DNA of 64,000 nucleotides from Pholiota molesta. Its lineage: Eukaryota > Basidiomycota > Agaricomycetes > Agaricales > Strophariaceae. The translations under genes were made by a program, and so were the position numbers. The DNA lies in NCBI GenBank assembly GCA_014925825.1, contig JACGCK010000068.1:62001-126000 (forward strand), read 5' to 3'. Below the pieces are notes generated by a model. It ran no database searches. It was not told the DNA's origin and worked only from the letters and a program-made list of their open reading frames with translations. Positions 1-64,000 of the stretch are shown here, in pieces; the stretch's first letter is position 1, and every line of letters begins with the position of its first letter.

Positions 1-1515
1 TAAACCTAGGCTGTTGTCGCAATTGCGAACTAGCACAACACGGGCATTTCAAGCGTTAATATATTGAACATGCGTCTTAATAACAATTCTGCGCGCGATG
101 ATATTAGCTTACGCCTTGAGAGGAGAGTGCAGAGAGGGCAACTTACGAATTTTGTAGTACCTACGACGAATCTCAAACACCTCTGATATACTATTTTGGG
201 ATCACACTTTCGAGCAGTCATATAACACACTGTCGATGAACCAGTTAAGCTTCAGCGAGAGCACCAAGGATGGAAACACGAGAATACTTACCTGGGAGTA
301 GGTTCGATTTCCCAACTCTTTTCCTCGCCAAGCTAGATCCCTGTATTCTATGGGCTGGATATCTGATTGGACCTTCTAAACCCACCTGCGGTTCGCAACG
401 CCCCCGTTGTCGTTCCTGAGGTCTTCGCTGAGGTCTGGAGTGGCTAATTCGATGACAATCGGAGAGGCTGTTCATCGAATTTGGATATTTAGTATTACGG
501 GGCCTTATCCGACGCGTTCGCAACCGTGCCACAAACCCATACCCATAAACCCTATCGACCAAACCTATTTCTTTCATGAAGAAGCGATTGTGAACAAAAA
601 TTCTCAAGCAGACCCCACTGCCAGATCGCGCATATCTGCGCGGTCTGGCGGTATGGCTGTAGGCTGCAGATGCTGTACAGCCCACTGAGCGGAATGGTTC
701 GACGGTATTTATGTTTCAATCGCATGTTTGTAAAGGTGTTTCGTCGATAGGGTGTATTGGTATATATGACGACGTCGCGAACAAGGGGGATGAAGTTCTC
801 GCACGGCAAGAGCAGAGGTAGGGGGATTAGAGAGAAACAGGGAGTGAAGCTTGAAGACGCACCCGACATTCTTCCAAACTGCTTCCTACTATTGCGGCGC
901 CCGCTAGGGGAAGGAAAAGAGACAGGCATTGGATTTTTATTGCCAAGCTGAGATATAGATTAGATCGCCATGGCGCATTACCAGAGCAGGACTCACGACT
1001 AGATACAGGAGACGTGCTATCGAAAGCAAAGGAATCCGCCAACCAGAGGAACATAGGTTAGACTTACTGTCCTCCATCACCCAAGGACCAAAAGTTTTTG
1101 CACATTGCAGCGCAGCCGGTTCTCCTTCCCCAAGCGAAGGTAGTGGCTAGCAAAGCCCATGGTACCGCCGCCAGATAACAAAGTGCCACCAGTTATCGAG
1201 GAGGCGCCGGTATCCGTAGATTTGACACTGGTGACTGCCCCAGCCATATGGTACCGCGTTGATCCTAACGACACCAGATGGTGAGTGTGATATCTCCAGT
1301 TGAACACGCTTTTAGAGGTTTTTGTTAACGTTTCTTTTGAGGTTTACAGGCAAGTCTGGCGAGCTGGCGAGTCGGAGTAATGGAATTGTCTGTAGGAGAA
1401 AATCGCAGGCTTGAAAGCCGATGCTTGGCCGCGCGATAAACACGCACAAACACAGTGTCCGTGATCCAGCTTTGAATTATGGGCTCGACGCGACTCACCC
1501 CCATCCAGCTCGACG
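1..1515. other. Left edge, no confident gene
   Basis: No recognisable gene. On the minus strand an ATG near 1246 opens a Gly/Ser/Thr-rich stretch that ends at a stop near 1077. It has a plausible donor (GTAAGT) near 1066 and could be the first exon of a divergent minus-strand gene running towards the window edge. The downstream reading frames (about 550-970) are short and do not resemble a family I know. The stretch also serves as the upstream region of the plus-strand gene that starts at 1516. Confidence 0.4.
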
Positions 1516-2644
1516 ATGCCGCGCAAAGAAACATACTCCGGCCCTCTCTCCGCCCTGGCCCAGCAGAACCTCGTCTCCGAGGGCATCGAGAACTTCGAGC
1601 TGCCCAAAAGCGTCGTCATGAAGATCGCAAAGTCTGCAGTAACTACCCCCGTACCCCCCGTACACGCGTAGCCATCCTGAATGTCATTCGCAGATACCCG
1701 ACAACGTCAAGCTGCAAAAAGAGACGGTGCTATCGCTCGTGAAGGGCTCGACGGTGTTCATCAACTACTTAGGTGCGTCTATCACCCGACACTCCGTCGC
1801 CAAAACCACAACGTTCTGACGGCTACTGCCTTTTCTCCAGCTGCAACGTGCGTCTGATGTCCACTTTTCTAACCACCCCGTGTGTTATTGTTGTTGACGC
1901 GCGCGCCCTGTAGCGCCCACGACGTGGCACAGTCGAAGCAGCACAAGAGCATCTCCGCCTCGGACGTCCTCAAAGCCCTCGAGACGATCGAGTTCGGCGA
2001 CATGGTGAACAAGCTCCAGGCCGAACTGCTGCGTGAGTCCCCCACCCCCCATCGCATCCCATCTACCACGACCGTCCCACCCACATCGCTGACCGGCTAA
2101 CTCCATCCACTCCGCGCACACAGTCTACCGCGACCTCTCGAAGAACGACAAAGGCAAGAAAGGGAACAACAGCACCAACGGCGCCGCGGGCGCCTCAGCC
2201 AGGAAAGCCCCCGCCGCCGGCAGCAGCGCCTCCGCCTCCGCCTCCGCGCCGCCGCCCCCGCGCGCGAAGGGCAAGGAGCGCGTGTCCACCGGCAACCCGC
2301 GCCCCGTGCTCCCCTTCACCTCCGCCCCGCTCGGCCCTGCGCCCCACCACCCGATGGACGTGGACGTGGACGAGGACGGGCGGCTCGCGAGTGCGAGCGC
2401 GAGCGCACCGCAGCAGCGCGGGGGCGGCGGCGAGCTCGACCCGAACGACCCGGAGCAGACGTGGGAGGAGGAGGAGGTGGACACGGACGATTTCGATGTG
2501 AAATATTACAATAGTTCCGAGCCCGACGAGGAGGACACCTACGAAGCGCTGGAGGATACCGTCGCGCTGGAAGAGATGGAGATACATGCGGATGCCCGCG
2601 GGGTGGAGGAGCGCCCGTCTCTCATGGAAGATGTCGAGGATTAG
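1516..2644 (+). CDS. DPB4: DNA polymerase epsilon subunit Dpb4/POLE3-like histone-fold protein
   Basis: Predicted small histone-fold subunit of DNA polymerase epsilon; the family also acts in the CHRAC/ISW2 remodeller, pairing with a Dpb3/POLE4-type partner in the nucleus. Exons 1516-1638, 1694-1772, 1841-1847, 1914-2032 and 2124-2644 join in phase to give about 282 residues. The histone fold spans residues about 27-115: ELPKSVVMKIAKSA, then IPDNVKLQKETV, then a helix ending in NYLAATAHDVAQ, then ISASDVLKALETIEF. These match the POLE3 pattern of LPNAVI, ISKEA and LNASDVLSAMEEMEF. A low-complexity Ala/Ser/Pro linker follows, then a very acidic C-terminus, as in POLE3. The third exon is only 7 nt but is needed for the conserved AATAHD segment. 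The ATG at 1516 is the first in frame. It converges with the next gene, with only about 155 bp between the stops. Confidence 0.9.
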
Positions 2645-2800
2645 TCAGTGGTCCTTTCTGTTTCTCTATTCGCCTCTGGTTTCGTGTATACTGTAATTTT
2701 TCACTCCAGCATATATCCTATCCTACTCCTTTCGCAACGCAACGCAAAACAACAAGCCAAGCAGGAAGCACAGGCTGCCCACAATAGTTACAGAACATAT

Positions 2801-5800
2801 TCAAACACTAGAAACGATCCTAAACGGGTCCGAGCCCCCATTCTCCAGCCCCGCCAGCACGGCCTGGCGCACCGCGCCCAGGTACTCCGCCAGCGTGCGC
2901 CCCCCGTCGTTCATGAAGTCCTCGTACAATTTGTACCGCGAGTCCGCGATCACGTTCGCCAGCTCCAGCGCGCGCCTCAGGTTCCTACAAATTAATCCAT
3001 CAATCGTCATTTTTTTTGATAATAAAAAATCGGCGCGCGGAATGCGGCGAAGGGGAAGAACGCACTCTGCGATGACCTTGCGCGACGAGTAGAGCATGTA
3101 GTGCAGCCGCAGGATCAGCTCGGGCACGTAGATCTGCCGGATGCGGATCAGCTCGCGCCGCCTTCGGTCGCCTAGTCCGTATTAAAGTAGTGCAATAAGT
3201 AATGCAATGAATGGTAAGTAGTAAGTAATGCAATGCGTCGATGCGTCAGTCAATGAGCGTTGTTTGCAGCAGGCAGCGGACGGAGCGTACCTCCACCGGT
3301 CTCGACGTCCGCGACGAGCCACTCCGTCGTGAGCAGCTTCAGGATCTGGTCATACGCCTGGTCGATCAGGCCCTGCAAACAAAAAAAGCCGCATCAGCAC
3401 CGCAGCCTCAGCACCACCACAAAACGCGCATAACGCACCCGATACTCAGCAACCCACGCCCCGCGCGCCTCGCGCCCCCCTCCACCACCGAGCCCGAGCG
3501 CGCCGCCGCCCTCCTGCGCCTGCGCCTGCCACTCCACGACGCGCGCGAGCGTGTCCCAGATCACGAAGAACTGCCGGTAGTGCAGATACTCCGTCGCGAC
3601 CTCCTCCGGCTCCGCCAGCTCCGCGAGCTCCACGGGCAGCAGCGCCAGGAGCGCGTGTGCGGCTTGGACGCGGCCCGCGCCTGTCGGAATCGAATAACAT
3701 AAGTCACGTACGAAGTAGGCATCAGAAGAAGGAAGGAGTAGGGAGAGGGAGTAACAAGAGGGAGGGTACGTGCCTAGGAGGTACCGCAGGATCACAGTGG
3801 CCTGCTCGAGCGCGACGGGGTACGTCGCCTCCATCACCGTCGTCCACTCGATCGAGCGCAGCAGCAGCAGCTCGCCCTCCGTCGGCGGCGGCTGCAGCGC
3901 GATAATCGACGGCAGCGGGCCCTTCAGCCGCGGCACCATCTACAGCGAAGCGAGGTTTACATTAATTCGCAGGTTTCAAAAAGAAAGGATATGAGCGGAG
4001 ACGGGAAAAAACGCACCTCATCAAACGCCTTCTCAATCGTGCGCTCCGCGGTGACCACCGCGACGCGCTCGATGTCGAGCCCGTGCTCGCGCGCGCGCGT
4101 CAGCGCCAGCCGCCGCTCGTGCGCGTCCGCGGACAGCCCGAGCGACACCAGGAACGCCGCGTAGCGCTCCACCGCGTTGTCGCCCAGCGCGCCTGCGTAG
4201 AGCGCGATCAGCTCGCGCTGGCCGGCTTGCTAGAGGGAGTGGAGGAAGGAAAGGAAGTGGAGGAAGGAAAGAACGTGTACGGAAAAAGAAATTGTACGAA
4301 GAAAGAAAGTATACGAAGAACGAAGGTAACCAAGAAAGAAAGAAGAAGAAAAGCAGGAAAAAAAAGCACGAGCATATATATCAGCGACACGCCGCGGGGA
4401 TGATCCAGAGAGGCCAGGCTCACCTCCAAAATGCCGATGTACGTCTCTAGAATGGTCTGCATCGCCTGCGGCGGCACCGGCACCTCGATCATCTGCAGGA
4501 ACAGACAAAAGTGCGCATAGAACCGCGTCATATTGTCGTACCTGACGAAAAATATGTGTTACTTCATGCACTGCCATTCGACCGATGATACCACACGAGA
4601 GAGAGAGACGCACTCAAATGTATGCGGCGCGAAACTGCCGTCCGCCAGCCCCGCTGCAAAGGTATGGAGCAGCCGGTCCATCCGGTTCAGGATGATGAAC
4701 AGCTGCGAGAAGTGGAACGCGTGGTCCGCCGGGGGCCTATCCTTTCCATCAGCACACCACCACCACCACGAACAACACAAGGAAGACCACACACCCCTCG
4801 GCCACCGCGACGCTCCTTAGGCTCTCCAGCGCCCGCACCACCTCCTCCCCCACCTCCCCTCCTCCTCCTCCGCCCCCTCCTCGCCCGACGCGAGCGTGCG
4901 CCGCGCGTCGGCGCCGTTCGCCGGGAGCGCCTCGAGCCCGCCCTCCCAGAAGCTGCCCGGCGCGAGGCGCGCGAGCGCCGCGCTCGCGCGCGCCTCGCAC
5001 AGCACGCTGAGCTCCGCCCAGAGGTGGTCCTCCCACGTCCGGCACGCGGCCTTGAGGAGCGGCGCGGTCTCCGGCGCGGGCGCGAGCGTGGCGTAGAGCA
5101 GGCGCTCGGGGTCCGCGAGCGCGGGCTGCGGGGGGCGGGGTGGGTTAGTTAGCCGGGGGATGGGAATGGGAGTGGAAGAAGGAAAAAGGGAGAAGAAGGG
5201 GGTCGACGTACGTTGAGCGCGGCGCGGATGCAGGTGGACTTCCAGAGGGCGCGGTTCCGGTTGCCGGACCACACGCCCGCCGCGTCGGGGTCCTCGTTGT
5301 CGATGTCTTCTTCTTCGTCGCGTTGTGTTGCTTCGTGGCGCAGTGTCAGCAGAAACCCATGCACAGCGCTGTGGATGGGACTCACATAGCGCCTTCCACT
5401 GGAACAGCAGGGAGCCGCGGATGCTCGCGGCGCGCCACGGCTGGTGCGCCTGGCGGCACGCGTCGACGGCGTCCTGCAGGCGCCCCGCGCGGAGGTACCC
5501 GTACAGCGCCTGCAGCAGGCTCTTCTCATAGCTCTAACCCAACCAAACCCCCAAACCCATCAGCACACCACCCCTCACAAACACACACCCAATACAGGCG
5601 ACTCACCGCATCGTCCGCCGCCAGCGCCGCCCCGCCCGCGCGGCTCGGCGCATCCGGGTCCATCTCCGCGCCGCCGCGCCCCTCCCTCAGCCCCGTGCGC
5701 GCCGCCTGCAGCACCGTGTGCTTGGTGAACGGCCAGTAGCCCGTGCTCGCGCCGGGCGGCGCGGGCGCGGGCGCGGTGTCGTGCAGCCACTCGCGCACGA

Positions 5801-6270
5801 CGACGAGCTCGGAGAGGAGCGGCGACGCGCGGAAGACGGCCTGCGCGAGGTCGGAGGGCGGCGTGTAGGGGTTCTCGAGGAGGAGCTCCGCCGCGCTGGG
5901 CCCCGCGGGCGGGTCGGTCTTGCGGGCGCTGTTGGGTGGAGGTTTAGTGGGTTAGGGGGAGAAGGGGAGGGGGCGACGGACGGCATGACGGCTTGGAGGA
6001 GGGCCCATGTGTTCTCCTCGAGACGGAGGACGTCGATGTCTTCTGGAGCGGTGGTGATGTCCGCCCGATCCTCGAATTCTTCGATGCTGGTCTCGTTGAG
6101 CACGAGCAAGGAGCTGAGAGGCGGTTGGGTACTCACTGGGACTGGCATATCTCGCGCATGCGCGGTGCGAAACCAGTGTGGGGATCGAGAAGAGCGGCTA
6201 GATCATCCTTGATAGTTTGACAAACGGAGAGCACTTCCGCGCATGCCGCATACAAATCCGAGTCGGACAT
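2801..6270 (-). CDS. Nucleoporin Nup107/Nup84 family, multi-exon
   Basis: Scaffold nucleoporin of the Y-complex (Nup107-160/Nup84 complex) in the outer ring of the nuclear pore. Reading the minus strand gives about 14 exons of alpha-helical, Leu/Ala-rich sequence with Nup107 hallmarks in order: LLQALYGYLRAGRLQDAVDA, then NRNRALWKSTCIRAAL, then ERLLYATLAP, then ACRTWEDHLWAELSVLCE, then FSQLFIILNRMD, then RFYAHFCLFLQMIEV, then QRELIALYAGAL. The C-terminus has VPELILRLHYMLYSSRKV followed by LANVIADSRYKLYEDF. The start at 6270 begins MSDSDLYAACAEV, and the stop is TGA at 2801-2803. Introns are short, and one (about 4228-4430) holds a long purine-rich tract. Coding sequence is very GC-rich from 3.4 to 6.0 kb. 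The first intron, near 6080-6150, is uncertain because two donors fit. No frameshift was seen. Confidence 0.88.
4228..4375. repeat. Polypurine low-complexity tract inside an intron of the Nup107 gene
   Basis: Degenerate GGAAGGAAAG/GAAGAAAG repetition, almost all purine on the plus strand, so a polypyrimidine tract in the transcript of the minus-strand gene. Likely a simple-sequence expansion. Confidence 0.7.
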
Positions 6271-6577
6271 GGTTGGACGGTGGGATGGGCTGGCGTAGAA
6301 GATCTCTAGCTGTAGTTTCTGCGCAGTATTTGGCTAGTTTTTGGGGAGGAGGACCATATGCGGGGGCCTAGTAAGTGGCAACACTAAAGTAACAGTGGAA
6401 AGAACGCATTTCAGATTTCCAACACGCGACAGAACATCACGTCGCGTGATCTTCTTGTAACATTTTCTCTGTCACGCCATCATTAACTCATCTCTCTCGG
6501 CGCTCTATTTATCCCAGACACCTAAAACCAGCCTCTGTATCAAGAATTTCATCCGAGAATGACATAGTTGTACATAT

Positions 6578-8101
6578 TTAAACCACAAGATCGTCTCTAT
6601 CAGAGTACAAAATTCTAATGTTCAATGTTGGCGGTGAAAACACAATTTTCAAGGCAGGATTCATGGAAGAGCGAGGCATAAGCACATGGATATCGCTCAA
6701 TAGGTCAGAACCCTGATTGCTGAATAGGTCAAAACCATAATCATTACCACCTTCATCCGTGTCTTCATCTTCATCCGAGTGTTCTTCATCATCCGGGTGT
6801 TCTTCATCATCCGGGTGTTCCTCGTCATCCGAGTCTTCTTCATCATCCGAGTCTTCGTCAAAGGGAAAGAGCTTTAAGGACAGAGATTTCAAACTCGAAA
6901 ATTTGTCGGTGGAGAGGAGGCTGTCGAGATCCAGGAGGTCCTTAATCAGCGGCGACGGGTCGTCCGTTTGAAGTGTTATGCCAAGCTTTATTCCAAGGTG
7001 CGTCAAAAGCGGAAACGCGGGGGCGTTCTGCAAAATCGCGCCGGGGAGGTGGTGCAGAGGATTTTCGTCGTGCGCGTGCGTGTACCAAACCCGAAACCGC
7101 AACGTCTCCAGCGTCACCAACGCTTCTGGATGAACGGAGTTCAAGATATCAGAAAAGTTGGGATGAGAGGAGTATCCTGAACATATGCGATATCAGTTCT
7201 TTTCGTCTGAATTTTTGAGATCGGTGAAAAAAGATGACTTACGTTCAACAGATATATCTAGCGTCTTCAGCTGGCTCATCGTGGGCAACAAGCGATCCAT
7301 TGGTACTCCTTCATCTCCAGTGTCAGACGAGGATATTGTCGCCGAAAATGTCTCCAATTGGGACAAATCGAAGATCGGAAGCCCGCTATTCGGCCGGATA
7401 CCTTCAAGGATACCATCGACGGTGCTACGAGTCACCAGAAATGCCAACGACTTCAGCTGAAGCGGACGCGGATGGCAGACAACCAGCGGATCTGCTACAG
7501 ACGCCAAGGACACATCGGAGCCGAGGTGGAAAGTATGGAGGCAAGCGAGCGGATAAATTATCGAGATTGGGATATCCTGGTAGTGGTCGAAGTAAAGATG
7601 CGTGAGCGTATGCTGTTGCCGATGTACGAGGTCAACAATTGCCACTCGCAACGGCTCGTCCAAGCTATCCCAGCTCTCGAGTCTCCTCCAGGGTCCCCCG
7701 TAGTATTGATATCTAATATGCAGCTTCTCCAATCGATCGAATTTCTGCAAGAGCGGCAAGAGCGTCTCATCCACCGAATTCGAAGGATGCGGATAGAAAA
7801 CGAGCTCGCGGACGTATCCCGCAATCTCTGGGCTGCTCGCGACGAGTTTGGCTAGGTTCGCTGCTCCGATACACAGCGTCGATTCACGATTCTCGGACCA
7901 CGCAGGCGTATCAACGGCGATGTCCGCCCCATCGATACGCAATTTAAGACGGATCGCAGAGAACAAGTGTTTGCGACAGATATGCAGGAGGTGGCGGCAT
8001 GTTTGGGCGACGGATTGAATCGTTGCGAAATCAGGAGGGTCGCCATTCGCCAACGTGTCGATAATCGTATCCAAAGTGTCGAATGTAAGATCGCTCGACA
8101 T
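6578..8101 (-). CDS. F-box/LRR-like protein, Agaricomycete expanded type
   Basis: Two exons, 7243-8101 and 6578-7176, join across a GTAAGT...TTCAG intron in phase, giving about 485 residues. The N-terminus (LTFDTLDTIIDTLA, then SVAQTCRHLLHICRKHLFSA) has the shape of the F-box-like module of Agaricomycete proteins (Leu-rich helix, CR.L...CRKHLF). The rest is a leucine-rich pattern without exact repeats. F-box proteins usually recruit substrates to SCF ubiquitin ligases; that role is inferred from the family. The C-terminal exon carries a tandem acidic repeat (DDEEHP/DDEEDS). The frame continues upstream of 8101 without an ATG, so the ATG at 8101 (MSSDLTFD) is taken as the start. The Nup107 gene lies downstream on the same strand. 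Confidence 0.75.
6764..6862. repeat. 18-bp coding minisatellite in the F-box-like gene
   Basis: About five tandem copies of an 18-bp unit (TCTTCATCATCCGGGTGT type). On the minus strand it encodes a repeated acidic hexamer, Asp-Asp-Glu-Glu-His-Pro or Asp-Asp-Glu-Glu-Asp-Ser. Unit length is a multiple of three, so copy number can change without a frameshift. Confidence 0.85.
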
Positions 8102-8440
8102 CTTGTTGAAATCTTTTGAGATGGATCTCAAGCTCAAAAGGCGACGTTCCTTTACTCATGCCACTCACTGTTCTTGACAGAAACTTTAAGTTTGAAGGTG
8201 CTAAATAAGATGCCTGTGGAAAGAGCAGCCTAACCTAGACAATGGAAGCGGCGATGAGAGGAAGGAACAAGGAAGAAACTGTCCGTGCTCTTTGAATCTT
8301 TCAAATTCCAACAGTGACACGCGATAGATCATAGAACGTCACACCGCGTGATCTCCGTGTAACACTTCCTATGTCACGTCATCAACCAACGATTCCTCTT
8401 GCATTACTCTCAAGCTTAACGCTCCATCCAGTTGCACTGC
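8102..8440. promoter_or_regulatory. Upstream region of the F-box-like gene
   Basis: No ORF of interest. It contains ACGCGATAGATCATAGAACGTC-like sequence near 8320 that resembles the downstream flank of the same gene (near 6420: ACGCGACAGAACATCACGTC), so this gene is flanked by a loosely repeated sequence of about 90 bp. Function is unknown. Confidence 0.35.
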
Positions 8441-9360
8441 TCTCAAAGATGCACTTGTAGGCAAGCTTGTGTTCGACGATCCTCGCGTATCCCAATGCCT
8501 GGCTTTGCATTCTCCTGCAATTCGTGACTCCCTAGGCAGTGATATTCAGCACAGATCAGCGATGTCAGACGTGAACTGGAGAAGACATCTGCTACGGCAC
8601 CTGGGAAGTCAATTGAAGGCCGGGAGGCAGATTACGAGGCTCCGGGCTATCTTGGTGCTCAGACGTTCAAGATGATGGTTGACCGAAAGACGCTTAGACC
8701 TCTGGTACGTTTGAACCACTCAATTCGGTACAGTTATTGAAGGTGTGATTCTCCTAGGCGTCCATATTTGAATATAGCGAAATAGTTCAGAGTTAATCTA
8801 CGACAGCCCAAACACACTTCTCCGTCAGATGCCAGCACCTGGGGATTTCCTAAATGCAGCCCCGGTTTCAAGCTGTGCGATCGTTCATCCTTGGTTCTGA
8901 CCTCTGGACATAAATGCGTTCTCTGGCGTCACGTCAGTGCTGTTTGCGTAGTACGGCCTACTCCTCAACAAAGGCCAAGGTCTGGTAGCGGTTCCAAGGT
9001 CGTGACACCGTTGATCTTGCAAGCAGCAGATTACGCTAGACTTCATGTCTCCACTCGCTCCTTCCAGCTCTTCTCTGTCTGGCTCCTCGTTCTCGGGTCT
9101 CTGTTTTGCGTCTCATCTTTCGACTGTGCCGGGTTCTTTTCTCTCCCATTCACAATATATGGAAGGACACGGCTATTCGATCGTGCTGCTTGTTTGCTTG
9201 TTCGCTGACTTGTCCTTTGTCACCGATGGAGTTTGCTCAAGATCCTACAGTCACAAAAAGCTGGGCCGCGGGGCTGCGGAAGATTTTCCGATGTTCGCGA
9301 TTACGACGAGTTGTCCTTCTTGGTCACATACTACCGTTGGATGAGACGTAATGCATGGCG
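8440..9360 (+). pseudogene. Repeat R, copy A: decayed gene of unknown family
   Basis: One of three related stretches (A here, B at 14480-15480, C at 16105-16720). Shared landmarks in order are ACCTCTGGTAYG (a donor-like site), a CAGAGTT...AACCCAAACGCAC-like block, TCTGGCGTCA, TCCAGCTCTTCTC, a CTCCCATTCA block, ATGGAGYTYGRTCAAGATCCTA and GAAGATTTTCCGAYGTTCGCGATTACGACG. The first 120 bp of this copy still read as protein (LVGKLVFDDPRVSQCLALHS), then the frame breaks. I do not recognise the parent protein. No terminal repeats were seen. Confidence 0.55.
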
Positions 9361-9769
9361 CTGCAATTCAATCCCCAGAGAACGGCGCAGTTCATGGCTG
9401 TGCTTACCAATTTTAGACGCCTTCCTATCAAAGAACCCGTTCCAGCATTGGTATCGATGTTCTTGCTGATAAGCTTAACACAAATACCGGTCCTTGATTT
9501 CGAGGCATCGGACGAGGCAAGCCGTCCAGGTCTTTTTTCCGTATGTGTTTTGTCTGATAGCCATTGCCTTCAGCCCAAATGCGCTCTTCGACAGTTTCGG
9601 AATGGCTTGGGGGACGATTTCTGGAATCTGGAGTATGGACTCTGTTACGATGCGGTGAGCCTTGTTATCTACATTACAGATATTCTGACATTCATTCAAT
9701 AGGTCCTTTGCAACACATGTCTGGCAATTCTGGCGAAGCATTCTGCCTTGCGACTCTTTTTTCTTTTGA
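9361..9769. other. Unassigned stretch between repeat R-A and the otubain fragments
   Basis: No convincing gene. Short open frames encode hydrophobic runs, but none has a start, splice signals and family resemblance together. It probably belongs to the same decayed material as its neighbours. Confidence 0.3.
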
Positions 9770-10215
9770 GAATACTCACCGTGCTTACCATGCTTCTTTT
9801 AATCGCGTGTTTTGTACATTGACTGGACTTTGAACTTGCTGCATTTGGCCCAATTTTGTCTCAGTCGCAGCTACTACATCTTTTACCCTGTTCTGACACG
9901 AAAGACCTCATGGACATTGACTGATTCAACGCTAATATCGTGCAATCGAGCTAAGGATGAAGAAGGCTGTGGCGTTCTTGATCTGGAAAGGATTCCGTGA
10001 CATCAAATTACTGGTGGGACGGGGTAATTGAATGTCTTTATCTAATACAATCGATGAAATCGATGCTCTATCAATGGATTTTCATATGTCGTTGAACGGC
10101 GCCATACAGGATTACGATTTACCATGTTGATTTTATACCGTATCGAAACAATTTCAACGCAAACAAACAAGCGCTGGTGCTATATATTGAACGTTGGACG
10201 TTGATCTATTCGCGT
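9770..10215 (+). pseudogene. Otubain pseudogene fragment (3' exons)
   Basis: Nucleotide-level match to the 3' half of the otubain gene at 45.8-47.4 kb. ACTCACCGTGCTTACCATGC corresponds to the exon 7/intron 7 junction, CTGACACGAAAGACCTCATGG to exon 8, and CAAACAAGCGCTGGTGCTATA to exon 9 (CAGGCGCTGGTGCTGCTGTA). Stops and indels break every frame. Introns are retained, so it arose by DNA duplication and not from an mRNA. Confidence 0.75.
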
Positions 10216-10329
10216 TGTGCCAGATTCTCGGTCTGGTGTGTATCACACACTGAAGGAATTTTTTTTTTGCATATGCGTACATACTGTGTCGGAGAGTGGT
10301 GGCCGTTATGGACATCGCTCGTAGTTGAC

Positions 10330-10490
10330 TTCTTACCGGACGTCCTCGCAGACACATACCTCAATGGCATCCAGTTTTAATGACACATGGATGTAGATAA
10401 CCAACCGTTTGACTTCGATGTCCTCGCAGCCATATACCTCAATAGCCTCGCACAGGACGATCAAGTTGATTTCATCCAGTTTTAATGACA
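10330..10490 (+). pseudogene. Two tandem scraps of the otubain exon 9 sequence
   Basis: GATGTCCTCGCAGCCATATA with CCTCAATAGCCTCGCACAGG, and GACGTCCTCGCAGACACATA with CCTCAATGGCATCCAGTTTT, both resemble otubain exon 9 (CTTGATCTTGCATACCTCAA, then TTGATTTCATTCAGTT). The two scraps share the ending ATCCAGTTTTAATGACA, so they are also repeats of each other. Confidence 0.6.
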
Positions 10491-11064
10491 GGCCTAGAAG
10501 TTAGACTGGACACAAATGAATAACCATCTGATAGGCAATAGAGTCACAGCCTCAAAGGATCTGAAGTAGAAATTTTTAACAAGCTGTCGGCCGGCGAAAG
10601 CATTATCTATGCACTAATCCAACAGAAACTTCTCTATAAAATAATGGCAGCATAACAGCGCAAGTGTCGGCTCGACTTGACGATTAATTTTCCGCCGGTT
10701 GTATCGAAATACAGTGGGACCTAACAGGATGAGTCTTCATATAGCTTCATAGTTGAGCTCCAATCAGTTAATTCAAGTTATTGAAAGATACCTGTTGCAA
10801 ATGAAGCTCAGCGTGCGTGCACCACAGCCTGAGGGCAACTAAGAACGGCCAAGTATTCTCTTGGATTCATCATCATCATGAGTACGTTACTACTGGGAGT
10901 AGATACTTCTGTAACATGTTTTTATCCGCCTCTGCATTCGCACTCCCTCTCACATAGCATACTCTCGCTCTTGGCATGCACTTAGTCCGAACTCGAACTT
11001 CTCCTCACCCACTCTTTACACCGTTTACACGTGGTTCATTGACCCAATCTTCACCGTGTACAGG

Positions 11065-11625
11065 TAGCGCCCATGACGGAATTGCGAAGTGAATACAAGA
11101 ATGGCTCGATTACGTTTGTCAAGCAGATCGATCGGCTTCTGGGATTCCAACACATCAGGCGTACTTGAGGTGCGTGGTGTCTACTCTTTTGTTTCCCAAG
11201 TGCGCATGCTTACATACAATCCAGGCGATGGCTATCGCTTCTATCGATGTCAGGATCTCACCCGCTATAATTTCCTACCCTTTGCGGGATCATGAAGATT
11301 ACTATGACGTATTCAAAGAACTCGTGGCGAAGGCTTCGAATGGGATGCCAATCTAAGTCTTGCTGGAAACGTTCCAGAATGCTGAAAGTATGTCATGTTG
11401 CAAATTTATGGGATGAATCTCCTACTAATATCCGAGCCAGATTGTCATTCCCTGGTGCTAAAATCGATAGGAAAGGCGGTGCGCGCTTAGATGAGAGATA
11501 CAACCATTGTCGCAGACAACATTGAAATTGACATTCTGTTAAACGCGTTGAAGCTGAACCTCGCTCTTGCATACCTGAACAGCACCACGCAGGATGGCCA
11601 TGTTGATTTCATCCCGTATTGACGC
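11065..11625 (+). pseudogene. Otubain pseudogene, catalytic region broken
   Basis: Matches exons 4-6 and 9 of the otubain gene at 45.8-47.4 kb. It has ATGACGGAATTGCGAAGTGA (exon 4), a 24-nt block at 11224-11247 equivalent to exon 5, AAGATTACTATGACGTATTC (late exon 6) and AACGCGTTGAAGCTGAACCT (exon 9). The catalytic motif GDGDCFYR reads GDGYRFYR, so the nucleophile Cys is gone. Most of exon 6 is deleted, stop codons are present and exons 7-8 are missing. It is a relic and not a second enzyme. Confidence 0.85.
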
Positions 11626-11739
11626 AAACAGATAGGTTTCCGTCTTGCAATATCGTTGCATTTGTTTCGAACTCTCGGTGTGGTGCTACTCATAGGGATG
11701 CCTGTACATCTATATCTGGTCATCACGATAAGAGATATA

Positions 11740-11880
11740 AGCATTATCAAAGTACAATGTTAAAATTGACGCTCTATCAAGCGCGTTAAAATTTAAACGC
11801 AGCCTGTTTGGTCGAAAACATTTGGGACTTGTCGTGAATAAACGATGGCTGATAGCCACGTTGCCGTCCCGATCTACACG
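11740..11880 (+). pseudogene. Further otubain exon 9 scrap
   Basis: AATTGACGCTCTATCAAGCG then CGTTAAAATTTAAACGCAGCC matches the beginning of otubain exon 9 (AATCGACGCGCTGTCAAACG). GATAGCCACGTTGCCGTCCC resembles the exon 9 donor region (ATAGGTACGTCGCCGTCCCC). The middle is deleted. Confidence 0.55.
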
Positions 11881-11888
11881 TGTTGTGC

Positions 11889-12018
11889 TGTTACTTGGAA
11901 TAGCGAAGTGCAGTTATATTACTGTTATGATATGACTTGGAATATCGAAGTCCAGTTTCGGTCTATGAATATCGAAGTGCAATTATACTGTAACTTGGAA
12001 TATTGAAGTGCACTCTTG
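11889..12018. repeat. Degenerate tandem repeat, about 30-37 bp unit, four copies
   Basis: Four copies of a unit containing (ACTTG)GAATATCGAAGTGCAG start near 11893, 11933, 11964 and 11994. It lies directly upstream of the chimeric gene at 12113. Confidence 0.7.
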
Positions 12019-12112
12019 GCTGAACATTACAGGTCGGTCCCCACGACAATCCCATGGTGGACATTTGACGCACATATTTAACGTCCTAGCTTTTTAGGAT
12101 TTCGCACATCTC

Positions 12113-12801
12113 ATGGCTCCGAAATCTGATAAGGTCGCCCCAGGTCGCGAGGAAGTTCTATTGTCGCTTTGTAGGTCAGTGTTCAGCTTCAAATGGACTT
12201 GTCTACTTATGTGTCAATCATGTGCTCAACCATTTTTTTTTCCTTCGCAGCAACGTGCGAGAGTCAAATCCAAATATCTTGAAGTAAGCCATTGAACCGT
12301 ATGTTTCGTTCTCGACTTATAATTCAAAACCCCCAGTAGCCCAGCAATGTATAAACGACCTACCAATTGGTCTCTGATGAACAAAAGGCTTGTCTTGTTC
12401 ATCCTCGTCATGCACGGAGTTGACACCGTCAATGCAAATGTAACCTCTGCCCCGACCTCTCCTCTGTCCTCCAATAGTCACAGTGGATTGACAATCGACA
12501 ACAAGATAGGTCTGGGAATAGGTATTGGATTTGGCGTTCCTTCGCTTTTGCTTGCCATTTTAGCCATTTGGGTGTCCATCCGCGCAGCAAAGGGACACTA
12601 TGAGTCGAATCGAACCCCCCGGCACTCGACAGAACAGCCCATCAACGAGGTTCGTCTTTTTATCTTTTATCTTTTATCTTTACTAACTACCTACTGATGC
12701 AACCTTCGCACTGCCAGCCCCCCGTGCCCGTATCTACTGGAAGATACAAGCTCAGTTTGAGCTTATATTTAGCTTCAATTACCGTAACGCGTGAGGCCTG
12801 A
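12113..12801 (+). CDS. Chimeric gene: caspase-family N-terminal exons joined to a transmembrane protein
   Basis: Exons 12113-12174, 12251-12283, 12337-12649 and 12718-12801 join in phase (62, 33, 313 and 84 nt) to give 163 residues. Residues about 1-41 (GREEVLLSLCR, then SNPNIL, then PAMYKRPT) align with the N-terminus of the caspase-like gene at 48187 (NREETLLSLWR, SNPNVL, PATYKPPT). Intron positions are identical and the second exon is 33 nt in both. After that the caspase domain is absent. In its place come a hydrophobic stretch (LVLFILVMHGV), a Ser/Thr-rich loop and a clear membrane helix (GLGIGIGFGVPSLLLAILAI), followed by a basic, Arg/His-containing tail. Topology resembles small Ser/Thr-rich single-pass fungal surface proteins. 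Function is unknown. Whether it is expressed cannot be told from the sequence. Confidence 0.65.
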
Positions 12802-14479
12802 TGGAGAATGGCACAACCTCTCTTCATAGTTCATTAGTTGTGCTATATGTTCGTAGATATGCAGTATGAGTATGCAATTTTCTTTATCGAATTATCCTAG
12901 ATATACGTTACCATTGTTATTTTATCGGTCTATTCTAGTGCAGCTTCGTCATACTGATTAGAGAAATACATTGATAGAGGTCATACCGTACAGTTCAGCA
13001 GTCTCAGGATGCGGCATCAGGCGCCAGGCAGTAGATTATCCACAGCCTAAGGTAACGAACGTGGATAGGGAAAATTCAATAGACTGTCAGCCGACGGAAG
13101 TACTAGTGGCGGTAAGGTCGAGACCTCATATCTCATAGCTTTTATCTCTGGAACAAGGCATGGGTGAGATCACAGGTGACCGGTGAGGACCTACGACCTC
13201 GGATGCATACGAAGAAAAGGAAGGTAGGCAGATACAATGGTCTTACCCCACAATCAAACATCTACGGAGTCGCGGACGTGAGCCGAGGGGTATGATATCT
13301 TTCATTGTTGGATCTGCTATGCCTTGAGCTGAACATGGACGTAAGTTAAAGTTCTAGATCACGGGTGTGTCTTTGACTAGGTCGTTAGATAAAGCGTTAT
13401 TCAAGTTCGCGAGTGAGGAATTAGCAGACGACTGCTGGTCCGGTATGGGAGGTGGGAATGTTTGCGAGATGAACGCGAAAACGTAGACCAGAGGGCGGTT
13501 GGCCTTGACCCAGTGAGGACCTAAACTGATTATGAAGTTGTCTAGTTTGAGGTCTGCGAAAGCACGAATCAGAATTCGCATCGAATAGTAGTTATTAGTT
13601 CAGAATGCAAGCATACTGGTATGGGCCATGCATTGATGCAAATGCGCAGTGCCACACAAGATGTCACTGAGGATTTTCACAAGAGTGGATAAAGCCGTTC
13701 AGTGAAGCCACTTGCGCATCTTGAACGTTGGCGCTGAAGAGCTTCGTCACGATGAAGATGTACTCGCAGTCTTCTTTATTGATACTCAAATAGATAAAGT
13801 GAATTAGCAGGTCAGAGGAATGCTAAGGTGTTGGTAGAGTTATAGGTGCTGGCGTCGGAGTAAAAGCATTATGCGTACATGCGGTCCCAACTTCCAAGCA
13901 AGCCAGACGCTCGATGCCGTACTGAATTTAGCCCAGTCAAATTTTAAGCTTAAAGCGACCATCAGGGCCGAGTGCGCATCAGAGGTTGCCTTGAAGGTAA
14001 GTACTTAAGTAGCCATAGCCCTTCGGATGCTGGTAAGGCTCAGGGATTCTTCGGAGAAGCGAAAGTACGGCATATCCTCGCGTTGCTCAGAGTCCGCGGC
14101 AAGGTTTGGACTGGCAGTGGAAGAAGCGATGCGCGTGTAGAGAAGGCAAGTCGCAATATTAGACGAGCCATGTAGATTTTGGGAGAGCCTGAATAGCATT
14201 TTGTAAGGAAGGACCCGCCATAGTTCAGGAACTTCAGATGGAGTTGAAGCTTTCGAAAGGGAGACTTTTGGGCAACTTTTGGGAGACTTGAATGGTATTA
14301 TTTGGATATGTTTGGATGTTTTCGGCAAGTTTGTTTTCTGCCAGTGCAATTGCCAGCGATTGCCTCTTCCTCTCGCCCATCATGTTCATCGCACGCCAGC
14401 CGGCACATCTTTGTTTTCTTTCTCCTCTGCCTGTCCTTCACCACGACAACATCTTTCAATTCTCATTCCAGAGAAGGCG
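12802..14479. other. Gene-poor stretch with weak minus-strand reading frames
   Basis: Weak minus-strand frames occur at 13354-13581 (75 codons) and 14005-14349 (114 codons). They lack a recognisable family, and the splice signals between them do not build a continuous protein. The DNA may be a decayed minus-strand gene. No repeat structure was seen. Confidence 0.3.
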
Positions 14480-15480
14480 TCGCCCTGGCGTCGTCAGAAT
14501 GCTGCAAAACTTCGTGTCATCAGACTCTCCCGATGCTGGTGCTAGGTCCAGTCGTGTCGTTTCAAAAAACGAACTCAAAAGGCAGCTTGTGCTGGGGTTC
14601 TCTTTAATTCGTAACTAGCTATGTGGAGGCATTCGAAACGGATCGGCGCTTGATGCGAGACATGAACTGGAAAACATAGCTGCTGCTGCTGCCGACAAGT
14701 CAATTGAAGAGCTAGATGCATATGATGAGGTTCTGGATTATTATGGTGCTCAGGAGTTCAGGAATACGGTTGACCAAGAAAAGGTGTATAAACCTCTGGT
14801 ATGCTATTGACCACTCGATTCGGTAGAGTTATTGACGATGTTGATGATTTATTGTAGACGTCCATATCAATCAAGAATCAACATGTGGAAATGTTTCAGA
14901 GTTCGTCCAGCACTCAACCCAAACGCACTTTCTGTATACTGACTCTACCGTTCCGCCGGTCTGAAATCAGACGCAAGCACTATAGACAACCCGATTTCGT
15001 GATGTTCCATCGATTGTCCTCCGTAGACCTCTGAACGTCAAGGTCTTTTCTTTTCTGGCGTCATTTCAGTGCTTTCTGCGTGGTGAAGCCTGCTCCCCAA
15101 AAGACCCAAGACCTATTAACGGCTCCAAGTTCATGAAACTCTTGGTCTTGCAACAGCAGACTACGCTAGGCTTCATATCTCCGCTCCTTGTTTCCAGCTC
15201 TTCTCCGTCGGGGCTTCGTTTCTTGCTCTCTGGCATCTTTATCCTGGGATTGTGTTTTCTCCCATTCATGATATACATATGGGACGCGGAAACGTTCATC
15301 CATGTCGTTCGTTTGTGACTTGTCATTTGTCATCTATGGAGCTCGGTCAAGATCCTACTGTCACTACGTTACCTGATGAACAGCATAAACTATGGAGGAT
15401 TAAGAAAAGGGAGCTAAGCCGCAAGGCGCCAGAAGATTTTCCGACGTTCGTGATTACGACGTGGTCGTTCTTGGTACACC
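14480..15480 (+). pseudogene. Repeat R, copy B: best preserved copy of the unknown gene
   Basis: Homologous to R-A. Here part of the coding sequence is readable: from about 14650 the frame gives HELENIAAAAADKSIEELDA, then YDEVLDYYGAQEFRNTVDQ, then KVYKPL. A GTATGC...TTGTAG intron follows (about 14801-14858), then TSISIKNQHVEMFQSSSSTQ. After that the frame closes. The protein is acidic and helical and I do not recognise it. The later part shares the CTCCCATTCATGATATA and GAAGATTTTCCGACGTTCG landmarks with copies A and C. Confidence 0.55.
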
Positions 15481-15684
15481 GTCGGCCTTCCTATCTGGAC
15501 TTTGGCTTCTGTCCTTGGGAGATGCAGGTCCATTTGATTGGTGCGAGAGAACGGCACGAGCCCTGTGTTTACGCAGGCGACTCGCAGGCACCCAAAGATA
15601 ACTTCAGAACGTTCAACTCGCATTTACGATTGATAAAACTATCAGAACGTGTTCTAGTGTTCTAACTTGAAATATTGAGATCTA

Positions 15685-16075
15685 TCCGGGAATCAGATGC
15701 CGGTGGTGAACTCGATCCGCACGGTGCTGATCTGCAAGGCATCGCTCGGTGGCGTTGTGTTCTTGAACGGAACTGCGGACTCGGATAGGACCACTCTCAC
15801 GCTGGTCTTTATGATTAATTGGAACACTTTCGTCGGCAGCGGCCAGTTCTGCTTCAAAGCGTGCTTCAACTCCATCGCCAGCACCGACTATTGCGAGAAT
15901 CGAATCGATCTGATTGGATGCGCGTATTACATGCCCAGCGCTGTTACCAATGTTACTTTCACGAGCTTTGAAGGCGAATTGCAGGACGTTGTGAGTGTCT
16001 GTACTACCAATGGAATAGGTAGGCCCATTGTTACCCCTTCTTATCTGCACATGCTGAGGGTCTTCGTTCTTTCTA
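15685..16075 (+). pseudogene. Displaced fragment of the macrofage-activating-glycoprotein-like (MAGP) family
   Basis: Matches exon 3 and the start of intron 3 of the minus-strand MAGP gene at 59.8-61.1 kb, more closely than the other copies: GELDPHGADLQG, FCFKACFNSI, DYCENR, DLIGCAY and ELQDVV, then TTNGIGRPIV. A 2-nt loss after DLQG shifts the frame, a Met-Ile insertion lies before NWNTF, and one of the conserved cysteines (SCEG to SFEG) is lost. Intron sequence (TCTGCACATGCTGAGGGTCT) is retained, so this is a DNA-level copy about 44 kb from its nearest relative. It lies between R-B and R-C. Confidence 0.85.
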
Positions 16076-16104
16076 AGGGTTATTTTGGTGTTCAATCGTT
16101 CAAA

Positions 16105-16720
16105 CGTTCAAAAAAACGCTCGACCAAGAAAAAGAAAAAAAAAAGAAACACAAACCTCTGGTCCGTTATTGATCACTGGATCCTGGATAATTGTTGACGA
16201 TGTCAATGATTGCTCATAGGCATTCATATTCCATTATGTCTGTACATTCAGAGTTCGTTGGCACTCAATTGAAGCATGCCTTCCTGTCTACGGACTGTTA
16301 TTGTAAAATCAGATTTAAGCACCTGGGGATTTCCTAAACGCAGTCCTTTCTTATTTCGCGATGCTCGACCTTTCGTTTTCGGCTCCATCCTCGGAACGTA
16401 AAGATATTCTCTGGCGTTACCACGGTGGTTTTTTTGCGTACCCTACTACTCAACATATCTCCGCTGGCCTTTTCAGCCCGTCTCCGTTGGGCTCCACGTT
16501 TTCGGTCCTCTGTTTCGCGTCGTTATCTTTGACCGTACCTGGGTTCCATTCTTTCTCATTCGCGATAGGAAGGACACGGAATTTTTTTATCCGTGTCGTC
16601 GTTTGGTCACTGCCTTGCCGTCTGTTGTCTATGGAGCTTGATCAATATCCTAATATGGTCACTATATCACCTGAGGTTCGATTAAGGCGTGTTGTACTTC
16701 TGTCCATTGCTGCCCAGATT
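16105..16720 (+). pseudogene. Repeat R, copy C: shortest decayed copy
   Basis: Begins with CGACCAAGAAAAAGAAA and CAAACCTCTGGTCCGTTATTGATCACTGGAT, equivalent to the exon/intron junction of R-B (TTGACCAAGAAAAGG, CTCTGGTATGCTATTGACCA). It continues with the shared CACCTGGGGATTTCCTAAA block (also in R-A), TCTCTGGCGTTACC and ATGGAGCTTGATCAATATCCTAATATGGTCACT. No open coding sequence remains. An A-rich run lies at 16129-16150. Confidence 0.55.
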
Positions 16721-16739
16721 CACCTATAATGTGATACAC

Positions 16740-17285
16740 CGCTTCAATAACCCAAAGCTTTATTTGCTGTTCTGTTAAGCAGTATAAACACTTGCCCAGG
16801 AGCCGAGACTGAGTGCGCCAAGCCTCCAAGGTGCGCCACGCCAGCCGGCCTTTAGACCCGGCGGTCTGATTGGCCATTCCGAGTCGATCCAATGATATAC
16901 GTATGTCTCTCGGTTGATCCGCATGCTGCCAAAAAGTAGCTATCTGGTGTAACTTCGAGAAAAAGTATCTATTTGGTGTAACTCGGAGATGAATATACAA
17001 GAAAGGAAGACATGTACCATATGGCCATCGAGTGCTTCAATGCTCAGCATCAACGTTTCAGCATTGCCCAATATTGAACGATGCACAATGAACATTGGCA
17101 TGAAGCCGGTAGAGTGACGAATTCTGCTGCCGATTCCTCGACATGACGATCATCGTTTCTAAAAATAGACGGGTCGCGACATACAGCACTTTAAAACTGC
17201 CCAATCTCGAATCTCACTGACCGTCGAGCCTCACCCTCTCAGCATCACCCTCATCGCTACCGCTGCCCCTTTATCAATCGCAAAT
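16740..17285. promoter_or_regulatory. Intergenic region upstream of the short-chain dehydrogenase gene
   Basis: No gene seen. The last 100 bp are pyrimidine-rich (CTCACCCTCTCAGCATCACC), as is common immediately upstream of fungal start codons. A short unassigned GC-rich stretch lies at 16800-16880. Confidence 0.35.
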
Positions 17286-18619
17286 ATGAAACTGTCTATC
17301 ACGAAATTTATGTGGGACCAGCTGACCACCCCCGTCCCTCCCGTCGTCGAGGGTAACCTCGAAGGGAAGACCGTTATTGTTACGGGATCCAATATTGGCC
17401 TGGGGTTTCAAGCCTGCAAACACTTCGCGCGGATGAACGCTGGGAAGGTTATTTTGGCTTGCAGAGATAAGGGGCGCGGTGAAGCAGCGTTATCCAGTAA
17501 GTGCCTGATTTCTTATATGGTCATCAAGCGATAATGCTAACGATGTGGCGCCAGAGTTCAAGAAAGAAACGGGGTATGAGAACGCGTATCTGCGACTTCT
17601 TGACCTTGCAATCTTCGATTCGGTCAGGGCGTTTGCGCAGCAGTTCAAGGAGGAGGAGGAGAGATTGGATATCCTTGTAGAGAACGCTGCTCTTCTGCCT
17701 GATACTACAATCTTCAAGCCTACAAAGGACGGTTGGGAGCCAACGTGAGTGCACAAGCTGTTTTTGTGGAAACAAAGTTGTAATACCGAAGACAGTGTTC
17801 AGGTCAACAATATCGCGCCTTCTCTTCTGGCGGTTTTACTGCTTCCCCTTATGGTAGACACCGGGAAGAAATACAACACTACGCCAAGACTAGTCGTTGT
17901 TTCGAGCGAGGTGCATTATTGGACGACGATCCCAAAAGAAGTCATAGATGCGCCCAATCCTCTCCGCAGATTTGGAACGGATCCGGAATATATGCCCAAG
18001 TACGTCTCTGGCTTTCAACATGAAAAAGCTAAACTGATTTCATTTTATTAGGGTATTCGACATGAGCAGATATCAAGATACGAAGCGTAATTGACTGCTT
18101 TTGCTTCCCGTATTTGATATCTGACTTTCCTTGTTACCAGTCTTGAACATATTCTTTGTTCGTGCTCTCAGCGAACGTCTGAAGGACGACTCGATAATCG
18201 TTGACTCCTTGAATCCGGGGTACTGCTATTCGAGTCTTAGAAGAAAGATGACCGGGATTCGAGCAGTGCTCGACTGGCTCATGGAAAAAGTTCTTGCGTA
18301 CACCACTGAGGAGGGCAGCCGCCAGATCGTGTATGCCGCTATTGCGAACGAGGACAAGAAGGAGGAGATGCAGGGGGCATATATCTCGCTTTCTAAGATT
18401 ACTGAGCCTAGCGATTTTGTGATCGGCGAGGAAGGCAAACATGCGCAAGACCGGCTATGGGTCAGCTTTGATTTAAATCGTCTATGGATTCTGAGGAGTG
18501 ACTGACAAGTTGAATATGTATAGGACAATCTCATCGAGGAGTTAACGAAGATTGACTCTAGCGTGCAGGGCATCGTAGAAGATTTACTCAAGCCTACTGC
18601 TTCCAAGAACTCGACATGA
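17286..18619 (+). CDS. Short-chain dehydrogenase/reductase (retinol-dehydrogenase-like)
   Basis: NAD(P)-dependent oxidoreductase of the classical SDR fold; the substrate is unknown. Exons 17286-17496, 17555-17744, 17796-17999, 18052-18086, 18141-18460 and 18524-18619 join in phase to give about 351 residues. Motifs in order: the nucleotide-binding loop TGSNIGLG at about residue 34, LLDLAIFDSV (the Asp of the adenine pocket), DILVENAAL where most members have NNAG, the catalytic Ser in RLVVVSSEVHYW, and the catalytic YQDTK (YxxxK), followed by the C-terminal NPGYCYSSL motif (usually NPG). The YxxxK motif is in the 35-nt fourth exon. The ENAA variant removes the Asn that normally stabilises the central sheet, but the catalytic Ser-Tyr-Lys set is complete, so the enzyme is probably active. 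Start is the first ATG after a pyrimidine-rich leader. Confidence 0.92.
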
Positions 18620-20892
18620 GGGTGCTTTTATGTCACCTACTTCTTGGAATAACGGATCTATGCTTCGTTTGCGAAATTGCGTCCCCAGATTTCCCACTTT
18701 ATTAGTATGCTTTAATTCGCTTAGGATCCTACTTCTGCGTTATGACTATACATGGTCCAAAAATTCTTTTGATGCTTCACGGCGAATGCTTGAGAAATGC
18801 GGTTGGAATTTGAGGCTGAGTTGGGGTTCGAAGATTTGAAGCGCGATGACTTGGAGGTGATCATGAAGAGCAACATCGGCGGCCCATAACGGTCCGCTTA
18901 GCGTCCAACATGTTGATGGCGCCACAAGAGCAACTTGCTCACAAACACCATCGACGGGTGCACTACAGTGGCCCTTCTCGCACTCTCCGCTCCCCACCTG
19001 CCTCAATGTCTGGTGTTCAACTCTCCATGTCGACTCAAGAGCATACTGCACAGAAGCTGCTGATACCGCTGCCCAACACGATGGAAAGCACATCGGTGTC
19101 GAATGCGTCCGACTCTGGAGTCTAGAGGCAGAACACTCGGGCACCGACACTTCATGTAGCGGTTAGGAATTGCGGGTGAAGACGAGACTAAGGTAATCTC
19201 AGATGGGTTGATCCTGGTTGGCGAAGTATGTCCAGACGCTCTAGTTGTCCAGACTATTGTTTAAGAGCATCACACTCATCCTTTTATTCTCTAGTTATCT
19301 AGCAGTAACGCAAGTTTGCGAGCGCTGATCAACGATCCTCCGAAGATGACCGAGCAGATTTATAATCTGCGTAGGGGCAAAACATGCATCGTGGTTTCTG
19401 CTGTGCAAGTAAGTAGTACGCATATTGTTTCGTTTTCTCCAGCATTTCACGCTAACAAATTTCAGCAGAAACTAATGTATGACTATTCGCACCAAGCCGT
19501 CTGAGACTCTGCGCGGCTGCCAGCTAATCTCAGCGAAGTGCTCTTGCAATTTATGCTCTCATAGTTCCTTGACCGGTTCGTACTATACACATATCTGAAG
19601 ACGGCTAAGACTGAAGATACTGCTAGGAGGACAAGAATGGACCGCGAAGGCGCTAGGCGAAGAACCAGGTCAGAGTGACGGTGGTGGTGAATGGCCATGC
19701 CTTCTTATGGAAGACGATGGTCGACTTACTGGTGTACCAGGTGCGCTACATGTTCAAAATATCATCGAGTTGTATTGATTGATTTCGAGGATAGTTTTTC
19801 TATCGATGTTGCCGGGAGTGACAAGATAGAGATATCGATGGCTGCGTTGGTGATCCAGATTCCAGAAAAGAGCAACGTTACGATGCCGCATCATCACTTG
19901 TGATGTGCATGTCGGCGACGTGGGGCCTTATCTCCTCGAGTAGCGGCGTTCCGTACTTTATTCCGCTTCGCAAAGTTTGTTCCCTATTGGCTCGAATACA
20001 TTTTGCCCAATTGTAATAAACACTGAAGCCAGGTCTTAGGACATTCGCAGTTTTTAGAAGCCAGCGGACGTACATGACTAGCGGGCTCAATGTTCAATTA
20101 GCATCCGACTTGTATATGCCTCGAGAGTTTATTATTACGATGTTCTCGTATTGGCCGAGTTAATCTGACCTCCTCACAGCCTAAAGGATATTAGAGGGCG
20201 AGATAAAGTCTTTCTCTGACACTCGCTCGTGGCCCCTAGGTTGCTTCTCAGTATCTTTCCTTTCAAGTTTCAACGTTTCAATGCTCATATCTTCAGGTAA
20301 CTGATTCAACTTGCGATCTTCTACGTACATACTAATTCAAGTTTCAGGATCATCATCAATCTTCATCATTCTCAGAAGGTTCTCCACACGTCATTATCGC
20401 TGATAAACAATGTGGATGTCAGCAAATGCATCAGCGTCTAACGGCGATGCTGTATTTTGCGCAGCTTCGAAATAAAAAGACTCGTCCCGCTGATGCATGT
20501 GTATACGTTCTAGCTAGCCCATTTCCCCATCTGGACCCCGACGACGTCGAAGAACCTTATTCGGACATGAACGCCTGAACATTCACGACCTGATGGACCA
20601 CTCGAAGAGCCGATGCGGTCGCAGCATCTCCCCTTTCTCCTCTTTCCCCCTACCTGCTTCTGATTGCCTCTGGCTCATATGAAGGGGCTATGCTTCGAAT
20701 CCGTTCTCGTGCTTCTTGCACACTGCCCTATGACTACCCATGTATACTCCGCACTGTTGGATAGGCTTATAATAGTGCATTTCTACTCGGCTTGCTCTCA
20801 ATTTATAGACCTCTCCTTTTAGATCCTGTGAGTGACTCATTTCCCCGACAATCAACTATCGATCTAACAAGCTTGTCCTCAAAGACGTGACA
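18620..20892. other. Intergenic region with possible gene remnants
   Basis: No complete gene. Pieces that look once-coding on the plus strand are 18800-18880 (GFEDLKRDDLEVIMKSNIGG), 19316-19408 (LINDPPKMTEQIYNLRRGK, with a donor GTAAGT directly after) and about 19640-19770. Stops separate them and I do not recognise a family. They may be exons of one decayed plus-strand gene. The last 300 bp, TC-rich with several TATA-like stretches, are probably the promoter of the DUF6534 gene at 20893. Confidence 0.35.
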
Positions 20893-22802
20893 ATGCACTC
20901 TCTCGATAGTACGCTCGGCGCTGCGTTCTTGGGCACCTTAGCTGCCGCCGTGTACGTGCAGAAACATCATTCGATGGGCGCGTTCCTGCTAACGCGAATG
21001 CTCGCTTCATATCTAACTAGCCTTTACGGAGTTACGAGCGTGCAGACGTTCATGTACTTTCGCGACTGCAAGGAGGATGGGCGGCTTCTTAGATGTCTGG
21101 TAAGTGGCTTTCATCCTCGATTTGACACGTAGAAGGCTCGAAGCGTTGATTGACTGGTCTTGAATGCTTTGTAGGTGCTTTTCCTTTGGTGCGTGCATTC
21201 GATACCCGTCGATGTTCTTGTGGAATGTTTGGGCCAATCAGAAAACATAGGGCCCTTGATACGATTCATTTTGCATTCACTTCGCATGGATTGTACTTCT
21301 ACCTAGTCACTAGCTTTGGTGATTTTGCAGTCCTTTTGTCGCCGACGTGGTGAGTAATTGGTATCAAAGATCTTTTGCGCCTTCAATAATACTCTTAATT
21401 TAGGACGATCCTAGCACAGGTCTATGTAACAGTGAGAAGCTATCGTGGTACGACTGTAGTGGATATCTGATTTTTGGTGCAGAATCTGAGCGATCTGATT
21501 GTTCGCGGGTACGCATCTTCTTCCGAGTACACGAATTCTGATGCTCACATTCGATTTTTCATCTACAGGTTCTTTGCCATGCGTGTTTCTATTCGTAAGC
21601 ACCGGCTCGGATCTCCAGCGCCATTGAAGTTTCATTTAGCTGATCCACTGTTTGCAGTATGTGGAGAGAGACAGGTTCTAAGTTTCGTTCTTCCCGTTAT
21701 CATCGTATGTTATTCGAACTTCCATCTTACGATTTCTGGTCAAACAAACTAATGATCACTATCAGACCGTCCTGTCTCTTGTCGTATTTTGTAAGTCCTA
21801 TCTTTGGCGAAAGAGAATGCTCTATCGGCTTACCTTGTTCTGGCAGCGTTTGGATGCGGTGAGATGCTCTCTTGGGTTATATTATGATCATGAAATCTCA
21901 AGCATTGAACGTTTGAATGCTCTAGGGTTTGCGTCGCGAGCGTAAGCACTACCAGTTCTCTCTTCTATTCCATTTTTAACACCATTCTCACCGATAGATT
22001 TGTCCTGGGTACATACGCAAAGATGAATGAAGCTTCCGTAAGTCTTACGGTTGTGCAGGCTTCTGATTCTAACGAAGTCCCGTCAGTTCATGCTCTACGC
22101 CAGCTTTGGTTCGGCAGTCGTGGTCGACACATTGATTGCCGCATCGTTATGTACTCTCCTTATCCAGAGCCGTACAGGTTTCAAAAGGTGTGTATGACTT
22201 CTCTGAGATTTCTTCCTGTTTGACGATCAAGAAAATTAGGACCGATTCGATTGTCACCAAGCTGATGGCTTTTAGTATCAATACTGGTGCGTTTTATATT
22301 GTTGTGCTACCTATAAATCAAGCCCGAAATTGACGATTGAATTTCTCTTAGGCATTTTGACTAGGTATGATGTGTTTTTAAGAATTCGACGATTTCATAA
22401 ATCTCACTCGTAACATGTATGAATAGCATCGCGGCCATCGCATGTTTTGTGACGGTGCGCCGAGCAGCTGACCTATGTCGGAATATCTTCTGATTTTTAC
22501 TATCTTTGGAAACAGTATGCTATCTGGCCGCAGAGCTTTATATTCATGGGCATTTACTTCGCCTTGAGCAAGTGTGAGTTACCATATTCATTCAGTTTAA
22601 CGCTATACATGCTGAAAGGCTGATCGCATATCATATCCTCTATCCTCTAGTGTATGTCAACTCTCTGCTTGCGTCTCTCAACGCTCGAAGCTCGTTGCGA
22701 AGTCAAAGCAGCGATATCAATTCAAGGAACTTCACCCCTATCGCATTTCCGATGAAAGACGTCTCCGTCTCAAGGGATACGCGTTGTTCTGAATCGGCTT
22801 GA
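20893..22802 (+). CDS. DUF6534-type seven-helix membrane protein, copy 1
   Basis: Integral membrane protein of the large Agaricomycete family carrying the DUF6534 domain; biochemical role unknown. About 14 small exons can be followed with consistent phase. They read MHSLDSTLGAAFLGTLAAAV, YGVTSVQTFMYFRDC, VLFLWALDTIHFAF, HGLYFYLVTSFGDFAVLL, then FMLYASFGSAVVVDTLIAAS, LIQSRTGFKRTDSIV, AFSINTGILT and YAIWPQSFIFMGIYFALSK, ending in KLYVNSLLASLNARSSLR and a hydrophilic tail to the stop at 22800-22802. The LDSTLGA, TSVQT, TGFKRTDS, SINTG and YVNSLLASLN motifs are the family signature. The upstream codon at 20887 is GTG, so the ATG at 20893 is the start. A paralogue with the same exon layout lies at 52116. 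Confidence 0.88.
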
Positions 22803-23040
22803 TGAGCCAACGACAGACATCAATTTCCTGTAGACTGGCAGGAAGATTGTATTTGGATTCTCCAGTCTGATGTATCCATGTTCGCGAAGTGGAGCGTATA
22901 GGGACTACTTATGTTTGAGCATTTGAACAGTTCTTAGGTTAGCTACTTGGGATCGTATAACAATGTAAGTTATTGAGCTGTTACAGTAAATTAGAATTAT
23001 AAGTAATATATATGTGCGGACTCTAAAGCACATTCACCAA

Positions 23041-24036
23041 CTACGACTGCTGAGGGCCTCCCATAACAGGATGGCCATACGCATTATTGAACTCTCCATC
23101 TGCGGATCCTGTTCGTGATGATGCATTATATTGAGCTACGCGCACCTCCACAGAACGCTTGCTAACGAGCATTTGTCCCAGGACATGCTCAGCTTTCCAA
23201 TGAAACGCACACAGCGCCACCAGTGGTTCCTTTGCTTCCAGACCGACGACAGCACTCTGCCACGCATCAGGATGCATACTCTTGTAAAACGTTCGTGTAT
23301 TCAAAGGTGTATCGGCTGGGGTAAGAGGCCGAAGGACTTCTTGAATCACTTGTTTCGCGGACGTCATGATCCTCCGCCATTCGTATCTGACAATTGGCCT
23401 GCCGTTGGGATGCCGGATGCACTTCTCCATGCTCGGTCGCGACTTAGTTGCCCTTGTAACGAGACCAGGCTCGCTCTGGCAATCGTGAAGATGCCATAGA
23501 ATCGAAGATGGGTAATGTGCTGGTCGATCAGTTGAATTTTGGTTTGCGAGAATAGGTCGGCTGCCAGTGACTGGTTGCGTTATAGAGTTTCCGGAGGGAG
23601 TACGGCTCCTGCCCGCTTGCGAGATAGAGTCGCTTGGAGATAGAGAAGGAGCGCGGTATATTTCGGGGCTCATGTTTGGAGGACAACGCGACCACCTATG
23701 TATTAAGAGTACCGTTGGTTTAGAAAACTCGCTCGCTCGGCGTCCATAAATTAACACGCACCTCTCTGACGAATGCCTGTCCATCTGCTCCTGGAGTTCG
23801 CGCCGAAGCTCTCGAATCTCATCTTTTAATTCCAGATTCTCCTTCTGTGACTGCGAGTATACGCTTAACATTGCTTGTCGGCTGTCCCATAAAGTTTTGA
23901 CGACCGGATGGCTATAAAGCTGAGAAACTTGGTGGTCGTTGTAATATGGAACAGCACTCAAGTTGTTCGGGTTCGCAGGATTGAGCCCTTGGCACTGATT
24001 AGTGGGTGTGATATAGGGCGCATAGTTTCCTGACAT
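23041..24036 (-). CDS. Hypothetical protein with a short coiled coil
   Basis: One open frame of 331 codons from ATG 24034-24036 to the stop at 23041. Residues about 40-90 form a heptad-like coiled coil (SQSQKENLELKDEIRELRRE, then LQEQMDRHSSER). A Ser/Pro-rich low-complexity linker follows, and then a more compact C-terminal part with WQSAVVGLEAKEPLVALCA and HWKAEHVLGQML. I have the impression this C-terminal pattern recurs in Agaricomycete hypothetical proteins, but I cannot name a family. Directly after SER the DNA offers GTGCGT and, 66 nt later, an ACATAG acceptor; 66 is a multiple of three and contains no stop, so this could be a spliced or retained intron. The coiled coil suggests self-association. 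Confidence 0.7.
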   Translation of the reverse strand: MSGNYAPYITPTNQCQGLNPANPNNLSAVPYYNDHQVSQLYSHPVVKTLWDSRQAMLSVYSQSQKENLELKDEIRELRRELQEQMDRHSSERCVLIYGRRASEFSKPTVLLIHRWSRCPPNMSPEIYRAPSLSPSDSISQAGRSRTPSGNSITQPVTGSRPILANQNSTDRPAHYPSSILWHLHDCQSEPGLVTRATKSRPSMEKCIRHPNGRPIVRYEWRRIMTSAKQVIQEVLRPLTPADTPLNTRTFYKSMHPDAWQSAVVGLEAKEPLVALCAFHWKAEHVLGQMLVSKRSVEVRVAQYNASSRTGSADGEFNNAYGHPVMGGPQQS

Positions 24037-25376
24037 GTTCTCTTCGTTGAATGAAGGGAAAACCGAGAGACAGTGGATATCGATGAGTTGGCGCCGCAGT
24101 CAAGTTCGAACTTCGCGTCTGATTTTCGTCTTTTACTTCATTAGTCATGTGATCGCTGCAGGGACGATCCTACACTTGGCGCAGCGATACTGACCGACAG
24201 TACGTACAGCACACATAACGGTGGGGGATTTGCTCGATAGGAAGCACATCTTCGTCACTCTCTTTGTTTCGATTTGGACTGGCCTGCGGAGGCTGTGAGT
24301 TGGACGAATACGCACTATACAACGGTTGCGCTATGAAACGGACACCCCACCACTGCTATTTTGAAGAAGGCAGCTTTCTCCTGGACGCATACTGCCCAAT
24401 TTCAGCGTCGCAATATGCCTCAAAAATTGGAGCAAATGAGTTTGGGACGAATGATATGACGCTGAGCGCTGTAGCTAAATATAGACGCCAATCTCGTTGA
24501 CAGAATTCCGTGCCGATTATTGATCCGTATGATCTGCTTGCGCTTCAGAGTCTTTCAGAGTACCGTAGCGAATCTTTCTCGAGCATTTTATGAGTGGAAC
24601 ATAGGCCTGCTGGAGTCGGGGGCGGCGATGTACCTTTATATATTCTTGAATGTAATATTACTAGCTTAATGCAGAGTGTACTTACTCTGCGACTGCACCA
24701 ACAATATCTAAGCTTGATCTGAGCAGTATCGGTATCCTGTTTGAACTTTGCATCGTCGTTGCGATGATGATTTAAATAATGATTCGACATACGCACACAT
24801 ACGCACAACAAAATGGCAGTGCAAAGTACTGATAACTATGTTTTTCACTGTCAGGAGATATTCGAGATCCATTGACATGTGACGGTGAATCCACTCTAAC
24901 TCTCAATAAGAGTCGGTCGTACTAAGTACATCAAGTTTTCGGCCGCCAATTTGTAGAAATCTGAATCAATGTTCGTATTGGACGTGCGTGAGTATGCATA
25001 CTATTGGATGCACGTAGTCTACCCAGGAGACATCCGCTAAGATAGACATCAGCATTTGATCGTTATTATGATGGTCGAAGTGTCGAAAGCCAACAATCAA
25101 AATAACTGATGCGAGTGGGAAAATCGTCCACAAGGTAAATAGGTATGATTGACCAGAGTAACTGTTACCATCTTTTGACAATAAAACATACTTAAACGAC
25201 GTCAGACGATAGACACGAGAGTATTCTGTCTCCTTTTCCCTTCCGTATTTCTTGTCTTTCTTTCTTGTTCGCCGTCCTTTCTTTTCTCTGTTCTTCTCTA
25301 GGCCGGCCTATTTCTAATTTCTTGGAGTCGAGACGACATTTTCATTTTTGATTCTTTTCAACGCACATATCCAAAA
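24037..25376. promoter_or_regulatory. Divergent intergenic region between the coiled-coil gene and the lipase
   Basis: No gene seen; the open frames here are short and unlike coding sequence. The 170 bp before the lipase start (25200-25370) are strongly pyrimidine-rich (TCTTTCTTTCTTGTTCGCCG, CTTTTCTCTGTTCTTCTC), typical of promoters of secreted fungal proteins. Confidence 0.4.
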
Positions 25377-26762
25377 ATGGTTCATTGTTCTCCTTTTATG
25401 ATCCCCAGGACCGCAGTCACTCTCTTAAGCCTCCTCGGTGCGGCTTTCCTTTCGCCCCAAGCGGACGCCCGGCCCTTGCCCCGCCAAGCGTCGTCCTCGT
25501 TCACCACGCTCTCGGCGGCGGAGATCGCGGCTTTCAAGCCGTTTAGCTTCTATGCCGCGGCCGCGTATTGCCAACCGTCTACGATCCTCGCGTCTAGCTG
25601 TGGGGGTGAGTCTCCTATCAGTGTCGGATCAGGCGTAGATCTCTAATACGACGACGGCTGGATCAGTGAACTGCGCCGCGAATCCTACATTCCAGCCGAT
25701 TGCTGCTGGAGGCGATGGTATTGACGTCCAGTTCTGGTACGTTGGAGTCGACCCAACCCTTCAGGTCAGTGGTACTTCTTGTTCAAGAAAAATATATCTC
25801 ACCATAATTGCCCCAGACTGTTGTTGTAGGGCATCAAGGAACTGATCCTACCAAGATGTAAGTCATCTCTTCCCATCATCTGCGGTATAGCGCCATGTTG
25901 AGCACCTTCCGATGACAATGAAGTGTGCCTTTGGTCACGGATATCGAGTTCTCCTTGATCAATTTGAACTCGACCCTGTTCCCGGGCATCTCCTCTGATA
26001 TCAAGGTGCACAGTGGGTTCGCAGACGAGCATGCAAAGTAAGCGGTTTGCTCAAATAAACTTGGACGCGGGAATGCGACGGTTTATGGGTTTTTTTTGTC
26101 AGGACCGCAACTTCGGTTCTCGCTGCAGTCCAAACTGCACTGCAGCAAAGCAGTTTGAAGAAAATTACTCTGGTCGGTCACTCGTTGGGTGCCGCATTGT
26201 CACTTCTGGAAAGCGTCTACCTCCCATTGTTTGTGCCGTCGGATGTAACGTTCCGCATGATTGGGTATGGCCTACCAAGGGTACGTTTTCACTTTTTCCG
26301 TCCACAACCAAGCGTTAACGAAGCACGACATCATGCAGGTAGGTAACCCGGCCTTCGCTTCCTTCATCGACAGCAACGTGGACGTTACTCATGTCAACAA
26401 TAAGCGAGTAATTTTTGCTTCCGAATCAAGCACAGAATGACTGAACGGTATATAGGGAGGATTTCGTACCAACGCTTCCAGGGAGGTTCCTCGGATTCGA
26501 GCATCCTCAGGGGAGACACATATTCAAGATGACGGCTCGTGGATTACCTGTTCCGGCGATGACAACACCGATGCGAGATGCACGACCGGCGACGTCAAGA
26601 ATATTCTTGAGGGAAAACTGGCTGATCACGACGGTAAGTCTCGCTTATTCCAGTCATGAATTCGTTTTTGCGAAAAAAGAAATGATTTCTTACATGGGCT
26701 TGCCATTACCAACAGGCCCATACGACGTTGTAGAGATGGGTTCTTCCCAATGTAGCGCGTAA
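25377..26762 (+). CDS. Secreted class-3 lipase (fungal triacylglycerol lipase type)
   Basis: Extracellular alpha/beta-hydrolase expected to cleave acylglycerols. An N-terminal signal peptide (TAVTLLSLLGAAFLSPQADA) is followed by a short propeptide-like segment (RPLPRQ). Exons read in phase across six or more introns: AEIAAFKPFSFYAAAAYC, VQFWYVGVDPTLQ, TVVVGHQGTDPTK (oxyanion-hole region, GHxGT), LINLNSTLFPG, the nucleophile elbow LVGHSLGAALSLL (Ser in GHSLG), MIGYGLPRVGNPAFASFID, the Asp region DFVPTLPGRFLGFEHPQGE, and the catalytic His region ending EMGSSQC. About 300 residues, normal for the family. The ATG at 25377 is used; an in-frame ATG at 25398 would also keep the signal peptide. A partial copy of the 3' half lies at 31169-31704. 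Confidence 0.9.
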
Positions 26763-27099
26763 ATCCTAGGTTCATAGAGTTTACGCCGGCGCCCGCTTCA
26801 TAGCTACATAACCTGGACTATCTCATGCCATTTTTTATTCATATTGGATCTTTGAAAGCATGTCTGTATCGTCTCTAGTAATTGTGATTAATTCTAGGCA
26901 AAATTTTCTAGCATTTCCCTCTTGTTTCCCTCTGCAGTGCTGTTGGTTATCGGAATTAAGAACGCTAATAAGCACCGGTTTAGATTACGATTCAGATAAG
27001 ATCGAAGGATACTGAAACCGTTGCCGCATCAGCCTGTTGATGCCATCATCGGAACGTCGGGGTGACCACTCCCGTCTCTTGCCACCCAACCACTTGCAT
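26763..27099. repeat. Lipase-TatD intergenic spacer, first copy of the duplicated unit
   Basis: Clearly homologous to 31705-31978. Shared stretches include ATAGAGTTTACG, GCTTCATAGCTACATAAC, ATGTCTGTATCGTCTCTAGT and CTAGCATTTCCCTC. It carries the lipase 3' UTR and the TatD promoter. Small indels separate the two copies. Confidence 0.8.
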
Positions 27100-27378
27100 G
27101 CTCTCCTTCTGCGTTTCTAGCAGGAACCTCGTCAGTCCACTACTCGTCCGTCACCGCCTCCTCGCCCGGTTGCTCAGCCAAGCCCAGCAAACCCCAAAGA
27201 CCAAAATGGCAAAGAAGAAATCCTCCACCCCAGCCGAAGAGCACCTTCTCCTCCCCGCGCCGCCATCCACGCTGCCCATCGTCGATACCCACACGCACGT
27301 GGCGTCGACGTACGAGTACTACCGCGGGCGGTACAAGGAGGGGAAATACACCGACGTGTACGCGTTCGTGCGCGCAGT
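27100..27378 (+). pseudogene. TatD-type DNase, 5' stump
   Basis: Same reading frame as the first exon of the full TatD gene at 31979: MLSFCVSSRNLVSPLL, then MAKKKSSTPAEEH, then the metal-binding DTHTHV and KEGKYTDVYAFVRA. Identity stops abruptly at about 27378, where the full gene continues with MYEGRGVEKV and this copy enters unrelated DNA. It lacks all but the first metal-ligand pair and cannot be an enzyme. The N-terminal 36 codons keep the frame of the full copy despite a 30-nt length difference. Confidence 0.9.
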
Positions 27379-29662
27379 CACGCTCGCCTTCGGCATCATG
27401 GCATCAATGAAACAATGACATTTGACCGGGCAGCTTCGCCATTCCCAGGGATTTCTAATTTTACCCACGGACCGATTTACACCGAAGCGACCGAATGAAC
27501 ACCGAATTACACCGAATGAGAAGCACGTGCAAAGTGCGTCATCTAACCGCGGGCCGTTCGTCCCACTCGCACTCCTTCGCACTTCCTATGCCCACAGCAC
27601 CCACGACCGCCAACGCGAATGAAGACGCGAATGGCAACACAAACGACAGCACGAGCGACCAACACGAACGACGATGCGGCCGACGGCGTGAATGACAGCG
27701 GGGCCCAGGCACTACGATGACGGTGACGGCCGCGTCTGCGAAGGCAGCGAGGTAAGTCCCCCCCCCCCCATCCGTTCACCCACTGACCAACACCGCTGCT
27801 TGCTCCAGCTCCCACCTGGCGGCAATTACGACGACGTGCGAGCAGCATCGCTCGTCGACGTGCTTGGCGCCACCGCCCTCCTCTCGCCGTGTGCCCCTCC
27901 CCTCCAACGAGGGATGTGGGCCGGCTGTTTAATTCAAGGCGATGTTGGCGATGGTACCGCCTACATCGCATATACCCCGCCCTCGTCCTCAGCATCCCCC
28001 TCAAGCACCTTCTCTGCAGCTACCCCAGCAACGAACGACATGGCAGGTTAGGATTGACGACGCCATCGCCTCGCAAGTAACTCGACGGCGAGCGGCGCGT
28101 TCTGGCTGGCGCCGTCCTGCTCAGCCCTCGTCTGCTGTGCAGCGACCGCGCCTGTCCGATCTCGTCTGCGTTATGCAGGAAACGCTGACAACGGGGGCGG
28201 TCAATACTTGCACGGCGGCACGAGCTCGCCGCTTACCATTCGCGGACGCCTGCGCTCACCCATTCCCGCTCTCCTCGACACCTGCCGACACATCGGCTGC
28301 TGACACGCACCTGCCGACTCTCGTGGCCCTGCGTTGTTTGTCCTGGATGGCGGCGTGCCCTTCTGGAAGGTGAGCAGAGATCTCTTCAGCGGAGGATTCC
28401 TTGAGACGTAGGGCGGAAGAATGTCAGAGGCGCGGACCGGCGACGAGGCAGACCGCAGACCGTAGACGGCAGCGCGGACGCCGTTGGCGCCTTGTGGGCT
28501 CCCAACCGACGTGCGGTGCGTTCTTTCTGGCGCTCTCCTCTCCAGCCCGTGGTGCACATGCTTGCTCGTTGGACGCCGCCGCCTGTCCCAGTCCCCTCCC
28601 GGAAGCTATGACGATGCCGCCTCCAACACCGCGCTGGCGCGGCTGCCTCCTCTAGTCCCCACTAAGCGGCTACGAGGACATCGAACGAGCAATGACCACC
28701 ACTGCGGCTGCCTGCTCCTGCTCCCCTCTCTGCGGCTACAACGACGAACGAGCGCCATCAATGTATTTACACATCCTGTTGTAGTATAGACAAATATATT
28801 TTATTGTTTGACTATACAAATGTACTTGAAGATGTTTTCTTTTGACAAAATTGCTACCAGGGTGTTACTTATCTTATAGCCAGAGATGCCAACACAAGAG
28901 CAACAGCACTGTATTACTATCAGTTGGCACAGAAGCATTTGGATGAAGCACTGGAATGCTGTATTGGTCCTTGTCAGGCCAGAGACTGGTATTGACAGCC
29001 CTGCTCAGAGAAATATACACTAGAACACTTCAATCTTCAGAGATTATAGTAGCCTGTTTTTGTATTATAGAGGAAATGTGATTGTACTAATTTGTAGATG
29101 TAAACTTGAATCATGAAAGAGGCATGTGCAATGACAGACTCTCGCTTCTATTAAAAAATTACCTGAGATGAAGTGTTTGTGAGTCTTATTCAGTCCCAAA
29201 CAACCTTCGTTGAAGGCCGTGCACTTTTCCTTCTCTAGAACTTGTCGGAAATACATCAAGAAATACATGCAGATCACTAATTTCAGAGATTGAGCCAATG
29301 TTATCTTCTGCTTTAAATTTTAGCACAATTTAAACTAGTCACAACATATAATTGCTGCCTATTGTCATTATTGTAGATCTAGCTCTAATTCTCTGCCACT
29401 GAGCGCCATATCAATTTTAATCCAATGTCGGTGAGCGCTTGGTGAGCGCCAATGAGGGAAATCCCTGGGCACTATTTTTGGGAACGGCCGGAATCTCCCT
29501 GGGCCAAACAACGCACCACAGGGGCTCTGGACCTCCCTGGGAATGACCAATTTTTCTTTGACCGTGACATGGGACAATGCTTATATAAGCTTGAACTTCC
29601 TTCTTGCTTGCTTCCTTCCAACTTCCCTCCTCCCTTACCGATTCTCGCTTTTATTCACAAAC
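27379..29662. other. Insert between the duplicated lipase-TatD units, left part
   Basis: Non-homologous DNA between the two copies of the unit. 27478-27530 has short ACACCGAA repeats. 27590-28760 is GC-rich and internally repetitive in a degenerate way (for example CTCTGCAGCTACCCCAGCAAC near 28012 and CTCTGCGGCTACAACGACGAAC near 28730). 28790-29360 is AT-richer with no gene. 29395-29550 has GGTGAGCGC and CTCCCTGGG direct repeats. I saw no transposase, long terminal repeat or inverted terminal repeat. Confidence 0.5.
29582..29588 (+). promoter_or_regulatory. TATA box of the HNH-domain gene
   Basis: TATATAA 75 nt upstream of the ATG at 29663, followed by a pyrimidine-rich leader (CTTCCTTCTTGCTTGCTTCC). 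Position and context suit a core promoter. Confidence 0.55.
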
Positions 29663-30963
29663 ATGACTTCATTGCCAGTGGCTTCCGACCTTCCTAAGAG
29701 ACTTCGAGACAACCCGCACGCTATGAGTGCGTACAATATCTGCTTGACGCGCGAGAGGGAGCTGGCCGACGAAAACGTTAAGGACATCAAAATGGATTTG
29801 ATCTACATTCGAATCCTTGGCTATCTTTTAATCTACGCGCCAACGGATAAAGCGGTTCATACGCTCTGCCTTGAGATCGTCTCCGCCGAACGCGAGGCCA
29901 CGGGTCGCGGGATTTTCGAGGTTGGGAAGATCTATTTTAATCATTATGTCAGAGCATGTATGTTGCCAAGGCTTCTTTGTCCAGTGTTCTATCTGACGCA
30001 GTCCCCAGTTCGATCCAACAAGGGTCGGACTCCTGTACTATCGAATCATGCATCTCGTCCCTCTTTTGATACAATAGCGGATATGATCAACGACACCTTG
30101 GAAGAAGCACCTCAATCTCGCGCCACAGCGAAAAGAAAGGTGAGTTTCATCCTTTATTGCCAAGAATCGTCACTCACTTTGACTGATTAGGCTCTTATCC
30201 GCGATGGTTTTCGTTGTATCATCACTGGAAAATACGACACAAACGGAGTGCTCACTGTTGGAGAGGTGAAAGCGCGGTATTGGGCGGAGCCGTCTCAGCC
30301 AGGTCTGACAATAACAGAATGCACACACGTATTCCCCGAATCCACCAACGCGAATATTGAACCAGGATCTGACAGAGTATGTGCCTACGTCCTCAACTTA
30401 GCTTTTGATATAATTATATTTCATAAAGCGGATGAACGTTGCATCGATGTGGGCCATCATGCAAAGATTCGGTTATACTGAGCTTCCCGATGAATTGAAA
30501 GGTTCCAACATTCACCGTTTGGAAAATGTGATGACCATCGAACCGGGTTTCCATTCACTTTTCGATGCATTACAGGTTTGGTTGGTTGCAACTGTGCGTC
30601 CAACAAGGCCCTCCGTCATTTGACTGATCTAACTTCTTATTTGGTGACACTCGCCAGGACACGAAGAACAAGTACAGGATCGAAGCGATAGATCCCATTC
30701 TCAAAAGAGGATTTCAATTGCCAGAATTCGTCACATTTACAACGGACGACCCCCGCAATTATCCAGTTACGTCACCAGACTACCTTGCTATCCATGCTGC
30801 ATGTGCCCCGGTAGCTCACTTATCAGGAGCAGCTGCCTGCATTGACAAGTTCTACCGAGACCTGGACGATAGCACGACACTCGATCCAAACGGTGCCTCG
30901 GCGGAGTTGTTGGAACACGCCATTGCTAAACTCCAGATAGCTGGATACCCGGTCGCTGCTTGA
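29663..30963 (+). CDS. HNH-endonuclease-domain protein, fungal type
   Basis: Exons 29663-29957, 30009-30139, 30191-30376, 30429-30593 and 30658-30963 join in phase to give 360 residues. Residues about 1-140 are a helical N-terminal region (YNICLTRERELADENVKDIK). The HNH-like core follows: ALIRDGFRCIITGKYD, then ITECTHVFPESTNANI (first His), then NIHRLENVMTIEPGFHSLFD (Asn, then His), the order expected of the beta-beta-alpha-metal HNH fold. A C-terminal LPEFVTFTTDD segment and SPDYLAIHAACAPVAHLSGA complete it. Such HNH_2-like proteins are numerous in Agaricomycetes and their biology is poorly known; nuclease activity is inferred only. The gene lies wholly inside the 3.8 kb that separates the duplicated lipase-TatD units. 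No disruption was seen. Confidence 0.85.
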
Positions 30964-31168
30964 GTAGTCGGCATTTTCATACCCTTTCAGAACATTTGTA
31001 CGCGGAGAAATATACTTTTTTCGCCTGAGGGAAAGGGAAAGGTACCCAGAACCGGGAGGTGGTGTTTCCCTGGTTCGGAGCGGCCATCACATCACTATCA
31101 CTATCAAAAATAAGTGATTTCAATTTTTTGTAATAAATCCAGCCTCTCTGCTGTTACTAGGCCTCATA
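30964..31168. other. Insert between the duplicated units, right edge
   Basis: HNH-gene 3' flank; no gene. Homology to the first lipase starts abruptly at about 31169 (TCTACCTCCCATTATTTGTG compared with TCTACCTCCCATTGTTTGTG at 26217), which marks the right breakpoint. Confidence 0.6.
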
Positions 31169-31704
31169 TCTACCTCCCATTATTTGTGCCGTCGGATGTA
31201 ATGTTCCGGATGATTGGGTATGGCCTACCAAGGGTACGTGTTCACTTTTTCCGTCCACAACCAAGCGTTAACGAAGCACGACATCATACAGGTAGGTAAT
31301 CCGGCCTTCGCTTCCTTCATCGACAGCAACGTCGACGTTACCCACGTAAACAACAAGCGAGTAATTTTCACTTCCAAATCAAGCACAGAATGACTGACCG
31401 ATATACAGGGAGAATTTCGTACCAACGCTTCCAGGGAGGTTCCTCGGATTCGAGCATCCTCAAGGGGAGACGCATATCCAAGATGACGGCTCGTGGGTTA
31501 CTTGCTCCGGGGATGACAACACCGATGCGAGATGCATGACCGGCGACGTCAAGAATATTCTTGAAGGCAAACTGGCTGATCACGACGGTAAGTTTCAGTC
31601 CTAAAATTTGTTCTTGCTGGGGAATAAATTATGACATGTGCTTATCAATGCCCGCAGGTCCATATGATGTTGTAGAGATGGGTTCTTCGCAATGTAGCGC
31701 GTAA
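31169..31704 (+). pseudogene. Lipase 3' stump, second copy of the duplicated unit
   Basis: Homologous to 26217-26762 of the full lipase, with introns at the same places. It reads LPLFVPSDVMFRMIGYGLPR, VGNPAFASFIDSNVDVTHV, FVPTLPGRFLGFEHPQGE, then DGSWVTCSGDDNTDARC and the same terminal EMGSSQCSA with stop. The signal peptide, oxyanion hole and GHSLG nucleophile are all missing. No internal frameshift or stop was seen in what remains, which suggests that the truncation is fairly recent. Confidence 0.9.
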
Positions 31705-31978
31705 ATCTTGGCCGCATAGAGTTTACGTCGTTCCCGGCTTCATAGCTACATAACTTGGACTAGTCTCATGCCATTTTTATTCTTTGGAAGTATGTCTGTA
31801 TCGTCTCTAGTAATTATGATTTTTCTAGGCAAAATTTCCTAGCATTTCCCTCTGCACTGAGGTTGGTTATCAGAATGCAAGCCGCTATAAGCGCCGGTTA
31901 GAAGGATACCGTTGCCGTGTCACGCCTTTTGATGTCACCAGAACTGGACGAACCATCTCTTGCCATCCATCCTCTTGG

Positions 31979-33744
31979 ATGCTCTCCGTCTGCGTTTCTA
32001 AGAGGAACCTCGTCAGTCCACTACTCGCCAATCTATACCTCCTGCCCATCTCCAGACGCCTACCTGCCCGGTCGCTCAGCCAAGCCCACAAACTCCCGAA
32101 GACCAGATCCCACCCCATGGCCAAGAAGAAATCCTCCACCCCAGCCGAAGAGCACCTCCTCCTCCCCGCGCCGCCATCCACGCTCCCCATCGTCGACACC
32201 CACACGCACGTGGCGTCGACGTACGAGTACTACCGTGGGCGGTACAAGGAGGGGAAGCACACGGACGTGTACGCGTTCGTGCGCGCGATGTACGAGGGGC
32301 GCGGGGTGGAGAAGGTGGTGGATGTGTGGTGCGAGGCGCCGGTGCGGGGGCTGTGGCGGGAGTTTGCGGATGCGGAGAAGGAGAAATGGGGTGGAATGGA
32401 GTACTTTTTCGTAATGGGTGCTTGGAATTTGTGTTTCTTTTCGTTCTTTTTGTATGGGAGGTTAATCGATTTTGATAGGTGTCCATCCGTGAGTTTGGTT
32501 GCCCCTTTGATTGCCCAAGGCCTTGTGTTGAACCTGTGGCAGCCACGAAGCGAAAGCGTATAACGACGACGTCGAGAGAGACATGTAAGTATCCTCTCGT
32601 TCAGTTTTTCTTTTCCCTTTTTTTTTTGGTCAAGTGTCTCGTGAATGGCAGCTGACCCGGTCAAGCCCCACTCACGCACTGTGACTGGACAATTTCCTCT
32701 GTATTAAGGAGGAATGTTGTATACACGCCATTTCGGCAATGTGGGATTCCAAGGTACACTGAGCTGCCTCCTCCAACTTCGCAGCTCAAACCTGCCTTAC
32801 GGCCGGTGTACCTCGATACCCACTGAACCCTCAGCCTGATGGACCCAATTGTCCATCAGGTTTTCTTCATTATGCAGAATACCAGTCCACGTCTTTAGGA
32901 CTGTGGATTCCTTTACCGACTTAGTTCTGATTTCGTGTTCAGTATGGTAGTCTTTTCTTCGCTTCCTTATTGACTGTTATATTCCCATTACTTCTAGTTT
33001 GGAAGCCATGGCGCATCCACGATGCGTTGGATGGGGCGAGATGGGTCTCGATTACCACTACGACAACTCGCCTCGCGAAATTCAGCAGGAGGTCTTCGCG
33101 CGCCAACTGAGACAAGCTGTCCGCCTGAAGAAGCCTCTGACGATTCATACGCGCGAGGCGGATGCGGATACTGAGCGCATTTTGAAAGCGGAAGTGCCGA
33201 AGGATCATCCGGTATGCTATGTCATCTAGTCGCTCTCTCTCGCTGATATCATTCATTCGCAGATCCACATACATTGCTTCACAGATTCCCCAGAATTCGC
33301 TGGGCGTTTGCTAGAACATTTCCCTAATCTCTACATCGGCATCACCGGTACGTTCCCTCCTCTCTCACGAACATCCAAAAACTAACGTAAACCACAGGCG
33401 TCATCACATACGCCACCAACCTCGACACCTCCACCGTCATCCGTAACATGATGACACCGCCCACGCCCGAAACCGATCCTTCCTCCCTGCCGCTGCGCAT
33501 CCTCCTCGAGACGGACGCGCCGTACATGGTCCCTGCGAACCTCTACGACGACCTCCCCGCGATCAAGGGCAAGAAACTCCCGGTGTGCCACAGCGCGATG
33601 GTGCCGTGGACCGCGCAGTTCGTGGCGGACGTCGCGAACGGGGGCGCGGGCGGCGCGGGCGCGGGGCCGACGGAGGGGCGGTGGACGGCGGATGGGGTGA
33701 TGCGGGTGGCGAGGGAGAATGCGCGGAAGGTGTATGGCGTTTGA
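31979..33744 (+). CDS. TatD-family metal-dependent hydrolase/DNase, probably with a mitochondrial presequence
   Basis: TatD-type TIM-barrel metallohydrolase (amidohydrolase superfamily; known members are 3'-5' exonucleases in DNA repair or turnover). Metal-site motifs in order: DTHTHV, then GVHPHEAK across two introns, then GWGEMGLDYH with its Glu, then KKPLTIHTRE, then HIHCFTDSPE, and finally LLETDAPYM with the Asp. The set is complete. The frame is open from ATG 31979 and the first 46 residues are rich in Arg/Lys/Leu/Ser without acidic residues, like a mitochondrial targeting peptide; a second ATG at 32117 (MAKKKSS) would give a cytosolic form. The intron at about 32586-32998 is some 410 nt, far longer than any other here, and carries a perfect 10-bp hairpin. 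The stop is at 33742-33744. Confidence 0.9.
32835..32860. repeat. Perfect 10-bp inverted repeat inside the long TatD intron
   Basis: Arms CCTGATGGAC and GTCCATCAGG around a 6-nt loop, followed by TTTTCTT. In a bacterium this would be read as a terminator; in this intron it is more likely part of a small inserted element that lengthened the intron. Confidence 0.7.
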
Positions 33745-34507
33745 GGACATAGGATCTGCGGTTGCGGGCCGATGCTTTGCACGGCAATACGCGTCCTTGT
33801 TTTTTGTTTCCAACCTTCTCATTAGTTGCAAGTATCAAAAGTATAGCAATACTATCAGACTTCTATTCTACCACACCCATAGCAGCCCTACACGGTACAG
33901 GAAACGAAATCTAAGGTTCATTCGTAACAGGAGGTTAAGGAGGGCGGCGGCAAGGCGACAGACAAGCGCTGGCATGTGTGTGATTCGTGGAAATGGATGG
34001 AGAGGGTGAAAAGGACGGGCGCTGGCAGACAGAGCCTGAGGTTGTCACCGGGTAGGGTGACTGACTCGCTCTTGAGGTTGCGCGCCTGCGCCGCTGCTCC
34101 TGCCCGCCGCATCCCGTTCGTCCTCGCTTTCCCTTGACCAACAAACAAGGGCGGCGCTCGCAGCCTTCAGAGCCTGCGCCGCCATTCACACTTGTTAGGC
34201 CCTGCTTTCGTGACGAACGAGCATGGCTCATTCGTGTGTCTGCGCCGCCGCCTTGGACTTGAATAGATTTTTGGGTTAGCCTCGTGCTCATCAAACGTGT
34301 TCGCAAGCAAGCCATCGACATGCATGCATTCTGTGAGAGTCGCCGAATGTCCAAACGTACACGGAACATACACCACTACAGATACTCGAGTACAGAGTAT
34401 AGTAAACAAATTAAGAAGATACACTACGAATGTCCCAATGATTCCTATGCGAAAGGTCCGTTACACTATGCGATGGCATCGAATGTCCAAAATAACTGAT
34501 TGTCTGT
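33745..34507. other. Intergenic region between TatD and the DUF7137 gene
   Basis: 3' flanks of two convergent genes. 33930-34260 is locally GC-rich with GCGCCTGCGCCGC and GAGCCTGCGCCGCC near-repeats. No gene or RNA feature was seen. Confidence 0.4.
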
Positions 34508-35321
34508 TCATCTCGCAGTGTTTCGAAGTAAATGGAAGCCGGAGAACACAGAGATAAAAATAGTCACGACCAGACTGACAAAAGCAGGATGCGCAGTAAA
34601 GGCCACCACGCCGCTGCTGCACTCCGAGCACGTCCAGCCTGTGTTTCAGATAAAAGAAGAAACCAGTGATCAGCGAGCGCATCCCCCCACGCAACCAACA
34701 ACAGCGCTATCGCTCACCATCCGCGAGGGGCGTGTACGACTGGGGCGTGTACATCGCGAACCTCAGCGCGCTGTTCTCCTGCATGAACCCGGGCTTGATC
34801 GACGCGCCGGGCCCGCGGTCGTCCCAGATGTTCAGCGTGTACGACGCCTGCGCGAGCGGGTTGTCCGGGTTCGCCTGCTGGTACGCGCCCAGATCCCACA
34901 CGACCTGCGTCGCCGCCCCCGGGATGACGCCGTCCGTCGGCCCGACGGGGTACGTGTTCCCGTTGTCGCACACCGCGGACACGGTCAGGGACGTGGGCGT
35001 GGCGATGACGGAGGTGAAGTTCCACGCGAAGGTGATCATCTCGCCCGGGGCGATCTTGAAGAAGGACGTCGCGGTCTGCTGTGGCTGTGTGATGGTGATC
35101 CCGCCCGCGGCGGCGGTGATGGGGATCGGGGCGAAGCTCGAGCTGCTCGAGCTCCCGGCTTGCCCGCCGGTGCTGGAGGCTTGGAGCAGCTGCCCGCCGC
35201 TGGTGCTGGAGGCGGCCAGCTGCCTCCCGCTGGTGCTGGCGCCGCCGTTCGAGCTGCTTGCGGGCGGCTGACTGTTTGAGTTTGCGGGCTGTTGGCTGTT
35301 TGATGGGGCGGGGGTGGCCAT
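34508..35321 (-). CDS. DUF7137-type protein with C-terminal membrane anchor
   Basis: Exons 34718-35321 and 34508-34638 join in phase across a GTGAGC...CACAG intron, giving about 244 residues. The first 75 residues are Ser/Gly/Gln/Asn-rich low complexity. Residues about 75-205 form the conserved fungal domain: GGITITQPQQTATSFFKIAP, ITFAWNFTSV, TVSAVCDNGNTYPVGP, QVVWDLGAYQQANPDNPL and SYTLNIWDDRGPGASIKPG, then RFAMYTPQSYTPLADG. The second exon adds WTCSECSSG and a hydrophobic helix (HPAFVSLVVTIFISVFSGFH) before a short basic end. The domain suggests a cell-surface or ER protein of unknown role. I see no clear N-terminal signal peptide at the chosen ATG, so an extra 5' exon is possible, although none was found. 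Without splicing the frame would stop at 34707 and lose the anchor. Confidence 0.85.
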
Positions 35322-35468
35322 GGTGTGGGGAGGGTTTCGGTCGAGTGGGGTGGTCGTCGGGGGAGGTCGTGGAACGGAAGAGAGGTGTAGACCTGCGATG
35401 AGAAATCCGATGTGTGCCGGCGGAGAGCAGCTTCGGCCGCGTGTGCTGTCCGTCTGCTTTCCATGCCC

Positions 35469-35476
35469 TATTTATA
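35469..35476 (-). promoter_or_regulatory. Probable TATA box of the DUF7137 gene
   Basis: TATAAATA on the minus strand, about 148 nt upstream of the ATG at 35321. It is the only good core-promoter match in the upstream 300 bp. Confidence 0.45.
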
Positions 35477-36115
35477 GATAGGCTATTTTTGAAAGTGCGC
35501 GTCATTGAGCAGTGATTGCGCCACGCAGAAAACATACCGACATTCTGTCTTCCAGCCTCCAGGTACATACGCTCAGTGATAACGGCAGTGCTTATGGAAC
35601 ATATGCTAAACACGGCACTGAAATACTGTACAGTGTTTATTCTAAAATTTATCTCATTCGCGCCCAACAAAGCAGGTAAGGTCTAAATTTATAAGGACGG
35701 TCAAAGAGATAGTCATATGATAGGTAAACCCATGTAAGTACTCTTCAGGTGATAATATAATAGTAATGACCATCCCGCTTCGCCGATGTACGGTGATTGT
35801 TTTCTTCTCCGAATCCATCAACTCCTGCTACACTTTGATATTGCGTGCACTGCTGCTTTGACTGATAGACTGAAAGAGCAACTACACTCAAGCAGGTTTT
35901 GGGGGAATCCAAGTTGAAAATCCGGAACTGACATATCCAATTCTACTCTCATGATGCAATAAGAAATGGTTTCCTCCAACTGCCGTAAATGTTGGCGATG
36001 GTAAAGGATGCGCCCACTGAACTTGAATAACAATGCGGTAGACTTGACTTTGATCTTCATGGCGTCGATATGCTGGGCACGGGCAGAAGGCAGTGTGCCA
36101 GCAGCGAGCGGAAGT
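35477..36115. other. Upstream flank of the DUF7137 gene, no gene seen
   Basis: AT-rich intergenic DNA. A minus-strand frame of 80 codons at 35818-36060 has no family resemblance and no splice context, and I do not call it a gene. Confidence 0.4.
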
Positions 36116-36255
36116 GTGTGCGTGAGAGTGCGTGAGGGTGCGTGAGAATGAGTGGATAACGAGTGAAGGTGAGTGGCAAGTGAGTGGATGACGAGTGAGA
36201 CGAAGTGAACGATGAGTGAGGGCGAATGAGTGCGTCAGTGAGTGGTACGTGTTGA
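36116..36255. repeat. GTGAGTG-type minisatellite, block 1
   Basis: Irregular repetition of GTGCGTGAG/GTGAGTGG/ACGAGTGA units, about 7-12 bp each. Same sequence class as the blocks at 36830-37095 and 37590-37650. Confidence 0.7.
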
Positions 36256-36829
36256 AGCTTTGCAGGATGATCGATACTGAGCGCTAGGGTCAAGACCAAG
36301 CCGACGACCTTTGTACGGGCCTCTATTATAATACTACCCCAGGAGGTCAGAGAACGTTGAAATACATAATATTCAAATTAATTGTCGAATAGTAGGTAAT
36401 GAATGGTGAACGGCCGTCGAACTCCGCACACGTCGACCGCCCCGTCCTCCGCGCCCTCCGTCGCTGACTGCGTCGCCATCTGCGCGGGCCGCACTCGCAT
36501 CGGTGCGCCGCGTCGAGCGCTTGTTGTTTGCGCGGCTCGAGCGGAGCACGGTACGTCTGCTGCTCACGGAAGGGCGGCGGTCGGGCTCGGTACGTCTGCT
36601 ACTGTCGAAGGCACGGCGGTGACGTGGTGCAGCAACGCCTCCGCGAGTGGTTCCGGGGTTGGTGTTGGTGTCGTGGAACGCGTGGAATTTGACAATGTCC
36701 ATTGTCGACTCACCGACAAGCGCAAAACAAACGTCATTTACATTCCAAACTCGAACAAAATTTCCATTATAATCATTATACAGTCATATAAGTGCGAGTT
36801 TGAGAATGTAACTATGTAATTGTTGGTGA
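36256..36829. other. Stretch between the two minisatellite blocks
   Basis: A plus-strand frame at 36403-36819 (138 codons) is Ala/Ser/Arg-rich and GC-rich without family resemblance. I treat it as chance coding potential. Confidence 0.3.
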
Positions 36830-37095
36830 AATACAAGTGAGTGAGTGCAAATGCAGATAAAATATAAGTGAGGGAGTGTAAGTGAAGGGTAAATACAAGT
36901 GAGTGATAAGTGCACTTACTTCTAGATAGATGAGTGATAGACGAGTGAGGATGAGTGGGGATATATAAGAGTGCGTGAGGGTGCGTGAGGGTGCGTGAAG
37001 GTGCGTGAGAGTGCGTGAGAGTGCGTGAGTGCGTGAGCAAAAGTGAGTGAGAGTGCGTGAAGGTGCGTGAGGGTGCGTGAAGAGTGCGCGAGATT
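36830..37095. repeat. GTGCGTGAGG minisatellite, block 2
   Basis: The core at 36969-37092 has about a dozen near-perfect 10-bp units (GTGCGTGAGG/GTGCGTGAGA). On both sides the repetition decays into GTGAGTGAG and AAGTGAGTG. The DNA is purine/GT-rich on the plus strand. Each unit contains a near-consensus 5' splice-site-like string (GTGAG). Confidence 0.85.
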
Positions 37096-40000
37096 CAATG
37101 CAAGTATGGGAGGGATACAGTGTGGCACGTACACGCCTGTAGAGCATCTAAAGTTGTATACTCGCAACCTGACATGTAATTCACACCATTCACACACACA
37201 AAGGGTAATTTAGGCTGCGCTGAGTGCCTCCAAGCACCTTGCTTGCCCGACGACGCTTTCCAGACCCAAACCTTTATAGACTTGAATGTGTTTCGACGAC
37301 ATTCATCACGAGCTGTCGCAGTATGCGCCTGCGGGACTCAGTGTACTTAACTGTACTCGAAGAACAAATGAATATCCCTTACACTTATATAACCTGGAGG
37401 TGCCTCATTTGTTAAGATAACAGTTTTTGAGGGTAGCTATATATGTATAGAATCGATGGAGAACAATTATATACTACCCATATCTCTTGTGCAGTTTTCG
37501 CGCGGTGATTTTGCAATGGGAGGTGTAGTTGAGACGGTGGGAACTTGCTGTCGAACGGCAGCCGAGCTGGGGTCAGTGCCGGCCGAAAAAGTGAGTGAGG
37601 TGAGTGAGCGCGAGTCGAAAATGAGTGAAAATGAGTGCACGCTCACGCACCTCACTGATGGGCCACTGCCTTTTCTCATTGCCCAATGAATCAGACTTCA
37701 GAGTTTTAAATTTTCGGATTCTTTCGAGTCAGTAGTCACTTAAAACTAGGTTGCGAAGGCGATGAGAATACGAACACGCCTCTAGACGCATTACATAGGT
37801 TTCCAAGACATCAACGCCCGGATACTCTTGTAAACGTTGGGTCATACATGTATCAAAACGACGTCAAGCCAAGCTTCATAAAAAAATAGTACCCTATAGT
37901 ACCGGAAGCTTGGTCACAGTTACCGTCTAGCCGGTCCATGACTATGTAGCCATGATATAATCAAAGACATTAATGCAGTGTATAGTATATACAACATCAA
38001 AACACACCGTAGGCGAGCCTCAAAGTGGTCAGTTAAATGGCGTTAACTCTTGGTGAACCCAAAGGTTTATCGGACCTTATCAGACGAGCCAATATAGTGA
38101 TAACATGTGAATAACATAGCTGGGTGAGCTCAAGCGTGTAGAAATTTTCAGGAAGCTATTCGTCCAATGGCTTTGAAGTACCTGTTCTTCCGGACGACGA
38201 GTCAGAGACCGACGGCCTACCCACAGGCTTCATAATACAGACAACCCCGTAAGTAGCAGCCATGCCTCCTTGCAAGGCCGTAATTACGCCCAACAAGATC
38301 CGCAGGTCGCGGTCTCGGCCACCAGAAATGCATACCATACAGACGCCCAGACCTGTGCTGAGGTTGAGGCTCACATAGGGCTATATGTCTGCGGAATAAA
38401 ATTACGGTCACTGAAACGGCCACAAGCGCCGAGGAGGACGCCGCTTCGCACACAAGTGTGCAGCAGGTCAGGCCGCAATGGTACTTGCGCATCTGGCGGA
38501 GATAAATCAACAAAAGAAAATGTTTTAAAGATTCTTACATGAGCTTTCGGGACGTCCGCCGAAGTCTTTGATAAAGCGCCGACCAGGTGGAAGTAATGCT
38601 CTCAGTTCATAGCATTCTTCAAGTTCCATTAAAAGCTTCAGTAGGTTTTGACAGGCTACAGAGACAGATATAACGCGCATTCAGCATGTGGCTTATGGAA
38701 TGCGTAAGGACATGGATGGAGCAGGGGGCCGCTTAAAGAAGCGAATATGTACAGAGATGAAAACTACGATGTTGTTCGTATGAATTTGTTCGATCCTTTG
38801 AGCTAGGAAGCATGTAGATTGGATTAAGCGTCTTATGGGCGGGCTCATCAGGTGTTATTTAGGTATTCAATCGATTGCTGTTAACCAAGGTAGGGTAGGG
38901 TACTAGCGTAGGGTAGGTAGGGTAGGGTAAGTTTACTACATGTGCGACTTCTTCAAACAAGTTTTGCAGCTGTACACGCTTATGCCGCAGTTCTCGAACA
39001 ACAAATCGTTCGATCCAGACGCAAGCGGATAAAAGATGACTACATATCTCTATAATTTAATGTTTGCTGTATCCAATGGGCAGCAGACGTCAGATGTAAC
39101 ATCTATGTGGGGTTGGAACATGATCAGCCTCACCCCGTGTGGTAGGGAGCCATATCGTGCTCAATATATTGCAATGGTGACGGTTTCAAAGAAGCTAAGG
39201 AATCATAACATGAAATACACATGTCTATAAAAGCGTCCGTTTGAATATGAGCGTTGGGTAGGAAAATACAAACCTAGAACTTACGGAAATCCGCGCCGTT
39301 TCCTGCTCACATGCTTCACTTACGGACAAAATGTCGCCATATTTTACGACATGCCAAAGGTGGGCGATGAGAATTCAGAAGCCAAGATTATGAGAAATGA
39401 AGGTAGTGACAGAAACTCGAGTAAAATGTTTACAATCGAGACCATGCCCCTCCTCAATAGAAAGAGTGATTACATGAAATCCTGGAGGCTGGAGGTACTT
39501 ACTATTGCAGAAAACAGTACTTGGAAGAATCAGAGGTAAACATATTGAGAATTTGACATGACATTTCGGACGCATTAAGGTTCTATCTAAACAAGGATCG
39601 TCATATGATAGGTTGATAATGGGTGCGATAATCAATAACATACACTTCATCTCAGAAAAAAAATCAGACACCAGAGACATCAGCGACGAAGCCGCGGATG
39701 GTCTAGACTCTATGACGTGCACGCGCTCAGCAAATGAAAGGAGTCCCACCTGCAGTTGTAATTCTCCACGAATCAATACAAATCCCAAATAACTCGATAG
39801 CAAAGAGGAAGTCGTGATGGGTTTGAGCTGGTATACCTATCCCCGCAAGGATCAGAAATATCGTTCCCAAACTATAGAGATTGAAGCTTACCGAATCCGC
39901 CCAACACAACACCAATGATGTACAGCTCGTTAGCTGCACTATGAATTTGTTTCGATAACTGCATGGCTTCAATATACTCAGGCAACGCAGAGCTGGGAAC

Positions 40001-40795
40001 GAGAAAATTGGGACAGCCGCAAAAATACAGCCGCTTGCCTTGTACAAGTAGACAACAGTACCTGGAATGCAACACGCGACAGACGATAATAACTTTCCAT
40101 TTGCGTATAACCTACGCAGACATGAATATGCGCTAATGTCCAATATGTTGGTTCCAAGTACACGAAACGGGTATCACCAACATCTAGTCGCATATACCTC
40201 ATTTTACGACTGAACGGGGAAATCTTGATATCCCAGACATGCATGCCGTCCCAGTGTAACCTGTCCAGCATTTTACCCTGATGTAAGAATTGAACCACAT
40301 ACCGCATTCCAATAAACCAGACCGGTGTATCCTTGCTTATTCCAGCTTAGTTTCGCAGCTGTGAGCAGCTATAGTGCATAAGTGGCATTAAGATTAACCC
40401 GCAGAGGATCGACGTTGCCCTATCAGCCGCCAGCGCTGAAGTGCTGAAGCCTGAGATATTGCTGAGATAGACCGAAAAAAAGCCGAAAAAGCGGGAGTGG
40501 TGAAGACGACACAAGACAAGTTGGCAAAGAATGATATCGAAATAAGGAAATAAGAATCAAGCACATTTATGACAAGACTCGGAGTGGTTTCAACAATAAT
40601 AAAAAGGAAAACAAAGCGACTCTGAATTGTTGCTGATTTTCATTTGATGCCGATTCCCGAAATCGGAATTTGAACTGGCACGTGCAAATTAGCGTGATGT
40701 AACCTGATGTAACGTTCTTGGATTCTGTCGCGATCTGTTTTCGCCGCTTCTTCGTGGGGTATAGTGCAGGGCAAAAGGACTTATATGAGACGGCG
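37096..40795. other. Gene-poor region with weak minus-strand frames
   Basis: No complete gene. Minus-strand frames with hydrophobic runs occur at 38156-38513 (ALVAVSVTVILF) and at 39727-40307 (SLGTIFLILAGIGI). They might be pieces of a membrane-protein gene, but I could not build a continuous product with sensible splice sites. 37590-37650 has a short GTGAGTGAG block. The rest shows neither repeats nor RNA genes that I can recognise. Confidence 0.3.
38889..38934. repeat. TAGGG-type short tandem tract
   Basis: Eight or so TAGGG units in GGTAGGGTAGGGTA runs with interruptions. The unit is 5 bp and not the 6-bp TTAGGG of fungal telomeres. Confidence 0.7.
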
Positions 40796-41109
40796 CATGC
40801 AAGCCAAACACACACGGTACATGCCGCCAAACACACACGGTGCATGCAGCTATGGAGCACCCGGGACATAGCTACCTTAGTCATACTAGTACTACACTGC
40901 ACGCAAGTAGATTATAGATTAGAAAATACAAAAACAGGCCATATGAATGCCCTGGTATGCACGCTGCGCAGGATCCACAGGAACAATGCGACGCGTCGGC
41001 ATGGTGCATGCGCACTAGGCGCGCAAACCAGAGAATAAGAAAATAAAACCTAGTAAATAATCAAGATAGAGTATACAGCAGATAGAATAATGGTATATGT
41101 ATATGCATA

Positions 41110-41960
41110 GATGGGCCACGCAAGCGATCCGGTGCATATAAACTGGATGGAGGATGCGCGAGCGATCCAGTATATATACACTGGATGGAGCCCGCGCGAG
41201 CTATCCAGCGTACATATACCAGATTGACGCCGCGCAGCTGGTCGCGTGAGCCATCCAGTATATATACACTGGATCGCCTGCGCCGCCTCCATCCAGTGTA
41301 TGTATACTGGATCACGCGCGGCGTCAATCCAGTGTATATATACTGGATTGACGCCGCGCGGCTGCGCGATCCAGTGTACATACCGCGCGGCTGATCATGG
41401 AGGCCGCGTGAGCCATCCAGTACATATACACTGGATCGCTTGTGCCCGCCTCCATCCAGTGTATGCATACTGGATCGCGCGCGGCGTCAATCCAGTGTAT
41501 ATATACTGGATTGATGCCGCGCGGTTGCGCGAAGCAATCCGGTAAATATTCACCGGAATGGTGCCGCACGAGCAATCCAGTGAATATATACTGGAATTGC
41601 GCCCGCGCGTATGGGCAATGCTGCGCGTGCGCTGGCGTTCGATATTGCAGTGCGTTCGCTCGTTGGCATATGATATCATGAATAAAATAACTGCTATGGC
41701 GGCGCTCGGATGCGCGCGAGCGCACGCGCCGCATTATCCCATGCCAGCGCGGGCAACATTCCAGTGAATATCCACTGGATTGCTCGTGCGGCACCGATCC
41801 AGTGAATTCGCACTGGATGTGTGCAGTATACCACATCCAGTGAAATTTCACTAGATGTGTGCCCGCTGTACACATCTGGTGAAATTTCACTGGATGTGCG
41901 CAGAATACCGAATCCAGTGTTATTTCACTGGATTGTCCGCCAACACCGGTGTTTCCACTC
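41110..41960. repeat. Array of small palindromes, left arm
   Basis: About 17 copies of a 22-24 bp imperfect palindrome of the form CCAGTGnnnnnnCACTGG, flanked by AT on the left and AT or AA on the right. Starts are near 41122, 41167, 41199, 41251, 41290, 41328, 41369, 41414, 41452, 41490, 41535, 41573, 41758, 41797, 41834, 41871 and 41910, so the usual step is about 37-40 bp. Linkers between units are 12-20 bp and GC-rich (GCTCGTGCGGCACCG type). The centre of each unit is AT-rich (TATATA, AATTTC, GATATT). A gap at 41600-41755 contains GC-rich sequence without units and has a counterpart in the right arm. Confidence 0.92.
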
Positions 41961-43185
41961 AACATCCCGCCGTGGGATATTGCCTAATTAGGGTGCGCGC
42001 TCCACCGACTGATGCGCGTGTGCGCATCCATCCTCCTGCCTGTTGGCACAGAGAATGGGCTCCAGTTCAATCCATTTACCTTCGTTCCTCTCGAATTTTA
42101 GCACATAGATAGGCATAATATATAGGAGTACTAATATATACATATTTAACGAATACACACCAGGCTATCTATCAAAAAGAGAGGTTTCTTATGGCTGGGG
42201 AGGGGGAGCAGAGGGAGGTATATGCCTTAAACACTTGAGGACTCTTATATAAAAATATAAATAATATCTATACTATACAAGGTAATTATCTGCTGAGCTA
42301 TAGCTCCCCAGGAATTGATAGAAGTGACCCATGGGGAGATCTAGAGGGAGGGTGTTATAGGGCATGAAAGCAGAACATTACAATGCCCTCAGTGTCAACT
42401 TAATAAGTGTACATTGTATATTATACTTATTTAGCTTGATATATGCAGCCAGAAGTGCCATAGATACAATTAATCCACTCCTATTGACTTATCTACCTAT
42501 GGATACATTAGCCTATATCTCAGCACCAGACAGAAATATATTGCTAGTCTCTTTGGATTAGGGCTCTCCCATGCTCTAGCTATCTATTAATATCGCTAAA
42601 ATATAGCTAAAAAGGTTGGAACATGTAGATAAAGGCCCCTAATGAGGCTTATCATCCTGATACATATATATAATGATATATAGAATGTATATATTTATTT
42701 CTGTGGATATACCAACGTAGAATGATACTATATGGCATCTACATTAATTTCACCGAGCAATAATAATATTTTTCCGGTTGAAATGGGTCAGGAGGAGGTG
42801 AAATATGCCAAATACGTCTAAAAGACGTATTCAGCCTATAGAACTACAAATAAGTGCTCTAAAATTCTGTAAAGCTAGGATAGAATAGCCCTCATAAATA
42901 CCTACAGAATGAGCTCTTCCAAAAAATGATCTAATGATTTGGTGGAAAGATAGAAGATATTGAGTTGCTCGTTTGCGACCAGAGTATGCGACCGTATGCG
43001 ACCGTATGTAATCGTGAAATACTTGAAATACTTGAAATGACTATAAAGCTACAAATATATGTTCAGAAATTCCAAAAATTCTTGGTTAGATAGGTCTAAT
43101 GAATATCTACAAAACAAGATATGCCGGAAGAAGATTGAGCCAGAGGTGCAAACGATATGAAGAAAATATTTTGATGAGCACCATT
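41940..43185. repeat. Long inverted repeat, left arm (inner part)
   Basis: The reverse complement is found at about 43200-44290. Landmarks are CACCGGTG at 41944, GGTGCGCGCTCCACCGACTG near 41990, ATTTAACGAATACACACCAG near 42143, TGGGGAGGGGGAGCAGAGGG near 42195, GAGCTATAGCTCCCC near 42294, GGCATGAAAGCAGAACATT near 42361 and GTCTAAAAGACGTATT near 42817. The arm is AT-rich and has no long ORF. An extra partial copy of the innermost sequence (AAACAAGATATGCCGGAAGA near 43120) makes the left inner end partly duplicated. Confidence 0.92.
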
Positions 43186-43199
43186 TGAACATGATCCAA

Positions 43200-44290
43200 A
43201 CATAGTTCCATAACTGTGACTTGAGTGGTCGTGATATATTTTGATGTTCTAAACATTGTTTCTCTCATATCTTTCTAAACTCTGGCTCGATTCTTTTCCG
43301 GCGTATCTTGTTTTGTAGCGATTTATTAGGGTTATCGTATCCTAGCTTTACAGGTTCTTAAAGTACGTATTTGTAGTTCTATAGGCCAAATACGTCTTTT
43401 AGACGTCTTTGGCATGTTTCAGCTCCTCATGCCCCATTTCCACAAGCAAAATACCATTATTACTCGGTGAAATTGATGTATGTATTATTTAGTATCCTTA
43501 TACATTGTTATATCTGCTCAAATAAATTTATACATTGTATATATGTTATATATATTCATTAGGATGTTAGCCTTCAACAAGTGCCTTGATTTATGTGTTC
43601 CAACCTTTCTAGCTATATTCTACCGATATGAATAGATAGGAAGTCTTGGGAGAGCCCTAATCCAAAGAGATTAAGAAGATATCTCTCCCTGGTGCTGAGA
43701 TATAGGCCAATGTATCCACAGGTAGATAAGTCAATAGGAGGGGACTAATTGTATCTATGGCACTTCTGGCTGCATATATCAAGCTAAATAAGTATAATAT
43801 ACAATGTACACTTATTTAGTTGACACTGAGGGCATTGCAATGTTCTGCTTTCATGCCCTATAAACCCTCCCTCTAGATCTTTCCATGGGTCACTTCTATC
43901 AATTCTTGGGGAGCTATAGCTCAGCAGATAATTACCTTGTATAGTATAGATATTATTTATATTTTTATATAAGAGTCCTCAAGTGTTTAAGGCATATACC
44001 TCCCTCTGCTCCCCCTCCCCAGCCATAAGAAACCTCTCTTTTTGATAGATAGCCTGGTGTGTATTCGTTAAATATGTATATATTAATACTCCTATATATT
44101 ATGCCTATCTATGTGCTAAAATGCGAAAGGAACGAAGGTAAATGGATTGAACTGGAGCCCATTCTCTGTGCCAACAGGCAGGAGGATGGATGCGCACACG
44201 CGCATCAGTCGGTGGAGCGCGCACCCTGATTAGGCAATATCCCGCGGCAGGATGTTGAGTGGAAACACCGGTGTCGGCGGACAATCCAGT
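43200..44290. repeat. Long inverted repeat, right arm (inner part)
   Basis: Mirror of 41940-43185. Reading in reverse, the same landmarks occur in the same order at about the same spacing: AATACGTCTTTTAGACGTC near 43391, AATGTTCTGCTTTCATGCCC near 43840, GGGGAGCTATAGCTC near 43908, CCCTCTGCTCCCCCTCCCCA near 44004, CTGGTGTGTATTCGTTAAAT near 44054 and CACCGGTG at 44268. Divergence between arms is visible (point changes and small indels), so this is not a recent perfect palindrome. Confidence 0.92.
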
Positions 44291-45440
44291 GAAATGACAC
44301 TGGATTCGGTGTTCCGCGCACATCCAGTGTAAATTCACCGGATTGCTCGCGTGGCACGCATCCAGTGAAATTTCACTGAATTTGGTGTTCTGCCCACATC
44401 CAGTGTAAATTCACTGGATTGCTCGTGCGGCGCCAATCCAGAGAATATCCACTGGATTACTCGCACAGCTCCATTCCGGTGGATATTCACTGGATTGCTT
44501 GCATGGCGCCATTCCAGTGTATATCCACTGGATCGCTCGCGCGGCGCGCCGGCGCCATGCAAGTTATTCAACACACAAGCGCACGCCGGCACACGCACCC
44601 CAATGTCGCACGCGCGCGTACGCGCCGGCGCCGTATCGCCCTACGTGCGCGTACACGCTGCACTGCCCCATGCGAGCGCATGCGCTGCATTGCCCCACGC
44701 ATATGGGTGCAGTTCCAGTGAATATCCACCGGAATTGCTCGCGCAGCACTGTTCCAGTAGATTTCCACTGGATTGCTCGTGCGGCAGCAATCCAGTAAAA
44801 ATCTACTGGATTGCTCACACAGCAACATCTGGTGACCTTTCACTGGATTGCCTGCGCGGTATGCATCCAGTGCAATTTCACTGGATTTGGTGTTCTGCAC
44901 ACATCCAGTGCAGATTCACTGGATTCATCGCTTGCCGCACAATATGGTGTAAATTTACTGGAATAGCGTCTGCGCGCATGGGCCAATGTGGCGCGTGCGG
45001 CAGCGCGGCATGTACGTGCGCGTGCACTCGCGTGGCATATATAACTGCAATGGTGCCACGCGAGCGCCATCCAGTGGATATTCACTGGATTGGTGCCACC
45101 CTAGCAGTCCAGTGAATTTGCACTGGATGTACGCCATGCAAGCAATCCAGTGAATTTTCACGGGATTGGTCGCATGTGGCTCATTCAGTAGATTTCTACT
45201 GGATTGGCCATGTGGTGATGATTCAGTGTAATTGCACTGGATTCCTCGTCCATTGCGTATCCAGTATAATTCTACTGGATTCTCGCGCAGGATACATCCG
45301 GTAGAATTGCATTGGATTCCTTGCACGGCCGCATTTTGGCCAGTCCCGCGCTACATTTTCACTGGATCCCGGGCGCGGCCGCATAGCCACTGCCGCGCAC
45401 GTCGCTCATCCATCCAGTCGCACACGGCTCATCCAGTACT
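44280..45440. repeat. Array of small palindromes, right arm
   Basis: About 21-23 further copies of the CCAGTGnnnnnnCACTGG unit, starting near 44283, 44320, 44357, 44396, 44434, 44471, 44510, then after a gap 44711, 44751, 44788, 44824, 44864, 44902, 44939, and after a second gap 45066, 45105, 45140, 45180, 45218, 45256 and 45293, with broken units to 45440. Step is about 36-40 bp. Several linkers match the reverse complement of left-arm linkers, and the GC-rich gap (GCATTGCCCCACGCATATGG near 44690) matches the reverse complement of the left gap (near 41605), so the arrays are part of the same inverted repeat. Confidence 0.92.
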
Positions 45441-45834
45441 TTCTTCACCCAGTTTAAATATTATTAAATGTCTTCTAGTGATATTAAATGTATTCCAATA
45501 ATATTGATATTCATACACAATGTTATATACAATGTAAAGCAAGGGAAGGGAAAGCTGAACCAAGCCCTGTGATATCTATATCGGAGGTGGCGGTGAATGT
45601 CCTGGGTGCATTTGGCAGAGATGCACCGTGTGCACATGAGCTGCGTGTACAGGGTGCATTTGGCATGGATGTACATGGTGTTATACCGTGTTTACATATG
45701 AATGATACTCGTTCTTCGTCGACTCTTCGAGCCTCTTTGCCCAGTCTTTATCAACGGTTTTGCAGTACCAAATCAATATACAAGCCGCAATTCGTTCAAT
45801 CTTGCCATATATTCATCTCTAACTCTGACATAAC
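45441..45834. other. Flank between the foldback-like element and the otubain gene
   Basis: TTAAATATTATTAAATGTCT and ATATTAAATGTATTCCAATA are AT-rich repeats next to the last palindromes. 45598-45690 has two copies of GGTGCATTTGGCA with GATGCACCGTG or GATGTACATGG. A loosely related inverted sequence (CACACACGGTACATGCCGCC) lies near 40808 on the other side of the element, so these may be its true outer ends. The promoter of the otubain gene must lie at the right end. Confidence 0.4.
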
Positions 45835-47402
45835 ATGACTCAAACACCTCCGACACCAAGTAGGTCACGTCCTTGAAATCGATCATGGGCAGTTCTACTT
45901 GAACAAGATCCTTTCGACTCAACAGCGAACATCCGCAGACCGAAGGCGCTGCCTCTTGACTCCGACACAGAAGACTACAACCCTCAAGACGATGTTCAAA
46001 GCGACTCACCACTACCGCCACTGGACCTTCCGTCTGCCAACAATCTATTGAATTTCGCCAATCCAGGTTCGTCATAATACTTCAAGCTTCAGGTCGTGGA
46101 TAATCTACCACCTATAAATAAATGTCTGCATCTAGATTCCTCACTTTCTGGCCTGACACCTGCTGAATTGTACGATATGAACCAGGCAAGATATTTAAAC
46201 GCTGAATTGCCACATGCTAACTTCATATCAGGAGCTTTACAACGACAGTGTTCCTGCGCGGGCGTTAATCGAGTCGGTAGCACCAATGACCGAATTGCGA
46301 AGTGAATACGAGAACGGCTCCATTGCGTTCGTCAAGCAAATAGACTGGCTTATGGACAAAGGATTCAAGTTCGTCAGACGTACCCGAGGTGCGTGTCTTT
46401 CGTATTTATTCTACAGGTCGAGTATACTCACACATGACTTAGGGGATGGGGATTGCTTCTATCGCTGTGATGACCTTCTGCCGTTACTTCCTTACTCCCT
46501 TGCTGACCAAATGTGCCCAGGGCGGCATAACTATAACCTACAGCCATCGGCTTCGCGTATATCGATAATCTCCTCTCTCTCCCGCATTCTGAACGCGATA
46601 CGGCAGTCGCAATCGCTCTCTCCCTTCTGGACACCACGCCTAGTATCTTGGATAACGCGGGGATTGAGAAACTAGTATATGAAGACTACTATGACGTATT
46701 CAAGGAACTCGTGGAGAAAGTTTCGACAGGGATGACAGCAGAAGTCTTGCTCGAGACCTTCCAGAACGCTGAATGTGCGTCATGTTGCCAACTTTATGAG
46801 ATTAATCTACTGATATGGGCAATCTAGATTCTAATTCCGTCGTGCTCTATTTAAGATTACTCACCGTGCGTAAAATGCTCCCTCATTCGCATGTTCTTTA
46901 GCAACTGAGCGTTTTTTGGAATTTATACCAGTCAGCTCAAATTCGCCTCAATCGAAGCAACTATGACGGCTTTTTGGTTCACCCTGACACGAAAGAACTC
47001 ATGGATGTCGACTCGTTCACGTCAAACGTCGTACAAGCTATGGGCAAGGAAGCTGGTGCGTGTTTAATCTAAAGATAAAACTGTCATCACCTTTCATTGA
47101 ATGCTCTTATCCAACATCGCCCACAGATAATGTTGAAATCGACGCGCTGTCAAACGCGTTGAAGCTGAACCTTGATCTTGCATACCTCAACGGTGTGGCG
47201 CAGGATGGGCACGTTGATTTCATTCAGTTCCGAAACGATTTGGACGTAAATAAACAGGCGCTGGTGCTGCTGTATAGGTACGTCGCCGTCCCCCCTTACC
47301 ATTCTACCGAATCATTGGTGTTGCGGTATGTACTCATGGCGTTATTCTTTTTTCTCGTGTAGACCGGGACATTATGATATTCTTGTTAGAGATTCTGTCT
47401 AA
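45835..47402 (+). CDS. Otubain-type deubiquitinase (peptidase family C65)
   Basis: Cysteine protease of the OTU/otubain family that cleaves ubiquitin chains (OTUB1 prefers Lys48 links). Exons 45835-45859, 45926-46066, 46136-46185, 46232-46388, 46443-46466, 46544-46774, 46828-46865, 46932-47055, 47127-47277 and 47363-47402 join in phase to give 326 residues. An acidic N-terminal tail (LDSDTEDYNPQDDVQSDSP) is followed by LTPAELYDMNQELYNDSVPA, FKFVRRTRGDGDCFYRS with the catalytic Asp-x-x-Cys, IDNLLSLPHSERDTAVAI, YDVFKELVEK, VVLYLRLLTS, then VLLYRPGHYDILVRDSV with the catalytic His. The GDGDCFYR motif is encoded by a 24-nt exon. The third intron starts with GC instead of GT. Catalytic residues are intact. 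Decayed fragments of a related copy lie at 9.8-11.9 kb. Confidence 0.9.
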
Positions 47403-48186
47403 TACTTGTATGGATATAGATGGACTTACGGGCCATAAAGTGTACATTATCTAATGGACCGATCCTTGTAATTTGCGTGTAGTTCTAACCGAGTTCTGAC
47501 TCAGTGCATCGTGGTTGTTTAGGGTATAATGGCCCCTTTCTTGAATGCGTAAATTCCTCCGACGTCATTGATGAATCTGAGTGACTACTTAAGGCCGTCA
47601 TGTCTCCGTTATACTTTTCGTTTATCTTGGAAGGACCCACTGACAGAATTTGACGCTGGTCGGTCTTAATTATTCTGCACACAATATAGAGCGCTATTAC
47701 TATTAGTTCTTGCACTATATTTGTTGACACGATGTGCCTGGTGCCGGTTAATATGATCTCGCATATTGCCTCAAGGCCTTAGTGTCGGTTCAACGCATGG
47801 CCCTTTGAGACTCAAACTGATGCATGTACTGCCCAAACCAGAATGGAGCCAAATTTTAATTATTTCGAGCGGCCCAGCCGCAGAAATTTAACTTCGCGTT
47901 GGCCCGAATGTGACAAGTTTTGAGTTTATTAACAGGCAGCGTCGTGAACCTATCAAGGCGATAAATATCATGGATCTACTCAAAATTGGAAATGTACAAT
48001 CTCGTTTATTGGGGTTGCAGGCCGTCCGCGTGAGGCCACGTGTATACAGCCTATGCGACCAACTTATTTTAAACGGTGAGGATATATGACAGGTCATCTA
48101 AAACCGATCACATACTAGTAATTCTTACGTCCACTACCAACCCAACTTGGACACGACGGAACTTCCTCAACGTCGTTCAAACCTTC
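47403..48186. other. Spacer between the otubain and caspase-like genes
   Basis: No gene seen. Minus-strand frames (47485-47730 and 47888-48097) lack family resemblance. The last 60 bp before 48187 are the likely leader of the caspase-like gene. Confidence 0.4.
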
Positions 48187-50886
48187 ATGTCGACTCTACC
48201 CCCCAACAATGCTTCCGAAAATCGCGAGGAAACTCTCCTTTCGCTTTGGAGGTCAGAATATCCCTTCGAACATGGTTGGCTACATTTTCAATGACAAGTT
48301 CTTTAACAGCAAAGCCGGAGGGTCGAATCCGAATGTCCTGAAGTAGGCCACTCAGCTACACGTTGTATTTCTCATCTTGATAACTCAACTCTCTCTATCT
48401 CTAGCCCGGCAACGTATAAGCCCCCCACTGTAATTTCGAGGTTCGTTTCCCACTGTACCGCTATGACTTTACGTCTTATCCTGATTTAGGTCGAAGGCGG
48501 GTCTGTTTGCGCTTCTCATTGGCATTAATTCCTACCGTTCGGAGACCTTGAAGCCTCTCCGAGGTGCCGTTCCCGACGCATTGGCCTTCCAGGAATATCT
48601 CGAAAAAGACCTTGCGATTCCGCGCGCGAACATTCAGACACTCATAAATAGATCGGCCACAGGCGCTGCTATTATTGAAGCGTTAGGTCGTCTCAGGGAT
48701 GATTCCCGGATCTCAAAAGGGGATCCAATACTCATTTTCTACGCGGGTTATGGCGGCGAGACGCAATCGTCGAATTCCCCTTCATCCGCAGACCGATGTA
48801 TCATTCCTTACGACTATTCAGAAAATCAGGCACATGAAATTTCAGCGATTGGACATCGGGCAATAGCTTCCTTAGTTTCCCAAATTGTCGAGACGAAAGG
48901 CGACAATATCGTGAGTGGCACATTATAGCATCTTAACTTACGTTATTGACGCGTCTTGCCAGACCCTTATTTTCGATTGCTCGTATTCGCCACCTTCTGT
49001 CAGTCAAGGAGCCGACGAATTTTCCTCGGCACGAGTGCGATCTGCTCGATTGAAATCACTTGGACCCTTGGGCAGCGAGCTGGAACAAAAGAAGGTTTGG
49101 AGAGCCGATGAGAAACCGGCGCTTGGAAAGTCATGTTTTCCCGAGGAGCCTCCGTACATTTTCATATCCGCCTGTAGCCCAACCGAAGTCGCAAGAGAGA
49201 CTCACGGACGTGGCAATTTTTCGAGGGCCATTCTCAACCTTCTTCGCCATTCATCCCCGCACGAACTGTTATATTCGGACCTGGTTTCGCGGATAGATCA
49301 AATTCCTGGGTAAGGCCTAATCATGTTCTATTTCTATCTCTGTCGCAATCTCTGACGAACGCCATAGTCAGACTCCTCAATGCGTAGGCCGCCACGCGAG
49401 CAGAAGCTTATTCGACGCCAAGGTCGCGGTGACTCAACGGACATGTTTTCATCTCACAAATTCTAATAAGCAGCTCGTTCTTCATGCTGGAACGATACAT
49501 GGGATCACATCAGGGGCAGAGTTCACCATACACTCCAGTGACGATTACTCTTTCGACGCACCCCTAGGCCGGCTACGCGTTGATTCGCTGGGCGCATTCT
49601 CGACTACACTCACGTTCCCCATATCATCTGATCCCTTCGCTGTTCCCGAGTCTGCTCTAGCGCTTCTGGCAAAGGTTGGTACGCTGGAAGATATCAGGTT
49701 CTACATTCCACTCGAGAATCGCCTCCTTCCTTGCTATCAAGCACTGGTCGAACTCATGCGCGGAAGCCATGCAGAGTTGGAGAACATAGTTCTGGTAGAT
49801 TCTCCACGTAAAGCCCACATCGAAATCGCAGAAGAGAACGACATGGCCATCTTCCTGATCAGAGACGAACGCATAACGCAGTACGGACTCACACGCCTAT
49901 GCGATGGGGTGGAGCTGACCGTCGAGGCTATAATTCCCGTGCTCAAGGCCGCTGCTCATTACTACTGGAAAATCAACAGGACGAACGCAAATACTGATAT
50001 TTCGACGAACATTGAGGTCGATTTCTACAGATTGGAAGATCTGTCATTGGACACGGATAGCTTTGGGGCTTCGGAGCTGGTGCCTAGCGGCTCTTCTCTT
50101 TACCACAACAATACGGTCGAATTCGTTGTCGAGGAGGATTGTCCGTACGGGTTGAAGTTAACAAACAACGGCCCCTACGACTTATATCCATACATGTTTT
50201 ATTTTGATAACAGTGATATGAGCGTTGGTGTGTCCTATTTTTTTCGATCGATTATATACCTCTCATTAACGTATATATTAGGCGCCTATTATCAACCTCC
50301 AGTAAATGAGGAGCATCCGCCCCCTCCATTGAAGAAGAACGGCGGTACACTTACGATAGGCTACGGATCTGGAGGGGCTGCACCGTTCGCATACTATCTT
50401 CGCGATAATCAAGATCTCGACGTCGGCTTCCTTAAACTATTCCTTGCTACTTCCCTTGTGGACTTGTCGAACATGCCCCAGTCAACACCTTTCGAAACAT
50501 CGCGCTCAGCTGACAGATTCGCGAAATCGACAAAAGACACCTGGAGCACCATCCTCATCCCTGTCGTTCAACATCGGTTTCCACCCAATTCGAAGCCATG
50601 TCCGAAATGCGGCCACACTATCTTCGATGACTCCAAAGCCAGTGCGATCGCCCTGAAAGAGGAGAACGACGAGCTCAGACGTGAGCTGGATGATATGGAG
50701 GCCGTCGTCGCCCAAGAACGACAACGAATCAAGGATGAGAGGGAGAGTTTCACCGGCAAGTTGAAGTCGATGGAAGAGCAAATGGCGGAGAAGGAGCTCG
50801 CTGCCAAATCACCATCTAGGAGAGTGTCGATATTCAAGGTATTTGTGATCAAGTTTCGTAAGGCGCGCTATTGGTGGCCATGGTAG
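48187..50886 (+). CDS. Caspase-like (peptidase C14/metacaspase-type) protein with both catalytic residues replaced
   Basis: Exons 48187-48251, 48310-48342, 48405-48440, 48490-48910, 48963-49309, 49368-50227 and 50282-50886 join in phase to give 788 residues. The p20-like fold is clear: SKAGLFALLIGINSYRSETL, then LRGAVPDALAFQEYLEKDL, ISKGDPILIFYAGYGGE, ISAIGHRAIASLVSQIVE, KGDNITLIFDCSYSPPS, then YIFISACSPTEVARE and GNFSRAILNLL. Active members have SGHG and a DxCHSG motif. Here His is Tyr132 (AGYG), and the Cys-His pair is Ser192-Tyr193. The C-terminal 450 residues contain VEEDCPYGLKLTNNGPYDLY, a GGTLTIGYGSGGAAPFAYYL block common in Agaricomycete caspase-like proteins, a CPKCGH zinc-knuckle-like motif and a coiled coil (LKEENDELRRELDDMEAVVA). 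The last intron is 54 nt with no stop, so it can also be read through. Confidence 0.88.
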
Positions 50887-52115
50887 ATGCGTTATTTTAT
50901 ATGCGGCATGCTTATGCGTATGCCATTCCTATTAGGTAGTATGTACTATGGAGATTTTATAAAATAAGGCCCACGCAATCATTACGGAGCTACATAACGA
51001 CGCGAAGCTGAAAACTAAAATGCCTCGCAATCACTACGGAGTCAACGCTCGTTCAAGATTCAGCGCTTGGAAACTAAACGTCGCGACCCTGAGCGCTCGT
51101 GCTGCACTGATAAAAGTATCACTCGCGGTCCGAAGTTTTTGCCTCAATCCTGAATGAAACAAATCTAACCATATAAGCCACTAGATTTACCAGAATTGGA
51201 AGTATATACAGAAGTTAAACTGACATCTGTTAGACACCTGCCAGAATGCAGGGACCATGCGATGAGTTTATTGCCGATAACGGTCTGCTGGGAATTTCGA
51301 TTGTGATGCTGCATCTTCTTCATTTTGCCATTCTGTATCTTTTGATCGGCCATTCAATTTCGCTTGCCTCGCCGATCAATGCGCTTTGGGTGTATTGGGA
51401 CACAACGTGAAGGGGATTTGAGATATTTGCAGAAAATCAACCAGCGTCAATTCCGTTTTATCTCCTGCTGTTAAACTGGTCTCTTCTTACCACAGAAAAT
51501 TAGGGGTCACATATACCCCGCTACCTGGGTACGCGAGCTGCGGCGTGCATGGATAGAAACTGGCCCATTGTTGGTCCATTGCGCGCTAGTTTGACATTCA
51601 TTTGCTAGGCCTACCAGGCCCTGCCATTCCTAGTTTATCGGGCTATTTTCAGAAGCGGCAGTGCTGAACTTCGCAGTCCCAGTGGGTAAAAAAAGGATTG
51701 AACCCCATGGTGTCCGATGAGCGCCCGAAGCACGAAGCAATTAGTATTCTTCTGTGTTTGCTATGTATAAGGGATCTTTATTCCTCATTCATTTTGTCAA
51801 CAAGGGGATTCATGGCAAATTTCTGACAGTGGTGACAGCTATGGCTCTTTACCCCGGTTCAGCGGTTTTTCTTACCTACGACTGAGTCCCGACTAAAGGA
51901 CTGATTCTGATCAACGCTAACCGAGCTCCTCACCTGACATCGGCACGGACTGAATGTGATAGATTGCTTTCCCAGGGTTATCGAGAAGAGGAGCTCATGC
52001 TCACTACTTCCATACATATTCTTGAATGATGCTTCTCACTGCTCTATATCCTGTCTCTGCTATACTTGCATCGTCTTTTCCCTAGCATCGACAATTTGCG
52101 TGAGGTGTGGGCGCC
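50887..52115. other. Intergenic region, no gene seen
   Basis: Contains two short direct repeats near 50980 and 51030 (CGCAATCATTACGGAGCTAC and CGCAATCACTACGGAGTCAA). The rest is unstructured. The final 200 bp include pyrimidine-rich sequence before the DUF6534 gene at 52116. Confidence 0.4.
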
Positions 52116-54153
52116 ATGGGCGCTTTTGACAGTACTCTCGGAGCCGCGTTCTTAGGTGGATTGGCCGCTGCTGTGTATGTATCTCGTGCTGTGGTCATAA
52201 CTCGGTATTGCAGAGGCTGACGACGTCCGTATTCCAGGTTTTACGGGTTGACAAGTGTCCAGACGTTCATTTACTTCCAAAATTGTGCGGGGGATAGTCG
52301 TTTCACTCGGGCTTGGGTACGAGAGATCTAGTTCTATGTCGCGCGTGCATTATCCGCTCATGCTTGCATTGCAGGTACTTGTTCTATGGTAATTAAAGCC
52401 ATCGAATCGTATCGTCGAACGCGCACCCAAGCTGACATGTACCGTGGATCAGGCTCGTCGACTCTGGGCATTTGGCGCTCACCGCACATGGGCTCTATTT
52501 CTATCTTGTGACGAACTTTGGGAATTTGGAAGCATTGTTGGCTCCTACATGGTACGTCGGTTCCGCCATTTTGGTACCAAGGGACATGTTCGATGTATCC
52601 AAAATTTACGCCTATTCGCTTTGGCTATGTAGGTCAATCCTAGTGAGTTGTTCCGAATACCCCATCGTCAATTTCTCATAGTTACACTCGATATTTTCCC
52701 TAGGTTGGGATATATCTCACGGTGGGTGTCGTCTGCAAAACCCTATCAAATCTATCAGCTAACATTACCGGGGCAACAGAACATCAGTGATATAATTGTG
52801 CGATGGTACGCACTATTAATTTTCGCGGTCAGGACCTGTATCTCACCCTCCTTCGGCAGCTTTTTCGCCAGACGCATCTATCTATGTGAGTCTGCGCTTC
52901 GCGTTTTGCAGCTCGGATTGTTGGCTCAGCGGAATATGGACGTCTAGTGTGCGGGCATGGACGACCGTTTCTTCGTATTTTCCTTCCGGTGTTCGTGGTA
53001 GGTGGTGTTACCAAATCTGCCAAGAATGTGTTCTCTAACGAAGCAGTAGCTCGCACTGGCCCTAATCGTTTTCAGTAAGTGATAGTAATCATTCATGACA
53101 TACATCTATTGATGATAAGATCCCTTGTAGTTTGTGGATGTAGTATGTCTTCCCATCACTTCTTTGACGATGTTTTTCCATTGATCATCTGTCAATTCTC
53201 AATCAAGCATTCGGTGTGAAAGGGTCTGTATTTTTGCAAGTACATCGCGAAGGTCATGTCTCTGACTTTTTTTTACCTAGATTCATATTGAAGACATTCG
53301 AAGGTGTGAACACGGTTTCGGTGCGTCTATTCGAATCCAATTAGCCCTTGACGCCGATGGATTGAGATCGAACACGCTCTATAGATCTATCTCTACGTGA
53401 GCTTCGCAGCTGCAGTGGTAGCAGACTCGATCGTGGCCATCTCTCTGTGTATCCTGCTCCACCAAAGCCGGACTGGTCTAAAGCGGTAGGCAAATCGCGT
53501 CATATTGATAAGCCCTTAGATACTGATGCGCATTATCTTAGGACTGATTCGCTGTTGACGATTTTAATGATTTTCATTATCAATACTGGTATGTTTGATG
53601 CTTCTCCCGATGGTTGGGCACCCTCTCATCGTGTTTTTGTATAGGATTGCTTACGAGGTAAATAGTCTATCACTTCGTCATGATCAACTTTTGAAAGAAG
53701 AATGTGTCATAGTATTTGTGCTCTTGTTTGTCTGATAACTGTAAGTCGTCCCTACTGTTCGATTTCAATGGATGCTGACGACTTCGTTTCTTGCAGTATG
53801 CCATCTGGCCTTTCAAATTCATCTTCATGGGCTTCTACTTCGCCCTTAGCAAACGTAATACCTCCATCTATCCATTCCTCATCTTCTACTGTGCTAATTT
53901 CCGGTCTTGTCTCTGTACAGTATACGTAAACTCGCTCCTGGCGTCCCTCAACGCCCGCAGCTCGCTACGCGCACGAGACGAACGCCCGACGTCCTCGAGC
54001 ATCCACAGCACGCGGTTCGCAGCCGCCGGGCCGACCTCGCTCCTCTTCCCTATGCAAACGACGTCAGGGAGCGCGGCGACGACGGGGAGTGGGGTGACTT
54101 CGCGGAGTGTGAAGGAGACTATTGATACTGATAAGGATGCGGGGGCTGTGTAG
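52116..54153 (+). CDS. DUF6534-type seven-helix membrane protein, copy 2
   Basis: Paralogue of the gene at 20893 with the same exon layout. Readable exons in order: FDSTLGAAFLGGLAAAV, FYGLTSVQTFIYFQNCAGDS, VLVLWLVDSGHLALTAHG, LYFYLVTNFGNLEALLAPTW, NISDIIVRC, FFARRIYLSEYGRLVCGHG, FLRIFLPVFV, LALALIVF, IYLYVSFAAAVVADSIVAIS, LLHQSRTGLKRTDSLLTIL, FIINTGLLT, YAIWPFKFIFMGFYFALSK, then VYVNSLLASLNARSSLRARD and a Ser/Thr-rich cytoplasmic tail to 54153. Every exon needs splicing, since single frames last at most about 120 codons. It is followed by no partner gene on the same strand. The family role is unknown; the topology resembles a membrane receptor or sensor. Confidence 0.88.
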
Positions 54154-56320
54154 CTGTGCCATACTTACTTGAAAGGTGTGCGTCTAGGGGCCGCTCGTGA
54201 TATATGTCGTGTTATGTTCGCGATATATGTTGTATATTTATACTTAGTGGATTAATTGTATCATTCTCGCAGAAGCATGAAATAGGCAAACTATGAGCAA
54301 TAAACGCGTTATGTATATGAAATATCGAAGCGCAGACACATCGTTCGCTAACTATGATGGCAACATAACATTCTGTGCGCCCTCTAGCATCCCTGATAAA
54401 ATTCCATCCCTGCAACACAAGACGCGTAATGAAGTAGACAGTTGGATGACGTTCAAATCAGGCTCTTAAGGGACTCAGTGCTGTAGCGTCTGCCGACGAC
54501 GCAGCCCGCGCTAATGTGCAACGGACCGACATCCCCAGCCCCAAATCGATCGAACTTGAAGCATGCATCCAAGTCATTCCATCATCACATCAACGGGCAT
54601 GAATCATCAGTAATATCAGTAACAACAGCATAAGCAGCAGCGACAGCTAAAGGTAAAGGACCATCTGCGCCAGCACATCCGCACACTGAATGCAGGGGGC
54701 GGATGTGAACGCGCACGGCTGAAGTACCATCGCTCGTGCTTGTGCTGAGGTCAAATGCATAGTGAGATTCTGGAGTGTAGGACAAGGATAGGGATAGGCA
54801 AAAAAGAGGCGGAAAACCCCAGAACGAAGCAATAAACAACAGAGAAAAATAGACAGGAAGCACCCTACATAGGCGGACTGCCCACACTCGCAAGCGCTGT
54901 GCGTGCTATGACCGCGCAAACAACCGCCACTGCCGCGGAGACCATCCACCCAACACTAAACTCGAAACAGAGACAACCCTCCAGCCCCAAGCCCCCATCC
55001 CTGAGCCAGCCGCATTCCAAGCATCGATCCCATGGTCACTCCGTCACTCCAACCGACATGGATCATCATCATACATCATCATTATCAGCCACCAGCAGCA
55101 CAGTCACCGGCCAACAGCAAGTGGAATGCCTCTTCAGTGCCTGCGCCATCACGTCCGCAGGCTGGACGCACGGGGGCGGATGTGAATGCGCACGTCTAGA
55201 TAGCAGTCTCTATCACGCGGTTGGCGAAGGCGGGTGCATGCTGGGACACGCGGCCGCGTGCATGAGTGGAAGTCGAGTTGTGTGCGGGTCAAGGAAATGG
55301 AAGAAAAGGAAGATAAAGGGACGCAAAAAATGGAGGACGAACGAAACGAAACGAATAAACGAAAGAGAGAGAAAGAAAGAGAGAAGCCCAGCGCCCCGCG
55401 CTCAGTGCTGCCACGCGTACGCGGCGCACAGCCCACAATGCCACACGCAATCGCACGATCGCCCCCGCCCGTTCGCCAGACCACATGCGTGGGCACCATC
55501 CTTTCGAACTTCTAGCGCACCGCCCAGGCGCGCCCGCGCACCCGGCGGGCGGCCGAGACGGGCATGCGCTGTGCCTGTGAATGTGGTGACCACGCAGATG
55601 GTGGTGGCGGCTGGCTGGCGCGGAGATCGACCGCTGCACGATGGGCTCGAGAAGCTGATCAACGGCGGGGCAGTGTGCGCCCTCCGATGGTGGGGATACT
55701 GACCTAAGTCGAGCTAGGCAATGTTATGATAGTGAGGACGCAGTTTTGTAGCAAGGTGTGGCTTATCGCTGCTCACCGAAGCTCGCTGTAGTAACCCGTG
55801 TGCGTTGGTGGTTGGTTGGTGGGCGCAGTCGTTAGAGGCACGATAGATATTAGATAGACGTCGTTCATCGATATGCATCATGGTATTGCGTACGAGGATT
55901 CGGGTTTGATTTGGCGTTGTTTCTGATGCTGGCTGCAGGGTACGGATAATTGCGGCCATGTAACCGGGAGATGTCGGTGAGGAGAATGACATCATCGTGC
56001 TTGTGTTCTAGCGTACTGCGGCCACTAGTTCGCCACTAGTCAACTTCGAAGGTCAAGGACGCAAGGTGGGTCTTCCAATATGTTAGGAGGAATGCAGTGT
56101 CGACGTAGCAACCTTGAGCTACAATCACGGTTGGGAGAAGCTTAAAAATCCGAATTAGATTGTATCCTAGTAAGTACTTAGGAGAAAAGAGTCCAAGATG
56201 TTCGCCATCTACTCTACTTAAGCGAATGTAAACGAGTGTCGTCGTACTGCGATGTCAAAGAGAATCCACAACTACTACCGCGTCCACACCAAACGCCATC
56301 CACCCCAGCTAACAGTCAAC
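54154..56320. other. Gene-poor region with a repeated 60-70 bp segment
   Basis: CATCTGCGCCAGCACATCCG near 54662, followed by GGGGGCGGATGTGAACGCGC, recurs at 55145 as GCGCCATCACGTCCGCAGGC and GGGGGCGGATGTGAATGCGC, about 480 bp apart. A plus-strand frame of 267 codons at 54899-55702 is Ser/Arg/Ala-rich, compositionally uneven, and crosses the repeat; I do not accept it as a gene. 55290-55390 is purine-rich (GAAAGAGAGAGAAAGAAAGA). Confidence 0.4.
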
Positions 56321-57707
56321 TCAGAGCATCATCGCGCCGACAAGGGCACCCGCAAAGAACACCACAGCCGCAGGCGCCTTCGCGCCGCCCACCGCCGCGC
56401 TGCTCGTGCTGTTCCCGCTCTTCGCCGTGGCGCTCGCCGCGCCGCTCTTGCCCGACTGCGACCCGGTGGCGGCGGCGCCGTTCGAGCCCGTCGCGGTCGC
56501 GCCCGCGCCCGTCGACACGGGGAGGAAGAGGTCCGTAGACTGGAAGGTCTGGCAGTTGGAGGAGGCGGGCACGCGGGGCTGGTAGGGAGGGGGCGTGTTC
56601 AGGGGGTCGGGCATCGACCAGGTGGAGGCTACGGAGAGAAGAAGGATAAGGATGTCAGTGGGTATTGAGTGGAGAGAGGGAGGGATGCACGTACTAGCGC
56701 CGTTAGTGGTGTACACACCGACCACATCCTGCACATCGCCCTCGCAGCTCGTGAACTCGCCGTCCTTCGCCGCGCTCGGCATGTTGTACGAGCAGCCAAC
56801 CAGATCGTACCTGTTCTCGCAGTAGTCGGGGCTGCTGATCGAGTTGTAGCACGCCTTGAAGCAGAACTGGTTGCCGCCGACGAAGGTGTTCCAGTTGTAC
56901 ACCTGCGTGAGCGTGTGCCCGTCCGAGTCCGCGGTGCCGTTGGAGTAGACGACGCCGCCGAGCGGGTTGCCTTGCAGGTCGGCGCCGTGCGGGTCGAGCT
57001 CGCCGCCGGAGTCGGTGGGGTCGAGGCCGATGCCGGTGTTGTTGATGAAGCCGGTGACCTGGATGTATCCAGGAGTCTTCATCCACTAGAGAGAGGGTTA
57101 GCTGGCTGATTGGATAACAAGGCCATGAGAGACATACCTGGAGACCAGTGATAGCGCCTGGAGTGATGAGACGAGTACCGTGGTAGGGCTTCGTGCAGTA
57201 GGCAACGACCTTGGCTTCGACGTTTCCAATGAGGCCGGCCGCATCAGGGGATCCCCAGAGGCAGAAGTCGTCCTATAAAAGATAGCCAGCCGTCAGCATG
57301 TGTCCTTTTCAATCTCGCCGTGTCCAAATGAACCCCCAAACATCGCATTTACGTGGCATTGAAAGGAAGGATACACGCATCAAAAAAAGAACGCCGCTTA
57401 CAGGACCGTTGAAGACCAACGTTTGGCAGTTGGAGCTGTCGCCTAGTGTTGTGGAGTTGCACTGATTGAAACCGAACTGGGGCCCGCGCAGCACCTGGAA
57501 GGGGTACACCTGGTAGGGCAGGTCGGTGTACGCATAGTGCAACGTGGACAGGATGGGCGTGCCCGACGCGCCGGCCACCTGCCTGCGCTCAGGGGTCGTG
57601 GGTGTAGGGGCGGCGGTGATCTGTGGAGCCTCGACAGCGAGGACGGCGTCAAAAGAGTGGACGGCCACGGCCAGGGTGGCGGCGAGGAGTAGTTTTGCGG
57701 ATGGCAT
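56321..57707 (-). CDS. Secreted, probably GPI-anchored macrofage-activating-glycoprotein-like protein (MAGP), copy 1
   Basis: Exons 57402-57707, 57138-57272, 56695-57085 and 56321-56628 (306, 135, 391 and 308 nt) join in phase to give 379 residues. Signal peptide: LLLAATLAVAVHSFDAVLA. The secreted domain carries the family pattern ILSTLHYAYTDLPYQVYPF, RGPQFGFNQCNSTTLG, NCQTLVFN, DDFCLWGSP, AYCTKPYHGTRLI, GGELDPHGADLQGNPLGG, FVGGNQFCFKACYNSI, DYCENRYDLVGCSYNMPSA, SCEGDVQDVVGVY and NCQTFQSTDLFLP, with about ten cysteines. A Ser/Thr/Ala/Gly-rich stalk and a hydrophobic end (VVFFAGALVGAMML) suggest GPI anchoring. In databases such basidiomycete proteins are named macrofage activating glycoproteins; their natural role in the cell wall is unclear. 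The ATG at 57707 is chosen because it starts the signal peptide. Confidence 0.9.
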
Positions 57708-58635
57708 AGGAGGGGAGGCTAAAGACGGTGGTTGATTATGAGGATGGGAGTAGTGGTAAGGAAGAAAGAAGAGGTGGGGCGCGACCTGCCTGCACGCGCT
57801 GGGCTTTAAGGAAATTTGCATGCGCTATTACATGTGTTCTATAAATACACTGATCTCCGTGCTTCTTTCGTGCCGATTGGAAATTGCGATCCTTCTGGTC
57901 GCTACGTAGCATTCCACTGCAGCCTCCCGCTGCCTCTACGCTCTTGCAAGGTCAAGGCGAGGCACTGGAACACCTCTGAGACTTGGAATGGCAGAGCGCA
58001 GTCTGCGTGTCTCTCCTGCATTGTCGAAATCTGGTGGTGCGGGCCGGCTATGTTTCTTCCAGAATAGGGGTTGTTCGCTGTCGATCTTCTCGTAATGACC
58101 ATTAGCGACAGAACGACACCTCATCAACACCTGTCCCTACGCCAGAAGTGGAACCCTGGCGACTTTTGCGCGACTTTGCACGGAACGCCTGAACGTGTTT
58201 GCCTTGAGATAGTTCTACTTTGCGGTAAATTTGAAGCCATATCAAAAATCGAAACAGCAAGTCTGAATCGTCGTTGAAACCTGGTTGAAACAGTATGTAG
58301 CCAAGTTTTGTCCAAGCGAGGAAATTATCTCCGCAAAAAGAAAGTCAGAGTCAGGCACTGATACGCAAAATTTAATATAAAATGGCTAGAAGTAAATTAA
58401 AAATAGCACACAAGTGACAACAGCAGCGAGAATAAAAGAATAACATTGCCCATTGTAGACACGTCAACACAAGTCAGACGAGGACGTTCATGTGCAAAGG
58501 CGGACATGATGACAATAGGCACATATTTACCGAAGAATAAAATAATTCATGGGACCCATTACCCATATCCCAAAATCTGAATCATAGTTAAATGTCCATC
58601 AACTCTCCCGAATAAAATCACACTTCACATCATTA
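57708..58635. promoter_or_regulatory. Upstream region of MAGP copy 1
   Basis: TATTTATAG-type TATA sequence on the minus strand at about 57840-57847, roughly 133 nt upstream of the start. No other gene; frames at 57816-58315 are short and unrelated to known families. Confidence 0.4.
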
Positions 58636-58639
58636 TCAA

Positions 58640-59600
58640 GCCCACTGGTGACTGACGAAGCCCACCAGCAGCATCGCAGCCGGTGGAGCGTGAACGCATG
58701 AACACCGACAGCGCCGCTCCTGTAATATTAGGGCTCGTTCCAATTATACGCATAGTCTTTGTCAATGACGTCGTGCCCGTACCACCAGCAGTACCTCAGG
58801 TAGTGGTGGTGGTAGTGGCCGTCGCGGCAGCGGTCAAGCTGCGAAGAAGAGAAGCAAACGATTGGAACGTCGGGCAGTTCAAGGACGCGGGAACGCGAGG
58901 CTCGCAAGATGATGTAGGGTTGTGGGGTCTGGCAGTGTCCATTTAGTGAGGCAACTTGTATGTACGCAGAACTTTTCATCCACTGGATAAAACAATGTGT
59001 ACACGCCAATCAAGTGCCATAGACATAGAGATTATTACAGCGCAGAAAGTGAAGATGTTATGAATATGTACCTACTTAGGCCAATTCCTGCGCCAGGTGG
59101 AATTAGAGTCGAGGCCTGGTCGAGACGCATGCCGTGATCTACTTTGGTGCAGTAAGCGACAAACCCAGCCCCATTTTACTTATCCGCGCCTGAAGGCCCA
59201 TGCAGACCGTAGAGGTTCACAGGCAGCAAAAAGTCGGAGCGCACACAGGGAGATTAAAGATCAACGCCTGGCAAATCGAGCTCTCCCCCAGAGTCGTCGA
59301 ATTATATACATTCAATTTAAACTGTGGAATAAGATCAAAATTGATTGGGTAGCTCCGTGAAGGCGTTGGGCAGCATAGAAAGGATAGGCGTGCCTTGACC
59401 GCCTGCAACAAGCCTGGGCTTCGTGGTAGTGGCGGGGATGAGGTGCCGCGCGCGGTGGTAAAATAGTGGACTACCGCGACGGGTTCTGATGTCCTTATGG
59501 CCCACCCACTGGAGGTAATGAAAGCAGAAAAAATAACATTGTCCAGTGTACATTGTACATTGTACATCAAATACATCAAGAGAAAAAAAAAGTAAACGCA
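58640..59600 (-). pseudogene. MAGP pseudogene between copies 1 and 2
   Basis: Pieces of all four exons remain in order. The exon 1 tail (GQGTPILSMLPNAFTELPNQ and NSTTLGESSICQALIFN) lies about 59217-59420. The exon 2 core (VAYCTKVDHGMRL) lies near 59090-59160. The exon 3 start (WMKSSAYIQVA) is at 58948-58984 and runs straight into exon 4 sequence (EPRVPASLNCPTFQSFASLL), and a GPI-like tail lies near 58660-58720. Most of exon 3, with the GGELDPHGADL and FCFKAC blocks, is deleted. The signal peptide and start are missing and frames are shifted. It is most like copy 2. Confidence 0.85.
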
Positions 59601-59774
59601 ATCGCAATGTGATACACGTAGTATGACAAGGGAGAAATTGGCTGGAAATCGTTATGGTAATGAAACATTGACCGGGTAGAGTAATTCGTAAAATCCATTA
59701 TCCAAAGCGTCAAACGATAGCCAAATATCAGTTCAGTACAAGTCCAGTGTCCGGAAGGAAACTTTGTGCCATGA

Positions 59775-61146
59775 TCACAACAACATCAAACCCGCAAGAC
59801 CCACCAGCATCATCATCGCCGCAGAGACCCTAACACCAACCGCACCGCTCGCCTTCGTCGGCGACGCGCCGGCTCCGCTCCCCGTCTGCGACCCAGTCCC
59901 CGACCCACCACTGGTGCTCCCAGTAGTAGACGCCGACACGCTAGTGGTGGGCGCGGCGAGGAAGAGATCACTAGACTGGAAGGTCTGACAGTTCGATGAC
60001 GTGGGGATGCGCGGCTGGTAAGGCGGTGGGGTAACTAGTGGGTCGGGCATCGAATAGGTTGTGACTAGGCAGAACGAAGACCGTCAACGTGTGCAGATGA
60101 AAAGGGGTCAGATACGACGGGCCTACCTATTCCATTGGTGGTATAAACACCCACCACATCCTGCAACTCGCCTTCGCAGCTCGTAAAACTACCATTTTGA
60201 ACGGCGCTGGGCATGTTATACGCGCAACCAATCAGATCGAAGCGATTCTCGCAATAGTCGGGGCTGGTGATGGAGTTGAAGCACGCTTTGAAGCAGAACT
60301 GGCCGCTGCCGACGAAAGTGTTCCAATTGAAGACCTGTGTGAGAGTGGTCCCATCCGAGTCCGCGGTGCCGTTCGAGTACACAACGCCACCGAGGGGGTT
60401 GCCTTGTAGATCAGCGCCGTGCGGATCGAGTTCACCGCCGGTATCTGTCTCTATGAGCGAAAGTGCAGCATTATCAATGAACCCAGTGGCTTGGATATAA
60501 GCAGAGGTTTTTATCCACTGAATATTTCGCATACGTCAGTATCCAGATGAGGTTAGCACTGCACTGCAAAGAAAGGGAAGTAATATATATACCTGAAGAC
60601 CAGTTATTGCACCTGGAGGAATGACGCGAGTGCCATGGGTTGGTTTTGTGCAGTAAGCGACTACCTTGGCTTCGTCATCCCCGATGTCTCCGTCAGCTTC
60701 AGGCGAGCCCCAAAGACAGAAATCGTCCTAATTCACAAGAATGATTAGCATGGTTGCGATGCGTAGAAGCCCACGCTTTTGCCACGTCTTAGTCCTCATA
60801 TATAGACGAAAATTCACAGACGGTAAAGACAATTGAAACGTACAGGACCGTTAAAAATCAGCGTCTGGCAATTCGAATTATTTCCAAGCGTCGTCGAATT
60901 GCATATATTGAAGCCAAATTGAGGACCGCGGAGTACGGGAAAAGGATAGACCTGGAACGGAAGGTCGGTGAAGGCGAAGTGCAGCGTGGAAAGGATGGGC
61001 GTTCCCGGGCCTCCTGCCTCCTGTCTGCGCTCTGGGGCGGTAGGGGTTGGGGTAGCGGTGATCAGAGGGTCCGGTGCAGCGTGGGCGACGCCAGAGTGCA
61101 GAGCCAGCCCGAGGGAGACGAGGAGTCCTACAGATCTGGAGAACAT
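59775..61146 (-). CDS. Secreted, probably GPI-anchored MAGP-like protein, copy 2
   Basis: Same four-exon structure as copy 1. Signal peptide from ATG 61146: MFSRSVGLLVSLGLALHSG. The secreted domain reads ILSTLHFAFTDLPFQVYPFP, FGFNICNSTTLGNNSNCQTL, DDFCLWGSPE, AYCTKPTHGTRVIPPGAITG, IKTSAYIQATGFIDNAALSL, GGELDPHGADLQGNPLGG, FVGSGQFCFKACFNSI, ENRFDLIGCAYNMPSA and SCEGELQDVVGVYTTNG. Exon 4 gives SMPDPLVTPPPYQPRIP, NCQTFQSSDLFLAAP, a Ser/Thr/Gly stalk and a hydrophobic tail (AAMMMLVGLAGLMLL), all in frame to the TGA at 59775. It is the probable source of the displaced fragment at 15.7 kb (GQFCFKACFNSI and GIGRP are shared by those two only) and of the pseudogene at 58.6-59.6 kb. The two intact MAGP genes point the same way. 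Confidence 0.9.
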
Positions 61147-61201
61147 CGTGGTGGCGGGAAGCAGGAAATAGTCCTGTGGGAGGGTGGGCCGCGACTGCGA
61201 G

Positions 61202-61231
61202 CATATATGGTGCATGTTCTGCTATTAATAG
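61202..61231 (-). promoter_or_regulatory. Core promoter elements of MAGP copy 2
   Basis: A TATA-like CATATATG at 61202-61208 lies about 55 nt upstream of the ATG at 61146. Just upstream of it, 61222-61231, is the self-complementary decamer CTATTAATAG, also found before copy 3. Confidence 0.45.
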
Positions 61232-62667
61232 GCCAATGCCACATTTTGGGATTCTTATCGGAATCCCATCGACTGAGGCTTCGTTCCTATGTACTCAATC
61301 TGGGGAGGCCTAGGTGTTGCATTGATTTTCTTAGCGTTCTTAAGAGACTAGTTATATAATTTTGATCAGAGGCGGTATGTGCAGGAGACATGTTATCCTC
61401 TGCGCGTGTCAAGTAATGAGCTAGGACGCGGAGATTAATTCGAAAAGTAATCCACTATAAACGAGCGTACCCCAGCTGCATCGAAAATGTTTTCTCAACG
61501 GACACGGCGAAGAACAAACATACACCCAAATTATTCAGACGTCATCTGACTACGAACTATATTCGTTATAAATTTCCACAGGACGATCTTGTCTTAATAA
61601 TGGCTGACTGAAATGCTCTAAACGTCTACGAACGCCTGATATTAAGCTTTAAGGTAGTACAGAAGCCACTGCGTCCCATTTGACCATGTAGTTATTGTCC
61701 GCCAGTAGGTTGTTGCAATTATTCTTCTTTCGATACAAATGGTACATTTTGAAATTCGTAAAGGGAAATGATCCAGAATATATTCAACAGGCTTTTCGGT
61801 CTTTGAATGTAGAACATATACGTAGCCCATACATGGCCCCTCTGAATAGTCTCTGCTGAATGCTTTACAACAACGAACGATCCAGTATACAGAGCCTAAT
61901 TTTAACCCGCTAACCTCAGCACAAGTCTAAAATTAGGTGGCTATTTATAGTGATTCCATATGTCAAGGTACCCAATCTTCCTGCCGTGTTCCATATTTAT
62001 ATCGCAGAAAGGCGACGAATGGCCAGCGGTGCGCAGCAATACCTGAAAAAATGCGAACGTGATGTGGCATTGAGAGATTGGAGATGACGGCGAATACGCA
62101 TCTTGAGCGCCATGTAGATAAAGGAGACGGTTGGAGGTAGATGTAGCTTTCCTCCGATGTTCTTTTACCTCAAAAATGTTTCTCTAGTCAAAGTCCAGCG
62201 ACATCGATATCGCGCTGCAAATATAAAAATAATTGAATTCACACATGATATGAAGGTCCGTGCATAGTGCATCAGCGATATGGGCATCAGAGGCCATCAG
62301 ACGCCGTCCATCTTTGGTCCATCCCCAAAAGCGTCTAGGGCGTTGATGTGGGATGGGACCTATACCGGGTCCGTATTTACTACATTTTGCGGCGAAAATG
62401 CCCGACACATGATATGCCATGTTCATGAATTATGTTACCGTTTCTTTGTCGGAGGTTGCGGGCAGCGTATTATTTGTTTATATGGCCGCGCCTCATCGCC
62501 CGCAGGTTCCAGCGCGGTGCATTTTGTCTCTCGCGGAGCCTGTTCAGCAGAATTAACTGCAAAATCACTGCTGTGATGTATGTAGTTGCCGCACAAGGGC
62601 GATGCAGGCATGAAGCGAGACAAGGGCGTTGCCACCCGTTCAACATACGTCCGTGAGACTTACGTAC
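61232..62667. other. Divergent intergenic region between MAGP copies 2 and 3
   Basis: About 1.4 kb between two oppositely oriented MAGP genes. Frames at 62184-62656 are short and without family resemblance. No repeats or RNA genes recognised. Confidence 0.4.
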
Positions 62668-62690
62668 CTATTAATAGGGCGGGTATATAA
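62668..62690 (+). promoter_or_regulatory. Core promoter elements of MAGP copy 3
   Basis: CTATTAATAG at 62668-62677 is followed by GGGCGGG and TATATAA at 62684-62690, about 61 nt before the ATG at 62751. A pyrimidine-rich leader (CTCTTCCCCTTCTTTCACC) follows. Confidence 0.55.
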
Positions 62691-62750
62691 CGGCGGGATC
62701 AAACACCGCAAGTAACTCACTTGTTGTTCTCTTCCCCTTCTTTCACCAGC

Positions 62751-64000
62751 ATGCCTTCGACAAAAGTACTTCTCGTCGCCCTAGCTGCGGCAGTCCACTC
62801 ATTTGACGCCGTCCGCGCCGCCGAGGCGCCTCAAATCACCCCCGCCCCATCGCCTACCACTCCAGAGCGCAGACAGGTCGCAGGCGGTTCGGGAACGCCC
62901 ATCCTTTCAACACTTCACTATGCGTTCACCGACCTCCCATACCAAGTATACCCCTTCGCAGTGCTCCGTGGGCCTCAGTTTGGTTTCAACCAATGCAATT
63001 CGACAACGCTCGGAGATACCTCGAACTGCCAGACGTTGGTGTTCAACGGCCCTGTATGTTGATTTTTTTTTTCGCATAGCGTTTTTACGTTATGATTTGT
63101 GATGAGTTCCCATCGCCCATGTTGACAGTGGGCGGTAATGGCGGGTAGATACATCATTTCATATGGCGTTTCTGAGATGGCGGAAGGAATATGCGTGCTA
63201 ACATGTGCTTTGATCCGTGTGATAGGACGACTTCTGCCTCTGGGGATCGCCTGATCCGGCCGGCCTCATTGGAAACGTCGAGGCGAAGGTCGTCGCCTAC
63301 TGCACGAAGCCCTACCATGGTACTCGTCTCATCCCTCCAGGCGCTATCACCGGTCTCCAGGTTTGTCTTCTTTTGTCATTGTTAGGCAACCAACTGACCG
63401 TCTTTCTAGTGGATGAAGACGTCTGCGTATATTCAGGTCACTGGTTTCATCAAGAACTCTGGTCTTTCACTCGACCCCACCGATCAAGGTGGTGAACTCG
63501 ACCCCCACGGTGCTGACCTGCAAGGCAACCCCCTCGGCGGTGTCGTCTTCTCCAACGGAACTGCGGACTCGGACGGCCACACGCTTACCCAGGTGTTCAA
63601 CTGGAACACCTTCGTCGGCGGCAACCAATTCTGCTTCAAGGCGTGCTACAACTCGATCACCAGCCCTGACTACTGCGAGAACCGATACGATCTGGTCGGC
63701 TGCACGTACAACATGCCCAGCGCTGCCCAGGATGGCCAGTTCACAAGTTGCGAGGGTGATGTCCAGGATGTTGTCGGTGTCTACTCCGTCAACGGCGTTA
63801 GTACGTGCATTCCGTGCCTCCGTCCATGAAGCTTTGAAGTATCGACTGACCTTGCCTTCCCTCCGTAGCCTCCACCTGGTCGATGCCCGACCCCTGAACA
63901 CCCCGCCCCCCTACCAGCCCCGCGTGCCCGCCTCCACCAACTGCCAGACCTTCCAGTCCTCGGACCTCTTCCTCGCTGCTGGCCCTGCGACCGCTAGCGG
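62751..64000 (+). CDS. MAGP-like protein, copy 3, plus strand, truncated by the window end and by a frameshift
   Basis: Exons 62751-63053, 63226-63360, 63410-63800 and from 63869 onward match copy 1 in length and phase (exons 2 and 3 are exactly 135 and 391 nt in both). Signal peptide: MPSTKVLLVALAAAVHSFDA. Domain motifs are intact: ILSTLHYAFTDLPYQVYPFA, DDFCLWGSPDPAGL, YCTKPYHGTRLIPPG, GGELDPHGADLQGNPLGG, FCFKACYNSI, DYCENRYDLVGCTY and SCEGDVQDVVGVYSVNG. In exon 4 a run of four C after CCCGA replaces the five C of copy 1. This brings a TGA directly into frame after SMPDP, so the stalk and GPI-type tail would be lost, although the shifted frame still encodes the family C-terminus up to the window end. 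It may be a sequencing error in a C-run, a recent null allele or a genuinely secreted short form. Confidence 0.85.

Follow-up and report, generated by a model that had tools for sequence, protein, structure and literature searches.

What kind of element holds the long palindrome in this 64-kb stretch of DNA (the window), and what keeps its two arms alike? A preliminary description saw a foldback-type element there. We conclude that a non-autonomous KDZ (Kyakuja-Dileera-Zisupton) transposon is the likeliest identity, rather than a foldback element strictly so called.

The mobile unit and its copies

The element had been placed at 41100..45440 (4.3 kb). Homology with dispersed copies, in a comparison made on one strand only, and target-site duplications give a wider mobile unit, 40756-45711; several analyses took its start as 40757, one base inside the true start. 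Its parts are as follows.

40748..40755, no strand: left target-site duplication TTCTTCGT, identical to the 8 bases after the right end
40756..45711, + strand: whole mobile element, 4,956 bp, where homology with dispersed copies ends; ends GGGGTATAG... and ...GATACTCG
40756..41098, + strand: 5′ terminal region of unique sequence, with 88% identity to its counterpart in the relative C96
41127..41933, no strand: subterminal array on the left, made of 16 units of a 22-bp palindrome and interrupted by a GC-rich gap near 41600-41757
41774..42930, + strand: left arm of the continuous inverted repeat; its outermost part includes array units
41960..44260, no strand: conserved hairpin core (module), common to other element families; edges good to some tens of bp
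42931..43330, no strand: central part, whose middle (~43092-43290) contains the fold point that the families compared share
43331..44443, - strand: right arm of the continuous inverted repeat
44284..45317, no strand: subterminal array on the right, made of 20 units of that 22-bp palindrome, with two GC-rich gaps
45452..45711, + strand: unique 3′ terminal region, 86 to 92% identical to C96, C124, and C40 and 82 to 83% to five family-B copies (query 45440-45711)
45712..45719, no strand: right target-site duplication TTCTTCGT

Other copies with recognizable ends and duplications were what the preliminary description had proposed to look for, and they exist. Both ends are present at at least seven places in the genome, plus the 18.5-kb relative C96, and a genome search found six other copies 94 to 97% identical to 41100..45440. 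A perfect 8-bp target-site duplication flanks all seven copies, the other six duplicating different sequence; the element has moved in the past. Copy counts throughout are lower bounds, with at most the best 40 candidates scored per search and the 324 matches of one genome search listed in part. That the palindrome is a product of assembly or of chance, as had been considered for an artefactually duplicated arm, is practically inconceivable and already refuted, because the seven copies lie on seven contigs, with different flanks, their own duplications, and internal differences.

The view of the element as non-autonomous holds up well. No frame of at least 90 aa lies wholly within 41984-44104, and neither of the element's two longest frames, which lie in the arrays, has a match among Pfam families. 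Among the 42 window frames of at least 150 aa, searches of Pfam (22 frames) and NCBIfam (10 frames) gave only a sub-threshold otubain match.

An internal palindrome between subterminal arrays

The inner arms are inverted, as had been described, with five arm pairs at 72 to 97% identity: 41874-42353 with 43864-44343 (97%), 42355-42571 with 43647-43863 (94%), 42580-42673 with 43546-43639 (80%), 42676-42931 with 43289-43544 (79%), and, innermost, 43089-43183 with 43242-43336 (72%). From these coordinates, the fold point lies at ~43.11 kb for the main arms and at ~43.21 kb for the innermost pair. Aligned with its own reverse complement, the whole element is 65% identical (41 to 43% in five mononucleotide shuffles). 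On the left side, from ~41773 to 42868, identity is 76 to 100% per 100 columns; outside ~41.77 kb and on the partner side it is 37 to 71%, with many gaps. The proposed fold-back of the whole interval thus stands for a continuous inverted repeat at ~41.77-44.44 kb but fails for the outer parts, and no continuous anti-diagonal runs across 41.1-45.4 kb.

The array unit is a 22-bp palindrome of the type ATCCAGTG-N(4-8)-CACTGGAT, spaced at ~38 bp; with a stricter unit pattern, 26/26 matches of the 64-kb window fall inside the element. The outer arrays and their GC-rich gaps had been taken for inverted copies of each other. We do not read them so: the arrays match equally well direct and inverted, and the gaps score 33 and 41 direct versus 34 and 37 inverted, all four above 200 shuffles. 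Because each unit is itself palindromic, the arrays look inverted in either direction. Arrays of the same units are found in the larger relatives C96 and C124, and we regard them as candidate transposase-binding sites.

Beyond the arrays, the terminal 345 and 265 bp have in common only a ~75-bp gapped patch in inverted orientation (score 40, where none of 200 shuffles exceeded 25), and terminal inverted repeats (TIRs) of KDZ1-3 length (139 to 241 bp) are absent. The tips, GGGGTATAG and CGAGTATCA, are hardly similar.

A coding relative

The relative C96:19590-38069 (18.5 kb) has the same ends, 88% and 86% identical, and its own 8-bp duplication, CCTGCCAG; in the 5′ terminal region, it differs from the window element by 27 substitutions and 2 indels (MAFFT pair). 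Two 10-kb pieces of it contain 29 and 23 array units. Domain reading, which covered C96 outside 27001-32500, found a strong CxC4 domain (PF18717, E 2.3e-47) and, in a frame starting ~0.4 kb after the CxC4 frame, a weak KDZ match (PF18758, E 1.8e-4; 21.7 bits versus the Pfam curated cut-off of 26.6). The C96 site is not among the 128 matches listed in a genome search with PF18758. The 3′-end relative C124 has CxC4 (9.5e-47) and then KDZ (5.7e-4) in the same order, the KDZ match again under the cut-off at 20.1 bits. Within the stretches examined, the 5′ end of C124 was not found, nor did two family-B copies show their 5′ ends or duplications. Our KDZ assignment is made because C96 joins the same ends, the arrays, an 8-bp duplication, CxC4, and the weak KDZ match.

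The hairpin core in other families

The core recurs in at least five other families, with arms 58 to 86% identical and, in most, quite different ends; the AT-rich core was not found in C96 among the matches listed. Also among these matches, at least 29 places have both arms, one (C49) has a single arm, and three are rearranged. In family F, all 18 arms of nine palindromes are 919 to 921 nt long and 85 to 100% identical to the query arm. In families A, C, D, and F, the edges of the core coincide to within some tens of bp, and family G carries rearranged core pieces. Duplications judged by eye were seen in families C (2/2), D (2/2), E (2/2), F (3/4), and G (2/2), with one doubtful 5-bp duplication in F2. 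Counted together, at least six families carry the core; their ends are of about four kinds, and their duplications measure 5 to 9 bp.

The fold point is identical in six families, and within each of the six, the left and right arms group as sisters in a tree. Comparison of copies (six of the seven A copies; C70 was left out) reveals conversion tracts. The core arms evolve in concert.

No transposase was identified for the other core carriers. For a coding partner with the C-type end, the matches in C79 and C615 span only ~80 bp, and a 7-kb stretch of C79 has no self-inverted repeat; short matches to F- and G-type tips occur in C456 (49 bp) and C91 (36 bp). A 19-base core word has no match in viral contigs. 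Among the papers listed in literature searches, titles and abstract openings mention neither a shared hairpin core nor palindromic KDZ elements.

Indels are rare between families. Three family pairs, chosen from 15, have 647 substitutions to 9 indels, compared to 195 to 20 in chosen controls, made up of three terminal pairs of 16 plus one G pair. Some control pairs lack indels: at the 3′ end, window element-C124 (26:0) and window element-C40 (24:0) were left out, as was, for example, C96-C52 (42:4). Family G is not a wholly independent control, because rearranged core pieces are present in it. The indel deficit depends on alignment; a gap-cheap pairwise alignment produced many more gaps, with 8 between the A and B left arms and 86 between the F and F2 left arms (another F copy).

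Coding, RIP, and RNA

Several readings of the core were tried and rejected. A coding core, or an inverted pair of protein-coding genes, is contradicted by stops in every frame (10 to 25 each, for the left arm in six families), by the lack of 3-base periodicity, and by codon-wise conservation with z above 3 in just 1 of 42 windows (z 3.7). RIP fared no better: ts/tv is 0.89 to 1.58 in 30 comparisons and TpA/ApT 0.92 to 1.09, with no great C-to-T excess. No known RNA family reaches its gathering score in the window, and no tRNAs were found. A MIR8562 match at 43103-43322 (34.3 bits versus a cut-off of 211, E 0.00067) was read as a match to hairpin shape.

If transcribed, the core would give a very long hairpin, in agreement with the preliminary description: the predicted minimum free energy (MFE) of the 2,320-nt core is -1605 kcal/mol, and in 870 of 1,013 pairs the partners lie more than 400 nt apart. 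Local structure in the arms scored z -3 to -7.5 versus column shuffles in several of 30 windows; in the two stretches inspected, pairs had changed on one side only, and we make no claim for it. Arm mismatches in 15 elements, among which same-family copies are not independent, number 416 for A.C versus 459 for G.U, or 316 versus 327 without the central 360 nt. Because A.C is about as frequent as G.U, neither strand is clearly selected for pairing.

DISCUSSION

Taken jointly, it is probable that this is a non-autonomous KDZ transposon moved in trans and carrying an older, selected non-coding core. The element has the ends and the arrays of 38-bp palindromic units of the larger coding element C96, whose transposase would presumably cut and paste it in trans, leaving 8-bp duplications. 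Where C96 has its coding part, the element has a palindromic non-coding core of ~2.3 kb, and the one common fold point indicates that this core is older than the families carrying it. Arm-to-arm gene conversion keeps the two core arms alike, and the length of the core is guarded as its letters drift, presumably by selection on a cis-acting or RNA-producing transposon module.

Two other histories of the element deserve consideration. A foldback (FB) element, with ends made of long inverted repeats of short tandem units, would account for the presence of long inverted repeats and of tandem arrays and for past movement; yet the long inverted repeat is internal and stops short of the ends, with the terminal 345 and 265 bp mostly dissimilar. 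The arrays on both sides are subterminal and not collinear inverted copies of each other, and they recur in C96 and C124; a CxC4/KDZ-type relative has both ends plus the arrays. FB elements make a 9-bp duplication, which is absent here, where 7/7 copies have 8 bp. We therefore consider the foldback design originally proposed very improbable. One can also envision that a palindromic transposon, the present core, jumped once into a KDZ array, both now being co-mobile. The core was indeed not found in C96 (among the matches listed) and does lie inside elements with other ends. We nevertheless doubt such nesting: by eye, no terminal repeat or duplication is seen at the core/array junctions, the junctions here lack the tips proper to the other families (CACCT, TACGGT), the palindrome of families A and B continues into array units, and A, C, D, and F have matching core edges, within some tens of bp.

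That leaves the question of why the core persists. We favor a selected non-coding cis-module, with selection the suggested cause of the length constraint. Indels might be rare instead through their removal by arm-to-arm repair, which seems to us somewhat unlikely. Arm-to-arm conversion is directly visible, and young A copies carry indels, up to 12 per pair; six chosen recent-copy pairs (two of 15 A pairs plus the C, D, E, and F pairs, with the C567 A pairs, which have 9 to 12 indels, omitted) show 410:16 versus 647:9 between families (p 0.013), so that indels are commoner in recent copies. However, the unpaired center is also indel-poor (F-F2 92:0, C-D 54:2, A-B 100:3), and the palindromic outer ends, at 94:5, are not clearly so, although the comparison of center and outer ends (p 0.15) is not decisive. 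It is less likely still that the core is kept since a hairpin transcript would feed Dicer, with small RNAs that might silence or protect transposons. The predicted hairpin is extremely stable, and places with both arms (at least 29) far exceed the single-armed one (C49) and the three rearranged ones; against this, there is no clear pairing selection on either strand in the 15 elements, and the indel-poor stretch reaches into the unpaired center.

Returning to the selected module, we propose tentatively, at somewhat less than an even chance, that a ~2.3-kb non-coding hairpin may be an exchangeable cassette of fungal DNA transposons, its length guarded by selection. One would expect a non-autonomous transposon to decay freely in its interior; in this case the conserved part, across families with different ends, is the middle and not the ends, and it shows ordinary substitution, few changes of length, and no sign of coding. 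If the cassette exists, transposons of different superfamilies would share a functional part, perhaps one related to RNA or replication. Should this pattern hold in other mushrooms, it would point to an unrecognized functional part of DNA transposons and offer a natural system for arm-to-arm gene conversion in mobile palindromes.

Among known systems, the element resembles the KDZ superfamily (KDZ1 of Cryptococcus, Zisupton-1_PGr) in its fungal host and its 8-bp duplications, which the available parts of PMC12730594 and PMC12810828 report for Zisupton and KDZ1. The same parts describe KDZ1-3 as coding elements of about 9 to 11 kb with cysteine-cluster plus KDZ domains and TIRs of 139 to 241 bp (PMC12730594, PMC12810828). 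The coding relative here likewise pairs a cysteine cluster with a KDZ match, weak and below cut-off, whereas the inverted end match is short and patchy. TIRs are not universal in KDZ, because Kyakuja families without them are reported there (PMC12730594, PMC12810828). The 38-bp palindrome arrays and giant hairpin core receive no mention for KDZ in the available parts of PMC12730594 and PMC12810828. A further difference from the members covered there is that the coding relative has CxC4 in place of CxC1.

With FB, Galileo, Tm1, and Tetris, the element shares long inverted repeats, tandem units, and non-autonomous copies. The inverted repeats of these foldback and foldback-like elements are terminal, whereas the hairpin here is internal, bounded by unrelated ends. 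Foldback is a structural label across superfamilies, Galileo going with P and the Mutator-like Tm1 duplicating mostly 9 bp, according to the part of PMC3169594 available. Like MITEs, the element is non-coding, has ends in common with a coding element, and occurs in multiple near-identical copies. MITEs are usually under about 0.6 kb, in contrast to the 4,956 bp here. Finally, as in sex-chromosome palindromes, for which the available part of PMC7023750 describes arm-to-arm homogenization by gene conversion, the arms are homogenized against each other; those palindromes, however, bear genes, whereas this one belongs to a mobile element.

Results

Homology between the window element and other copies begins at 40756 (GGGGTATAG) and stops at 45711 (GATACTCG), and both ends occur together at at least seven places in the 65.6-Mb, 625-contig assembly (C591, whose positions 62001-126000 are the window, and contigs C298, C43, C70, C58, C567, and C608). 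All seven copies are flanked by perfect 8-bp target-site duplications, each different from the others: TTCTTCGT, GCAGTAAC, GAGAATGT, GACCATCA, CTTCATGA, GTGGGACA, and ATGAATGG. A preliminary description had reported a foldback-like palindrome at 41100-45440, within this element. Judging by match coordinates, the C43 and C58 copies are rearranged, with the match broken in the array region, as is the C70 copy, in which an internal piece is repeated.

40756-45711: mobile element, 4,956 bp
about 41960-44260: core, an AT-rich noncoding hairpin module
46199-46675, a short way beyond the right end of the element: frame matching otubain (Peptidase C65) below threshold (E 4.2e-5; 23.6 versus 24.3 bits)
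49321-50886: frame whose best named match is a Pholiota conissans caspase-domain protein (62% identity); an unnamed JGI protein matches at 91%

Inverted-repeat comparison of the window showed that the arms first noted are real. The continuous inverted repeat proposed for 41.1-45.4 kb holds between about 41.77 and 44.44 kb but not over the remainder. The outer arrays and their GC-rich gaps, described as inverted copies, are indeed alike when inverted, but equally alike in direct orientation; for the arrays, this is because they are made of 22-bp palindromes (spacing about 38 bp; 16 units left, 20 right), and the gaps are likewise alike in both directions.

No frame of 90 or more amino acids lies inside 41984-44104, and the element's two longest frames gave no match in a Pfam search, in agreement with the earlier view of a nonautonomous element without a transposase. 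Together with stops in the frames and a codon-wise conservation scan, the lack of such frames rules out a coding core; the substitution pattern rules out a RIP-mutated one. At gathering score, no known RNA family was found in the window, one weak match falling below it. The local RNA structures inspected in the arms gave no two-sided compensation, and there was no clear sign of the G.U versus A.C mismatch asymmetry expected from selection on a hairpin transcript.

The core recurs elsewhere in the genome; counting the window element, both arms are present at at least 29 places (a manual count over several searches). Four further places are single-armed or rearranged: C49 and, from family B, C1:206-208 kb, C36, and C615.

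Table. Element families with the hairpin core: family (contigs); places with both arms (lower bounds); ends and duplications (those of C to G read by eye)
A (window element and copies); 7; ends and duplications as in the text
B; 2; A-type 3' end, 82-83% identity
C (C196, C411); 3; starts CACCT, 8-bp duplications
D (C329, C336); 5; starts CACCT, 8-bp duplications
E (C500:129 kb, C18); 2; 9-bp duplications, arms only about 390 bp
F (C190, C148, C61, C101); 9; starts CACCT, 7-bp duplications in three of four
F2 (C500:215 kb); 1; starts TACGGT, one doubtful 5-bp duplication
G (C28, C467); core only as rearranged pieces; starts TACGGT, 5-6 bp duplications

When families C, D, E, F, F2, and G were compared by blastn over their outer 150-230 bp, none of the 15 pairs matched. 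Isolated matches to the family G tip (C91:32838-32873; 36 bp, 100%) and the family F tip (C456:272925-272973; 49 bp, 90%) mark possible partners of those end types. At C223:994797-995040, F-arm pieces 536-676 and 815-921 are joined directly (89-92% identical), with no other arm match among those listed there.

Families A, B, C, D, F, and F2 resemble one another in sequence at the fold point, so the palindrome is older than these six families, which differ by 14-42%. A stretch of some 200 bp next to the fold point (window 42898-43092) occurs on the left side only in A and on both sides in B; C, D, F, and F2 seem to lack it. In a tree of arms, each of the six families has its left arm as the sister of its right arm. 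Arm identity varies along single elements, from 97-100% in some stretches to 74-90% in neighbouring ones. At 168 informative sites in six A copies (C70 was left out), there are runs where the two arms of a copy agree in allele and differ from the two arms of another copy; at 42126-42162, for example, 9 of the 10 sites show the window copy and C608 homogenized in one direction, and C567 and C43 in the opposite one. These runs are direct evidence of arm-to-arm gene conversion.

Indels are rare in the core. The left arms of family pairs A-B, C-D, and F-F2 differ by 647 substitutions and 9 indels, compared with 102:6 in KDZ (Kyakuja-Dileera-Zisupton) termini (Fisher P = 0.012) and 93:14 in the G pair (P = 1.4e-7), controls that we chose ourselves, some other control pairs having no indels. 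The counts depend on the alignment, a gap-cheap one yielding many more gaps, and identity in some 30-column windows of F-F2 is as low as 23-33%, so that indels there could go unseen. The unpaired centre, likewise poor in indels, gave 100:3 in A-B (one indel of 202 nt), 54:2 in C-D, and 92:0 in F-F2, and the palindromic outer ends, left versus right in five elements, gave 94:5. Arms differed from outer ends (P = 0.027) and centre from controls (P = 0.0007); P was 0.15 for centre versus outer ends and 0.26 for outer ends versus controls. Recent pairs (410:16) were intermediate (P = 0.013 versus deep pairs, 0.006 versus controls), and one-base indels do occur among A copies, above all C567. In nine F palindromes, each of the 18 arms extends over 919-921 nt and is 85-100% identical to the arm used as query. 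The larger arm length changes between families are few and of 9-10 nt, about one helical turn (near 42648-42698 and 43538-43587); one 10-nt change is present in both arms.

At C96:19590-38069, an 18.5-kb element bounded by its own duplication (CCTGCCAG) has 5' and 3' ends 88% and 86% identical to those of the window element and the same kind of palindrome arrays (two of its 10-kb pieces hold 29 and 23 units). The two pieces examined match the window element in ends and arrays only, and no core match in C96 was among those listed in genome searches with the whole element and with one arm. The C96 element codes for a CxC4 cysteine cluster (E 2.3e-47), the protein having its best match in P. molesta (46%); a frame starting about 0.4 kb beyond matches the KDZ transposase weakly (E 1.8e-4; 21.7 bits, under the 26.6 cutoff). 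The region noted for this pair is 7450-8052 of the C96 stretch L034. The P. molesta match and that of the frame at 49321-50886 point to an agaric mushroom, probably close to Pholiota. The C124 element has a 3' end 91% identical to that of the window element and the same CxC4 and weak KDZ pair (6865-7485 of its stretch, L036); it may span about 26 kb, its 5' end having been looked for and not found. In both elements, further array units occur close to the coding region, perhaps in introns (L034 8221-8297; L036 7568-7944). A genome search listed 128 KDZ transposase-domain matches, several of them in sets of equal score, and the C96 site was absent among them.

Discussion

We propose that C96-like elements make a KDZ transposase that would recognize window-type ends, and perhaps the palindrome arrays as well, and that could move the window element in trans, the core being carried along. 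The arms are homogenized by conversion. Core length appears to be guarded while the sequence drifts, and indels would most simply be removed by selection on a spacing-sensitive noncoding module; a repair bias that removes core indels in place of selection remains a rival account of the same rarity. Taken as a whole, the explanation by a nonautonomous KDZ element, mobilized in trans, with an older, selected core and arm conversion, seems to us a good deal more probable than otherwise; we go no further because the KDZ domain match in C96 is weak and below the cutoff.

With that reserve on the domain evidence, the ends and arrays shared with C96, its CxC4 and weak KDZ matches, the richness of the genome in KDZ domains, and the 8-bp duplications lead us to call the window element a probable nonautonomous KDZ element. 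Zisupton and KDZ1, both KDZ transposons, are reported to have 8-bp duplications (PMC12730594, PMC12810828), the same length as those of the window element.
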